Source: Clostridia bacterium
GTDB taxonomy: Bacteria > Bacillota > Clostridia > Oscillospirales > CAG-272
Length of the DNA: 46,575 nucleotides
Assembly: GCA_017631855.1 (NCBI GenBank)
Contig: JAGBSP010000042.1
Location: forward strand, 1 to 46,575
Direction: 5' to 3'
Position 1 is the stretch's first letter; every line of letters starts with the position of its first letter. This document shows positions 1-46,575 of the stretch, in pieces. The notes beneath the pieces were generated by a model. It had not been told where the DNA came from. It saw only the letters and a program-made list of their open reading frames with translations, and searched no databases. A program made the position numbers and the translations under genes.

Positions 1-276
1 AACCTTCGTCCAAGACAGATTATGGTTTCGATAGGTCGTAGGATTACCGATCTCGTCATAGACACACTGTTCTCCGTTGAAGGAAACTAACTGATCCTTC
101 CAACCTTCCGTCGCATAGGAGTAGTCACTACCCACGTAGCTTCCCGTCGGAGTTCCTGATGTAACGGCATACTCCTTCTTCGAGGTAATGTTGCCGCCCA
201 TATCATACATGAACAGCGTCGTCTTTCCGCTCTCGTAATTATCCTCACGAGTCAAACGGTTCAATCGGTCGTATTT
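1..276 (-). pseudogene. Rhs/YD-repeat gene fragment (copy 1), runs off the window
   Basis: Read leftward from 276 this frame is open to the window edge (92 codons) and encodes typical Rhs/YD-repeat sequence, including YDRLNRLTRED, LFMYDMGGNITSKKEY and VYDEIGNPTTYRN. Rhs proteins are large secreted or wall-associated shells that carry variable C-terminal toxins. The codon just before the first Lys is TAG (277-279), and there is no start codon with a good ribosome binding site. This is therefore a piece of the 3' part of an Rhs gene placed behind a promoter, not an intact gene. An internal ATG inside the LFMYDMGG stretch could in principle start translation, but only a weak purine run precedes it. 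The first 100 bases match the fragment at 961-1098. Whether a toxin domain follows lies outside the window. Confidence 0.75.
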
Positions 277-284
277 CTAAATTG

Positions 285-313
285 ATTATACCAAAAATAT
301 CTGCGATTGTCAA
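285..313 (-). promoter_or_regulatory. Sigma-A-type promoter in front of Rhs fragment copy 1
   Basis: Reading leftward, TTGACA (308-313) and TATAAT (285-290) are separated by exactly 17 bp, a perfect consensus. Transcription would enter the Rhs fragment directly. The same promoter and boundary recur at 1107-1135, so promoter and fragment behave as one duplicated unit. Confidence 0.75.
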
Positions 314-319
314 GAAGAA

Positions 320-343
320 CCCCGAGGCGTGAACGCCTCGGGG
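320..343 (-). terminator. Hairpin after the 378-956 gene
   Basis: A perfect 10-bp GC-rich stem (CCCCGAGGCG with CGCCTCGGGG) has a 4-base loop. It lies between the stop of the leftward membrane-protein gene and the next promoter. The T-tract in the leftward direction is weak (TTCTTCTT); rightward it is followed by six Ts. Confidence 0.65.
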
Positions 344-377
344 AAAATCGTTTTTTAGAATAAAGTTCGACTCAAAA

Positions 378-956
378 TCATACAGTCTTTGACGGTTGAT
401 TTTTTTTGCGTTTCTTTTCCTTTTTATATCGACTGAACATTGTGCTGTATTCCAAATATATCATAAACCCTGAAAAAGCTAAAAATATCAACTCAAGGAT
501 ACCAAATATAATCCACACACCAATGCGATCTCCCTGCATTTCCTTATTATAATCATTAAGCGAATAAAAAATATCTTGTTCATTGTGCACATCTACAATG
601 GAATCACAATATAATAGGCGTTCCTTCACAAGAATGTTCAAAGGAGCCGACCGTAATTTTTGTTTTAGATCCTCTACTGAATACCCACAAGATTCATCAC
701 TAAAGCTTAAATCATATTGATAAGCATTATCGTCTGTATAAAGCATTAAATATCTATGTATTCGACGATGCTTCCCTCCGCCAGTATTATGATATTCAAC
801 ATCACGCACAATGATCGTTTCCTGTCTCAAATCTTCTATGGTATATTGCTCGGTTTTATTAAGCAAACCAAAAAGAAGGAGTATCAAAAGAATTTGGAAG
901 AAAAAATATTTGCATATTTTTTTTACAAAAGACCGTCGCTTTGACTGTTTTTTCAT
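378..956 (-). CDS. Two-helix membrane protein, candidate orphan Rhs immunity protein
   Basis: A 192-residue protein with a basic N-terminus, a hydrophobic helix at about residues 17-33, an extracytoplasmic-looking middle domain rich in Tyr and Asp, a second helix at about 148-168 and a Lys/Arg-rich tail. I do not recognise a named family. The start is supported by GGAG nine bases upstream of ATG; that ribosome binding site lies in the last codons of the Rhs fragment 961-1098, whose stop is 4 bp before this start. Rhs and other polymorphic toxins usually have their immunity gene immediately downstream and coupled in this way, so an immunity role is inferred from position only. Alternatively it could be an unrelated small membrane protein that acquired this context. 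Confidence 0.7.
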   Translation of the reverse strand: MKKQSKRRSFVKKICKYFFFQILLILLLFGLLNKTEQYTIEDLRQETIIVRDVEYHNTGGGKHRRIHRYLMLYTDDNAYQYDLSFSDESCGYSVEDLKQKLRSAPLNILVKERLLYCDSIVDVHNEQDIFYSLNDYNKEMQGDRIGVWIIFGILELIFLAFSGFMIYLEYSTMFSRYKKEKKRKKNQPSKTV

Positions 957-960
957 CGAA

Positions 961-1098
961 TTATTCTCCTTGATAGCATTTGATTAACCGATTTACAAAC
1001 TCACCTGTTAGATCAGAAATTATATCATAAGTGAATACCGTCGTCTTTCCGCTTTCGTAATTATCCTCTCGAGTCAGACGGTTCAAGCGGTCGTATTT
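961..1098 (-). pseudogene. Rhs/YD-repeat fragment with a short C-terminal tip (copy 2)
   Basis: Forty-five codons open with KYDRLNRLTREDNYESGKTT, identical in protein to copy 1 at 1-276, then diverge into TYDIISDLTGEFVNRL and stop with TAA at 961-963. There is no start codon: the frame is closed by TAA within the -10 box upstream. Shared Rhs sequence followed by an unrelated tip is how Rhs C-terminal exchange cassettes look, and this tip appears to be the last remnant of a displaced toxin domain. The end of the fragment provides the ribosome binding site of the following gene (378-956). Confidence 0.7.
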
Positions 1099-1106
1099 CC
1101 AAATTG

Positions 1107-1135
1107 ATTATACCAAAAACATCTGCACTTGTCAA
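1107..1135 (-). promoter_or_regulatory. Sigma-A-type promoter in front of Rhs fragment copy 2
   Basis: Leftward TTGACA (1130-1135), 17-bp spacer, TATAAT (1107-1112). It should drive the fragment and the membrane protein at 378-956. Sequence from about 1143 to 1043 matches copy 1 (about 321-221). Confidence 0.75.
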
Positions 1136-1144
1136 GAAGAACCC

Positions 1145-1177
1145 AAAAAGCGACCTGCCGTCAGCAGGTCGCTTTTT
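1145..1177. terminator. Bidirectional terminator after the DegV gene
   Basis: A perfect 14-bp stem (AAAAAGCGACCTGC with its complement) and 5-base loop, with A and T runs on the two sides. It lies just past the stop of the leftward DegV gene. Confidence 0.85.
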
Positions 1178-1189
1178 GCGAGAGTTCGT

Positions 1190-2050
1190 TTATTGCTTTT
1201 TCGTTTTACGAAGAAAGAGCACGCCGAGGGTATTTCTTCCGCAATGCGAGGAAATAGTACAGCCCGCACGCGTCAAAAGCACCTCACCGAAAGGAGCGAT
1301 CGCTTTGACCTGCTCGACGCACGCGCCGTAGATCTCCTCATCACAGCCTGCGTGAGTGACGAAAACTCGGGTCAGGTCGACGTCCGAGGCGTCACCGATC
1401 CGCTCGGCAATATATTTCTGAAGCACGGCAGAAAAGCGTCCGCGGTACTTCTTTTCGACACCCATTTTTCCATTCTTGACCACGATGCAGGGCTTGAGCT
1501 GCAAAAGATTTGCGCCAAGCGCCGCAACCGCCGAGCAACGTCCGCCCTTATGCAAAAATTCCAGATCGTCGACGATAAAGGAGGCGTCCACCCGCTCAGC
1601 AAGCTCTTCGCAAGCCTCTGCGATCTCGTCTGCCGCCATGCCCTCTGCTGCCATCTCCGCGGCAGACACCACCAAAAGTCCTCCACCCGTGGAAAGATTT
1701 TTGGTATTGACAACAAACACGTCCTCAAAATCCTCTGCGGCAAGGCGCGCATTGTTGTAGCTTGCCGACATCTCGGCGCTGATGCTGAAATACACGACCG
1801 CGCGGTCATCAACCGTCAACTCCTCAAAAAATTCCGTGAAAGCGGCAATATTGACCGCCGCCGTTTTGGGAAGCGTTCCCGTTTTCTGGTAGTGCTCGTA
1901 GATCTTCTCGGGGTCGATATCGACGCCATCGCGATACTCTTTTTCGCCCAGCATCACGCTCAGCGGAATGGTTTTGATCCCATAGCGCTCGATGAGCTCG
2001 GGACTCAGATCGCAGGTGCTGTCACAGGCAATCATCACTTTTTTATTCAT
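1190..2050 (-). CDS. DegV family fatty-acid-binding protein
   Basis: The 286-residue product matches the DegV family in length and pattern. The N-terminus has CDSTCDLS with the conserved acidic/Ser/Thr cluster, followed by a DGVDIDPEKIY-type segment, SISAEMSASYNNAR (the serine-rich fatty-acid head-group pocket), the central DDLEFLHKGGRCS motif and a C-terminal THAGC/ISSHCGRNTLGV segment. Members bind a free or activated fatty acid, and the related FakB proteins present it to the kinase FakA for phospholipid synthesis. No FakA gene is in the window, so the partner is unknown. The start has the ribosome binding site AGGAGAGG close upstream. It is transcribed alone, with a terminator right behind it. 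Confidence 0.92.
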   Translation of the reverse strand: MNKKVMIACDSTCDLSPELIERYGIKTIPLSVMLGEKEYRDGVDIDPEKIYEHYQKTGTLPKTAAVNIAAFTEFFEELTVDDRAVVYFSISAEMSASYNNARLAAEDFEDVFVVNTKNLSTGGGLLVVSAAEMAAEGMAADEIAEACEELAERVDASFIVDDLEFLHKGGRCSAVAALGANLLQLKPCIVVKNGKMGVEKKYRGRFSAVLQKYIAERIGDASDVDLTRVFVTHAGCDEEIYGACVEQVKAIAPFGEVLLTRAGCTISSHCGRNTLGVLFLRKTKKQ

Positions 2051-2156
2051 CTTATATCCTCTCCTATTTCAAATCTTCGGTTACACTCTCAAGTGCTTTT
2101 CGTATAAAGTATAAAATAGATAACTCCTTTTGTACGATTCACAGGATAGCAATGTT

Positions 2157-2185
2157 ATTATATCACAGCTCCCATTCGTTTGCAA
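2157..2185 (-). promoter_or_regulatory. Probable promoter of the DegV gene
   Basis: Leftward TTGCAA (2180-2185), 17-bp spacer, TATAAT (2157-2162). The untranslated leader is about 100 bases. The -35 box is imperfect. Confidence 0.5.
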
Positions 2186-2218
2186 GCATTTTTCCATTCA
2201 TTTTCAAATTTAAAAGAC

Positions 2219-2247
2219 TTGACTTTTTTTGCAATATCATATATAAT
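2219..2247 (+). promoter_or_regulatory. Promoter of the LicD-like gene
   Basis: TTGACT (2219-2224), 17-bp spacer, TATAAT (2242-2247), followed after a short leader by the ribosome binding site GGGAGG before ATG 2288. Confidence 0.75.
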
Positions 2248-2287
2248 GATGAGTGAAATATTTTAATATTGGGAGGACTGTACATAT

Positions 2288-3124
2288 ATGAAGGATTCCT
2301 ATGGTTTAGATCACATTCACGACGGTTTATTTGAAATTATGGTCGCACTTGACGATCTTTGTGCAAAGCACGGCATCGGATATTTTCTCGACAGCGGAAC
2401 TCTGCTCGGCGCAGTTCGCCACAAGGATTTCATTCCGTGGGACGATGACGTTGACCTGACGATGACGCGCGAAAATTTCGAAAAGCTCTTAACGGTTGCC
2501 AATGAGCTTCCCACGCCCTTCCGTTTGATTCTGCCCACCGACTACAACGGATATTTCTTCGATTTCGTTCCGAGAATTATCAACACCGAATTTCCGCTTC
2601 GCGAGGAAACCGAGGCAGACAGAGCACACAACAACTATCAGAACCGTTTGGCAGTCGATATTTTTATCATCGACAAAGCGCCCGACTCTCCTAAAAAATT
2701 CTCCAAGATGGTCTTCCGTCAGAAAATGCTCTACGGCTACGCAATGGCGCACCGTTACGATAAGCACGCGCACGAGCACGGTCTTGTGGACAAACTGAGA
2801 ATCCTCGTTCTCACGACGCTCGGACGGATGCAGTCCCTCGAGAAAATCTTCAAGAAGCAGGAAAAGCTTTCTCTCTCCTATGCCAACGAGTCGGTCGGTC
2901 GCTACTGCCTGACCAATGCGATTATGAAGGAGATCCATCTCTCCTATCCGATCGACTGTATCGCAAACACAGTACAACTTCCGCTCCGCAACCGCACCTT
3001 CCCCTGCCCCGCAGGCTATGACACGATCCTCACTATCCTTTACGGAGACTATATGACCCCCCCGCCCGAGAATGACCGTGTTCCAATCCACGCGTCGGTT
3101 ACATTGGAAGACGAAAACGCCTAA
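2288..3124 (+). CDS. LicD family phosphotransferase (surface polysaccharide decoration)
   Basis: The 278-residue protein carries the LicD signature near its N-terminus: YFLDSGTLLGAVRHKDFIPWDDDVDL (about residues 32-57), with the paired acidic residues of this nucleotidyltransferase-like fold. LicD proteins transfer phosphocholine or other phospho-substituents, or glycerol/ribitol phosphate, to surface glycans and teichoic acids. The exact donor and acceptor cannot be read here. No signal peptide or membrane helix is evident, consistent with a cytoplasmic enzyme acting on lipid-linked precursors. The gene stands alone under its own promoter and ends in a strong terminator. Nearby GT87-like and flippase genes support a role in cell-envelope glycan synthesis. 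Confidence 0.88.
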   Translation: MKDSYGLDHIHDGLFEIMVALDDLCAKHGIGYFLDSGTLLGAVRHKDFIPWDDDVDLTMTRENFEKLLTVANELPTPFRLILPTDYNGYFFDFVPRIINTEFPLREETEADRAHNNYQNRLAVDIFIIDKAPDSPKKFSKMVFRQKMLYGYAMAHRYDKHAHEHGLVDKLRILVLTTLGRMQSLEKIFKKQEKLSLSYANESVGRYCLTNAIMKEIHLSYPIDCIANTVQLPLRNRTFPCPAGYDTILTILYGDYMTPPPENDRVPIHASVTLEDENA

Positions 3125-3127
3125 ACA

Positions 3128-3165
3128 AAAAAGCTTTGCAGAGAACACACTCTGCAAAGCTTTTT
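3128..3165. terminator. Bidirectional terminator between convergent genes
   Basis: A 16-bp perfect stem (AAAAAGCTTTGCAGAG with its complement) and 6-base loop with A/T runs on both sides. It serves the rightward LicD-like gene and the leftward glycosyltransferase gene. Confidence 0.9.
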
Positions 3166-3167
3166 CT

Positions 3168-4481
3168 TTATTCAATAACTTCTTTTTTCGCTTTTCTGTC
3201 AGCAAAAAATTTCTTCAGATCGATCAGCGTATCGATCACGACAAAGATCGAGAAAGCTGCCGTAATCACGTAGATCCAAATCTTCGCCAGTGAAATATTA
3301 GGCGCATCCAGGAACGGGAAAATTCTCTCGATCAAGGATTCGAGCGATACCCATCCAAGCGGAAGGAACATAAAGGGAATCGTCATCAGCGTCACGTAGG
3401 TCACGTTCTTCTTCGTGGCAGACTCGCGATCGGCGATCATAATCAGCGGAATCAAAAGAAACGCCCACGTATACACGCCCGTCAGCGAGGGGACGCAAAG
3501 AATGGTCAGAGCACCGACCGTCCAGGTCTTCCAAGGCCGATCGGGACGGATAAAGGGAGAGATTGCAAAGCAAGCTCCGCCGATGAGAATCCAAGCGTAG
3601 ATCAACAGATTTACAAGACTCTGCTGCAAATCGCTAAAGTGAAGAGCTCTCATTGCCAGCACCAGATCGTTGCCGGAACCCGAGGACCATCGGGTGATAT
3701 TTTCATACAGCGTCTGCACCACAAAGATCGGACCGCCGAAGAAGAAGGACGGAAGGATCAGCATTGCAATGCCGTAAAGCACGCAGCGGATCGCCTCCTT
3801 GTATCTCTTGTCGGCAATCAAAAACCATCCAAACACTGCGGGATAGAGCTTCAGAGAGAAGGCGAACGCCAAAGCGATCAGACCGATCTCCCGAGCAAAC
3901 TTACTTTCGCTATTGTAAGAAAACGCATAGACCAGCAAGGACATTACGCAAAGAATCAGCATATTGCCGCGCTCCATCATATACAAGAGCGGAACGCTCA
4001 GGGTTGCCATTGCGGCAAAGACCAGGCGACTATTCTCGCTACCGCGCTTCGTTGCCTTAAAGATCAGCGCAAACATCAAAACAACGCAGACTGCAAGCAA
4101 GAGCATTAAAAGAATCATGCTCGAACCGTACATCTTCCACGAATATCTCATTCCGAAATCGGTATCGTTATAGGTATCGCTCGTAAAGCGCGAAAGAATC
4201 AAAAAGATCAGGTTTGCCATCGGCGGATAGATCACGTGACGCTCCGAGTAAACCTCTTTGCCCTGCGCGCAATCTCGAATCTGATTGAAGCAATCCATAA
4301 AGAAATCCGCACCGTGACTAAAAAAGAGTGACGTATTTTGTGCATTGCCGAAGATCATACAGAGCACGAAAAAGACCGCCGCACTAATACCAACAAGCAA
4401 TATATATAGATTCTTCAGATCTTTTTTGGGATTGATCGCATTGACAAATCCATCTTTCGCCGTTTTGAACTTGTTTGTCAT
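3168..4481 (-). CDS. Polytopic glycosyltransferase, GT87/DUF2029-like
   Basis: The 437-residue protein has about ten hydrophobic helices. After the first helix there is an extracytoplasmic segment with HGADFFMDCFN and VYSERHVIYPPMANLIF, the Asp plus Tyr-Pro-Pro pattern typical of GT87 (DUF2029) polyprenyl-phosphate-dependent mannosyltransferases. These enzymes act on the outer membrane face with lipid-linked sugars. The C-terminal tail is cytoplasmic and rich in Lys. It sits between LicD-like and flippase genes, suggesting a shared surface-glycan pathway, but has its own leftward promoter. Sugar specificity is unknown. Confidence 0.82.
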   Translation of the reverse strand: MTNKFKTAKDGFVNAINPKKDLKNLYILLVGISAAVFFVLCMIFGNAQNTSLFFSHGADFFMDCFNQIRDCAQGKEVYSERHVIYPPMANLIFLILSRFTSDTYNDTDFGMRYSWKMYGSSMILLMLLLAVCVVLMFALIFKATKRGSENSRLVFAAMATLSVPLLYMMERGNMLILCVMSLLVYAFSYNSESKFAREIGLIALAFAFSLKLYPAVFGWFLIADKRYKEAIRCVLYGIAMLILPSFFFGGPIFVVQTLYENITRWSSGSGNDLVLAMRALHFSDLQQSLVNLLIYAWILIGGACFAISPFIRPDRPWKTWTVGALTILCVPSLTGVYTWAFLLIPLIMIADRESATKKNVTYVTLMTIPFMFLPLGWVSLESLIERIFPFLDAPNISLAKIWIYVITAAFSIFVVIDTLIDLKKFFADRKAKKEVIE

Positions 4482-4541
4482 GGATACTCCTTTATCAATG
4501 TAGTAGGTAAATATTCATACAACTTGCCATAATACACATAA

Positions 4542-4570
4542 AGTATACCACATCCTCAAAAATTAGTCAA
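4542..4570 (-). promoter_or_regulatory. Promoter of the GT87-like gene
   Basis: Leftward TTGACT (4565-4570), 17-bp spacer, TATACT (4542-4547), about 60 bp before ATG 4481. Confidence 0.72.
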
Positions 4571-4630
4571 GTCTAAAATAAAAAATTCGACAAGACTTTC
4601 ACTTTCCTTTGTCATTTTCTTTCTTTTGTA

Positions 4631-4659
4631 TTTACTTTTTCAAAGGAATATGCTATACT
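4631..4659 (+). promoter_or_regulatory. Promoter of the flippase-transaminase-ROK operon
   Basis: TTTACT (4631-4636), 17-bp spacer, TATACT (4654-4659). The expected transcription start at about 4666 shows that the upstream in-frame ATG at 4671 would be at the very 5' end, which favours the internal start at 4743. Confidence 0.65.
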
Positions 4660-4686
4660 AAATAAAATATATGTTGCGGACAAATC

Positions 4687-4717
4687 CCCCGAGCGACTTA
4701 AAAAGTCGCCCAAGGGG
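4687..4717 (+). promoter_or_regulatory. Leader hairpin before the flippase gene
   Basis: An inner stem GCGACTT/AAGTCGC (4693-4709) and flanking CCCC/GGGG can fold together in the 5' leader, ending 6 bases before the GGAG of the ribosome binding site. No T-tract follows, so this is not a terminator. No known riboswitch was recognised. Confidence 0.4.
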
Positions 4718-4742
4718 CGGAAAGGAGCTTTCTTCGTCGAAT

Positions 4743-5975
4743 ATGGGAATCAAATCAATCCTCTCGAATTCGGATACCCGAAAAAAAATTATGGGACTCG
4801 TTTACAGTGTCGGCGCGATCGCGATCTTTAACGCCGTCATTCAATTTTTTGTCTACCCTCAACTAGAAAAGGAAATGGGTGCCGCCGCCTTCGGCATCGC
4901 TCTTTCTGTTCTCTCCATCATCGCCATTGCCAATAATGCTTGCGGATATGCCGCAGGCTGTGCGCGTCTTCTCGGCTCGGAGAAGGAGCAGAACAACGGC
5001 GACTATAATCTGATGCTCATTCTGATGGGTGTCATCTGCGCCGTGATCGGTACGGTGTACCTTTACACCTTAGACCTCTTCACTCCGCTAAACGTTTTTC
5101 TCTATTGCCTTTTGAGCTTCTTTACGATGCTCCGCTACTATTCCGAAACCGAATTTAAGATCAAAGCAGATTTCTTCCGCTATATGATCTACTATATTCT
5201 GATCTCGGTCGGATATATCCTCGGCGTATTCGTTTTCAAGCTTTCGGGACAGTGGATGCTCACACTTCTTGCGGGCGAGGTGCTCTGCTTTATCTACGCC
5301 GTCATCCGAAGCAGACTTTACCGTCCCCCCTTCTTTAAGATCACAAAGCAGTTTAAGGGCATTTTCTCCAGTATCTCCTTCCTGCTTTTCTCAACCCTGT
5401 TGGAAAACACGACGCTCCATGCCGACAAGATCGTTCTTCTTGCGATCACACAGGACGGAGAGGTCGTTACCACCTACTATATTGCGTCCCTAGTCGGAAA
5501 GGTTGTGGCTATGCTGACCACCCCGATCAATGCCATCGTACTGAGCTATCTTGTGAAATACAAGGGAGCGCTGACCAAGAAGCTTTGGTCGATCGTCGCG
5601 CTTGCCGTCAGCATCGGCGCTGCGGTCGTCTTCCTCGGCTGTCTGATTGTTTCTCCCTTTGTCATCAAGCTACTTTACAGCGAAAGCTATGCTGAAGCGA
5701 TGTCCTATCTCGTTCCCGCCATTCTCGGACAGGTGCTCTATTTCGCATCGGGCGTGTTGGTCAATACTCTGCTCCGCTTCAAGGGTGAGCGCGACCAGTT
5801 CATCTTCAACGCCATCTACGCTGTGGAATTTTTCGTATGCGTTGCCATCGGAACAGCACTCGGCGGTCTTTGGGGCTTTGCTCTGGCAGTCGTCCTCGCC
5901 AACGCCATCCGCTTTGTTGCGGCGCTGATCAAGGGCTACGTCGGCAAAAAGCAGTTAGAGCCCACCCCCAATTAA
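4743..5975 (+). CDS. Polysaccharide flippase, MOP superfamily (Wzx/MATE-like)
   Basis: From ATG 4743 the protein has 410 residues and about twelve hydrophobic helices with the spacing of oligosaccharide flippases. Polar residues and small GxxxG-like runs lie inside the helices, and a charged cytoplasmic loop follows helix 6. Such proteins move undecaprenyl-linked glycans to the outer face of the membrane. The start at 4743 is preferred because GGAG (4724-4727) lies upstream and the promoter makes an earlier start unlikely; the spacing of 15 bases is long, so translation may depend on leader folding. It heads an operon with the transaminase-like gene (24-bp gap) and the ROK repressor. Confidence 0.83.
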   Translation: MGIKSILSNSDTRKKIMGLVYSVGAIAIFNAVIQFFVYPQLEKEMGAAAFGIALSVLSIIAIANNACGYAAGCARLLGSEKEQNNGDYNLMLILMGVICAVIGTVYLYTLDLFTPLNVFLYCLLSFFTMLRYYSETEFKIKADFFRYMIYYILISVGYILGVFVFKLSGQWMLTLLAGEVLCFIYAVIRSRLYRPPFFKITKQFKGIFSSISFLLFSTLLENTTLHADKIVLLAITQDGEVVTTYYIASLVGKVVAMLTTPINAIVLSYLVKYKGALTKKLWSIVALAVSIGAAVVFLGCLIVSPFVIKLLYSESYAEAMSYLVPAILGQVLYFASGVLVNTLLRFKGERDQFIFNAIYAVEFFVCVAIGTALGGLWGFALAVVLANAIRFVAALIKGYVGKKQLEPTPN

Positions 5976-5999
5976 AAATATCTTTTCAAAGGAGCACTT

Positions 6000-6851
6000 A
6001 TGAAAAACCTTGCATATTACAACGGAAAATACGACGAAATGGAAAACATGTTTATCCCGATGAGCGACCGTATCTGCTTTTTCGGGGATGCCATTTACGA
6101 TGCGACCTACAGTAGAAATTATAAGATTTTCACGCTCGATGACCACGTCAACCGCTTCTTCAACAGCGCAAAGCTGCTCGAAATCAAGCTTCCCTGCACC
6201 AAAGAGGAGCTCAAAGCTCTGCTCAACGAGATGGTGCAAAAAATGGACACGGGCGAAAACTTCGTCTATTTTCAAGCATCGCGCGCAGGAACGCCGATCC
6301 GCAATCACGTGTTTGCCGAGGGCGATGCTCCCGCCAACCTCTGGATCAACATTTTCCACAGAGAAATCGTTGACGTTTACAAGAGAGTCAAGCTGATGAC
6401 TGCCGAGGATACGAGATTTTTGCATTGCAATATCAAGACAGTCAACCTCATTCCCGCCGTCATCGCGTCGCAAAGAGCCAAGGAAGCAAACTGCACCGAA
6501 ACGGTCTTCCACCGAAACGGTCGCGTCACCGAATGTGCGCACAGCAACGTCCACATTCTGAAGGACGGAGCATTTGTCACCGCGCCCACCGACAATCTGA
6601 TTCTCCCCGGCATTGCAAGAAAGCACCTCATCGAAGCGTGCGGCAGACTCGGAATCCCCGTCCGCGAAGAGCCGTATACCCTTGACGAACTGATGAATGC
6701 CGACGAGGTTATGATCTCCTCGGCAGGTACACTCTGCTCTGCGGCAGACGAGGTCGACGGCAAGCCCGTCGGCGGAAAAGCGCCCGAGCTGCTCCGTACC
6801 CTGCAGGACGAGGTTCTGCGCGAATTTCTGGACGAAACCAACGAAAAGTAA
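6000..6851 (+). CDS. Class IV PLP-dependent aminotransferase, D-amino-acid transaminase-like
   Basis: The 283-residue protein shows the class IV fold landmarks: YYNGKYDEME at the start, GDAIYDATYSRNYKIF with DDHVNRF, the likely PLP lysine K146 in CNIKTVNLIPAV, E178 in GRVTEC, and a phosphate-binding MISSAGTLCSAADEVDGK segment. Residue numbers agree with D-alanine transaminase (Lys145, Glu177). That enzyme makes D-Glu/D-Ala for cell wall; branched-chain transaminases share the fold but are usually longer. Substrate is not certain. The ribosome binding site AAAGGAGC precedes ATG. It lies between the flippase and ROK genes and may be linked to the carbohydrate island or to wall precursors. Confidence 0.85.
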   Translation: MKNLAYYNGKYDEMENMFIPMSDRICFFGDAIYDATYSRNYKIFTLDDHVNRFFNSAKLLEIKLPCTKEELKALLNEMVQKMDTGENFVYFQASRAGTPIRNHVFAEGDAPANLWINIFHREIVDVYKRVKLMTAEDTRFLHCNIKTVNLIPAVIASQRAKEANCTETVFHRNGRVTECAHSNVHILKDGAFVTAPTDNLILPGIARKHLIEACGRLGIPVREEPYTLDELMNADEVMISSAGTLCSAADEVDGKPVGGKAPELLRTLQDEVLREFLDETNEK

Positions 6852-6875
6852 TTTCTGAAAGGAGAACACCGACCG

Positions 6876-7964
6876 ATGCCAACCTCGTTTTTATCTCACG
6901 CTGACGCGGCACTGCGCAACCGAAACGCGATTCTGCATTTCGTCAAGCAAAACGGCCCCGTATCCCGCACGGATATCTGGGAGAGAATGGGCATCAGCCG
7001 CGCCTCGGTCACACAGGTCATTCGCCAATTACAGGAAGCCAATCTGATTCTAGAAGAGGGAGAAGGCGACTCCACAGGCGGACGCAAGCCCCGTTTTCTC
7101 AAATTCAACGGTGCGGCAAAAAAGCTCTTTGCCTTCGACTGGTCCTCGCGCACGCTTGCGCTGATAGATCTTGACAGCAACATTCTCTTCGACCAAAAGA
7201 TCCCCGACGCAATGACCGCAGATCCGATCCCCTTCTTTTCCTTCCTGAACGAGCAGATCGATCAGATTTTTGCAATGCAGCTTTGCCCCGAGGAAGAGAT
7301 CATGGGACTGAGCATCTCGCTCCCCGGTCTGATCGACCACAAAAATCTCACGGTGCTTCATTCGGCGGAAACAGGATGGAAAAACGTAAGGCTCAACGAC
7401 TATTTTTCCGACCGCTTTGGAGAAAACATCTTCCTCGAGCGAATTACCAATACGTTAGCGCTTGGTGCGTACCATCAACTGTTTTCGGCAAGCATCGACC
7501 ATTTTCAGCTGATGATCCTCGGTCGTGACGGCATCGGTGTGTCTACCGTGGTTTGCGGTCATTGCCGACACGGGGCAAGCTATATGCACGGTGAGCTGGG
7601 ACACGTCAAGCTCCCCGCATCCGACATTCTCTGCTCCTGCGGACAGTGCGGCTGTCTTGAGGCTGTGATCCGTGACGTGGTTCAAAAGAATGGCGGCAAG
7701 CTTTGCGACGAAGCACTCGCGCTTTTGTCAATTGCCGTTTCGACCTCGGTCAACCTTTCCGACCCCTCGGCGGTGATTCTTGTCGGCTCTTACGTCGATC
7801 AGATGACCGAAGAACAGAAAGCACGTCTGATTTCCCTTTCGCTTGAAAAAGTCACGGGAGAACATTTCCGCGAATTTGAGATCCGCTACGCCGACGACGT
7901 CAAGCAGCTCGCCTTCCACGGCCTTGCCGTCTACGCATTCGACCAATATTTTTCGATTGATTAA
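6876..7964 (+). CDS. ROK family transcriptional repressor
   Basis: The 362-residue protein has an N-terminal winged helix-turn-helix (about residues 10-75, with ISRASVTQVIRQLQEANLI) followed by a ROK sugar-kinase-like domain. The zinc motif CSCGQCGCLE is present around residue 250, preceded by HGELGHVKL, whose His completes the site in NagC/XylR-type repressors. ROK repressors sense sugars or sugar phosphates; with NagA- and NagB-like genes close by, an amino-sugar derivative is a reasonable guess. It is third in the flippase operon and ends in a strong terminator. Candidate operators are the inverted repeats at 10618-10648 and 10832-10847. Confidence 0.9.
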   Translation: MPTSFLSHADAALRNRNAILHFVKQNGPVSRTDIWERMGISRASVTQVIRQLQEANLILEEGEGDSTGGRKPRFLKFNGAAKKLFAFDWSSRTLALIDLDSNILFDQKIPDAMTADPIPFFSFLNEQIDQIFAMQLCPEEEIMGLSISLPGLIDHKNLTVLHSAETGWKNVRLNDYFSDRFGENIFLERITNTLALGAYHQLFSASIDHFQLMILGRDGIGVSTVVCGHCRHGASYMHGELGHVKLPASDILCSCGQCGCLEAVIRDVVQKNGGKLCDEALALLSIAVSTSVNLSDPSAVILVGSYVDQMTEEQKARLISLSLEKVTGEHFREFEIRYADDVKQLAFHGLAVYAFDQYFSID

Positions 7965-7967
7965 AGA

Positions 7968-7997
7968 AAAAGCCAAACGCTTTCGCGTTTGGCTTTT
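7968..7997. terminator. Bidirectional terminator, ROK gene against transketolase operon
   Basis: A perfect 13-bp stem AAAAGCCAAACGC with a 4-base loop, lying between the stops of two convergent genes. Confidence 0.9.
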
Positions 7998-8003
7998 CTT
8001 ATT

Positions 8004-8927
8004 TTACTTTCCGCAAATCTCAAGAATGGTCTTCTCGATATCGGGTGCGGCGATGTGATAGAATTCGCGGAGCCACTGCTGCGAGCCGACCTCGTGTACG
8101 TTAACGTCGGGCAGTGCCATACGGCGGAATTTCACGTCAAGGCATCCCTCGTCGGCAAGCACCTCGGCAACGGCAGATCCAAGTCCACCCGCAAGGTTGT
8201 GCTCCTCGAGCGTAATGATCTTGCCGGTTTCCTTTGCTGCCTTGAGGATCGCTTCCTTGTCGATGGGCTTAATGGTGTGCATCGAGATCAGTCGGCAGTT
8301 GATGCCCTTCTCTCTTGCCGCCTCGACTGCCTTCTGCGCCTCAAAACCGATCGGGCCACAGAAGATCAGCGTGCAGTCGTCACCATCCTCAACCGTAATC
8401 GCCTTGCCAAGCTCAAACTTGAAGGGGCGGTGGTGAATGTCCTTTTCGTTCTTGTATCCGCAGCGGTAGAAGACAGGACCCTCGTAATCAAATACCGCAT
8501 AGGTTGCCGCCTCAGCTTCCTGCAAGTCGCAAGGAACAACGACCACCATATTCGGCAGAGCGCGCAGAATTGCAATATCCTCGGTCGAGTGGTGCGATAC
8601 ACCGAGAGGACCGTAGGAAACGCCGCCGCCTATGTTGACGATCTTTACGTTGGCATTGTGATAACAAACGTCGTTTCTGATCTGCTCCAGACAACGGAGC
8701 GTCGGGAAGTTTGCGATCGAATAGGTCACGGCAATATTGCCCTCCATCGCAAGACCGCAAGCAACACCCGTCATGTGCTGCTCCATAACGCCACAGTTGT
8801 AGTAGCGCTCGGGGAACTTTCTGGCAAAGCCTTCAATTTCTCCATAACCAATATCCGCCAGCACCAGATGAATGCGGGGATCCTTTTCGGCAATTTTCAA
8901 TAAGGTTTCGTTAAAAATCTTTCTCAT
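8004..8927 (-). CDS. Split transketolase, C-terminal subunit
   Basis: The 307 residues correspond to the pyrimidine-binding and C-terminal domains of transketolase. GVMEQHMTGVACGLAMEG contains the Glu that activates thiamine diphosphate, followed by SYGPLGVSHHSTEDIAILRA and the C-terminal EEHNLAGGLGSAVAEVL segment. It forms the active enzyme together with the N-terminal subunit encoded just upstream; the two genes overlap by 4 bp (ATGA), so they are translated together. Two-subunit transketolases are common in Clostridia and archaea. They transfer two-carbon units from ketoses, or can act in related C2 or DXP-synthase-like reactions. It is last in a three-gene leftward operon that probably handles sugars released by the neighbouring catabolic genes. 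Confidence 0.9.
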   Translation of the reverse strand: MRKIFNETLLKIAEKDPRIHLVLADIGYGEIEGFARKFPERYYNCGVMEQHMTGVACGLAMEGNIAVTYSIANFPTLRCLEQIRNDVCYHNANVKIVNIGGGVSYGPLGVSHHSTEDIAILRALPNMVVVVPCDLQEAEAATYAVFDYEGPVFYRCGYKNEKDIHHRPFKFELGKAITVEDGDDCTLIFCGPIGFEAQKAVEAAREKGINCRLISMHTIKPIDKEAILKAAKETGKIITLEEHNLAGGLGSAVAEVLADEGCLDVKFRRMALPDVNVHEVGSQQWLREFYHIAAPDIEKTILEICGK

Positions 8928-9739
8928 TCCTCTACCCCCAGTTCGCGATAAGCTTCAAGCTTTTGTTCCTCGGTCAGATGCCAGTAGTGCGAAGCGACCG
9001 TGTTTTCAAGGAAGCTCACTCCCTTGCCCTTGATGGTGTTTGCAACGATAAAGGTAGGCTTGCCGGGCTCGAGAGGCAGTGCCTTGAAGGTGTTTTCAAG
9101 GTCCATAAAGTCGTGTCCGTCCACCGTCTTGGTTGCCCAGCCGAAGGTAGCAACCTTCGTAGCAAAGTCGCCAAGATCACAGATATCCTTGGAGAAACCA
9201 AGTGCCTGAATGCGGTTGTAGTCCACGATCGCAATCAGATTTTCGAGGTGATGCTGTCCCGCAAACAGGAATGCCTCCCACGTCGAGCCCTCGTTACAGT
9301 CGCCGTCCGACATCATACAGTAAATCTTATGCTTCTCGCCCTTCTCCTTTGCGGCAAGTGCCATACCGACACAAACGTTCAGACCGTGTCCGAGCGATCC
9401 GGTCGAATACTCAACACCGGGAACGTAGTGGCTGATATGTCCCATCAGCTTTCCGTTATCACAGTAGTAAGTATCCATCCACTCCTTGGGGAAGAATCCA
9501 AGCTCGGTCAGGGTTGCGTAAACCACCGCACCTGCGTGTCCCTTGGAAAGGATAAAACGGTCGCGGTCGGGCGCCTTGGGATTCTTGGGGTCGACCTTGA
9601 CAAAGCCGCCTCCGTAAAGCACCGCCATCATATCGGCGGCAGACAGCATACTTCCGATATGGCCACTCTGTCCGACGTGTACCATATGCAGACAATCCTT
9701 GCGAATTCTCTTCGCAAGATCCTTGTAATTTTCGTACAT
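8924..9739 (-). CDS. Split transketolase, N-terminal subunit
   Basis: The 271-residue protein has the thiamine-diphosphate pyrophosphate-binding half of transketolase: VGQSGHIGSMLSAADMMAVLY, DRFILSKGHAGAVVYATL, STGSLGHGLNVCVGMALA, and the metal-binding SDGDCNEGSTWEAFLFA through VDYNRIQALG. Ribosome binding site AAGGAG precedes ATG. It is the middle gene of the operon, 24 bp after the TIM-barrel-like gene and overlapping the C-terminal subunit. The pairing with NagA/NagB-like and ceramidase-like genes across the divergent promoter suggests a dedicated copy for one catabolic route rather than the housekeeping transketolase; that is inference. Confidence 0.9.
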   Translation of the reverse strand: MYENYKDLAKRIRKDCLHMVHVGQSGHIGSMLSAADMMAVLYGGGFVKVDPKNPKAPDRDRFILSKGHAGAVVYATLTELGFFPKEWMDTYYCDNGKLMGHISHYVPGVEYSTGSLGHGLNVCVGMALAAKEKGEKHKIYCMMSDGDCNEGSTWEAFLFAGQHHLENLIAIVDYNRIQALGFSKDICDLGDFATKVATFGWATKTVDGHDFMDLENTFKALPLEPGKPTFIVANTIKGKGVSFLENTVASHYWHLTEEQKLEAYRELGVEE

Positions 9740-9763
9740 AATATTCTCCTTATATTTGATTTT

Positions 9764-10594
9764 TTAATCGGGTACTTCGGTGTATTTGACCTTGTCGATC
9801 CATTCACGCAGCCACTTCTCGCTCTCAAGGCCGACACCCATCACCGAGTTTGCCTCGAAGATGATTCCCGCAATACGGCCTTCTTTCAAAAGACGCAATG
9901 CAAGCTCGCACTGAACCTCCATCAGCTCGTTGCGAATGGGGTGCGCGATGATCGGATCAAAAAAGTCAAACATATAAACGCCAAGCATAATTTTCTTGCC
10001 CGCGTAGATCTTCTCGAGCTTCTCAAAGCGCTCCTCAAGGTAGATCAGCTCCTCGGATTGCTTGGTCCAAATGGTAATTCCGTCCAGATCCTCGAGCGAG
10101 TTCGGGTCGAGCTGATCGAGCTCGTGAATGTACCATACCATATACATTTCCATCGGGCGGCACGCCTTGTCAAGACCCGTGCGAATCTCGTGAAGCATCG
10201 CCTTCATCTTCTCGTTGGCGTCGGGATCACCGCGGAAATGGTGGAAGAGGTCATCGAGAAACGCACCCGTAATGTTCGGGTACTTCTCTGCGAGGTCGCA
10301 GATAAATTTCTCCTCGTTGCCGATACGGAAACCGCTCGATCCCGAAGCCCCCCACATTACCTTGTTCATACGAACAAAGCTGTCCGCATAACCGTACGCG
10401 TCTTCCGAATAGGGCACGGGCTGTCCCTGACAACCGATCATCAGCATATTCGGAATATCGAGCATTGCCGCGCCTTCGGCAGGGGTAATGCGCGAGCGCT
10501 TTCTGTGCGGCTCGAGCCGCGATCTGCCCAAATGAATATCGTCCTGATGCGCGCGAACGCCGAACATCCAGAACTTATCTCTTGCAAATGCCAT
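9764..10594 (-). CDS. Uncharacterised protein, possibly TIM-barrel hydrolase-like
   Basis: From the start at 10594 the protein has 276 residues. I do not recognise a named family. Alternating strand/helix pattern, TGAFLDDLFHHF, YMVWYIHELDQ, LDGITIWTKQSEEL, KKIMLGVYMFDFFDP and GRIAGIIFEANS read like the successive strands of a TIM barrel with acidic residues at strand ends, as in glycosidase-like or sugar-isomerase-like folds. No signal peptide is visible, so it should be cytoplasmic. The start MAFARDKF is chosen because AGGAG lies 7 bases before it; the nine extra upstream residues have no such site. First gene of the transketolase operon, so it probably acts in the same sugar pathway. Confidence 0.65.
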   Translation of the reverse strand: MAFARDKFWMFGVRAHQDDIHLGRSRLEPHRKRSRITPAEGAAMLDIPNMLMIGCQGQPVPYSEDAYGYADSFVRMNKVMWGASGSSGFRIGNEEKFICDLAEKYPNITGAFLDDLFHHFRGDPDANEKMKAMLHEIRTGLDKACRPMEMYMVWYIHELDQLDPNSLEDLDGITIWTKQSEELIYLEERFEKLEKIYAGKKIMLGVYMFDFFDPIIAHPIRNELMEVQCELALRLLKEGRIAGIIFEANSVMGVGLESEKWLREWIDKVKYTEVPD

Positions 10595-10617
10595 ATTTGT
10601 TCTCCTTTTGCTCTTTT

Positions 10618-10648
10618 GCAACTTAATTTATTGAATGAATTAAGTTGC
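10618..10648. promoter_or_regulatory. Inverted repeat at the start of the transketolase operon
   Basis: Perfect 11-bp arms GCAACTTAATT and AATTAAGTTGC separated by 9 bp. The repeat covers the expected transcription start and early leader of the leftward operon, an ideal place for a repressor. A ROK operator is one possibility; an mRNA hairpin is another. Confidence 0.6.
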
Positions 10649-10652
10649 TTTT

Positions 10653-10681
10653 ATTATACACGACAAGTCCCTTTTTGTCAA
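10653..10681 (-). promoter_or_regulatory. Promoter of the TIM-barrel/transketolase operon
   Basis: Leftward TTGACA (10676-10681), 17-bp spacer, TATAAT (10653-10658): a perfect consensus, which usually implies that expression is limited by a repressor. Confidence 0.8.
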
Positions 10682-10802
10682 GTCCTTTTTTGATATTTTC
10701 ACAAAATTTTCTTTTAGAAAAATAATCGAAAAGGAAAAGAAAAGTTTTCGAAAAAGGAGTTAAAAATCAAGCAAATTTCCGAAAAGATCGCGTCAAAATC
10801 CC

Positions 10803-10831
10803 TTGACATTATAAAATAAAAATGTTACAAT
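10803..10831 (+). promoter_or_regulatory. Promoter of the ceramidase-like/NagA/NagB operon
   Basis: TTGACA (10803-10808), 17-bp spacer, TACAAT (10826-10831). It diverges from the transketolase promoter, with about 120 bp between the two -35 boxes. Confidence 0.78.
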
Positions 10832-10847
10832 ATACTCGATTGAGTAT
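10832..10847. promoter_or_regulatory. Inverted repeat directly after the -10 box
   Basis: ATACTC-N4-GAGTAT begins at the base after the -10 box and spans the expected transcription start. It is a likely operator for a dimeric repressor. Its sequence differs from the repeat at 10618-10648. Confidence 0.55.
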
Positions 10848-10909
10848 CTCAAAACATACCCGAATTTTTTCCGTACTCTGCGGAATCTTTTGAAAGGAGA
10901 TCAAATCTT

Positions 10910-12256
10910 ATGAATCAGTTAAAAGTAGGTTATGCCGTATCGAATATCGATCCGATGATCGGTATCGAGGTCTGCGGCTATTATCAGGTACGTATTTCCG
11001 AAGGTAATCTCGATCCGCTGGAGGCTTGTGTTACCGCACTTGAGTTTGGTGAAAAGAGAATTGCGATGGTCGCATTGGATCTCTGCTTGCTCTCTACCCG
11101 CGTCAACGACAAAATCAGAGTTGCCGTATCCGAAGCAACGGGACTTGCGATGGACGAAATCTACATCGGCTGCACGCATACCCACACGGCACCCGATACC
11201 CGTGACAACGACAAATATCCGCTGGAGAAGGAATACGTTCAATTCCTCACGCACCGTATCATCGATACCGTCAAGGTCGCACTCGCTGACCTCAAGCCCG
11301 CAAAGATGGGTTACCACGTCGGTGAAGCAAAGAATATCGCATTCGTTCGCCGTTTCCGTATGAAGGACGGCTCGGTCAAGACCAACCCCGGTGTTGACAA
11401 CCCCGATATCGTCGCTCCCATCGGTGACGTCGACGAAAGAGTTAACGTCATTCGCTTCGACCGCGAGGGCGCAGACACCGTCGTTGTCGTCAACTTCGGC
11501 AACCACCCCGACGTTGTCGGCGGAAATCTTCTTTCGGGCGACTGGCCCGCATTTACCCGTAGAACGGTAGAAAAAGCAATCGACGGCACCAAGTGTATCT
11601 TCTTCAACGGCGTACAGGGTGACGTCAACCACGTCAACGTTCATCCCCGCGGTGGAGATCTGAACGATATGTTTATGGACTTCGACGACGTTTCGCGCGG
11701 ATACGGTCACGCAAGACATATGGGACGTGTTGTCGCAGGCAGCGTGCTTCAGGTATTTGACAAGGTCAAGTACGTTGAGGTCGATTCGCTCAAGTCGATC
11801 GAAAAGACGATTCAGATCCCCTCGAACAAGGCAACGCCCGAGCAGCTGACCGAGGCAAAATACATCAACGAGATGCACGTGTCCGGCAGAGATGCCGAGC
11901 TCCCCTGGAAGGCAATGATGCTGACCACCGTGGTCGCTGAGGCACAGAGAATGATCAACCTTGAGAACGCTCCCGACGCCTTCCCCGTAAAACTGCTCGG
12001 TCTTTCGATCGGACCGGTTGCGTTCGTCGGTATTCCTGGTGAACCCTTCACGGGAATCGGTAGAGCCATCAAGGACACCGAGGGCTTTGAGCTGATCTGT
12101 CCCTGCTGTCTGATCAACGGATGTGAGGGATACTTCCCGATGCAGGACGCTTACGACGAGGGCGGTTACGAGGCAAGAAGCTCGCGCTACAAGGCAGGAT
12201 GTGCAGAATATATTGCAGAACAAGGAAAGGAACTGCTTGCGCAGCTTGGTAAATAA
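10910..12256 (+). CDS. Neutral/alkaline ceramidase-like amidase, cytoplasmic form
   Basis: The 448-residue protein matches the N-terminal catalytic domain of neutral/alkaline non-lysosomal ceramidases. It has GCTHTHTAPDT (zinc-binding histidines, about residues 84-94), NFGNHPDVVGGNLLSGDWPAF (conserved His and the region holding the nucleophilic Ser) and FFNGVQGDVNHVNV. The signal peptide and C-terminal immunoglobulin-like domain of true secreted ceramidases are absent, so this is a cytoplasmic, shortened relative. The family hydrolyses amide bonds of N-acylated compounds. With NagA- and NagB-like genes next to it, a soluble N-acylated amino-sugar or sugar-conjugate substrate is more plausible than ceramide; that is inference. 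Ribosome binding site AAAGGAG; first gene of a four-gene operon. Confidence 0.85.
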   Translation: MNQLKVGYAVSNIDPMIGIEVCGYYQVRISEGNLDPLEACVTALEFGEKRIAMVALDLCLLSTRVNDKIRVAVSEATGLAMDEIYIGCTHTHTAPDTRDNDKYPLEKEYVQFLTHRIIDTVKVALADLKPAKMGYHVGEAKNIAFVRRFRMKDGSVKTNPGVDNPDIVAPIGDVDERVNVIRFDREGADTVVVVNFGNHPDVVGGNLLSGDWPAFTRRTVEKAIDGTKCIFFNGVQGDVNHVNVHPRGGDLNDMFMDFDDVSRGYGHARHMGRVVAGSVLQVFDKVKYVEVDSLKSIEKTIQIPSNKATPEQLTEAKYINEMHVSGRDAELPWKAMMLTTVVAEAQRMINLENAPDAFPVKLLGLSIGPVAFVGIPGEPFTGIGRAIKDTEGFELICPCCLINGCEGYFPMQDAYDEGGYEARSSRYKAGCAEYIAEQGKELLAQLGK

Positions 12257-12257
12257 A

Positions 12258-13397
12258 ATGACCGCAATTAAGAACGCTACACTCATTATGCGCGATCACT
12301 TCATCCCCGATGCGGTACTCCTCATCGAGGACGGAAAGATCGTCGATTTCGGAGAAGCAAGAAAGCTTGCGATCCCCGAAGGTGCCGAGATCATCGACGC
12401 CGAGGGCGCATACGTCGGTCCCGGATTTGTGGACATCCACACGCACTCCGACGGATACGTCTTCTTCCAGGATGAGCCAGAGCGCGCTTCTCAGCATCAC
12501 TTGAAGCACGGAACAACCACGCTTCTCCCTGCCCTCTATTTCAGTATGGACACGGCGGGTTACCTTGAAGCGATCGCAAAGCTCAAGGAAGCAATGAAGA
12601 AGCCCGAATGTGCAAACATTGGCGGATTCTATATGGAAGGTCCTTACCTCAACCCCAAGTTCGGTTGCGATAAGGAAAACAATCCTTGGAAGGGCGGCAT
12701 TGACGCCGAAAAGCACCTGCCCATCATCGAGGCGGCAGGCGAGCTTGCCAAGGTCTGGGCACTCGCTCCCGAGAGAGAGAATATCCTCTCGTTCGTGCTC
12801 GACGCAAAGAAGGTCAACCCCACGGTTGCTTTCTCAGTCGCACACAGTGAAGCCGAGCCCGAGCAGATCGAGGCACTGATGCCCTACGGTCTGAAGATCG
12901 GAACGCACCACCTCAACGCGACGGGTACACTTCAGAAATACCCCGAATGCCGCACGCCCTGCGTCGACGAAACGGTTTACTTCAATCACGATATTTACGC
13001 AGAGCTCATCTGCGACAGCCGCGGAATCCACGTGGATCCCTATCTGCTCCGCCTGACGAGAAAGATCAAGGGCGACGACAGAGTCATTCTGATCTCGGAC
13101 GCTTATGCGTGCGACGGTCCGATTCCCGAGGGATACGATGACGTCGACGACATCAATTTCGACCACATGGGCGAGATCGCAGGCTCGAAGATGACGCTCG
13201 ATATCTCCTGCCGCAATATGATCAAGCACACGGGTGCCTCTTTGGTGGACGTGTTCAAGTTCGCATCCTACAACCCCGCACGTGCCGTCGGCTTTACCGA
13301 TCGCGGTGAGATCGCCAAGGGCAAGCGCGCCGACCTCGTCTTTGTAGAACACACGATGAAGGTCAAGAAAGTACTGATGGCAGGTGAAATCGTATGA
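12258..13397 (+). CDS. Amidohydrolase, N-acetylglucosamine-6-phosphate deacetylase-like (NagA-like)
   Basis: From ATG 12258, one base after the previous stop, the protein has 379 residues. Amidohydrolase landmarks appear in NagA order: GFVDIHTHSDGY, the metal-binding EGPYLNP (about residue 127), SVAHSEAE, GTHHLNATG (NagA has THLFNA), ISDAYACDG with the catalytic Asp, and the C-terminal GEIAKGKRADLVFVE. NagA removes acetate from GlcNAc-6-phosphate. The differences around HTHSDG and HHLNATG suggest a paralogue with altered substrate. No strong ribosome binding site precedes the start, so translation is likely coupled to the ceramidase-like gene. The 4-bp ATGA overlap with the next gene continues the coupling. 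Confidence 0.85.
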   Translation: MTAIKNATLIMRDHFIPDAVLLIEDGKIVDFGEARKLAIPEGAEIIDAEGAYVGPGFVDIHTHSDGYVFFQDEPERASQHHLKHGTTTLLPALYFSMDTAGYLEAIAKLKEAMKKPECANIGGFYMEGPYLNPKFGCDKENNPWKGGIDAEKHLPIIEAAGELAKVWALAPERENILSFVLDAKKVNPTVAFSVAHSEAEPEQIEALMPYGLKIGTHHLNATGTLQKYPECRTPCVDETVYFNHDIYAELICDSRGIHVDPYLLRLTRKIKGDDRVILISDAYACDGPIPEGYDDVDDINFDHMGEIAGSKMTLDISCRNMIKHTGASLVDVFKFASYNPARAVGFTDRGEIAKGKRADLVFVEHTMKVKKVLMAGEIV

Positions 13398-14002
13398 AGC
13401 ATTATGAAATTCACAAAGCCGCATCCTTTGAAGATATGAAGAATCTTCCCGTCGTGGAGATCGACTACGCGTACCCGGGAACCCCCGACGGAATTTATGC
13501 ACACGCACAGATCGGTTATTCCGATACGGCAATTCTCGTTCATCTCTTCGCCGAGGAGAGCGTCACGAGAGCCGAAGAGTTCGGCCCGTTCGGCACGCCC
13601 TGTCAGGATAGCTGTATGGAATTCTTCTTCTGCCCAATGGCAGGCGACGACCGCTATTTCAACATCGAGTGCAACTCGAACGCAAGCGTCTATCTTGGTA
13701 TGGGCACCGGCCTTGCCAACTTAATGAGAATGATTCCCGATAACCTCGACAATCATCCGATTCAACCCAAAATTAACAAATACGAGGGCGGCTGGGAGAT
13801 CTTCTACGAGGTTTCCTACACGTTCATCCGTCAGTTCTTCCCCGAGTTTGAAGTATTCGCAGGCAAGGAGATCAAGGCAAACTGCTATAAGTGCTCCGAT
13901 CTGACCGAGCCTCCGCACTACTTCTCCTGGAGTCCCATTGTCGGTGACCCCTTTACCTACCACCGTCCCGAATGCTTCGGCACGATGGTCTTCGCTGATT
14001 AA
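13394..14002 (+). CDS. Carbohydrate-binding family 9-like protein without signal peptide
   Basis: The 202-residue protein resembles the CBM9-like/DOMON-type beta-sandwich. Typical landmarks are the central QDSCMEFFFCPM, the following YFNIECNSNA strand, KINKYEGGWEIFYEVSYTFI, and the C-terminal HYFSWSPIVGDPFTYHRPECFGTMVF. Such domains normally bind sugar reducing ends on secreted enzymes. Here it stands alone and has no signal peptide or membrane helix, so it should be cytoplasmic. It starts inside the stop of the NagA-like gene (ATGA overlap), which ties it to the pathway, perhaps as a binding or catalytic accessory. A pure binding function in the cytoplasm would be unusual. Confidence 0.75.
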   Translation: MKHYEIHKAASFEDMKNLPVVEIDYAYPGTPDGIYAHAQIGYSDTAILVHLFAEESVTRAEEFGPFGTPCQDSCMEFFFCPMAGDDRYFNIECNSNASVYLGMGTGLANLMRMIPDNLDNHPIQPKINKYEGGWEIFYEVSYTFIRQFFPEFEVFAGKEIKANCYKCSDLTEPPHYFSWSPIVGDPFTYHRPECFGTMVFAD

Positions 14003-14034
14003 AAAATAAAATAATAATATAAGGAGAAAAAGAA

Positions 14035-15009
14035 ATGAAAAACTTTATTACCGATCCCGCAACCAAGTTTGATTTCGCTCCCGCTGACTTTGTTCCCTTC
14101 AAGGACAAGGCAGTTTGCGACTACGTTCGTAGCCTGAGCGGCAAGGATCTCGAAAAGAGAGAAGCTTGGTGGCACCCCGAGTTCGAGGTTAAGGTCATGA
14201 TGAACCCCCACCCCGTTCTCATCTCCACCCTCTTCACCCGTCTGAAGGCAGCATCTGAAGCAGGAAAGTCCTTCACGATGATCCTCGGTAACCCCGAGCC
14301 CGACACCTACATTCCTCTTGCACAGCTGATCAACTATTTTAAGGTTGACTGCTCCAAGGTTCACCTTGTTGCAGAGGACGAGTGGGCTGACCAGGACGGC
14401 AACATCGCTCCCATCACCTACGAGGCAGGCTTTGCTCACTCGATGATCAAGTACCTCTACTACCAGATCGACGAGAAGCTCCGTATGCCCATGGAGAACG
14501 TTCACTTCCCCACCAACGCAAACATCAAGGATTACTCCAAGATCATTGACGACATCACCGAGGGAACGGGCGCAGACATCGCATCCACCTCTCCCGGTTG
14601 GGCAGGTCACATGGCATTCGTTGACCCGATTCCCGAGTTCATCGGTTCGGGCGACATCGAAGAGTGGCTCAATCAGCCCGCACAGATCGTAAAGCTCCAC
14701 CCCATGACCATTATGCAGAACTCGCTCAACGGTACGTTCGGTCAGTCGGGTGACATCGCAAACGTTCCTCCCTGCGCAGCAACCATCGGCCCGCTCGACG
14801 TTATGCGCGCAAAGGAGAGAATCGAGGTTCACGCACTTGCAACCTGCGGCACCTTCTCTTCTTGGCAGAGAATGACCTCGCGTCTCTGCACGCACGGACC
14901 CATCACCCCCTACCTCCCCTCCACGATGCTCCAGACCAAGAAAACTCAGGTCTACATCTCCGAGGAACTCGCAGCTCCGTTCGAGTGCTGGGAAAAGGTC
15001 GGATATTAA
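14035..15009 (+). CDS. Glucosamine-6-phosphate isomerase/deaminase-like protein (NagB-like)
   Basis: The 324-residue protein is a divergent, longer relative of NagB (about 240-270 residues) in the glucosamine-6-phosphate isomerase/6-phosphogluconolactonase superfamily. FTMILGNPEPDTYIPLAQL replaces the usual phosphate loop LGLATGSTPLGTY. VHLVAEDEWAD matches the FNLDE region, and TSPGWAGHMAFVDP matches the GIGxDGHIAFNEP motif with its conserved His. NVPPCAATIGPLDVMRAKE matches the allosteric/closing segment. Isomerisation with or without ammonia release would follow deacetylation by the NagA-like enzyme. Loss of the classical phosphate loop hints at a different substrate. Strong ribosome binding site AAGGAG; last gene of the operon before a terminator. 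Confidence 0.78.
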   Translation: MKNFITDPATKFDFAPADFVPFKDKAVCDYVRSLSGKDLEKREAWWHPEFEVKVMMNPHPVLISTLFTRLKAASEAGKSFTMILGNPEPDTYIPLAQLINYFKVDCSKVHLVAEDEWADQDGNIAPITYEAGFAHSMIKYLYYQIDEKLRMPMENVHFPTNANIKDYSKIIDDITEGTGADIASTSPGWAGHMAFVDPIPEFIGSGDIEEWLNQPAQIVKLHPMTIMQNSLNGTFGQSGDIANVPPCAATIGPLDVMRAKERIEVHALATCGTFSSWQRMTSRLCTHGPITPYLPSTMLQTKKTQVYISEELAAPFECWEKVGY

Positions 15010-15031
15010 TTTATCGAAAAACCACAAAAAA

Positions 15032-15056
15032 GACTGCCGCGATTTTCGCGGCAGTC
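15032..15056 (+). terminator. Terminator of the NagA/NagB-like operon
   Basis: A 10-bp stem GACTGCCGCG/CGCGGCAGTC with a 5-base loop followed by a T-rich run, 22 bp after the stop codon. Confidence 0.88.
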
Positions 15057-15080
15057 CTTTTATTTTTGCTCTTTCTTTTT

Positions 15081-15222
15081 TGTAGGGACCGGCGTCCCCG
15101 ACGGTCCGTGCAAATGATCGAATTCGTACAAGGGATACGGCGGCGTACGATTGGTGCGTTAAAATAATATTTACAAAAAAATTATCATACGGCGCGGACC
15201 GTCGGGGACGCCGGTCCCTACA
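15081..15222. repeat. REPIN-like element A: two GTAG hairpins as 28-bp perfect inverted repeats
   Basis: The element is 142 bp. Its ends, 15081-15108 and 15195-15222, are exact reverse complements over 28 bases. Each end starts with GTAG and folds by itself (GGACCG with CGGTCC). The interior of 86 bp is AT-richer and has no open frame. No target duplication is obvious. Related ends occur at 36924-36951 and 40359-40386. A GTAG foot plus small hairpin in inverted pairs is the layout of REP/REPIN elements mobilised by RAYT transposases; no RAYT gene is in the window. Confidence 0.8.
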
Positions 15223-15239
15223 TACATTGTTTTATGAAG

Positions 15240-15566
15240 TTACCACCTTTGAAGATTCTTCTGGATTTTTTTGGTATAGGCATCTTTCAGCTCTTCGGCG
15301 GTAATACCGTAACAAAGCATAACATCGTTATAATACATCAAAACGTCCGCCATTTCTTCGACGAGATCTTTTCGCAACTCAACATCGTTTGACGCCTTTG
15401 TTCCGCCGTTCTTTTTTACGATATCAATAACCTCGCCTATTTCGCCAATCATCCAAAGCAACTTATGTCTTCCCGCTTCGGGTCCAATCGGTTCCCACTT
15501 GTCTTTATATTTCTCTTGCAGTTCTTTCTGCATTGCTTGCATTTCATTGATACTAAAATCTGTCAT
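15240..15566 (-). CDS. MazG-like NTP pyrophosphohydrolase (all-alpha fold)
   Basis: The 108-residue protein has the all-alpha NTP-PPase pattern: a first helix with KLLWMIGEIGEVIDIVKK (EIGE-type metal ligands) and a second with DLVEEMADVLMYYND (ExxD ligands). These enzymes cleave non-canonical or excess (d)NTPs to the monophosphate. Last gene of a four-gene leftward operon with two Nudix enzymes and another MazG-like protein, so cleaning of the nucleotide pool is the likely shared role. It lies 27 bp after the Nudix-ASCH gene. Confidence 0.83.
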   Translation of the reverse strand: MTDFSINEMQAMQKELQEKYKDKWEPIGPEAGRHKLLWMIGEIGEVIDIVKKNGGTKASNDVELRKDLVEEMADVLMYYNDVMLCYGITAEELKDAYTKKIQKNLQRW

Positions 15567-15593
15567 TGTTATCTCCTCTCGACATCTTGAATT

Positions 15594-16364
15594 TTATAAA
15601 AGAGAAACCTTAATTCCCACGACACCGTATTCCTTTTGCTGTTCCTTGGAATAATACAATTCCATATCATAAGGAGATGCCGTAGCAACATTCTCCTCGG
15701 TGTACCCACAATCGAGCAACGGCAATTTCTTGTATAACTCATCAAAGGAATCAAATATAAACAGCTGCTTAACATCGACCAATAATGTCTCCGTCGAATC
15801 TTCGGTGTTGATAAATGTTATCGTATCCCCCACCGAAATCTTCTGCCGTTTTTCATCGTATAACCGAAGCTCGATCGTTTTCTTTCCCTCTTTGATCGTT
15901 TGAAACGGAGAAGGATTTAATTTCATAATGTGATTTCTACGTGTTCTTCTTAAATATTCTTCCATAAGCAACGGCTGAATGAGGGGATATGTCCACTCGG
16001 TCGGCAACTCGTCAAAAAAGCAAACACATTCCATTTCGCTATGTAATTCGCTTTCAAAGGATTGAATGTCAGCAAAAAACAACATCCCGTAGGTTTCTCC
16101 CCCCGTTTGATTCACTCTGTTCTTTCCGATGACAGAATAAACGCAAATGGGTCTCAGATGAAAATCAATCGCTCCCGTTTCTTCTTGGAGCTCTCTTCTA
16201 GCGGTGGCTATAATTTCTTCGTTTTCCTCTCTGTGACCGCCCGGAAATTCATATGTACATCGTTCCTTATGCTTACATAATACCCATTTTCCTTGATGCT
16301 TCGCAATGATCACCGCAAATTTTAAAAGATGGTCATCTACACTTTCATAAAATTTAACTTTCAT
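15594..16364 (-). CDS. Nudix hydrolase fused to an ASCH domain
   Basis: A 256-residue two-domain protein. The N-terminal part has a complete Nudix box at about residues 42-64 (GGHREEN then ARRELQEETG), as in nucleotide-diphosphate hydrolases. The C-terminal part from about residue 147 (MKLNPSPFQTIKEG, KTIELRLYDEKR, ISVGDTITF) is a full ASCH domain, an RNA/nucleotide-binding PUA-like fold usually found as a separate small protein; its first residue is a Met, as if a complete ASCH gene had been joined in frame. The start used is ATG 16364, which overlaps the preceding gene by 11 bp; a TTG four codons earlier is possible. The fusion suggests recognition of a modified nucleoside linked to hydrolysis. 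Confidence 0.85.
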   Translation of the reverse strand: MKVKFYESVDDHLLKFAVIIAKHQGKWVLCKHKERCTYEFPGGHREENEEIIATARRELQEETGAIDFHLRPICVYSVIGKNRVNQTGGETYGMLFFADIQSFESELHSEMECVCFFDELPTEWTYPLIQPLLMEEYLRRTRRNHIMKLNPSPFQTIKEGKKTIELRLYDEKRQKISVGDTITFINTEDSTETLLVDVKQLFIFDSFDELYKKLPLLDCGYTEENVATASPYDMELYYSKEQQKEYGVVGIKVSLL

Positions 16365-16830
16365 ATAAACACCCAATTATTTCGAGTTTGATTTTATTAT
16401 CCAATTCCCATAGCGCAACCTTATTGCTATCGTATTTCAAGCGCTGTTTGGCAGTATCATAATCCACCCATTCAAATTTGCTATGTTCGTTCGAAATACA
16501 AATAACTTCTTTTTCCACTTCCACCGCAAAGCTGTATTCGGGGATCACAAGACATTCTTCTCCCCAAACGGCACGTGCCCTCTTAAAACATTCCGTCGAA
16601 ATACTACACGTTGTTTCCAATGCGGTAAAATACGCATCGGGAGAAATATTTGCTTCTTCCTTCGCTTCTCTTTTGGCAGAAGCCATCGGATTTTCATCTT
16701 CGGTCTCTCCGCCGCCAGCAATAAATTGCCAGCAATCCTCACAATCGGCTCTCTTGAAAATACCGTAAAAAATACCGTCCTCGTTTTTTAAATACGGAAT
16801 TACCAAGACTTGATACTTTGCTCTTGCCAC
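16354..16830 (-). CDS. Nudix hydrolase (dATP pyrophosphohydrolase/NudB-like)
   Basis: The protein is about 158 residues from GTG 16830, which has GGAGG eight bases upstream; a TTG at 16851 is a poorer start. The Nudix box reads GGGETEDE then AKREAKEEANI, with the metal-binding REXXEE core intact and Ala/Asn at less conserved positions. WQFIAGGGE just before it and a HSKFEWVDYDTAKQRL C-terminal segment resemble the dihydroneopterin-triphosphate/dATP pyrophosphohydrolase branch. It is the second gene of the operon, 25 bp after the MazG-like gene and overlapping the Nudix-ASCH gene. Confidence 0.82.
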   Translation of the reverse strand: MARAKYQVLVIPYLKNEDGIFYGIFKRADCEDCWQFIAGGGETEDENPMASAKREAKEEANISPDAYFTALETTCSISTECFKRARAVWGEECLVIPEYSFAVEVEKEVICISNEHSKFEWVDYDTAKQRLKYDSNKVALWELDNKIKLEIIGCLYES

Positions 16831-16855
16831 TGCCGTTGCCTCCAAATTCAATATA

Positions 16856-17158
16856 TTATCTATCTGAAATACGCTTCATAACACCGTCAACATTCTTGTA
16901 TTCACGGTCTTGATTGATTTTCATTTTGTTTTCAATTTCTGTCGTCAAATCTATCCCTAACATTTCCGACAATCCCATTAAATAAATTGCGACATCAGCG
17001 AGTTCTTCCCCGACATCACCTTTCTGTTTGCGCCAAGCGTCATACGCTTTCGCAACTTCTCCGTATAGCAAACAAAATTCTTTGCTGATATCCGTGATAT
17101 TAAAACCCTTTTCGACTTTGTTTTTATATACAGCCTTTTGAGCTTCTCTTAAATCCAT
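16856..17158 (-). CDS. MazG-like NTP pyrophosphohydrolase
   Basis: From ATG 17158 the protein has 100 residues; GGAGGG sits a few bases upstream and the promoter's transcription start falls at about 17186, which rules out the longer frame starting at 17194. Helices contain KEFCLLYGEVAKAYDAW and DVGEELADVAIYLMGLSEMLG, giving the ExxxE and ExxD ligands of the all-alpha NTP-PPase fold. First gene of the four-gene operon. It differs clearly from the MazG-like protein at 15240-15566, so the two are not a recent duplication. Confidence 0.82.
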   Translation of the reverse strand: MDLREAQKAVYKNKVEKGFNITDISKEFCLLYGEVAKAYDAWRKQKGDVGEELADVAIYLMGLSEMLGIDLTTEIENKMKINQDREYKNVDGVMKRISDR

Positions 17159-17192
17159 AGTTCCCTCCAATTTCAATCGAATTGTTATTTTC

Positions 17193-17221
17193 ATTATACC
17201 ATAAAAAATCTTTCAACGCAA
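17193..17221 (-). promoter_or_regulatory. Promoter of the nucleotide house-cleaning operon
   Basis: Leftward TTGCGT (17216-17221), 17-bp spacer, TATAAT (17193-17198). The -35 box is weak, the -10 box is perfect. Confidence 0.55.
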
Positions 17222-17266
17222 CCCTACCATTGGTTGATCTTTTCTTTTTTCGCTATCTTTTTATGA

Positions 17267-17295
17267 TTGACTTTTCTCTTCTCCTATGTTAAAAT
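17267..17295 (+). promoter_or_regulatory. Promoter of the flavin reductase/FGGY kinase pair
   Basis: TTGACT (17267-17272), 17-bp spacer, TAAAAT (17290-17295), giving a leader of about 25 bases. Confidence 0.68.
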
Positions 17296-17314
17296 AATAG
17301 AAGAATAAATAAAA

Positions 17315-17327
17315 AGGAGAATCTCCT
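17315..17327 (+). promoter_or_regulatory. Ribosome binding site inside a perfect palindrome
   Basis: AGGAG-AAT-CTCCT ends at the base before ATG 17328. The Shine-Dalgarno sequence could pair with the CTCCT next to the start codon, lowering initiation or acting as a binding site. Confidence 0.5.
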
Positions 17328-17951
17328 ATGAAGGTACTGATCATCAACGGAAGCCCGAGAGCGAACGGAAACACCGCCACCGCGCTCGGTCAAATGACGA
17401 ATATTTTTGAAAAGCACGGCGTCGAATATGAGGTCGTACAGATCGGAACGATGCAAATCCGCGGCTGTCAGAGCTGTGGCTATTGCTATAAAAACGGAAA
17501 ATGCGCCTTTGACGACGTGGTCAATGAGCTTGCCGAAAAGCTCCGCGATGCCGACGGCTTCGTGATTGCAAGCCCCGTCTATTTTGCAGGTCCGAACGGC
17601 ACGCTCGTCGCTTGCCTTGACCGCCTCTGCTATAGCGCGCGCTTTGACAAGACGATGAAGGTTGGAGCGGCGATTGCGGTGGCAAGACGCGGCGGTACGA
17701 CGGCAACGCTCGACGTGCTCAATAAATATCTCACCTACGGCGGCTTCGCCGTGGCAACTAGCCAATACTGGAACCTCGCGCACGGCAAACGTCCGGGCGA
17801 AGCAATCGAGGACGAGGAAGGTATGCAGACCATGCGCACCCTCGCCGAAAATATGGTATTCCTGATGAAGAGCATCGCGCTCGGCAAGGAAGCCTACGGT
17901 CTTCCCGAAAAGGAAGCCCGTATCGGCACCGACTTTATCAGAAAAGCCTAA
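17328..17951 (+). CDS. NADPH-dependent FMN reductase/flavodoxin-like oxidoreductase
   Basis: The 207-residue protein has the FMN phosphate loop INGSPRANGNTATAL at residues 6-20, the cysteine motif CQSCGYCYKNGKC (about 47-59) and the flavin-contacting SPVYFAGPNGTL segment. The cysteines are placed as in iron-sulfur flavoproteins and related oxidoreductases, which move electrons between NAD(P)H, FMN and small acceptors. Whether it binds an iron-sulfur cluster is not shown. It is 12 bp upstream of the FGGY kinase in one operon. A physiological link between the two is unknown. Confidence 0.85.
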   Translation: MKVLIINGSPRANGNTATALGQMTNIFEKHGVEYEVVQIGTMQIRGCQSCGYCYKNGKCAFDDVVNELAEKLRDADGFVIASPVYFAGPNGTLVACLDRLCYSARFDKTMKVGAAIAVARRGGTTATLDVLNKYLTYGGFAVATSQYWNLAHGKRPGEAIEDEEGMQTMRTLAENMVFLMKSIALGKEAYGLPEKEARIGTDFIRKA

Positions 17952-17963
17952 GGAGAAATCGAA

Positions 17964-19367
17964 GTGAAATATTTACTTGGAATGGACATCGGAACGACCT
18001 CGCTCAAGGCGGTCGTCTTCGATGAGAACGCGAACCCCGTCAAATCGACGGTGCGCGACTATACGCTTGAGGTCAAGGGCGATCGCGTAGAATTTAATGC
18101 CGAGGGCTATTGGGAAATGGCACTGAGTGCGCTCAATGAGCTCCGCGCAGAATACGACATTTATGCGATGAGCATTGACACGCAGTGCGAAACGCTCATC
18201 GTCACCGACGAGAACGGAACGCCCCTCGACAAGGCAATCGTTTGGCTCGACAACAGAGCCACGGCAGAGGCCGACAAGATCCGAGAGCACTTTGGCGAGA
18301 AGCGCGTCTACGAGGCCACAGGACAGCCCGAGGTCAACGCCACCTGGCCCGCCTCGAAGCTGCTTTGGCTCAAGGACAACAAGCCCGAGGTGTTCACGAA
18401 AATCAAAAAAATCTTCCTGCTTGAGGATTATCTGCTCTACCGCCTCACGGGACGCTTCATTACCGAAATGACGCTCCAATCCTCCACCATTTACTTTGAC
18501 GTAGTAAACAAAGAATGGTGGGGCGAGATGCTCGATTTTATCGGTGTCCGCAAGGATCAGCTCCCCGAGGCGCTGGCAAGCGGTGTGCTCGTTGGCGAAT
18601 ACGAGGGCATCAAGATCGTCACGGGCGCGATGGATCAGGTCGCGGGTGCGATCGGCGCGGGCATCGTTCGTCAGGGGATCATCAGCGAGATGACGGGCAC
18701 GACGATGGTTGTCTTTGCCCCCACCGACAAAATGCCCGAATACAGACCCGAGAGCAAAATCCCCTGCCACCTCAATTTTGACGGAAACTACGCGTTACTT
18801 ATGTGGACTCCCACGGCGGGAATTGCGCTCAAATGGTTCAAAAATCAGTTCTGCGAGCAATTCAGCTTCCGTGAGCTCGACGAGCTGGCAAAGAAGGTTC
18901 CCGCAGGCTCGGACGGCTTGACCTTCCTTCCCTACCTCTGTGGCGCGACGATGCCGAGATACAATCCCGACGCAAGAGGCGTTTTCTGGGGCCTTACGAT
19001 GGAGCACACAAGAGGTCACGCGGTGCGTAGTATTCTTGAAGCCGTATCGTGTATGCTCAAGAGCAATCTTGATTACATCGGTGCTGAGTGCGATGAAGTC
19101 CGCACGATGGGCGGCGGCGCACAGAGCCCGCTGTGGTGTCAGATCAAAGCCGATATGACGGGCAAAACCTTCGTTACGCTGAAGAACGACGAAACCGCCT
19201 GCCTTGGCTCTGCGATCCTCGCTGGCGTGGCAACGGGCGTCTTTGAGAGCGTCGAAGCGGCGTGCAAGATCGCCGTCGAGCCCAAAAAGACCTACACTCC
19301 CTCGGGCGACGATTACACCGAATGTTACCGCCGCTACCTCGAGATCGACGAAAAAATGTTTTCATAA
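17964..19367 (+). CDS. FGGY family carbohydrate kinase (xylulokinase-like)
   Basis: The 467-residue protein starts at GTG with AAGGAG upstream. It has the actin-like ATPase signature GMDIGTTSLKAVVFD, SIDTQCETLIV, a substrate loop with WLDNRA, ATGAMDQVAGAIGAG-like helix residues, EMTGTTMVVFAP and the C-terminal adenosine motif GGGAQSPLWCQIKADMTGKTF. Length and motifs fit xylulokinase and related FGGY sugar kinases, which phosphorylate pentuloses, polyols or glycerol. The residue pattern does not decide the sugar. No transporter or isomerase is adjacent. It ends in a terminator that overlaps its stop codon. Confidence 0.88.
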   Translation: MKYLLGMDIGTTSLKAVVFDENANPVKSTVRDYTLEVKGDRVEFNAEGYWEMALSALNELRAEYDIYAMSIDTQCETLIVTDENGTPLDKAIVWLDNRATAEADKIREHFGEKRVYEATGQPEVNATWPASKLLWLKDNKPEVFTKIKKIFLLEDYLLYRLTGRFITEMTLQSSTIYFDVVNKEWWGEMLDFIGVRKDQLPEALASGVLVGEYEGIKIVTGAMDQVAGAIGAGIVRQGIISEMTGTTMVVFAPTDKMPEYRPESKIPCHLNFDGNYALLMWTPTAGIALKWFKNQFCEQFSFRELDELAKKVPAGSDGLTFLPYLCGATMPRYNPDARGVFWGLTMEHTRGHAVRSILEAVSCMLKSNLDYIGAECDEVRTMGGGAQSPLWCQIKADMTGKTFVTLKNDETACLGSAILAGVATGVFESVEAACKIAVEPKKTYTPSGDDYTECYRRYLEIDEKMFS

Positions 19368-19404
19368 AAAGAAAAGGACGAGATTTTCTCGTCCTTTTCT
19401 TTTT
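19366..19404. terminator. Bidirectional terminator between FGGY kinase and YitT genes
   Basis: An 18-bp perfect stem with a 3-base loop fills the whole space between the two convergent stop codons, with A and T runs on both sides. Confidence 0.92.
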
Positions 19405-20265
19405 TCACCGATCGACCACGCTCCGAAACACGACCGTATCGGGATACTCGCGCAGAAGCGTTTCGACGTTCGGCGCAGCTTTTTTGGACACGACACAGAT
19501 CACCATTTTTCGGTCAGTTCCCGAATAGGCACCATGCGCGTCTACAATCGTCGCAGGCAGATGCAGGCGGTCGGCAATTCCCTGTCGCAAGCTCTCACCG
19601 TCGGCGGTAATGATCTCAAACCGCACCGCTTCACGCCACGCATCGCGCAGATGATTTGAAGTATAACTCGTCACGAAGAAATACAGAATACTGCAAATCA
19701 CGGGTTCCATCGTCATTCCGTACACAAAATACGAAATGATCGCCACACCGAAATTGATTCCGAAAATAATATTCATCATTCTCAGATACGGCTTTTTCCG
19801 CTTAATCAGCGCCGCGATCACGTCAATGCCGCCGCTCGACGCGTGAAGTTTGAGTGTAAAGGCGTAGAGAAGTCCGCGAATCACGCCCGCCACGAGAGGT
19901 GCGAGCACAATACTCGTACCGCTTTCGGTATAAAAATAAAATGCCGATAGATCTACGTAGCGCAAAAGCACCGTCACCACCGAAAATACGATGACAAAGA
20001 CGGTCGTCTTAACGAAAAACTCTCTCTTGAGAAAAATATACGCCAGAATCAGTAGCGGAATATTAACAAGCAACGATAAATATCCCATACTGATCCCCAA
20101 AATGTCCTGCACCATCGTGCAAAGTCCGTCAAGACCCGCAGGCGCGAAACGGTTCGGAAATACGAAAATCGCATAGTTAAGTGCCATCACGACCGCAATC
20201 AACGCAAGTGCCAGAAGATGCCCGATCTTATGTTTTTTCAAAAAATCAAATGTTTTGCTCATCAT
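19405..20265 (-). CDS. YitT family membrane protein (DUF161 plus DUF2179)
   Basis: From ATG 20265 (AGGAG 7 bases upstream) the protein has 286 residues. Five or so hydrophobic helices occupy the first 190 residues, with NRFAPAGLDGLCTMVQ and LHASSGGIDVIAALIKR typical of the YitT family. The last 90 residues (RFEIITADGESLRQGI, VVDR end) form the soluble DUF2179 domain. Function is unknown; transport of a small solute is often suggested. It is divergent from the LysR operon, with the two promoters interlocked, so the LysR regulator may also control it. Confidence 0.9.
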   Translation of the reverse strand: MMSKTFDFLKKHKIGHLLALALIAVVMALNYAIFVFPNRFAPAGLDGLCTMVQDILGISMGYLSLLVNIPLLILAYIFLKREFFVKTTVFVIVFSVVTVLLRYVDLSAFYFYTESGTSIVLAPLVAGVIRGLLYAFTLKLHASSGGIDVIAALIKRKKPYLRMMNIIFGINFGVAIISYFVYGMTMEPVICSILYFFVTSYTSNHLRDAWREAVRFEIITADGESLRQGIADRLHLPATIVDAHGAYSGTDRKMVICVVSKKAAPNVETLLREYPDTVVFRSVVDR

Positions 20266-20285
20266 AAAAAATCTCCTATTGGTGC

Positions 20286-20314
20286 TTGACATTATCATAA
20301 CACAATGGTATAAT
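20286..20314 (+). promoter_or_regulatory. Promoter of the LysR-peptidase-CapA operon
   Basis: TTGACA (20286-20291), 17-bp spacer, TATAAT (20309-20314). It overlaps the leftward YitT promoter almost completely. Confidence 0.78.
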
Positions 20315-20322
20315 ATAGTCAA
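20294..20322 (-). promoter_or_regulatory. Promoter of the YitT gene, interlocked with the LysR promoter
   Basis: Leftward TTGACT (20317-20322), 17-bp spacer, TATGAT (20294-20299). Each promoter's -10 box lies in the other's spacer, so polymerase can occupy only one at a time. Confidence 0.65.
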
Positions 20323-20368
20323 ATTCTTTTATTTCATAAAATCAATAGCAAAAATCTATAGGAGAAGT

Positions 20369-21349
20369 ATGTTTCATAAATACGACTACGTGCTCGCCGT
20401 CTACGAAGAAAAAAGCTTTACCAAGGCGGCTGCGAAGCTCTTTATCTCTCAACCGACACTGAGTGTCGCCATCAAAAATATCGAGGCTCAGCTTGGCGCC
20501 CCCCTTTTTGAACGTACGGGCTCACAGATCGTCCCCACCGACGTAGGTCGGGAGTATCTCGCCGCCGCCCAACGCATTCAACAGATCGAGCGCGAATTTT
20601 CGCACAAGCTCGGCGATATTTACGGGCTCGAAACCGGCTCGCTGACGGTGGGCGGAAGCAACTACCTTTCCTGCTACGTGCTGCCGAAGATCATCACGCG
20701 CTTTTCTGCCGATCACCCGAAGATTGCCGTCACTCCCGTGGAGGGAACCTCTCTGACGCTTGCCAAGATGATCGAAAACGAGGAACTGGACCTTGTGGTG
20801 GACAGCTTTGAGGGAGTGGCAGAGCAATACGAATGCACGCCTCTCCTCTCCGAACGCGTGCTTCTCTGCGTTCCCGCGGAAGCCCCGATCAACAAGGGAC
20901 TGGAGAAGTTTTGCATTCTCCCCGAGCAAATTCAGAACGGAAGCATAAATCTTGACGAAGTACCCTCTCTTTCGATCACTCACTTCGCCAAAGAAAATTT
21001 CATTCTTCTCAAAAGCGGACACAATATGCATCACCGCGCCATGCGCGCCTTTGAGCGGGCGGGAATCACGCCAAACGTGCTCTTCTTCGTCGATCAGCTC
21101 AATATTTCCTACGCGATTTGCGAATCGGGTATGGGACCTTGCTTCGTGACCGACACCTTTATTCACTACTCCCGTCCTCACGAAAACGTCCGTTTGTATA
21201 AGATCAGCGAGGAGCCCAATCGACGCACGCTTTACATCGCGTACAAGAAAAATCGGTACTGCTCGATCGCGATGCGAGAATTTATTCGAACCGCGCAAAA
21301 TATTGTAGGACAAGAAAATAACCTTCCCCAAAAGGAGATTTTATTATGA
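20369..21349 (+). CDS. LysR family transcriptional regulator
   Basis: From ATG 20369 (GGAGA upstream) the protein has 326 residues. The winged helix-turn-helix lies at residues 1-60 (SFTKAAAKLFISQPTLSVAIKNIEAQLGAPLFER), followed by a linker helix and the two-lobed effector domain (GSNYLSCYVLPKIITRF, ELDLVVDSF, GMGPCFVTDTF). Ligand is unknown. It is the first gene of an operon with an M20 peptidase (4-bp ATGA overlap) and CapA, rather than being divergent from them as many LysR genes are, so it likely responds to a peptide or amino-acid-like compound handled by these products. Confidence 0.9.
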   Translation: MFHKYDYVLAVYEEKSFTKAAAKLFISQPTLSVAIKNIEAQLGAPLFERTGSQIVPTDVGREYLAAAQRIQQIEREFSHKLGDIYGLETGSLTVGGSNYLSCYVLPKIITRFSADHPKIAVTPVEGTSLTLAKMIENEELDLVVDSFEGVAEQYECTPLLSERVLLCVPAEAPINKGLEKFCILPEQIQNGSINLDEVPSLSITHFAKENFILLKSGHNMHHRAMRAFERAGITPNVLFFVDQLNISYAICESGMGPCFVTDTFIHYSRPHENVRLYKISEEPNRRTLYIAYKKNRYCSIAMREFIRTAQNIVGQENNLPQKEILL

Positions 21350-22488
21350 AACAAAGCATTCAGGCTTACGTTGCGGAGCATATCGACGAGCTTTTTGATC
21401 TCTTAAAAGATCTCTGCTCGATCCCTGCCCCTTCGCATCACGAAGAAAAGCGCGCCGAATTTTGCCGTGCGTGGCTCGAAGCGGCGGGCGCCCGTAGCGT
21501 CTATATCGACGACGCAAAGAACGTTGTCTTCCCCTACGGGTGCGAAAACAGCAACGAGATCTCGGTCTTCTTCGCTCACACCGACACCGTTTTCCCTGAC
21601 ACCGAACCGATGCCCCTTGTGGATGACGGAGAAAATCTCCGCTGTCCCGGTATCTGTGACGATACAGCAAATCTCGCCGTATTACTTATGACGGCAAAAT
21701 TTCTGCTCGAGCAAAAAATCATACCGCCGCACGGCATTCTCTTCGTCTGCAATTCCTGCGAGGAAGGTCTTGGCAACCTCAAAGGAGCACGCCAAATTTT
21801 CGCGGATTATGCGGGACGCGTAAAACAGTTCGTCACCTTTGACGGACATTTTCAGGATCTCGCTGACCGTTGTGTCGGATCGCACCGCTACGAGGTCGAA
21901 CTCCGCACCGAGGGCGGTCACTCCTACGAGGATTTCGGCAACTGTAACGCCATTGCCGAGCTGTCCCGCCTCATCACCGAAATCTATGCCATCGACGTTC
22001 CCACCGTCGGCAACAGCAAAACGACCTACAACGTCGGCATCATCGAGGGCGGAACGTCGGTCAACACGATCGCTCAAAGTGCGAAAATGCTTTGCGAATA
22101 CCGTTCGGACAACGAAGACTGTCTTGCCGTAATGCAACAGAATTTTGAAACGATCTTCGCAAATGCCAAAGCTCGCGGCCTCGATGTCACGGTCAAGAAG
22201 ATCGGTGACCGCCCGTGTATGGGCAAGGTCGATCTCGAAAAAATCGACCAAATGGCATCAATTGCCACCGAAATTATTACGCGTAATATGGGAATTTCGG
22301 TCGGACGCGTTCCGATGTCCACCGACGCAAATATTCCCCTCTCTCTCGGCATTCCCTCGATCTGCCTTGGTGTCTGTGAGGGCGGCGGAATGCACACTCG
22401 CGAGGAATGGCTCGTCAAAAAATCTTATCATCTTGGGCTCTTGGTTGGCATTGAAACCGTGATTGCCCTGACAAAGGAGAACAACTAA
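21346..22488 (+). CDS. M20 family metallopeptidase
   Basis: The 380-residue protein has M20 landmarks: FFAHTDTVFPD (first His and catalytic Asp), CPGICDDTANLAVLL (bridging Asp), CNSCEEGLGNLKGARQIF (catalytic Glu-Glu), the dimerisation segment with RTEGGHSYEDFGNCNAI, and a C-terminal GGGMHTREEWL with the last metal-binding His. Enzymes of this kind remove amino acids from small peptides or hydrolyse acylated amino acids in the cytoplasm. It is translationally coupled to the LysR gene and lies one base before CapA. The acidic-polymer connection of CapA raises glutamyl peptides as one possible substrate; this is a guess. Confidence 0.9.
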   Translation: MKQSIQAYVAEHIDELFDLLKDLCSIPAPSHHEEKRAEFCRAWLEAAGARSVYIDDAKNVVFPYGCENSNEISVFFAHTDTVFPDTEPMPLVDDGENLRCPGICDDTANLAVLLMTAKFLLEQKIIPPHGILFVCNSCEEGLGNLKGARQIFADYAGRVKQFVTFDGHFQDLADRCVGSHRYEVELRTEGGHSYEDFGNCNAIAELSRLITEIYAIDVPTVGNSKTTYNVGIIEGGTSVNTIAQSAKMLCEYRSDNEDCLAVMQQNFETIFANAKARGLDVTVKKIGDRPCMGKVDLEKIDQMASIATEIITRNMGISVGRVPMSTDANIPLSLGIPSICLGVCEGGGMHTREEWLVKKSYHLGLLVGIETVIALTKENN

Positions 22489-22489
22489 T

Positions 22490-23782
22490 ATGAAAATTAC
22501 CGCAGCAGGAGATATGATTATCGGCAGAAGAATCCCCGCCGACTTTGAGGGCTACGCAGAGCTCGCCCCCATCATCGAGCAGGGCGACGCGCGCTTCTTC
22601 AATCTGGAAACAACCCTCCATCACGAGGGCGAATGCTTTGCCTCCGAAACGAGTGGAGGCACCTATCTTCGCACCAATCCCGAGGTTCTTGAGGATATTA
22701 AAAAATTCGGCTTCAATATGACCTCGTTCAACAACAACCACGTCGCCGACTACGGCTTTGACGGAATGCTCCGCACGCTCGACGCAGTTGAGGCAAGCGG
22801 ACTTGTGCACGCTGGCGTCGGCAGAAATCTCGCCGAAGCATCCGCGCCCCGCTATCTTGATACTGCGAAGGGTCGCGTGGCAATGATCAGTGTCAACTCG
22901 ACGATTTACGGCGAAATGCTGGCAGGTGAGCAAACCGCGCGCATCAAAGGTCGCCCCGGCATCAATCCCTTGCGTGTCGTAGAACATATGGAGTTGGATC
23001 CCACCGATTTTGCAACGATCAAGCAGATCATCGATAAAACGGGCATCAATATTCAGCATAACATTGAAAAGAACGAGGGCTATCACGGCGGTACGGCAAA
23101 CAAAAACGAGCGATTCGGAAAAATGACGCTCGTTCCCGCAAACGAAACAAAATTCGTTCAAAAGGCAAACAAAGCAGACCTTGACCGTGTTAAAAAAGCG
23201 ATCTATGAGGCAAAACTCCAAGCCGACTATATCTTCGTCTCGCTCCACGCGCACGAAATGGGTGGAACCGAAAAGGAAGAGCCCGCCGAATTTCTCAAGG
23301 ACTTCGCACATTTCTGCATCGACAACGGTGCAAACGCCGTCGTCGGTCACGGACCTCATCTGCTCCGCCCGATTGAAATTTACAACGGTTGCCCCATCTT
23401 CTATTCGCTGGGCGACTTCGCCATTGAGCTCTATAACGTCGAATTCGCACCGCAAGAAATGTACGATCAGTACGGAATGACAGGCAAGGAAACCGTACAC
23501 GAACTCCTCAAAAAACGCTCCAACGATTTCTCGATCGGTCTTATGACCGACCACAGAATGTTTGAGGCGATCATTCCTCTCTGGGAAACCGACGAAGAAG
23601 GCAAGCTGACGAGCCTGACGATCTACCCCATCCTCGCTCCAATGACGGGCAAGAAAAGCGAGATCGGACTCCCCCGCCTTGCCAAGGACGCAAGCTTCCT
23701 TTGCGGCTTTCTCCGCCGCTGCGAAGCCTACGGAACCAAGTTTGTTCCGAGCACCGACGGCTCTTACCGCTGTATTTTATAA
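22490..23782 (+). CDS. CapA family protein (PGA_cap metallophosphatase-like)
   Basis: The 430-residue protein shows the CapA/PgsA calcineurin-like motif series: AAGDMIIGRR, FFNLETTL, NNNHVADYGFDG, VSLHAHEMGG, VVGHGPHLLRPIE and FYSLGDFAIE. In capsule systems CapA is needed for poly-gamma-glutamate export, but many family members lack that context. No N-terminal membrane anchor is present here, in contrast to Bacillus PgsA, so it should be cytoplasmic and may be a phosphoesterase or hydrolase acting with the M20 peptidase. Ribosome binding site AAAGGAG; last gene of the operon. Confidence 0.88.
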   Translation: MKITAAGDMIIGRRIPADFEGYAELAPIIEQGDARFFNLETTLHHEGECFASETSGGTYLRTNPEVLEDIKKFGFNMTSFNNNHVADYGFDGMLRTLDAVEASGLVHAGVGRNLAEASAPRYLDTAKGRVAMISVNSTIYGEMLAGEQTARIKGRPGINPLRVVEHMELDPTDFATIKQIIDKTGINIQHNIEKNEGYHGGTANKNERFGKMTLVPANETKFVQKANKADLDRVKKAIYEAKLQADYIFVSLHAHEMGGTEKEEPAEFLKDFAHFCIDNGANAVVGHGPHLLRPIEIYNGCPIFYSLGDFAIELYNVEFAPQEMYDQYGMTGKETVHELLKKRSNDFSIGLMTDHRMFEAIIPLWETDEEGKLTSLTIYPILAPMTGKKSEIGLPRLAKDASFLCGFLRRCEAYGTKFVPSTDGSYRCIL

Positions 23783-23784
23783 CG

Positions 23785-23819
23785 AAAGAAGACCGCACAC
23801 AAAGTGTGCGGTCTTCTTT
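23785..23819. terminator. Bidirectional terminator after CapA
   Basis: A 16-bp perfect stem AAAGAAGACCGCACAC with a 3-base loop, between convergent genes. Confidence 0.9.
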
Positions 23820-23831
23820 GATTCGATTTTA

Positions 23832-26165
23832 TTAAGCAGCCACAATTCCGTCGGCAGTGATCTGCACACTCATATTCATTAAAGCAGCGACTGCATAGTA
23901 GTTTTGCTGATATTCGGAGTCATTTTTTTCTTCCTCCGTAGCGTTTACCCAACGATTGTTCAACGCCTCTACCAAATCGTGTTGCTCAGCTTCCGTCAGC
24001 TTCTTCTGAGAATTCAACGGGTCGATCTGAGGATCGGGAGACTCGGTATCCTCATATACCGTCTCTCTGACGGTCTTGCTTACCACTTTGGAATCAAAGA
24101 TACTGTTCACCACCTCGTCGGCACTCTTTCCCGTCGCACTTCCTTCTCCAAAGGTCGTACTCTTCTTCGAATTATTTGCGTTCATAGAAAGATTCAAAAG
24201 ATCAGTAACTGCCTTTGCTTCCTTGTTATACTCATCCTCAGACATACCGTTTTCCTTTGCATCAGACAGATTGCCAAAAACATCGGACACCATATTCGCC
24301 GTAGGCTCAGCACTCTGCTCTGCTACGCCGTTTTTCATCATCACAGTGGGAGATGACATCTTTTGCAGTACCTCGGAGGATTCCGGCGTCAAATCCTTAA
24401 TCAGAACCTCCATTTTTTGAACCATTTCCTCGGAAGACTGATCATCTTTCTGCGTCATTTGAATTACCTCAACCGTTTGACTGAGAGAGAGCATCACAGG
24501 AGTGTATCCATGAACCTTGGATTTTTCGTTGATAGTATCGGAGAGATCTAGAGCTTCCTCGTAAGAAAATCCGATCGTAAGATAGATCCTCTCCGAGCGA
24601 AACATGTGATTCAATATCTTCTCCGAATTCTCTTCACCGATCGTCTCGGTCGCGGCAAAGGTATCCATCAGCGGACCAATGCTTGCAATCGAATTCGCAT
24701 CCTCAAAGCCGCCCGTTTTGGATTGCTCAGTAATATTTGCCATTTCCACCAAAGCGATGGAAAGTGTTACCGATTCTGCTTCGGAATTCTGAATCTTCGA
24801 GGAATCGAGATCAATGTCGTCCATCGAAACGTTCAACACCTCGCCAAAGAGATCCAGTCCAAACTCCGAGATCTCTCCCACCAAAGGTGCCAAGTGGTCG
24901 TTTTGCAAAAGTTGCTGAATGATCTCGGACGTAACATCCTGATTTCTAAAGAGATTCATCGGATTGTCCTTGATGTCGGTCAAGGCACCCTTTTCTACCA
25001 TATAGGCAATCGAATTAACCAATGTGGCAACATCGTCGCGCACCGTTTCTTTCGTCGAATTTCCAAGAACGTCAAGAATTGGATGCACCAAACCGTCCAT
25101 CTTTCCAAAAGAAGGCTTTTTGATACCGTAATACGCCTCTCCCCTATCCCAGCTGTCCTTGGAAGCATTCAGAAATTCGGGGGCTACCATAGGAATCAGC
25201 GTCGTCTGACGGAAGGCTTCATCAATCTCGCGTACCGTATTGGCAGCATCAGCACGAGGAATTTCTTCATTCGACACATCGGACAACGCGTGTCCCATCA
25301 CGCCAAGCAAATTGGTTTCCTTGGCAAGCGTTGCTTTTTCATCTCCCACTTGATAGGTGGTCATTGCCGAGTACAGGAGGTCGCCTCCCATCGCGCGAAC
25401 CGCCTTGGAACCAATATTATTGGCACCCGCATCCACAATCGAAGCCACCGACTGAATGACAGGATGTGTCTCCCCCGCCGTCCCCCAAGCGGTCATATGA
25501 TTGAGTACGCCAAGCATTCCCACGGCAGGAATCATCGTTGCGAAAAAGAGAACGAGACCGCACAGCGCACCACAAAGTCGTCCTCTAGGGTTTTTCTGAT
25601 CGTGGATACGGAAATATCCATCGTCCTTGTGCTTTTTATCTTTTTTTCTTTTTTTCTTCGGTGCATCGAAAGACTCTTCCGAATCGATTTCGGTCACCAC
25701 ATCTGCCTCTTCTGCGACAGCCTCCTCTGCGACAGCCTCTTCTGCGACTACCTCTTCGCTCTCCTCGGAAAGATTTTTCTTTTGTGCCATTCTCTTTGCA
25801 ATCGAACGAAGTACGATCTTCGCGGCAAGATTAAGTACAATACGAAGCACCCCAAAAATAATGTAAAACAGAATCGGTGCCATAATCATCGACGCGATTG
25901 CACAAAGTGCTTCAGACATAATGGGCAACGCCGTTAAAAGTCCGCTCAAAGTACCGCTTCCCTCTGCGACGGTGGCAAAGATCGCCTTAAAAATCGCAAA
26001 AGAAATTCCCGCCGACAAAAATGCCGATGCGATCGCGGAAACAATCTCCACAATCAAGCGAGCTAACGAATAGCTCCAAATATACTTTTTTCCCTTGCGC
26101 ATCCCATTGAGCACGTAAAGTAGTGCAATAATGACAAACACCAAAGAAAACAAAAGATAAAACAT
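23832..26165 (-). CDS. Large membrane protein of unknown function
   Basis: From ATG 26165 (AGGAGG 5 bases upstream) the protein has 777 residues. Residues 1-20, about 35-65 and 85-115 are hydrophobic helices, followed by an acidic linker with three tandem VAEEA repeats, a run of lysines (KKKRKKDKKHK) and another helix at about residue 205-225. The remaining 550 residues are extracytoplasmic-looking, hydrophilic, mostly helical and lack cysteines or recognisable enzymatic motifs. I do not recognise a family; the helical N-terminal part recalls CvpA-like proteins only in general shape. It has a perfect-consensus promoter and no operon partners. Confidence 0.8.
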   Translation of the reverse strand: MFYLLFSLVFVIIALLYVLNGMRKGKKYIWSYSLARLIVEIVSAIASAFLSAGISFAIFKAIFATVAEGSGTLSGLLTALPIMSEALCAIASMIMAPILFYIIFGVLRIVLNLAAKIVLRSIAKRMAQKKNLSEESEEVVAEEAVAEEAVAEEADVVTEIDSEESFDAPKKKRKKDKKHKDDGYFRIHDQKNPRGRLCGALCGLVLFFATMIPAVGMLGVLNHMTAWGTAGETHPVIQSVASIVDAGANNIGSKAVRAMGGDLLYSAMTTYQVGDEKATLAKETNLLGVMGHALSDVSNEEIPRADAANTVREIDEAFRQTTLIPMVAPEFLNASKDSWDRGEAYYGIKKPSFGKMDGLVHPILDVLGNSTKETVRDDVATLVNSIAYMVEKGALTDIKDNPMNLFRNQDVTSEIIQQLLQNDHLAPLVGEISEFGLDLFGEVLNVSMDDIDLDSSKIQNSEAESVTLSIALVEMANITEQSKTGGFEDANSIASIGPLMDTFAATETIGEENSEKILNHMFRSERIYLTIGFSYEEALDLSDTINEKSKVHGYTPVMLSLSQTVEVIQMTQKDDQSSEEMVQKMEVLIKDLTPESSEVLQKMSSPTVMMKNGVAEQSAEPTANMVSDVFGNLSDAKENGMSEDEYNKEAKAVTDLLNLSMNANNSKKSTTFGEGSATGKSADEVVNSIFDSKVVSKTVRETVYEDTESPDPQIDPLNSQKKLTEAEQHDLVEALNNRWVNATEEEKNDSEYQQNYYAVAALMNMSVQITADGIVAA

Positions 26166-26206
26166 AGTTGCCTCCTCATATAAATTCGTCATTTTCTGAC
26201 AGTTTT

Positions 26207-26235
26207 ATTATATACCCTTTGCCAAAATTTGTCAA
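26207..26235 (-). promoter_or_regulatory. Promoter of the large membrane protein gene
   Basis: Leftward TTGACA (26230-26235), 17-bp spacer, TATAAT (26207-26212), a perfect consensus. Confidence 0.8.
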
Positions 26236-26244
26236 GGGCTGCCC

Positions 26245-26829
26245 TCACTTCTTGTACATCGCAAAGTACTCATCGGCAAGAATGGCGCTCATCCCGATCG
26301 TGCGATATACGCCCTTGACGAGCATTCCATCCCGACGATAACCCTCAAACTGCATCCCAAGCTTTTCCGCTACGTGTCTTGAGGCGTCGTTGCCCTGCAT
26401 AAACTTAACCTCAATGCGATGCAAAGAAAGCACCTCAAATCCAACGCGAAGCACGCGCTCCGCCGCCTCCGTACCAAAGCCGCGTCCGTGAAATTCGGGA
26501 GAAAGCACGTATCCGATCTCCCCGACGTCGTGCGGAAAGTCAAATCGGGTAAAGCCACAGGTACCAAACATTTTTCCGCTTTCCTTGTCCACGACCGCCC
26601 AATCAAAAAACTCGCCCATACGATAGCGCTTTTCGATATATTTGAGATATTCCTCGGTATAGCTCTGCGAAGGGTGCGGCGTCCACAACAGATAGGTCGT
26701 CACGTCGCTTCGTTTGGCATAACGAAACATATCCGAAGCATCATTTGCACACATCGGACGCAATATCAATCTCTCACTCTCTAGGGTCGGCATTTGCGAA
26801 AACAGCCGAACGATCTCCTCTCGGTTCAT
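26245..26829 (-). CDS. GNAT family N-acetyltransferase (RimJ/RimL-like)
   Basis: The 194-residue protein begins like RimJ/RimL acetyltransferases (LESERLILRPMCANDASDMF) and has the acetyl-CoA loop VLSPEFHGRGFGTEAAERVL at about residues 113-132, then HRIEVKFMQGNDASRHVAEKLGM. Targets in this branch include ribosomal proteins and small amines; the actual substrate is unknown. Ribosome binding site AAGGAG. No terminator of its own is seen. Confidence 0.9.
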   Translation of the reverse strand: MNREEIVRLFSQMPTLESERLILRPMCANDASDMFRYAKRSDVTTYLLWTPHPSQSYTEEYLKYIEKRYRMGEFFDWAVVDKESGKMFGTCGFTRFDFPHDVGEIGYVLSPEFHGRGFGTEAAERVLRVGFEVLSLHRIEVKFMQGNDASRHVAEKLGMQFEGYRRDGMLVKGVYRTIGMSAILADEYFAMYKK

Positions 26830-26864
26830 CTCGCATCTCCTTTTCTCATCTTCTTTATGAAATT

Positions 26865-26902
26865 AAAGAACGGTCACAACCCATCGGGTGCCACCGTTCT
26901 TT
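26865..26902 (-). terminator. Terminator of the citrate synthase gene
   Basis: AAAGAACGGT pairs with ACCGTTCTTT and the inner bases can pair further; followed leftward by a short AT-rich stretch. Confidence 0.75.
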
Positions 26903-26912
26903 TTGCTTTGTC

Positions 26913-28298
26913 TTATTCGCGCTCATCCAGCGGGCTGTATTCCTGCTTTTTCGCAATGCACTTGTAGCCGGGACGAATGATCTTCTTTGCCGTTTCCAGC
27001 TCCTCAATGCGGTGCGCGCACCAACCCGTTACACGGGAGATTGCAAAGAGAGGCGTATACATCTCCACGGGAATATCAAGCATACGGTAAACAAGGCCCG
27101 AATAGAGGTCCACGTTTGCACACATCGGCTTGTTAAGTCCCTTGTGCGCGTTAAAGAGCTCGGGAGTGACGCGCTCGATGGTTTCGAGCAGCTTGAAATC
27201 GTCTCCGTAGCCCTTTCGAATGGCAAGATCCTCGGCATATTTTTTCAGAATGACCGCACGAGGGTCGGATTTCGTATAAATCGCGTGACCCATACCGTAA
27301 ACGATCCCCTTGCCGTTCCAAGCCTCGCCGCGAAGAATTTTGTTGATGTAAGAGACGACCTCTTCTTCGTCTCGGATATCACGGATATGCTCCTTCATAT
27401 CGTCGAACATTTCCTGAACCTTAATATTTGCGCCGCCGTGCAACGGTCCCTTGAGCGATCCGATGCCCGCCGAGATTGCCGAATAGGTATCGGTACCAGA
27501 CGAGGAAATGACACGGCAGGTAAAGGTCGAGTTGTTACCGCCGCCGTGCTCTGCCTGAATGATCAGACAAAGGTCCAGAAGGCGAGCCTCTTCCTCGGTA
27601 TATTTTTTATCCGAACGAAGCACGCGCAGGAAATTCTGAGCCGTGCTCAGATTGTCCTTCGGAACGTGCAGCGTCAAGCTCTTGTTCTGGAAATTCGAGC
27701 GATAGATCGAATACGAATGTGCCGCAATGACAGGTAGACGGGCAATAATATCAACACTTTGGCGAACGACGTTTTCCAGACTCGTGTCATCGGGATTTTC
27801 GTCGTAGGGATAGAGCGCAAGCACACCCATCGACATCATATTCATAATCGAACGCGAGGGAACCTTCATCAGAACGTCCTCGGTAAATCTCGGAGGAAGA
27901 TGGCGCTTGCTCGCGATCAGCTCGTTGAATCCTTCGAGCTCCGATTTCGTCGGGAGCTTGCCGAACAGCAGAAGATATGCGCACTCCTCAAAGCCGTATC
28001 TCTCCTCTGCGCGAACACCGTCAACGATCTTGGTCATATCCATTCCGCGATATTCCAGCTTACCGTCGTCGGCAATACGCTCGCCCTCGTATACCATATA
28101 TCCGTGTGCGTTACCGATGTTGGTAACACCTGCCAGCACGCCGGTTCCGTCCTTTTCACGCAAGCCGCGCTTGACACGGAAATTCTCAAACGCCTCGGGG
28201 GGAATCTTGTTCGCATTCTTCGCCGCACTCAGGCAATGCTCGTATGCTTCCATCGCCGATGCGGTTTCTATATTTTGTTTCAGATCAAAACGATCCAT
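26913..28298 (-). CDS. Citrate synthase (citrate/2-methylcitrate synthase family)
   Basis: The 461-residue protein has the citrate synthase landmarks in order: LEYRGMDMTKIVDG, the His of LIIQAEHGGGNNSTF, SLKGPLHGGANIKVQEM and the catalytic GMGHAIYTKSDPRA, ending with the Asp-containing C-terminal lobe (NVDLYSGLVYRML). It condenses acetyl-CoA with oxaloacetate. In an anaerobe this most likely serves glutamate synthesis through a partial oxidative branch. Its length and N-terminal extension fit the form common in Clostridia. It has its own promoter and terminator; no aconitase or isocitrate dehydrogenase is in the window. Confidence 0.93.
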   Translation of the reverse strand: MDRFDLKQNIETASAMEAYEHCLSAAKNANKIPPEAFENFRVKRGLREKDGTGVLAGVTNIGNAHGYMVYEGERIADDGKLEYRGMDMTKIVDGVRAEERYGFEECAYLLLFGKLPTKSELEGFNELIASKRHLPPRFTEDVLMKVPSRSIMNMMSMGVLALYPYDENPDDTSLENVVRQSVDIIARLPVIAAHSYSIYRSNFQNKSLTLHVPKDNLSTAQNFLRVLRSDKKYTEEEARLLDLCLIIQAEHGGGNNSTFTCRVISSSGTDTYSAISAGIGSLKGPLHGGANIKVQEMFDDMKEHIRDIRDEEEVVSYINKILRGEAWNGKGIVYGMGHAIYTKSDPRAVILKKYAEDLAIRKGYGDDFKLLETIERVTPELFNAHKGLNKPMCANVDLYSGLVYRMLDIPVEMYTPLFAISRVTGWCAHRIEELETAKKIIRPGYKCIAKKQEYSPLDERE

Positions 28299-28333
28299 TG
28301 ATAATTACCTCCAAACATACCTAAACTTCTTGT

Positions 28334-28362
28334 ATTATATCACTATTTCCTTTATTTTGCAA
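28334..28362 (-). promoter_or_regulatory. Promoter of the citrate synthase gene
   Basis: Leftward TTGCAA (28357-28362), 17-bp spacer, TATAAT (28334-28339); ribosome binding site GGAGG follows in the leader. Confidence 0.68.
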
Positions 28363-28458
28363 GAGATATATTAAAAAAATTCATAAAAACGATAGTTTTT
28401 TTCTATTTCTTTATCAAATTTATTTCTTTTTGAAAGAAATTTATTTTAAAAATCATTT

Positions 28459-29715
28459 TCAAACACGTTGAATATCCGCACCAAGCGAACGAAGCTTCGC
28501 CACGAGATCCTCGTAACCGCGATCAATAAATTCAAGACCCGAAATCGTGGTCACGCCCTCGGCGCCAAGCGCTGCGATCACAAGTGCCGCACCTGCTCGA
28601 AGGTCACTTGCCTTCACGACCGCGCCCTTCAAGGTCGGAACCCCCGTAATATGCGCCGTGTTGTCTACCACCACGATATCGGCTTCCATCTTGTTGAGCT
28701 CGTCAACGTATTTAAATCGGTTTCCCCAAATACCTTCGGACACCGAGCTGATACCGCGCGAGGTACAGAGCATTGCGCTGAACTGCGGGTGCATATCGGT
28801 AGGAAATCCGGGGTAAGGGTTGGTCTTGATCGCTGTGGAGCGGTAGGAACGGTCCGAAAAGACGGTGATCGCATCATCAGTACAGCTCACCTTCACTCCG
28901 ATCTCGCGAAGCTTGAGCGTAATGACTTCCATATGCTTTGGAATGATACGGCGAACCGTCACTTGTCCTCCCGCGGTTGCTGCCGCAACCATATAAGTAC
29001 CTGCCTCAATCATATCAGGCGCTAACTCGTACTGACAGCCGTGTAGCTTTTTGACGCCGCAAATACGGATCTTTCCCGTCCCCGCGCCGCTGATGTCTGC
29101 ACCGCAAGCATTAAGAAAGCTTGCCATATCGACGATGTGCGGCTCGCGTGCGGCGTTTTCCAAAATCGTAACGCCCTTGGCAAAAACCGCCGCAAGCATC
29201 ACGTTGATCGTCGAACCGACCGATGCCACGTCAAAGTAAATGGTATTTCCGCGCAAACCGTTCTCGGCAATCGCGTGAAGATTTGCATTGTCATCAAATT
29301 CGATCTTCGCGCCCAGCTGCTCAAATCCCTTGATGTGCTGATCGATCGGACGTACGCCGAAATCACAGCCACCGGGGTATCCGACCACCGCTTCACCAAA
29401 GCGCCCCAGCATCGCACCGATCAGATAGGTCGAGCCTCTCATCTTGCCCACAAATTCAAGCGGCGGACTCTTCATCACAACGCCGCGCGTATCAACAAGC
29501 ACCGTATCGGCAGTCACAAAGCGAACCTTTGCGCCAATCGATCGCAGTGTTTCAAATGCCAGAGAAATATCGCTGACGTCGGGCACGTTAGAGATAGTAC
29601 AAATATCGTTTGCGGCAATGGTCCCGAAAATTACGGGGAGTGCGGAGTTTTTCATTCCGCTGATATTCACTTCGCCGTACAGCGGTTTCCCGCCACGGAT
29701 CATAAGCTTTTCCAT
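28459..29715 (-). CDS. murA: UDP-N-acetylglucosamine 1-carboxyvinyltransferase
   Basis: From ATG 29715 (GGAGG 5-6 bases upstream) the protein has 418 residues, the usual MurA length. It transfers enolpyruvate from PEP to UDP-GlcNAc, the first committed step of peptidoglycan synthesis in the cytoplasm. KNSALP (residues 22-27) holds the conserved Lys and Asn. The loop PGGCDFGVRPIDQH carries Cys117, the residue alkylated by fosfomycin, so sensitivity to the drug is expected. The later GFPTDMHPQF segment holds the catalytic Asp region. It lies downstream of the RluA-like and DUF3810 genes with a small hairpin between; Firmicutes often have two MurA copies and which one this is cannot be told. Confidence 0.95.
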   Translation of the reverse strand: MEKLMIRGGKPLYGEVNISGMKNSALPVIFGTIAANDICTISNVPDVSDISLAFETLRSIGAKVRFVTADTVLVDTRGVVMKSPPLEFVGKMRGSTYLIGAMLGRFGEAVVGYPGGCDFGVRPIDQHIKGFEQLGAKIEFDDNANLHAIAENGLRGNTIYFDVASVGSTINVMLAAVFAKGVTILENAAREPHIVDMASFLNACGADISGAGTGKIRICGVKKLHGCQYELAPDMIEAGTYMVAAATAGGQVTVRRIIPKHMEVITLKLREIGVKVSCTDDAITVFSDRSYRSTAIKTNPYPGFPTDMHPQFSAMLCTSRGISSVSEGIWGNRFKYVDELNKMEADIVVVDNTAHITGVPTLKGAVVKASDLRAGAALVIAALGAEGVTTISGLEFIDRGYEDLVAKLRSLGADIQRV

Positions 29716-29738
29716 AGTCGCCTCCGTCAAAATTTTTC

Positions 29739-29755
29739 GCAGAGCCACCCTCTGC
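29739..29755 (-). terminator. Small hairpin between the DUF3810 gene and murA
   Basis: GCAGAG/CTCTGC stem, 5-base loop, followed leftward by GAAAAATTTT. It may be a weak terminator or attenuator, as no clear separate murA promoter is seen in the 74-bp gap. Confidence 0.5.
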
Positions 29756-29789
29756 ACGGTCTTAGTTTATGCAAAAAATTCGATGCCCG

Positions 29790-30920
29790 TCACCGATCGC
29801 GATAATACGCCACCGCAAGATCAACCACCATTCCGTAGCTCTTCGTACCCTCGGTGCCGTGAATCGTCAAAAAGGTATCGTTTACAACCTCGGTGACCTC
29901 GCTTGCCACCGAATCGCGATATTCCTCAAAGAACGCCGAATATGCTGCCATCTCTGCCCGAACGCGGTTAGGGAGCGTTCCGTACACCTCCCAATAGAGC
30001 TCAGGCGACGCCGAATAAAGCGCCGACGCCACGTATTCGTAAAGATTAAGATACGCCGAATAGCGAAGATACGCGTCCTCCGATTTCAAACATACCAAAA
30101 ACGCCATAAAGTTCGCTTCATCCTCACGGGCAACACCGCGCTGATGTGACAGCTCGTGCGCCGCTGTATAGGGGAGCGTGTAATCGGGAAAATCAACGTT
30201 GAGATTTGCTTCCCCCGTAAAGAAGGTATAAACCCCGGTAATATGCGTATAGGACATCGCACGGCTGAGCATCACAGGCTTAATTCTGCTACGAAGACAC
30301 GGCAAAAAGCCATATTCGTCGCAAGCAAGCGCATAGGCGTCGTTCAGACGGTCACTCATTTCGGAATATCCATACGGCATCACCGAAAAATTCGTTTCCT
30401 CGGAATACACGATCTCGCCCACTACCGAATTCAGCTCTTCGGAGAGGATCAGCGCCGTTTCATAAAGCTCCTCAGCACTGACGTTGCGCCGCTCGATCCC
30501 TAGCTTTTTGTCGAGTGTCGAGCCACGATAAGCGGGTGCAAATCCGACGGCAAATAGCGAAAAGACCAACGCCACCACCGACAAAAGAGACACGCAGTAA
30601 ATGCCAACGTTCCGCCAAGTATCGGAATAATTCCGAATCCCGAAAAGCGCCAAGATCACAATAACAACGGGAAGCAGAAGCAACAAAAATTCCGCCAGCG
30701 AGAACGGGATCCAGCTTGTCAGGTGAGCCAACGCTCCGCGCAAGATGGAGCTGACGTAGCGGTTAAAGCCGTCCGAAAAGCGCTCGCTGCACAAAAAAAC
30801 AATATAAAGAAAGCCGGACAGCACGGCGATCGCGTAAAATATCAAGGCAAATCGCGGAAGCCGACGCGGGTTCGACACCGGCGCTTCGGTATCCGAGGTT
30901 TTCTTTTTCTTCCAAATCAT
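29790..30920 (-). CDS. DUF3810 family membrane-bound putative zinc metalloprotease
   Basis: The 376-residue protein has three N-terminal hydrophobic helices (about residues 24-44, 65-95 and 105-128), then an extracytoplasmic domain. AAHELSHQRGVAREDEANFMAFLVC (about residues 255-280) contains a HExxH zinc motif followed by a downstream Glu-Asp-Glu, as in gluzincin-type peptidases. This pattern and the length fit the DUF3810 family. The substrate is unknown. It lies 27 bp downstream of the RluA-like gene and probably shares its transcript. Confidence 0.85.
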   Translation of the reverse strand: MIWKKKKTSDTEAPVSNPRRLPRFALIFYAIAVLSGFLYIVFLCSERFSDGFNRYVSSILRGALAHLTSWIPFSLAEFLLLLLPVVIVILALFGIRNYSDTWRNVGIYCVSLLSVVALVFSLFAVGFAPAYRGSTLDKKLGIERRNVSAEELYETALILSEELNSVVGEIVYSEETNFSVMPYGYSEMSDRLNDAYALACDEYGFLPCLRSRIKPVMLSRAMSYTHITGVYTFFTGEANLNVDFPDYTLPYTAAHELSHQRGVAREDEANFMAFLVCLKSEDAYLRYSAYLNLYEYVASALYSASPELYWEVYGTLPNRVRAEMAAYSAFFEEYRDSVASEVTEVVNDTFLTIHGTEGTKSYGMVVDLAVAYYRDR

Positions 30921-30947
30921 TGAAAAACTTCCATCTCTTTATTTTAT

Positions 30948-31916
30948 CTATTCTTTTCCTCGGTGCCCGAGCTCGAACATCATCTCCCGAAAGAGCTTCT
31001 CGGTCAACTGCTGGGATACACCCGAGAAATGCTTGTCAAGCAGAACGCGCATATCGTCGGGAAGTGGAGCAACTACAAAAACGCGTTCCTTCGTTGAAGG
31101 CGTGAAAAATGAGAGCGCGCAGGAGTGTAGCGCGTGACGAGAAATCAGCTCCGAGGGTCTACCATACATATCGTCACCGACGAGAGGAGCACCAAGTCCC
31201 GCAAAATGAACGCGAAGCTGATGCGTCCGCCCCGTCAAGGGCACGGCACAAACCAAGGTCATTCCCCCACCTCTCGCCAACACGCGATACCGCGTGCGTG
31301 CCGGATCGCCGCCCTCGTCAGGACCGCAATTTTCACGAAGGATCACACTTTCGGCAGTGCGCCGCATATAGGTTTCAATCAAGCCGCCGTCGTCGCAAAG
31401 CTCGCCGTCGAGAATGGCAAGATACAGCTTTCCGATCTCGCCACGCTTCATCGAGGCAAACAGCGTTCCCGCCGCCCGTCGATTTCTTGCAATCAGCAAA
31501 AGTCCGCTGGTATTCCGATCCAGACGGTTGACAGGACGAAAGACAAAGGGCACACCTAGCTCGGCATAGCGAAACGCCAGCGCGTTTGCCACTGTGTCCT
31601 CATAATGCCCGAAGGAAGGGTGCGTCGGCATATCATAGGGCTTTGCAGGCACGACAACGTCTTCGTCCTCGTAAGCGACCGTCAGCGGAAGATCGACAGG
31701 AAGAAGCTTTTCTCCCGACACCTCGTCCTCGATCGCAAGCGAGAGGATTTCCCCTGCAGAGAGCACGTACCGAACCGTAACGTGAGCGTCCCCTACGAGA
31801 ATTCCCCGTTCCATAAATTTCAAATGCTTGATGAGTTTTGAGGAAAAGCCAAGCTCCCGTCGGAGCACATCAAGAACGGTTTTTCCCGCTCTGCTTTCAT
31901 CGACAAAAATCTCCAA
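30948..31916 (-). CDS. RluA family pseudouridine synthase
   Basis: About 322 residues from TTG 31916, chosen because AGGAG lies 6 bases upstream; a TTG at 31937 adds seven residues without a clear ribosome binding site. An S4-like RNA-binding segment occupies the first 75 residues. The catalytic motif reads RPVNRLDRNTSGLLL, with the catalytic Asp present but Asn in place of the usual His before Arg. GRTHQLRVHFAGLGAPLVGD follows at the expected place. The enzyme converts uridine to pseudouridine in rRNA or tRNA; the exact site cannot be assigned. Confidence 0.9.
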   Translation of the reverse strand: MEIFVDESRAGKTVLDVLRRELGFSSKLIKHLKFMERGILVGDAHVTVRYVLSAGEILSLAIEDEVSGEKLLPVDLPLTVAYEDEDVVVPAKPYDMPTHPSFGHYEDTVANALAFRYAELGVPFVFRPVNRLDRNTSGLLLIARNRRAAGTLFASMKRGEIGKLYLAILDGELCDDGGLIETYMRRTAESVILRENCGPDEGGDPARTRYRVLARGGGMTLVCAVPLTGRTHQLRVHFAGLGAPLVGDDMYGRPSELISRHALHSCALSFFTPSTKERVFVVAPLPDDMRVLLDKHFSGVSQQLTEKLFREMMFELGHRGKE

Positions 31917-31966
31917 AGTACTCTCCTCTCGCCTCAAAATCCATCATTCAATAATATTCCATTTAT

Positions 31967-31995
31967 ATTATAACATTCCTACCGCGATATTACAA
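31967..31995 (-). promoter_or_regulatory. Probable promoter of the RluA/DUF3810 genes
   Basis: Leftward TTGTAA (31990-31995), 17-bp spacer, TATAAT (31967-31972). Confidence 0.5.
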
Positions 31996-32421
31996 GATTT
32001 TTATTCGAAATTTCCTCAAAACTTTTAAAAAAAGAAGCAAAATTTTCTCATTCAAAGTGCCCAAAAAACCATCTCCCCCACCGAGGCATCAAAACCCCGA
32101 TTTTTTCACCGAAATCTCAGAAAATTTTAGGGATTTTCCCCCACAAATCTATTCTTGGGGGTAAAAAAATATTCCTTTTTCAGAAAAATTCAGCAAAAGC
32201 GACAAAAGCCATTTTTCAAAAAGTTTTCCATACCCTCCCTGTTTTTTTATTCGCAACCTATGGAAAACTCTGTTGATAATATGGAAAATCCAATATTTAC
32301 AAGGGTGTTTTTTTTAATTTTTTATTTTAGCCTATGGAAAACTCAAGAAAAAATCTTGTCAAGTCTTTTTTGAAAAAAGTTCATTTTCCACGTTTTGCAC
32401 AAAGATTGTTTTTTCGACAAA
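31996..32421. other. AT-rich gene-free stretch with a 14-bp direct repeat
   Basis: No credible coding frame is seen in these 425 bases. CCTATGGAAAACTC occurs twice (32257-32270 and 32331-32344), each preceded by a T-run, and TGGAAAA/TTTTCCA words recur on both strands. It is bounded by the promoter of the RluA-like gene and the terminator of the GDPD gene. No known RNA or riboswitch was recognised. Confidence 0.5.
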
Positions 32422-32458
32422 AAATCAGCCCCTCGTCACTTCGACAAGAGGCTGATTT
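32422..32458 (-). terminator. Terminator of the GDPD/MFS transcript
   Basis: AAATCAGCC pairs with GGCTGATTT, with partial inner pairing, and a T-run follows in the leftward direction. Confidence 0.75.
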
Positions 32459-32461
32459 CGT

Positions 32462-33274
32462 TTAAATTTTTTCAAAAATAGGATGCTCCGAGCACCGATG
32501 TGCCACGTCTAGATTTTCTTTGGAGCGAACCGTCCAGACAAAGCGCGGCGCACGGTAGAATTTCGTGGTAAACCAAACGCAAGGCGCGCCTCTGTATCGC
32601 TCGTTGTAGGCAATAAAATTCGGCTTTGCCAAAAAATTGAACGCCATCACCGAAAGCAAGCAGTTGAGAATTGCGTGGTTGTTTTTTTCGCGACAAAGGT
32701 TGGTATAAAGCAGTCCGTAAAAGACATCGGGCAGCTCTTTTTTCATCGCGCGAAGCAGAAGCGGATTGAAGGACTCAATGCAGTAAGGACCGCGGTACTC
32801 CGCCAAAAGCTCCGCTACCTTGGGACAAAGCGATGTGTCGCCGCTCTCGCCCTTGAGCTCCACAAGAAGCGGAACGCGACCGTCCACCAGTGCGAGCACC
32901 TCACGAAGCGTCGGAATTTTCTCGTCGGTATCGGCAAGGCGCAACGCGCCAAGCTCCTCTGCCGTCCGCTCACAGACTTTTCCCTCTTCGCCTGTCATAC
33001 GAATGAGCGTGTAGTCGTGAAAAACCATCACCTCGCCGTCGCGCGAGAGCTGAACGTCAAGCTCAATGCCAAAGCCTGCCACACAAGCCTTCTCAAACGC
33101 CGCAAGCGAATTTTCGGGAACACCCTCTCCGTGCAGTCCGCGGTGCGCGTAATCGCAAAGCAGACGCGCGTCACTCGGTTGCTTGGTACGCGGACGAACG
33201 AGAAAGAGCAAATAAATCAAAAAAATCAAGGAAAGCAATCCAAAAAGACTGCCAAGAACAATCCAAAAAGCCAT
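32462..33274 (-). CDS. Membrane-anchored glycerophosphodiester phosphodiesterase family protein
   Basis: The 270-residue protein has one N-terminal membrane helix (residues 4-26) followed by a GDPD TIM barrel. DYAHRGLHGEGVPENSLAAF supplies His44 and Arg45, then ELDVQLSRDGEVMVFHDYTL supplies Glu, Asp and the second His; VELKG is the next metal-ligand strand. Such enzymes split glycerophosphodiesters, including lipid head groups or teichoic acids, to glycerol phosphate. A single N-terminal anchor leaves the side of the membrane uncertain. The gene starts 3 bp after the MFS stop, so the two are co-transcribed. Confidence 0.9.
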   Translation of the reverse strand: MAFWIVLGSLFGLLSLIFLIYLLFLVRPRTKQPSDARLLCDYAHRGLHGEGVPENSLAAFEKACVAGFGIELDVQLSRDGEVMVFHDYTLIRMTGEEGKVCERTAEELGALRLADTDEKIPTLREVLALVDGRVPLLVELKGESGDTSLCPKVAELLAEYRGPYCIESFNPLLLRAMKKELPDVFYGLLYTNLCREKNNHAILNCLLSVMAFNFLAKPNFIAYNERYRGAPCVWFTTKFYRAPRFVWTVRSKENLDVAHRCSEHPIFEKI

Positions 33275-33277
33275 TTC

Positions 33278-34660
33278 TTAATCCTCTACGTCAAGATTTT
33301 CCAGCACACTCTTCTTCTGAAGAGGCTTCGCGTCACCGTGCTTGACGAAGAACATCGTCACAAACGCAAGCGCCACAAAGACCGTACCGAACGCAAAGAA
33401 AACGTAACGCATTCCGATCAGGTCGTAAAGGAAGCCCGAAAGAATGGGAGCAACGATCTGCGCCGCCATCGACGCGGTATAGTAATATCCCGTATATTTG
33501 CCGACGTCCCCGCCGCGCGCCAGCTCTACCACCATCGGGAAGGAGTTGACGTTGATGGTCGCCCAGCCGATGCCCGCCAGAATAAAGACGGGATACATAA
33601 TGATCTCGGACGTAGACGAGGTAATAAAGTTACCGATCAAGAAGGCAGAAGCAAGAATCACGACACCCGCGAGGATCGTCTTTTTCCGTCCGATCTTTGA
33701 AGCAATGATTCCAACAGGAATATACGAAACGATGGCTGCCGCCTGCGCGATAATCAGCGTAAAGTTAAAGTCAAAGCCAAGGATATTGGTCGCATAGACC
33801 GAATATTTACTCGTAATCGAGTTGTAGCCGATAAACCAAAGTGCCACCGACGCAAGAATGAGCAGAAGAGACCGAACCTCCGCGCGCGAAAGCTTGCGAG
33901 CTTCTCCATCCTCCGAGGGAGCATCCGCAAGTCCAAGACGAGCCGACTCCTCTTCCATCTCCTGCGCCCAACGAGGCTCCTTGACCGAAAGCAAAAAGAT
34001 GACTAGTCCCGTCAGCATAATCGCACATACGGCGATCACGTAGGGAGTGTACTGCATATAGTGATTTTTCGAGGTCGCAAACACCATACCGAGTACGAGC
34101 ACCAGAATTCCACCCGCCGTACCCGTCAGATTGATGATCGCGTTTGCCTTGGAGCGCAGAGGTTTTACGGTAACGTCGGGCATTAGAGCCACTGCGGGAG
34201 AGCGGAAGGTCGCCATTGCCACAAGAACGACAAGAAGCGTTGCAATAAATCCAATCAAAGGCAAGGGGTTGGCAATCGTCAGCTCGAGCGCGCTCTTGCG
34301 AAGCAGCTCCGCGTCCTCGGAAAGCGTGGGTATTCCCGCATGAACGACACGGGCAAGCTGATAATTGTCGATCAGCGTCAGAGCGATAAAGGTCGCGATC
34401 GCAACGATCGATCCCACCAAAACAAAGGGGGTGCGTCGTCCGCGCTTTGTTTGAACCTTGTCCGAGATCGCGCCGAAGATCGGCAGAAGAAAGACCGCAA
34501 GCACGTTGTCGATCGACATCACCGCGCCCGACGCCGTCTGCGGAAGACCAAAGTGATTGGTCAGAATGAGGGGAACGATCGCGTCATATGCCTGCCAAAA
34601 GGCAGAAATCAGAAAGAACGCCATACCGACGAGCACCGTTCTCTTGTAGTTCAGTTTCAT
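33278..34660 (-). CDS. MFS transporter (SLC45/GPH-like)
   Basis: From ATG 34660 the protein has 460 residues and twelve hydrophobic helices. The loop after helix 2 reads AISDKVQTKRGRRTPF, the GRRTPF form found in sugar-type MFS carriers related to SLC45 and GPH permeases. A cytoplasmic central loop of about 40 residues separates the halves. The substrate is unknown; being directly upstream of GDPD suggests a glycerol-phosphate or sugar-type solute. An upstream TTG start at 34678 is less likely, as GGG precedes the ATG. Confidence 0.87.
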   Translation of the reverse strand: MKLNYKRTVLVGMAFFLISAFWQAYDAIVPLILTNHFGLPQTASGAVMSIDNVLAVFLLPIFGAISDKVQTKRGRRTPFVLVGSIVAIATFIALTLIDNYQLARVVHAGIPTLSEDAELLRKSALELTIANPLPLIGFIATLLVVLVAMATFRSPAVALMPDVTVKPLRSKANAIINLTGTAGGILVLVLGMVFATSKNHYMQYTPYVIAVCAIMLTGLVIFLLSVKEPRWAQEMEEESARLGLADAPSEDGEARKLSRAEVRSLLLILASVALWFIGYNSITSKYSVYATNILGFDFNFTLIIAQAAAIVSYIPVGIIASKIGRKKTILAGVVILASAFLIGNFITSSTSEIIMYPVFILAGIGWATINVNSFPMVVELARGGDVGKYTGYYYTASMAAQIVAPILSGFLYDLIGMRYVFFAFGTVFVALAFVTMFFVKHGDAKPLQKKSVLENLDVED

Positions 34661-34698
34661 AATAATTCCCTTTCTCAAAAGAAATTCTTGTTACTTTT

Positions 34699-34727
34699 AG
34701 TATACCATATTTTTGATAAAAAAGCAA
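34699..34727 (-). promoter_or_regulatory. Probable promoter of the MFS/GDPD operon
   Basis: Leftward TTGCTT (34722-34727), 17-bp spacer, TATACT (34699-34704). Confidence 0.5.
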
Positions 34728-34743
34728 TGAATTTTAATACAAG

Positions 34744-34779
34744 AATCGCGTAGCCGTAATTTTTTACAGCTACGCGATT
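34744..34779. terminator. Terminator after the SGNH hydrolase gene
   Basis: AATCGCGTAGC pairs with GCTACGCGATT across a 14-base loop. T-rich sequence lies on both sides. Confidence 0.78.
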
Positions 34780-34780
34780 G

Positions 34781-35506
34781 TTATTTTTCTCCTAATGCAA
34801 CGGTTTCAACGCCGCCGTTCGCAACGGCATCTCCAAGAATGATCTTGTAAAGCTCTTCGGCAAACAGCTCGTGCATCTCTGCCGTGGGGTGGTTGATGCG
34901 GTTGGATAACAGGAGCGTCGTGTCCTGTGTCTTTGACAGCTCTTTCCATTTCGCGTAACAGTCGCAAACCGTCACACCCATTCCGTCGGCAAGATCGCGC
35001 GCGGCGGAAATATAGCGGTCAAGACGTCCGCCGTTCTGAAAATCCGCCATCAGCGCCGCGTAACGAAGATATTCGGGCTTTGTATCCTCGGCAACGTAGG
35101 TATTGAGCATATTCGGGGTCAGATAAATGACCTCGCTCCCTGCCTCGCGGCAAAGAGAGAAAATCTCGCGCAAGGAAGAAATAAACTCGTCGAGCGTTCC
35201 GTTGACGTCATTGAGCCCATAGCAAACGATCACAAGATCGGGCTCGTGAGAAAGAACCTGACGGTCCATCCGTTCCACCGCATCCTTTGCGCGCGTCGCA
35301 CTGATCGCCGCACAGATCATGTTGACGGGAACGTAATCGCGAAACGCATTCAGCTTCTTGCGAAGACGGTTCCAATACACCGATTCGTAGTCGATCTCAT
35401 CATACAGCGCGCCGTGCGATACGCTGTCCCCAAGAATGACAATGTTGATCGGACCATGCTCCAAAAGTCCGCTTTTTTGCATTAAGATTTTTTCTCGAAT
35501 TTTCAT
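34781..35506 (-). CDS. SGNH/GDSL family hydrolase
   Basis: The 241-residue protein has the SGNH blocks: ILGDSVSHG (nucleophile Ser28), a Gly region, VCYGLNDVNG (block III with Asn) and NHPTAEMHELFA with the catalytic His. These are esterases that remove acetyl or acyl groups from carbohydrates or lipids. There is no signal peptide, so it acts in the cytoplasm. It follows the glycerol-1-phosphate dehydrogenase gene by 12 bp; a lipid or glycerol-ester substrate is possible. Confidence 0.88.
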   Translation of the reverse strand: MKIREKILMQKSGLLEHGPINIVILGDSVSHGALYDEIDYESVYWNRLRKKLNAFRDYVPVNMICAAISATRAKDAVERMDRQVLSHEPDLVIVCYGLNDVNGTLDEFISSLREIFSLCREAGSEVIYLTPNMLNTYVAEDTKPEYLRYAALMADFQNGGRLDRYISAARDLADGMGVTVCDCYAKWKELSKTQDTTLLLSNRINHPTAEMHELFAEELYKIILGDAVANGGVETVALGEK

Positions 35507-35518
35507 AAGATTTTCTCC

Positions 35519-36844
35519 TTACGTCAGACTTTCTGCGAATTCATCAATGATGCCGAGATCCCAAAGCAAACGGGACAGAACGTATTTGTCACGAATGTCC
35601 TTGGTAGCACGGAATACCTCGCCGAGATTCGTTGGATCGATCCCGATCTCGCGAACGTCGGTCGGCAAACCAAGCTTTTTCATCAAGGATTCCACAAACT
35701 CCGCACTTGGAAGCTCCTCGGCAATGATCGCCTGAATTTCCTCCCAATGCGTCAAAATGACCTCCAAGCGCGCGTGGTGCTTTGAAACGTCATATTTTCC
35801 TTCCTTCTTCTCCAGCGCGATCATGCTCTCTGCCGATTTACCAAGCAGGACGCGAAGCCGTTCGTTCCACGCCTCCACGTCAAAGCGTTCTGCAAACGCC
35901 AGTGCGCGCTCACGGTCGGGAGTTACACCCTTGAGCTTGTCGTATAATCTGAGAGAAAGAAGAGTGCCGATCGCACATTGAATACCGTGCAGTTCAACCG
36001 TGTCGCCAAATTCCGCCCCTCTCATATCCCATACGTGAGAGAAATAATGCTCGGTGCCCGACGCAGGGCGTGAAAGTCCCGCGTAGTTCATCGCGACACT
36101 GCCGGCACTCAAACCGTCGAATACCGCGCTGACCGCCGAAGGATCCCCCTCGAGCAGTCCGTCGGCAGACTCGACGATCTTGCGCACCGCCGTACGAATC
36201 AGAGTTGCGATGTTTTCACAATAATACTCTCCGCAAACGAGCGCCGCAATCCGCCACTCACAAATGCTGACGTATTTGGCAAGCATATCGCCCACGCCCG
36301 CCACGAGCATTTTGCGCGGAGCACTCGCAAGAAGATCGACGTCACCGATGATCACGTCGGCACAGCGCGACGGAAGAGAGATTTTCAAGCCTTCCATCGT
36401 CATCGACGAGGTCATCGATGCGTAGCCGTCCATCGAAGGAGCGGTTGCCACGATCACGTAGGGAAGCTTCGTATGAACCGAAATCATTTTTGCCGTGTCG
36501 TTAATAACACCCGACCCGATGGCAATGATCATATCGCAATCCTTCGGCAGATGCATCAGCGCGGCGCCCACCGTCCGCTCGTCAGGCTCGAGCCACAGCT
36601 CGGGAAAGCAAAATTGCGCATAAGCAATGCCCGCTTCCTCCAAAAGATCACGAACCAAAGAGCCCGCCGCGCGGTCGGTATTGATATCCGAAAGAAGATA
36701 CGGTTTCTTCGCACCATATTGCCGAATAACGTCGGGAAGCGAGCGAATCACACCCTGCCCCGATAAAATTTCGCTTCGGAATTCGTGCTTTCGTCCACAC
36801 GCACAAGGCGCACCGTTCATTTTCAGCAATTGCTCCATAATCAT
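35519..36844 (-). CDS. sn-Glycerol-1-phosphate dehydrogenase (AraM/EgsA family)
   Basis: The 441-residue protein belongs to the iron-dependent alcohol dehydrogenase superfamily, AraM branch. IAIGSGVINDTAKM binds NAD(P), VIVATAPSMDGYASMTSSM follows as in glycerol-1-phosphate dehydrogenases, and metal ligands are in DMLAKY and in SGTEHYFSHVWDM plus a later His (VELHGIQCA). It reduces dihydroxyacetone phosphate to sn-glycerol-1-phosphate, the archaeal-type lipid enantiomer; in Bacillus the product is used for heptaprenylglyceryl phosphate. The C-terminal 90 residues are helical and extend beyond the archaeal enzyme, as in AraM. First gene of an operon with the SGNH hydrolase. Confidence 0.88.
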   Translation of the reverse strand: MIMEQLLKMNGAPCACGRKHEFRSEILSGQGVIRSLPDVIRQYGAKKPYLLSDINTDRAAGSLVRDLLEEAGIAYAQFCFPELWLEPDERTVGAALMHLPKDCDMIIAIGSGVINDTAKMISVHTKLPYVIVATAPSMDGYASMTSSMTMEGLKISLPSRCADVIIGDVDLLASAPRKMLVAGVGDMLAKYVSICEWRIAALVCGEYYCENIATLIRTAVRKIVESADGLLEGDPSAVSAVFDGLSAGSVAMNYAGLSRPASGTEHYFSHVWDMRGAEFGDTVELHGIQCAIGTLLSLRLYDKLKGVTPDRERALAFAERFDVEAWNERLRVLLGKSAESMIALEKKEGKYDVSKHHARLEVILTHWEEIQAIIAEELPSAEFVESLMKKLGLPTDVREIGIDPTNLGEVFRATKDIRDKYVLSRLLWDLGIIDEFAESLT

Positions 36845-36886
36845 ATCGCAAAACCTCGACTTTGGTAAGATTTTTATAACTTATTT

Positions 36887-36915
36887 ATTATAACATAAAT
36901 TTCCCAAAAAGTAAA
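36887..36915 (-). promoter_or_regulatory. Promoter of the glycerol-1-phosphate dehydrogenase operon
   Basis: Leftward TTTACT (36910-36915), 17-bp spacer, TATAAT (36887-36892). It starts 9 bp from the repeat element at 36924. Confidence 0.62.
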
Positions 36916-36923
36916 GTATCTTT

Positions 36924-37103
36924 TGTAGGGACAGGCGTCCCCGACGGTCCGTTTTGGGCACTAGGGTAACTCCGCTTCGCTCCGTGATTCGCTCGCTCTC
37001 CGCCTGACCGTAGGGGTCGGCGCCTCGACGACCCGAAAAAACCTCTCGCGAAAGACGGGCTGTCGTGGGCGCCAGCCCCTACCGTGAACGGCGGCGAGCC
37101 GCC
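36924..37103. repeat. REPIN-like element B (three GTAG hairpins plus GC hairpin)
   Basis: Contains GTAG hairpins at 36925-36951 (+), 37010-37035 (+) and 37056-37082 (-), and the small hairpin GGCGGC-GA-GCCGCC at 37090-37103. A leader beginning GGGCACTAGGGTAACTC precedes the second hairpin and recurs in elements C, D and E. The element fills the gap between the promoter at 36887 and the stop of the DUF1576 gene, and its last hairpin lies directly behind that stop. Confidence 0.75.
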
Positions 37104-37110
37104 CTCGGCC

Positions 37111-38628
37111 TTAAAGTTTCTTTTCTTTTTTTCGGTTGCCGATTCCGTCAATCAACTTCGTAATAAAATCTTTTTCGTAACCCTTAATGGGGAAAATCTC
37201 ATTATCGTCCGACTTTTTGGGCTTGATCTTGTAAAAATCAAAAATGGGAATGAGAATGATTGCGGCAAGACCTGCGTTAAATCCGCCGTTATATAGAACA
37301 AAGCCACCGTGCATCGCCGCCGTTGAAGTACAGATAATGGCGCTGACCAGTCCCGCAATCACTCCATATTTGAAGCCGTAGCTTCCCGCAATGGGACAAA
37401 GTCCTGTTGCGAAGGCAAGACCGTTGATATATGCTTGGGTAGAAAGCGCCCAGGGAATCTCCGTGCCAACCGCAAGACACACGCTGCAAACCAAAGCAAA
37501 GAGTACCGTATATCCAAGGACGATGGGAGCAACGTTTTTCGGATGCTGACCGTCTGCAGAAAAGGTAAGCGCGGCAAAAATAACGCCTGCGGTCGGTCCG
37601 GTAAAGCCTACGCCCTCCGGTAAAAAGGGAAAAACCGTCGGAAGCCAAAAAATGAGATTGAGATAGGCAAGAATACAGAATCCGTAAACACCGAAGTTGA
37701 TAAGACACAGAGGCATACCGAATTTGTCGGCAAAATCCAATCCGTAGCCTGAGCAGGAAGTCAACGCTCGGTAATTCCGAAAGCTTCTGCCATTGCGGAA
37801 GAAGCCGAGAAGCAATGCCGAGAGGAAAATCAAGGCAAAGAATCCATTCATAAATAGATAATAGGTGCTTCCGAAGACCTCATAGGTCGAGGCGGAGATC
37901 ACTTGTGTATCGTGAGGTGCAACACCAAAGGTCTTGTATAGAAAACAGTAGACAAAAATTCCAAGAATACCGATGGCAAGTCCCGCCTTATACATATTGT
38001 ATCCGCGGTGCATGAGCGCCGTGCCGGGAATCAAAGCGGGAACGAGAAATCCGGCAAGAATACCGAACGTGATAGACAGAACGATACCAAGAACGCTAAA
38101 CTCGCCGATTTTCAACGAGCTTCCGGGAGGATAGAAAAACAAAAAGTCGCTGATAAACGGAGAGAGCGCCGTTGAGAACATCGCGATATGCAGATTATCT
38201 CGGCTTGAAACTCTTTTCAGCTTGCAATAGACGAGAACGCCGATGAAGGGCGGCCACATATTGATGAAATTCAAGCCATAGAAGCAGTGAGCAATGACCA
38301 AAAGATATGCCGCGAAGGTGGTGCTGTTCGCGTGAGCACGGCTAATCGTTATGATCAACGTACAGGCAAGTCCGCACAGTCCCGCATTAAAGAGCGTGCT
38401 GGCAAGACAACCGAGGGAGAAATAGTCGGTAACAAGCTTCGACGGTCCCGTGAAGATATTCCAAAGATTGCTCCAGAAAGCCTCTCCGCTTACACCCGAA
38501 ATCGCCCTTGCCACAGGAGTAGCGATAAAGAACGAGAGATTCAGAAGAATAATAAAGCACTTGAACGCGATGCTGTTTTCTCTGATTCGTTTCTCCATTA
38601 AATGGATTTGTTCGTCGGTTTGAGTCAT
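37111..38628 (-). CDS. DUF1576 family polytopic membrane protein
   Basis: The 505-residue protein has about twelve or more hydrophobic helices separated by short loops, with glycine-rich segments such as GYGLDFADKFG, GVGFTGPTAGVIFAALTFSADGQHPKNV and CPIAGSYGFKYGVIAG. This pattern and the repeated half-structure fit DUF1576, a family of unknown, transporter-like membrane proteins found mainly in Firmicutes. The C-terminal tail is cytoplasmic and lysine-rich. The start has GAAAGGA upstream. It has its own promoter and no operon partners; hairpins of repeat B lie 7 bp after the stop and may stop transcription. Confidence 0.83.
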   Translation of the reverse strand: MTQTDEQIHLMEKRIRENSIAFKCFIILLNLSFFIATPVARAISGVSGEAFWSNLWNIFTGPSKLVTDYFSLGCLASTLFNAGLCGLACTLIITISRAHANSTTFAAYLLVIAHCFYGLNFINMWPPFIGVLVYCKLKRVSSRDNLHIAMFSTALSPFISDFLFFYPPGSSLKIGEFSVLGIVLSITFGILAGFLVPALIPGTALMHRGYNMYKAGLAIGILGIFVYCFLYKTFGVAPHDTQVISASTYEVFGSTYYLFMNGFFALIFLSALLLGFFRNGRSFRNYRALTSCSGYGLDFADKFGMPLCLINFGVYGFCILAYLNLIFWLPTVFPFLPEGVGFTGPTAGVIFAALTFSADGQHPKNVAPIVLGYTVLFALVCSVCLAVGTEIPWALSTQAYINGLAFATGLCPIAGSYGFKYGVIAGLVSAIICTSTAAMHGGFVLYNGGFNAGLAAIILIPIFDFYKIKPKKSDDNEIFPIKGYEKDFITKLIDGIGNRKKEKKL

Positions 38629-38659
38629 AATGAAATCCTTTCATTGATAATTCCCACAT

Positions 38660-38688
38660 ATTTTATCACATTTGGAGAAAAATTGCAA
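38660..38688 (-). promoter_or_regulatory. Promoter of the DUF1576 gene
   Basis: Leftward TTGCAA (38683-38688), 17-bp spacer, TAAAAT (38660-38665). Confidence 0.65.
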
Positions 38689-38742
38689 TAAGATCGAAAA
38701 AAGAAACATAAATTCTTATCATTGTAAAGAAAAATTTGGTAG

Positions 38743-38881
38743 GCACTCGGGCACTCGCATTTGTTTCGCACGCTCTCCGCCTGACCGTAGGGGAGGGGCT
38801 TGCTCCTCCCGAAAACAGATCTATAAACAAATAAACGGGAGCACCAAGGCACTCCCCTACCGAAAACGGCGGCGAGCCGCC
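38743..38881. repeat. REPIN-like element C
   Basis: Leader GCACTCGGGCACTCGC, GTAG hairpin 38787-38811 (+), inverted GTAG hairpin 38836-38860 (-), then GGCGGC-GA-GCCGCC at 38868-38881. Very similar to element D. Confidence 0.78.
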
Positions 38882-38889
38882 TCATACAC

Positions 38890-38914
38890 AAAAGGACACC
38901 CGAAGGTGTCCTTT
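38890..38914. terminator. Terminator of the 38946-39518 gene
   Basis: AAAGGACACC pairs with GGTGTCCTTT across a CGAA loop. The same hairpin core occurs at 39722-39767 behind the paralogous gene. Confidence 0.8.
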
Positions 38915-38945
38915 GTTTTGTGTTTGGTGAGCGAAATAGATGACA

Positions 38946-39518
38946 TTATTTTTTATACTCAAAATATTCAGTAGAATATGCTACAACGATTTGACCTGTT
39001 TGTTTTTCGGTTACAGTCCAAAACATATCTCCAAAATGCGTGTTCTGATATATGAAATCATCTGACATGGGACACTCGCCACTCCAACTATAATTGTTTT
39101 TCGGAATGTTCCAAGTTTTTCCGTTATCAAAAAACATAATATAAACCTGTGCCGTATGAATTTTTTTGACCGTAGGACTTAGATGTATTTTGTGGTCTGT
39201 GCTGTAAATCTCCTCTTTAACAAAGGAAACGCATTCCGCTTTTATTTCATAGTTTTCTATTGATACGTTGTTGATGCTCTTTTGTTTGCGGAAGTAATCT
39301 ACTATAAGATAAGCTACAATAAAAGCCAAACCGACGCCTAATACTACTTTGTAATAGTTTTGGAACAAAACGATAGCTATAAGCATGGCTCCGGAAAACA
39401 CGAGAAGAGGAAATATAGACTTGTGGTGTTCTTCGTGTGACAGAGTCGCGGGATGCTTCAAAGAATTTTTTATGTCGGCTCGAATATTCTCGTTTGTCAA
39501 AATCTGCTTTTTTGCCAT
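38946..39518 (-). CDS. Two-helix membrane protein of unknown function, paralogue of 39787-40293
   Basis: The 190-residue protein has a short hydrophilic N-terminus (MAKKQILTNENIRADIKNSL), two close membrane helices (about residues 36-72) and a C-terminal soluble domain with an alternating beta pattern ending in YFEYKK. The soluble part faces the cytoplasm if the hairpin of helices is simple. I do not recognise a family. Architecture, N-terminal start and C-terminal end resemble the product of 39787-40293, and the two genes have nearly identical promoters and terminators. Confidence 0.7.
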   Translation of the reverse strand: MAKKQILTNENIRADIKNSLKHPATLSHEEHHKSIFPLLVFSGAMLIAIVLFQNYYKVVLGVGLAFIVAYLIVDYFRKQKSINNVSIENYEIKAECVSFVKEEIYSTDHKIHLSPTVKKIHTAQVYIMFFDNGKTWNIPKNNYSWSGECPMSDDFIYQNTHFGDMFWTVTEKQTGQIVVAYSTEYFEYKK

Positions 39519-39541
39519 ATCTCCACCGCCTTTCTGTGTTC

Positions 39542-39570
39542 ATTATATCACACCTTTGCGGGAATGTAAA
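39542..39570 (-). promoter_or_regulatory. Promoter of the 38946-39518 gene
   Basis: Leftward TTTACA (39565-39570), 17-bp spacer, TATAAT (39542-39547). About 50 bases around it are almost identical to 40310-40352. Confidence 0.72.
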
Positions 39571-39584
39571 GAAAAAATTGCTTG

Positions 39585-39723
39585 GCACTAGGGTACTCGC
39601 CATTGGTTCGCATTCGCTCGCTCTCTGCCTTGCCGTAGGGGAGGGGCTTGCTCCTCCCGAAAAACTCTCCAAAAAAACGGGAGCACCAAGGCACTCCCCT
39701 ACCGAGAACGGCGGCGAGCCGCC
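39585..39723. repeat. REPIN-like element D
   Basis: Leader GCACTAGGGTACTCGCC, GTAG hairpin 39635-39659 (+), inverted hairpin 39678-39702 (-), then GGCGGC-GA-GCCGCC at 39710-39723. It directly adjoins the terminator of the next gene. Confidence 0.78.
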
Positions 39724-39767
39724 CCAAACACAAAAGGACACCCAAAGGTGTCCTTTTGTGTTTGGGG
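39722..39767. terminator. Terminator of the 39787-40293 gene, 21-bp perfect stem
   Basis: The arms 39722-39742 and 39747-39767 are exact complements with a 4-base loop. This is longer than most intrinsic terminators here; the core GGACACC/GGTGTCC is shared with 38890-38914. Confidence 0.82.
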
Positions 39768-39786
39768 ACCGTTTTAGATGACATAA

Positions 39787-40293
39787 TCATTCTATATATT
39801 CATACAGCTTAGCAGGATAGCATTTCAGCGCACTTTTTGAATTTCGGTCACGAACAACCATATAAAAAACATCTCGCTCGGCAGTTATTTGATACCAAGT
39901 CGAATTTACTTCAATCTCGCCGCACTGATAAAAATGGATCACTTTTTTTATAAGTCTTGTGTCTCGCCTTCTTATGGTCTTTTCTTCTTTATAAACAACC
40001 TCATCGGTAATAACAAAAAAATTTGAATTGTTCTGTCCGTTACGCCTCGGTATCAAAAGAGATATAAAGAAAAGCAACGGTAAAAGGCAAATAAATACAC
40101 ACGCAAAGAAGATGACGTAACCTATAGCACCTATTTCACTGTTTTTTAATCCTAAAAAATAAACTGCCAAAAGCACACTACTCCCCACAAACATGTAAAC
40201 AAGCGCTACGATGAGTAAAATACGTGAACTCTTTTTATCTTCAGTTTGGAGATCTTTTGCAATCGTCTCCTTGGTAATAACATTCTTTGTCAT
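39787..40293 (-). CDS. Two-helix membrane protein of unknown function, paralogue of 38946-39518
   Basis: The 168-residue protein starts MTKNVITKETIAKDLQ, has two long hydrophobic helices (about residues 24-48 and 56-82) and a basic soluble C-terminal domain of beta character (FFVITDEVVYKEEK, STWYQITAERDVFYMVV) ending in YEYIE. It resembles its neighbour at 38946-39518 in layout rather than in close sequence, so the pair is an old duplication or two members of one family. It has its own promoter and terminator. No function can be assigned. Confidence 0.7.
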   Translation of the reverse strand: MTKNVITKETIAKDLQTEDKKSSRILLIVALVYMFVGSSVLLAVYFLGLKNSEIGAIGYVIFFACVFICLLPLLFFISLLIPRRNGQNNSNFFVITDEVVYKEEKTIRRRDTRLIKKVIHFYQCGEIEVNSTWYQITAERDVFYMVVRDRNSKSALKCYPAKLYEYIE

Positions 40294-40321
40294 GTGTATA
40301 TGTCACCGCCTTTCTGTGTTT

Positions 40322-40350
40322 ATTATATCACACCTTTGCGGGAATGTAAA
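40322..40350 (-). promoter_or_regulatory. Promoter of the 39787-40293 gene
   Basis: Leftward TTTACA (40345-40350), 17-bp spacer, TATAAT (40322-40327), nearly identical in context to 39542-39570. Confidence 0.72.
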
Positions 40351-40358
40351 GTAAATTT

Positions 40359-40512
40359 TGTAGGGACAGGCGTCCCCGACTGTCCATTTGGGGCACTAGG
40401 ATCCTCGCATTTGTTTCGCACGCTCTGCGCCTTATCGTAGGGCGGTGCCTTGGTGCCGCTAAAAACAAAGGTACTGGCATAATAAAGCGGCGGGAGTAAA
40501 CCCCCGCCCTAC
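40359..40512. repeat. REPIN-like element E
   Basis: GTAG hairpins at 40360-40386 (+), 40437-40460 (+) and 40488-40512 (-), with a GGGGCACTAGGATCCTCGC leader between the first two. The first hairpin has GGACAG pairing with CTGTCC, a compensatory change against GGACCG/CGGTCC in element A. Confidence 0.75.
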
Positions 40513-40617
40513 AAAAATTATTCGATCTCCGAGCGGCGAATGCGAACCTAATTCCGCTGCGGCTACGCCTTGCGGAGCAAGGCGCGAAGCTCCGATGCTC
40601 CGACGAGGCAAAAACAT
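40513..40617. other. GC-rich gene-free stretch with nested palindromes
   Basis: Contains GCCTTGC-GGA-GCAAGGC (40567-40583) and several GCTCCG/CGGAGC words that can pair with each other. No coding frame is seen. It may be a decayed repeat copy. Confidence 0.4.
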
Positions 40618-40641
40618 AAGAGGGGCGTTTTTACCCCTCTT
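40618..40641. terminator. Terminator of the SipW/TasA-like operon
   Basis: AAGAGGGG pairs with CCCCTCTT across an 8-base loop, 33 bp after the last stop of the leftward operon. Confidence 0.8.
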
Positions 40642-40673
40642 GTTGGTTTGTTTTAATTAAATTTCAATCATAG

Positions 40674-42164
40674 TCACTGTTGCTGAGTAAGCGCATCTAT
40701 TCTGATCAAAGCATCATTGACAACGCGGTATAGATCCAACATTGCAGAAGAAAGCTGAGCGACTGTCAGTCCGGAGCTCATAATATGATTTCCGTTCTCG
40801 TCCACGGTATAGTAGCTTGAAAGTCTTATATAAGTCTCGTTGATAAGCTCAATACCAACCCCCGCGTACTCCTTGCTGTCGATCAGTCGTTTTGCGTCGT
40901 TCAAAAGGTTTTGCATGGTGTTCACCGCAACGGGATCGGTTGCCGAAACGATGTTCTTGATGCTGACGTCTTGAGCAACGTTAAAGGAGTATCCGTCAAT
41001 CTTGAATACCTCACCGCCTATCTCAAAGTCGTATCCGTCTATCAAATCGTACGTTGCAGCATCTGCCTTCCAGTTGTCGGTAACGAACGAGCCCGTTCCG
41101 TTTCCGCCGTCATAGGTAACGACGTTTGCTTTACCCGCATACGTAGTACCTATTCTGTACCAGTCACTGATCTGATTTCCGCTTGCGTCTCTGTCACACG
41201 TAAATACTACCGCATATACAGGCACATACGCGCCGGCAGTCGTTAGGGGGTCTATCGTCAGATACAGTGTCATTTCGCATCCGTATCCGCGGAATACTCC
41301 TCCGTTGCTTGAGTTTACGGCGGTATAATCATCACCTGTATATATGTTGCCGTCAAGGTTTTCGTGCTTGATAAGGACGGTCGCGTCCATTTGTTCATCG
41401 CCAACAGTTATTTGCAGCTGTCCCGCAAACAGGGTGTTGACCGCCATAGAGTCTTCACTCGAAGATCCCGTAACGTTTCCTATATAGTTCGACGTCCATT
41501 CCTGACGTCCGTCAAACTTGTTATCCAGAGCATCAATCAGCTGCCCATAGGTTGTTGCCGTGTTCAAGATATTGAGGAACTTATCCTCTACGACTGCAAG
41601 CGCCTCGCGCTCGCCGTCAACGTTGATACCGAACTGGAAGTTTATAAGCGTTCTCCAGTCAGTGTTTTGATTTCTAGACGTACCTACCGTGTAGGTAACT
41701 GTAAAATCCAGAGTTTCTCCCGGTCCGACCTTCTTTTCCTCAGCCGAAAGATTCGCCAAGGAGCAACGGACACTTATATTGTTGTTTCCGTTTTGAGTCG
41801 AAACGTATTGATTTCCGTTATAGCCGTCGAGGTCATTCTGAAAATAGATCCCTCTGTAAGAATAGGTCAATTCGGTATTATTCAAAACGGTAACGTTGTA
41901 AGTAACCGTTCCTACGTAGTTACGGCTTTGTCTGCTGATAGTCGAATCGACGGTCGTGGTATATGGCAGATGGCTGACCGTATTTTTGTCAACTCTTGAG
42001 GTGCTGTTCGTGGAAACAGCAGTAATAAACAATCCCGACGGGATATCCGCCTTGGCTCTGCCGCTTATGATCAGCACCTCGCTGATTTCTGCGTATCCTA
42101 TACACGTAAATACGCACATAAAGGAGAGTACGATACCTAATAGCGTTCTTACCCACGTTTTCAT
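40674..42164 (-). CDS. Large secreted protein with SipW-type signal peptide
   Basis: From ATG 42164 the protein has 496 residues. The N-terminus (residues 1-24 hydrophobic, then CIGYAEISEVLIISGRAKA) matches the SipW-dependent signal of TasA/camelysin proteins and resembles the small protein at 45121-45642. The mature part is Asn-, Thr- and Ser-rich with beta-strand character (SRNYVGTVTYNVTVLNNTEL, VGPGETLDFTVTYTVG), and the last 90 residues are helical. There is no LPXTG motif or C-terminal anchor, so it is probably a secreted matrix or fibre component. The start is preferred over an ATG nine codons upstream because AGGAG lies before it. Last gene of the operon. Confidence 0.78.
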   Translation of the reverse strand: MKTWVRTLLGIVLSFMCVFTCIGYAEISEVLIISGRAKADIPSGLFITAVSTNSTSRVDKNTVSHLPYTTTVDSTISRQSRNYVGTVTYNVTVLNNTELTYSYRGIYFQNDLDGYNGNQYVSTQNGNNNISVRCSLANLSAEEKKVGPGETLDFTVTYTVGTSRNQNTDWRTLINFQFGINVDGEREALAVVEDKFLNILNTATTYGQLIDALDNKFDGRQEWTSNYIGNVTGSSSEDSMAVNTLFAGQLQITVGDEQMDATVLIKHENLDGNIYTGDDYTAVNSSNGGVFRGYGCEMTLYLTIDPLTTAGAYVPVYAVVFTCDRDASGNQISDWYRIGTTYAGKANVVTYDGGNGTGSFVTDNWKADAATYDLIDGYDFEIGGEVFKIDGYSFNVAQDVSIKNIVSATDPVAVNTMQNLLNDAKRLIDSKEYAGVGIELINETYIRLSSYYTVDENGNHIMSSGLTVAQLSSAMLDLYRVVNDALIRIDALTQQQ

Positions 42165-42194
42165 TATGCGTACTCTCCTTTCCTTGATCATTGT

Positions 42195-43919
42195 TTAAAC
42201 TTCTTTGTTTTCTTCATCCTCGGGATTGATCATCGCGGTAAAGATCTTCTCTGCCTTGCGTTTGACAACTCCTATGATCTTTTTGAGAGGGCGATCAAGC
42301 TCTGCGGGATCTATTCTGTAATTTCCGCGCGCAACCTCTGCCTCTCTGACGACATCCTTGTCGCTATGCTCATCTCTTGTGGGAACGAGAACGATATCTC
42401 CCTCGTCGATCGCGTTTCCATCGGGATCGTAACGATAGGTCTTATGCGTTCTTTCTTCCCAGAAGATGTCGATTGCCTCTACTGTGTTTTCGTCTGTGAT
42501 TTCTTCGTCTGCCGTTGGAATGGAAGCGATGATCTCCTCGATCTCGTCCTCAATCTCCTCCTCGATCTCCTCGGGCTCTTCCTCGGCTTCAACGATCTCG
42601 GGTACTTCCTCGATCTCTTCTACCGTTGCGATCACCTCGGGAGCTTCTTCTCCCTCAGCCTCGACCTCGATCTCAGGTTCTTCTATAACCGTTTCGATCT
42701 CTGCCTCAGGCTCGGGCTCAGGCTCGGGTGCGGGAGGAGTGGGATTATTTACCACTACCTTGACAACAGGTCTGACAACATTTGTGATGTTGGGCTTAAC
42801 GATGGTCGTAGGAACCGACTCCGGCTTTGCCTCGGTCTCGGGTTCTACGTAACCTTCAACCTCTATCTTATATACGTAAAGAAGCTTACTGTCTGTTGGT
42901 ATCATGAATTTTGCGCAGGTCTTATCTGCGTTTTCGTACATAAGAATGGGAGCTTGAATGGTATCGCGTATTTCAAGCATCTCCTCGAAGGTATCGACCA
43001 TAATGATCTGATATCCGCACGTCTGGAAAAGATTGTTGATCCTTTGGATATAGGACTTATACTGCGAAAGAATCTTCTTAACGCGTGCCGTGTAGGTGAT
43101 ATCAGGAGTTCTCGTGAAGTAAATGAACGCTACAAGAAGTAGCACCATGATCACATCTAACACACCGAGTACGATAGCGGTAGTCTTGAACGCTTCGCTT
43201 CCAACACCTCGTGTGCAAGCGATCATTTTCGCTTCTTCACTGGGAACAGCAGAGGTCATTTGGATATTGACTGTCTTTGTTGTAAGAGGAATACGAAGCT
43301 CGGAAGTATATGTGTCGACCGCACTTCCTGTAAAAGCATCACAATCACTGAGAACATCAACCTCAAGCGTCACGATAATATTGCTCGTAGTACTCTTCAG
43401 ATCGTAAGTATCAAGAAAATTATTCGCGAGATCGTTGTATTCGTCATAATTGAGAACAACTATCTCATTGATCTTTAACCTGTTTGAGCTGCTCTGAGCA
43501 AGATTCTGCTTATTGACCAGCTCGCGCTCGGGATTGAAGATCGCAACGTCTGACGTATCATCCATTATCTCAAGCCTTGATTTGATCGAGTAAGAGTAGC
43601 GATAATTGACGTCATCGGTATCCATATCGATCTCATAGCTGAAATCGGCTATGATCTTGTCTATGAGTGAAGCAACGTAAGACTGATCCTTGCCAAGATA
43701 CGTTTGCTCAAAGAATTCATTTTCTTTAAGGAAAACGTTATAATCAATGCTTCCGCCTTCGCGGTAGCCGATATAATATTTACTCTTGAGCTGCACGGCA
43801 ACGATCGATGAGATCAGCACAGCGAGTGTCAGTATAACAACTATCACAGACTGCACAAATATCCATTTTTCGCGATTTTTTCGGTACGCGGCGCGTTTGT
43901 TCTTTTCTTTTTCCGACAT
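42195..43919 (-). CDS. DUF5305-like two-helix membrane protein with an acidic tail
   Basis: The 574-residue protein has a short basic N-terminus, a membrane helix at about residues 22-45, an extracytoplasmic beta-rich domain of about 200 residues (YIGYREGGSIDYNVFLKEN, LEVDVLSDCDAFTGSAVDTYTSELRIPL) and a second helix at about 252-272. The cytoplasmic part then has a domain to about residue 355 and a Glu/Pro/Ile/Val-rich low-complexity stretch of about 110 residues. The first half fits DUF5305, a family found with signal peptidases in SipW-type loci; I am moderately sure. It may hold or guide the secreted proteins during assembly. Ribosome binding site AAGGAGG; third gene of the operon. Confidence 0.7.
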   Translation of the reverse strand: MSEKEKNKRAAYRKNREKWIFVQSVIVVILTLAVLISSIVAVQLKSKYYIGYREGGSIDYNVFLKENEFFEQTYLGKDQSYVASLIDKIIADFSYEIDMDTDDVNYRYSYSIKSRLEIMDDTSDVAIFNPERELVNKQNLAQSSSNRLKINEIVVLNYDEYNDLANNFLDTYDLKSTTSNIIVTLEVDVLSDCDAFTGSAVDTYTSELRIPLTTKTVNIQMTSAVPSEEAKMIACTRGVGSEAFKTTAIVLGVLDVIMVLLLVAFIYFTRTPDITYTARVKKILSQYKSYIQRINNLFQTCGYQIIMVDTFEEMLEIRDTIQAPILMYENADKTCAKFMIPTDSKLLYVYKIEVEGYVEPETEAKPESVPTTIVKPNITNVVRPVVKVVVNNPTPPAPEPEPEPEAEIETVIEEPEIEVEAEGEEAPEVIATVEEIEEVPEIVEAEEEPEEIEEEIEDEIEEIIASIPTADEEITDENTVEAIDIFWEERTHKTYRYDPDGNAIDEGDIVLVPTRDEHSDKDVVREAEVARGNYRIDPAELDRPLKKIIGVVKRKAEKIFTAMINPEDEENKEV

Positions 43920-43948
43920 TCAGTAAACCTCCTTTCTTCAAAATTTAC

Positions 43949-45073
43949 TTAACTGCCTGAAAGCAGTTCTCTGAGCCATAGGGTAGGATATCCCACAAAG
44001 GCGACCTTGATGTCTGTCAGACCAACAATATCCGCATCTACTCGGTAACCACCGTCACGGTCATTATTGACGTCCCCTTTTGTGTAGTATCGGTTTTCCC
44101 CTCCTATGTTCTTTATCTCCACAACTCTGTGGACGGTTCTTCTGTCGTTTTCTTGAAAGACGATTACTTGTCCTTCTTTAATTTCTTGGTCCTCATATCT
44201 TTCGTAGATGATCATATCACCCTTGTTTATCTCGCCCGTCATACTCTCGGTCGCGATGACCAAAGCGCCGAATCGGAAGCGGCAGGATATCAGCATAGCA
44301 ACTGAGATCACGATAAGTATGGCAACGAACATACATACGACAGATAGCTTTTTTCCTTTTTGTACCGCGTTTTTCTTTTTATTTTCAAAAAGTGCGGATA
44401 CAAGCGCGAGTATCACTATCGGAAGGAATATCTTAATGCAAGCGAACAGAGCGTCCGGTATCGCTGTGATATTTGGAAGAAAGTAAGCATACAGCGACGT
44501 AATAAGACGAAACGCGATGTTCGGAAGCATACCGAAGCGACGTGATACGTAATGGTAATAAATGTTTGCGATAGCGGTGGGAAACAGCGTCATAGCAACC
44601 ATATCCATAAACAGATTCAGGTTTTTAATACCCGCAAGGTTGGAAACCGCGAGAACCTCCGCAAGTACGCAGGATAAAAACACGAATACGCTTGCGAAAT
44701 GATCCTTTTGCGCTAACATCACAGCTCGGATCATCTCTGTGGTAATAATAATTGCCGCCATTGGCAGAATGACTGTGAGGAAGATATTTGAGCTTACAAA
44801 ATAGGGATTTTTGTAAAATCCAAAGGATATTCCTGTCATCTGAGTAAGTACCGCAAATATTACGGCAAGCACCGACGAGAGCAGTAAAACCTCTTTTTTA
44901 TTAATGGAGAGAGAGCCTCTCTTTTTGACCAAAAGACAGGTGACTGCCGTCATCGGGATCAAAATACAAGCAGTTAATATTCTGCTGCTTTTGACTCCTA
45001 TAAAGAGTGCGGCAAAGAGGACCGCAAATATTAAGATAGAAATGCTGCAAAGAACCTTTTTGTCTTTTGTCAT
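43949..45073 (-). CDS. SipW-like signal peptidase I with polytopic N-terminal domain
   Basis: From ATG 45073 (AGGAGG 7 bases upstream) the protein has 374 residues. The first 250 residues contain about eight hydrophobic helices. A further helix at about 255-275 leads into a SipW/ER-type signal peptidase: VIATESMTGEINKGDMIIYE holds the catalytic Ser, RRTVHRVVEI the catalytic His (in place of the Lys of ordinary bacterial SPase I), and YYTKGDVNNDRDGG the conserved GD box. Typical SipW proteins are about 190 residues, so the N-terminal domain is an addition. It should mature the two TasA-type proteins in the same operon, releasing them outside the membrane. Confidence 0.85.
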   Translation of the reverse strand: MTKDKKVLCSISILIFAVLFAALFIGVKSSRILTACILIPMTAVTCLLVKKRGSLSINKKEVLLLSSVLAVIFAVLTQMTGISFGFYKNPYFVSSNIFLTVILPMAAIIITTEMIRAVMLAQKDHFASVFVFLSCVLAEVLAVSNLAGIKNLNLFMDMVAMTLFPTAIANIYYHYVSRRFGMLPNIAFRLITSLYAYFLPNITAIPDALFACIKIFLPIVILALVSALFENKKKNAVQKGKKLSVVCMFVAILIVISVAMLISCRFRFGALVIATESMTGEINKGDMIIYERYEDQEIKEGQVIVFQENDRRTVHRVVEIKNIGGENRYYTKGDVNNDRDGGYRVDADIVGLTDIKVAFVGYPTLWLRELLSGS

Positions 45074-45120
45074 TTGCGGTCCTCCTTTCATAATATTACT
45101 GCGCTAAGATAAGCTTTAAT

Positions 45121-45642
45121 TTACGGTGCAACGTAAGGTACAGCCTCAGCTGTAATCATGAACGTAGCAGTCTCGATAATGTCAGAAACCTTGATCAGCT
45201 CTACGGTAACACTAACATTCGCTGTTTCGTTAACGTCAAGCACGGTCTTATCCCAATCACCAACGGTAAGCTTAAAGTACTCGTTGTTGAAATCGGTTGT
45301 GAGTTCATGGAGCTCAACAATAACGTTACTGTAGTTCTTTACAACGTAATTGAAGGTTACGCTGTCGCCTACGACTGTAAGTCCGTCAACAGCGGGAGCA
45401 ACTGTACGTCCGCCGGGCTCACCGGGGTTAGAAAGATCAAGGATCTTAGCTACGTCAGCATCATCGTCTGCACCGGAAACAGCAGATTCAGAGGTTGACT
45501 CAAACTTAACTACAAACTCAACGGCATCGTTCTCGATAGTACCGTTCCAAAGCAATGTCTCGGATACAGCTGCATAACCGATACCAAGGCAAAGTGCTGC
45601 AACGAGCAGCAGGGAGATAATTAATGTTCTTCTTTTTTTCAT
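45121..45642 (-). CDS. Small TasA/camelysin-like secreted protein
   Basis: The 173-residue protein has a SipW-type N-terminus: KKRR, a hydrophobic core and GIGYAAVSETLLWNGTIEND, close to the pattern around the cleavage site of TasA and camelysin. The mature part of about 145 residues is acidic and beta-rich, with an Asp-rich stretch (GADDDADVAKIL) and a VNETANVSVTVELIKVSD segment typical of the immunoglobulin-like core of such matrix proteins. In Bacillus TasA forms extracellular fibres of the biofilm; a comparable role here is inferred from signal and operon. First gene of the operon, with AAAGGAG before ATG and a SARP-type promoter upstream. Confidence 0.8.
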   Translation of the reverse strand: MKKRRTLIISLLLVAALCLGIGYAAVSETLLWNGTIENDAVEFVVKFESTSESAVSGADDDADVAKILDLSNPGEPGGRTVAPAVDGLTVVGDSVTFNYVVKNYSNVIVELHELTTDFNNEYFKLTVGDWDKTVLDVNETANVSVTVELIKVSDIIETATFMITAEAVPYVAP

Positions 45643-45737
45643 GATTTGTTTCTCCTTTACAGAAAAATAAATAATTTCGAGCGTTCCCTAACCGCCCGTC
45701 TTTGCCAAAACTCGACAGTTTGAGCTTTGTATGCACT

Positions 45738-45770
45738 ATTCTATCATCCAATGACTACACCGTGACTACA
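45738..45770 (-). promoter_or_regulatory. Promoter of the SipW/TasA-like operon with SARP-type direct repeats
   Basis: Leftward, TGTAGTCA occurs at 45763-45770 and again at 45752-45759, an 11-bp period. Exactly 8 bp separate the second copy from TAGAAT (45738-45743), a fair -10 box. The sequence at the -35 position (GTCACG) is poor. This is the arrangement recognised by SARP-type activators, one of which is encoded immediately upstream. Confidence 0.7.
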
Positions 45771-45795
45771 AAAGGAAAATTTTTTCAAAAAAATT

Positions 45796-45826
45796 TCGGC
45801 ACTCAAGCATTTAGCCCGAGTGCCGA
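45796..45826 (-). terminator. Terminator of the response-regulator gene
   Basis: TCGGCACTC pairs with GAGTGCCGA; a run of seven Ts follows in the leftward direction. It isolates the regulator from the operon's promoter. Confidence 0.88.
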
Positions 45827-45831
45827 TGCGT

Positions 45832-46575
45832 TTATTTGATTTTTTGCATTTGATTTTCAAGATAACCAACCGTAAACTCCGCCCATGAATATGCACTCAT
45901 ATACTGCCCCGTGAAGGAATTGATCGCCCGAACGTCCCCTTCAAGAAAACGGTAATAATCACAATCCACGATTTTCGTGTTCACAAGAATACCTTGTCTG
46001 TTTTTCAAAATCAGATCCTTAACTTCAACCGAATGTAAGCTCTTGACAAGACTCGCGATATACACTTGCAAATTTTTTTGCTTCGTTCGGTCGTAGTCCT
46101 CGTCCTCCCAAAGCATCGCTGCAAGCTCTGCATAGGTTGCCGAAGTTCCGCGCTTATCTACAAGATACGCAAGTATCTCTTTCGCTTGTTTTCTCTCAAA
46201 TTTTAACGGCTCACCGTCCACAAATATGTCGAAATTTCCAAAGGTGAGTATCTTGATTCTCTTTTCGTTGCTCCACTCAATTGGATTGCGCAGATTTTCA
46301 AGCTCTGTCTTTACCGCCTCGGGTGTCACGGGCTTCATTATGTATCCACTCATACGAAGGTCGATGCCTTCCTTCATATACTCCGAAAATCCCGTGGCAA
46401 ATACGATATTCACCTTTGGATTAAGCAGTTTTAACTCACGAGCAAGCTCAACGCCGTTCATCTCAGGCATATGTATATCGAGAAAGGCAACGTCTATTTT
46501 GTTTTCCGTTGCGGTCTGTAAGGCACTTCGCACGTCGCGACAAAGATACACAGTAGAGCCGCCTGCTACCTCTTC
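45832..46575 (-). CDS. Response regulator with SARP-type winged helix (5' end outside window)
   Basis: The frame is open to the window edge; 247 residues are visible and the first receiver strand with its acidic pair is missing. DVAFLDIHMPEMNG holds the phospho-accepting Asp and GYIMKPVTPEAV the conserved Lys. After a linker, ILTFGNFDIFVDGEPLKFERKQAKEILAYLVDKRG through LQVYIASLVKSL is an OmpR/SARP-type winged helix, and VDCDYYRFLEGD through SWAEFTVGYL is a short remnant of the bacterial transcriptional-activation domain. A sensor kinase would be expected further upstream. The gene lies directly upstream of the SipW/TasA-like operon, whose promoter carries SARP-type repeats, so it is the likely activator. 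Confidence 0.85.
   Translation of the reverse strand, partial: EEVAGGSTVYLCRDVRSALQTATENKIDVAFLDIHMPEMNGVELARELKLLNPKVNIVFATGFSEYMKEGIDLRMSGYIMKPVTPEAVKTELENLRNPIEWSNEKRIKILTFGNFDIFVDGEPLKFERKQAKEILAYLVDKRGTSATYAELAAMLWEDEDYDRTKQKNLQVYIASLVKSLHSVEVKDLILKNRQGILVNTKIVDCDYYRFLEGDVRAINSFTGQYMSAYSWAEFTVGYLENQMQKIK

Follow-up and report, generated by a model that had tools for sequence, protein, structure and literature searches.

A response regulator encoded at the end of a clostridial contig and the LytS-type histidine kinase encoded ahead of it very probably form a two-component system dedicated to a single operon, in which the phosphorylated regulator would bind a pair of direct repeats, replace the -35 contact and activate transcription. 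Comparison among related genomes gives good support to the conservation of these repeats, their fixed geometry, the lack of a -35 element, the co-occurrence of the regulator and the link between its wider family and repeats of 11-bp period. The whole stretch of DNA analysed, 46,575 nucleotides in length, is referred to here as the window; it is the whole of contig C48 of a draft genome of 1.83 Mb (85.5% complete, 67 contigs).

Organisation of the locus

The module occupies the final 6 kb of the window and lies entirely on the minus strand, on which the response regulator gene is followed by an intrinsic terminator, the repeat promoter, a leader of about 92 nt and four genes (Table 1). Alignment to an orthologue places the N-terminal 20 residues of the regulator beyond the contig end. 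A second contig, C64, shares an exact 141-bp end overlap with the window contig and holds the first codons of the regulator and the kinase gene that precedes them; in genome G003, kinase, regulator, repeats and operon are all found on a single contig. The kinase on C64 is of the LytS/YesM type, matching His_kinase (PF06580) at 76.3 bits and HATPase at 47.3 bits, with membrane segments that were read by eye from the sequence.

Table 1. Features of the module, listed in minus-strand order
Feature	Position	Strand	Remarks
Response regulator gene	45832..46575	-	truncated by contig end; PF00072 63.8 bits; PF00486 23.5 bits (cut-off 26.2)
Intrinsic terminator at the regulator gene/promoter boundary	45796..45826	-	13-pair stem and T tract
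Direct repeat 1, TGTAGTCA	45763..45770	-	bases 1-7 the same in all 10 promoters
Direct repeat 2, TGTAGTCA, period 11	45752..45759	-	all 8 bases identical in 10 promoters
8-bp spacer TTGGATGA, repeat 2 to -10	45744-45751	-	
-10 box TAGAAT, TGA-extended	45738..45743	-	8 bp from repeat 2
Predicted 5' leader, two stem-loops and RBS hairpin	45643..45734	-	MFE folds of 10 leaders
Small secreted TasA-like protein, operon gene 1	45121..45642	-	signal peptide MKKRRTLIISLLLVAALCLGIGYAA conserved in relatives
Signal peptidase I (archaeal/SipW kind, C-terminal) with hydrophobic N-terminal part	43949..45091	-	TIGR02228, PF10502
DUF5305 protein	42195..43919	-	PF17231 39 bits, cut-off 29
Second, larger secreted protein	40674..42191	-	ORF and homologues in relatives

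The repeat promoter and its conservation

Between the regulator gene and the SipW/TasA-like operon the minus strand reads TGTAGTCA-CGG-TGTAGTCA, 8 bp, TAGAAT. The 19-bp pair, allowing up to two mismatches, occurs once in the 46.6-kb window, as against a mean of 0.01 after shuffling, and when the 189-bp intergenic stretch was resampled 20,000 times with a first-order Markov model, 8 of the sequences had an exact 8-mer pair of period 11 ahead of a -10-like hexamer. The best -35-like hexamer, sought 15-19 bp from the -10 box, is a 4/6 match, and the -10 box itself is extended (TGA-TAGAAT), a feature that the sequence-only reading of this DNA, made before the present analysis, had lacked. A search of the whole assembly (85.5% complete) finds a single site at one mismatch or fewer in the organism's own genome, and for this reason the system looks like a dedicated switch for one operon.

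Orthologues of the regulator were sought by protein, independently of the repeats, and were found at 67% identity or more in nine genomes including its own; the full-length orthologues are 67-99% identical. The pair TGTAGTC-N4-TGTAGTCA lies upstream of the TasA-like gene in all eight orthologue genomes with readable promoter DNA, namely G000 (gene split over two contigs), G003, G020, G029, G005, G183, G196 and G327. The ninth, G176, is uncounted, its contig ending 68 nt past the regulator gene. Absence of the repeats from relatives, which the sequence-only reading had named as counting against its proposal, was thus looked for and not seen. In G005 the regulator gene lies beyond the other end of the operon, in the opposite orientation and some 4.9 kb away from the pair, which is still found at the operon promoter. 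Across 30 genomes of the genus there are seven exact sites, all at this operon and one per genome; four one-mismatch sites, in four genomes, were taken as chance, a reversed control pattern giving seven hits.

Ten repeat promoters are available in all, from the eight orthologue genomes, G026 and G014, three of the ten having come from the wider family scan. Their features agree with what had been claimed for the window: the coordinates of two repeats 11 bp apart and ending exactly 8 bp before the -10 box are confirmed, and the -10 box, which was outside the selection pattern, stands exactly 8 bp past repeat 2 in every one. The poor -35 also recurs, with best hexamers of 3-4/6 at 15-19 bp in all ten and a TTGAC(A/T) promoter in none (250 bp), while a TGn extension of the -10 is present in nine. 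Within the site, 17 of 22 columns are identical, compared with 1 of 38 in the adjoining upstream DNA, which has a mean pairwise identity of 43%; 15 of the 17, however, belong to the pattern by which the promoters were selected, and the fair figure for conservation of the repeats is the 8/8 given above. The geometry is that of SARP promoters, as had been proposed. The published rule is of direct repeats spaced 11 (or 22) bp, with the 3' repeat 8 bp from the -10 box and a poor -35 element, and the AfsR box is centred at -29.5 (PMC10936776); all ten promoters have the 11-bp period and the 8-bp distance.

G026 has the pair and the operon, but all that was found of its regulator is a stretch of 52 residues (92% identity) preceded by unrelated genes, in a genome that is 78% complete. 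This locus (L060, around 5297-5455) has no kinase gene, and the remnant of the regulator is followed by an intact repeat promoter; the genes ahead of it are, on our reading, a transporter and a hydrolase, and the arrangement reflects either recent loss or mis-assembly. In G014 the pair and operon stand at a contig end, with no regulator sequence within the 326 nt upstream.

Of the proteins in the module, the regulator shows the highest conservation in seven of the eight relatives that have it, the remnant in G026 being counted; the exception is G029, where DUF5305 identity is one point above that of the regulator. In other genera the regulator keeps 86-91% identity, the kinase being 56-69% and the peptidase 57-59% identical. 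For three such loci (L092, L093 and L095) the regulator value exceeds that of certain copies inside the genus (67-70%), a hint that the module may have been transferred horizontally.

Related operons without the repeats

A TasA-like gene is present in 17 of the 59 genomes searched, seven with the repeats and ten, carrying 11 such genes, without them, and a SipW homologue follows all 11 of the repeat-less genes. No orthologue of the regulator was found in the ten repeat-less genomes, where the best matches have E >= 1e-21, although several of these genomes are incomplete (55-98%). In the 250 bp before the start codon, TTGAC(A/T) with a -10 box at 16-18 bp is found for 7 of the 11 repeat-less operons and for none of the ten with repeats, resampling giving expectations of 0.17 and 0.08, respectively. 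The Fisher p value is 0.004 for this table and 0.0007 for an intact regulator (8/10 with repeats, 0/10 without); both values are optimistic, the genomes being related and three of the ten with repeats having come from the family scan. The simplest reading is that the repeats, together with a bound protein, would stand in for the -35 element.

Nature of the regulator

The regulator comprises a receiver, a winged helix of the OmpR/SARP kind and a short C-terminal tail with FTGQYMSAYSWAEFT. In the receiver, which matches PF00072, D53, K101 and VDDE are invariant over 12 sequences (alignment A2). The Trans_reg_C model PF00486 gives 21.2-24.5 bits for the window protein and three orthologues, below its cut-off of 26.2; 35 of 64 family members have a match to it at E <= 0.01 (alignment A4, 64 sequences). 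The Pfam BTAD domain, in contrast, is matched by none of the 64 at that threshold, and is absent among the 25 families shown, out of 38, for 56 C-terminal halves (alignment A5) at E <= 1. Profile matches in the PDB were to EmbR (0.0026), the OmpR-type protein 1p2f (0.0027) and AfsR (0.14), and the EmbR alignment continues through a shared CDxxRF segment that we take to be the start of the EmbR activation domain. The tail carries a conserved motif, FxGxYMxxYSWAE, and the C-terminal half, winged helix included, spans 129-155 residues in the 53 relatives measured (53 of 55 kept, lengths outside 90-220 being dropped). A structure model of the regulator, built on a five-row alignment, had a mean pLDDT of 44 and was too poor to be used in the fold search.

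The sequence-only reading had described this protein as a receiver joined to a SARP-type winged helix and a truncated activation domain. Receiver, winged helix and short tail are all borne out; membership of the SARP family is not, given that BTAD is undetected in 64 sequences and that EmbR and an OmpR-type protein match almost equally. The term 'SARP-type' is partly supported, as a statement of promoter geometry and possible distant kinship and not of membership, and a fair description of the protein would be a receiver-driven variant between the SARP and OmpR/PhoB types.

The 11-bp period in the wider family

Paralogous regulators have repeats of period 11 before a -10 box in three of the seven loci examined, with the words TTGTAAC, TGTGGCACTT and TTGTCATAG. 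At least 554 relatives were confirmed in one collection scan, of which 80 named loci were taken and reduced to 55 at 75% identity; these named relatives are mostly Clostridia, with Treponema, Gordonibacter, Desulfovibrio and others also represented. Within 400 bp downstream of the regulator gene, exact 7-mer repeats occur at period 11 in 15 of 53 loci (those of the 55 with at least 150 nt downstream) and in 0-5 at other periods from 8 to 30. When 8-mer repeats with up to one mismatch were required to be followed 5-10 bp later by a -10 box, again in the 400 bp after the gene, period 11 gave 14 of 55 loci and 21 other periods gave 0-2, with L098 (68 nt), a near-copy of the window's regulator, and L124 (149 nt) retained despite holding little downstream DNA. 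No excess at period 11 was found in three control regions (farther downstream, antisense and upstream). The remaining 41 of the 55 loci have no period-11 site near the regulator gene.

A second set gave 6 of 17 loci at period 11 and 0-1 at other periods, compared with 1 of 17 and 0 for control regulators of other kinds. L192 (200-aa frame) was left out of the 29 loci from which this set derives, L178 and L179 coincide with L014 and L013, the site in L179 is doubtful, and some of the 17 are perhaps the same species as named loci. Eleven long-frame loci had no period-11 site, but their frames overrun the 1.5-kb flanks and hardly any downstream DNA is covered, so they do not serve as a control. 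Long open frames of 667-781 aa with the same winged helix and tail, presumably of another architecture, are seen in L194, L196-L198 and L200-L206. Over whole loci, with genes masked and both strands read, period 11 accounts for 12 sites near the regulator gene and 30 elsewhere, as against 0-2 and 1-8 at other periods; at least six of the distant sites are near-copies of TGTTGGACAT-TTGTTGGACA, and a few of the 30 are a single repeat counted once per strand or have a near site opposite them (L123, L127, L168).

Of the 78 loci with room for one, 50 have a LytS-type kinase homologue immediately upstream. Similarity of the recognition helix tracks similarity of the repeat only modestly and is confounded by phylogeny (Mantel r 0.18, 26 loci, 74 of 5000 permutations as high). 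Helices resembling QKQLDVxIRSL mostly go with (T)TGGACA, KNLQVYxASLVK with TGTAGTCA, and those resembling NQTQT mostly with GTCCTTT or TGTGCTTT; there are exceptions, L117 and L127 among them.

These comparisons suggest that a large class of response regulators, found in gut Clostridia and beyond, having a receiver, a SARP-like winged helix and a vestigial activation domain and mostly accompanied by a LytS-type kinase, probably activates transcription from a tandem 11-bp repeat about 8 bp from the -10 box. Each would use words of its own, apparently read by the recognition helix, and regulons could be proposed from sequence where the site adjoins the gene, in about a quarter of cases. With this positional rule, a binding site and a target that can be put to the test are proposed at once for some of the at least 554 relatives. 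The named loci include gut Faecalibacterium and Hungatella, where the rule could help to decode how expression of secreted proteins is controlled.

Eight genes that follow such sites were searched against Pfam and comprise two Cache diguanylate cyclases, one carbohydrate phosphorylase, one DUF3592 protein, one gene without a match and three very large proteins whose N-termini resemble leaders and whose domain matches are weak. The two cyclases, Cache-GGDEF proteins that follow repeat promoters in Clostridioides difficile (L112:8746-11085) and Hungatella effluvii (L106:8585-10528, where Cache falls below its cut-off), suggest a link to c-di-GMP signalling.

The target operon and its leader

The peptidase encoded by the second gene of the operon scores 82.4 bits against TIGR02228 (cut-off 51.85) and 48.6 against the NCBIfam SipW equivalog, a Bacillus model with a cut-off of 190, and neither secreted protein matches a known family, Pfam, NCBIfam and PDB sequences giving no hit to TasA or camelysin. 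The operon had been called SipW/TasA-like; this holds for its layout and for the archaeal-type peptidase model, and not for the SipW equivalog or for the TasA/camelysin family. A homologue of the larger secreted protein (29-93% identical) follows the DUF5305 gene in eight of nine relatives, the contig of the ninth, G020, ending inside the DUF5305 gene. The 80 named loci, which span 3-16 kb each, yielded no homologue of SipW, the TasA-like protein or DUF5305, so that the secreted-protein operon seems to be a speciality of the window's own family. A function in the extracellular matrix is a possibility suggested by the signal-peptidase gene and by the similar signal peptides of the small secreted proteins. 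The sequence-only reading had envisaged a two-component switch for matrix production built on SARP logic; comparison supports the link between regulator and repeats and the promoter geometry, while the matrix part finds no TasA/camelysin match to sustain it.

The leaders of ten relatives (the window, L056, L057, L058, L059, L060, L092, L093, L095 and L097) have minimum-free-energy folds with two stem-loops and a hairpin over the ribosome-binding site, with z values of -1.7 to -5.7. UAGGGA is retained in the second loop of nine of the ten (not in G005), even though the stem sequence is quite different in G029 and G196. Rfam gives nothing at gathering score over the whole window, and four weak hits over 40000-46575 were judged to be chance. 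The leader is possibly a cis-regulatory RNA.

How might the repeats be read?

We envisage that the LytS-type membrane kinase senses a signal and phosphorylates the regulator, two molecules of which would then be placed head to tail on the TGTAGTCA pair, one DNA turn apart. Given a start near 45731, the 22-bp box would be centred at about -28.5, and the regulator would occupy the position of sigma's -35 contact, recruiting or stabilising RNA polymerase on the extended -10. The secreted-protein/signal-peptidase operon would thereby be switched on, the terminator separating it from the regulator gene. Direct binding, dependence on phosphorylation, activation rather than repression and the extracellular function are all points that we infer, and the extended -10 could allow some activator-independent transcription.

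The regulator could instead bind the repeats as an ordinary activator of the OmpR/PhoB type, with tandem winged helices head to tail on sigma and no tie to SARPs. We hold this to be possible, if not what we would favour, since direct repeats are used in this way by PhoP of M. tuberculosis (7-bp repeats with 4-bp spacers; PMC4832192), PF00486 is matched by 35 of 64 members, 1p2f scores virtually as well as EmbR and no BTAD is seen. The alignment to EmbR that runs on through CDxxRF, the start of its activation domain, and the conserved tail FxGxYMxxYSWAE nevertheless speak for something more than an OmpR/PhoB protein, as does a box so near the -10 (8 bp, centre near -29), which is the placement reported for AfsR (PMC10936776).

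Repression is unlikely. Here the regulator would sit on a pair that overlaps the -35 region of a promoter with an extended -10 box until the signal released it, and the TGn extension in nine of ten promoters would suit this; but the -35 element is missing from all ten and present in 7 of 11 operons of regulator-less relatives, and both SARPs (PMC10936776) and BsaR (PMC7395162) are activators. Still less probable is that the repeats are the site of some other protein, with the regulator gene lying nearby by coincidence. The perfect pair kept in G026 beside a mere remnant of the regulator, and the TGTAGTCA pairs that adjoin integrase genes, fit such a view, against which stand the pair in 8/8 readable orthologue genomes, the absence of any orthologue from 10/10 pair-less genomes, the enrichment of period 11 next to regulator genes of the family, and G005, where the pair is kept despite an altered gene order. 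We conclude that activation by the phosphorylated regulator from the position of the -35 contact best describes this promoter.

Comparison with known systems

The system shares with SARPs the 11-bp repeats, the 8 bp to the -10 box and the poor -35, and EmbR is its best PDB profile match by a hair. It differs in having an N-terminal receiver, a dedicated kinase and little room for an activation domain, and in occurring in Clostridia with a secreted-protein operon. SARP activators include AfsR, ActII-ORF4 and DnrI, and the repeat words of the window's family differ from the actinobacterial heptamer. The positional rule suggests that promoters of SARP-like layout can be operated by a protein that is under receiver control and has next to no activation domain. 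Response regulators of COG3947 ('SAPR') have the arrangement REC-wHTH-BTAD; the receiver and SARP-like winged helix are common to both, whereas BTAD is undetected in the window's family, and the papers found to mention COG3947 do not, by title and abstract, concern Clostridia. With OmpR/PhoB regulators the protein has in common a receiver, a winged helix and tandem repeats of 11-bp period, and it is set apart by a PF00486 score below cut-off (in the window protein and three orthologues), a LytS-type kinase and an extra conserved tail; its sites are also nearer the -10 than pho boxes.

A functional parallel, BsaS/BsaR of Clostridium perfringens, is likewise a two-component system encoded with a SipW/secreted-polymer operon, a likeness drawn from description and not from sequence. 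According to PMC7395162, BsaS/BsaR is required for and encoded with the sipW-bsaABCRSD operon, and purified BsaR binds the sipW promoter; the bsa regulator genes, in contrast to those described here, are part of the operon and are transcribed from its promoter. Two-component control of a sipW operon by direct promoter binding thus has a precedent in C. perfringens (PMC7395162). What seems to be new, to judge from the open-access papers searched, is the rule for the binding site and how widely it applies; no described target, site or account of this regulator class was found among them.

Repeat pairs away from the module

A scan of 295 genomes of the taxonomic family found 13 TGTAGTCA-pair sites in 12 genomes. 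Six lie in the module (G000, G029, G005, G327, G196 and G183) and seven outside it (one each in G303, G186, G121, G316 and G200 and two, overlapping, in G136), two of the latter beside integrase genes. Period-11 repeats of TGTAGTCA stand directly at the ends of tyrosine integrase genes, identified with Pfam, at L089:9409 and L090:9862 on the plus strand, and those at L088:9801 and L091:2668 are in two mutually similar intergenic places. A run of three TGTAGTCA copies at 11-bp period is found at L094:6728-6757 on the minus strand. There are tRNA genes about 400 nt on in L090 and about 100 nt away in L094, with none in L089. It is possible that these off-module repeats are integrase arm-binding sites that share the same word.
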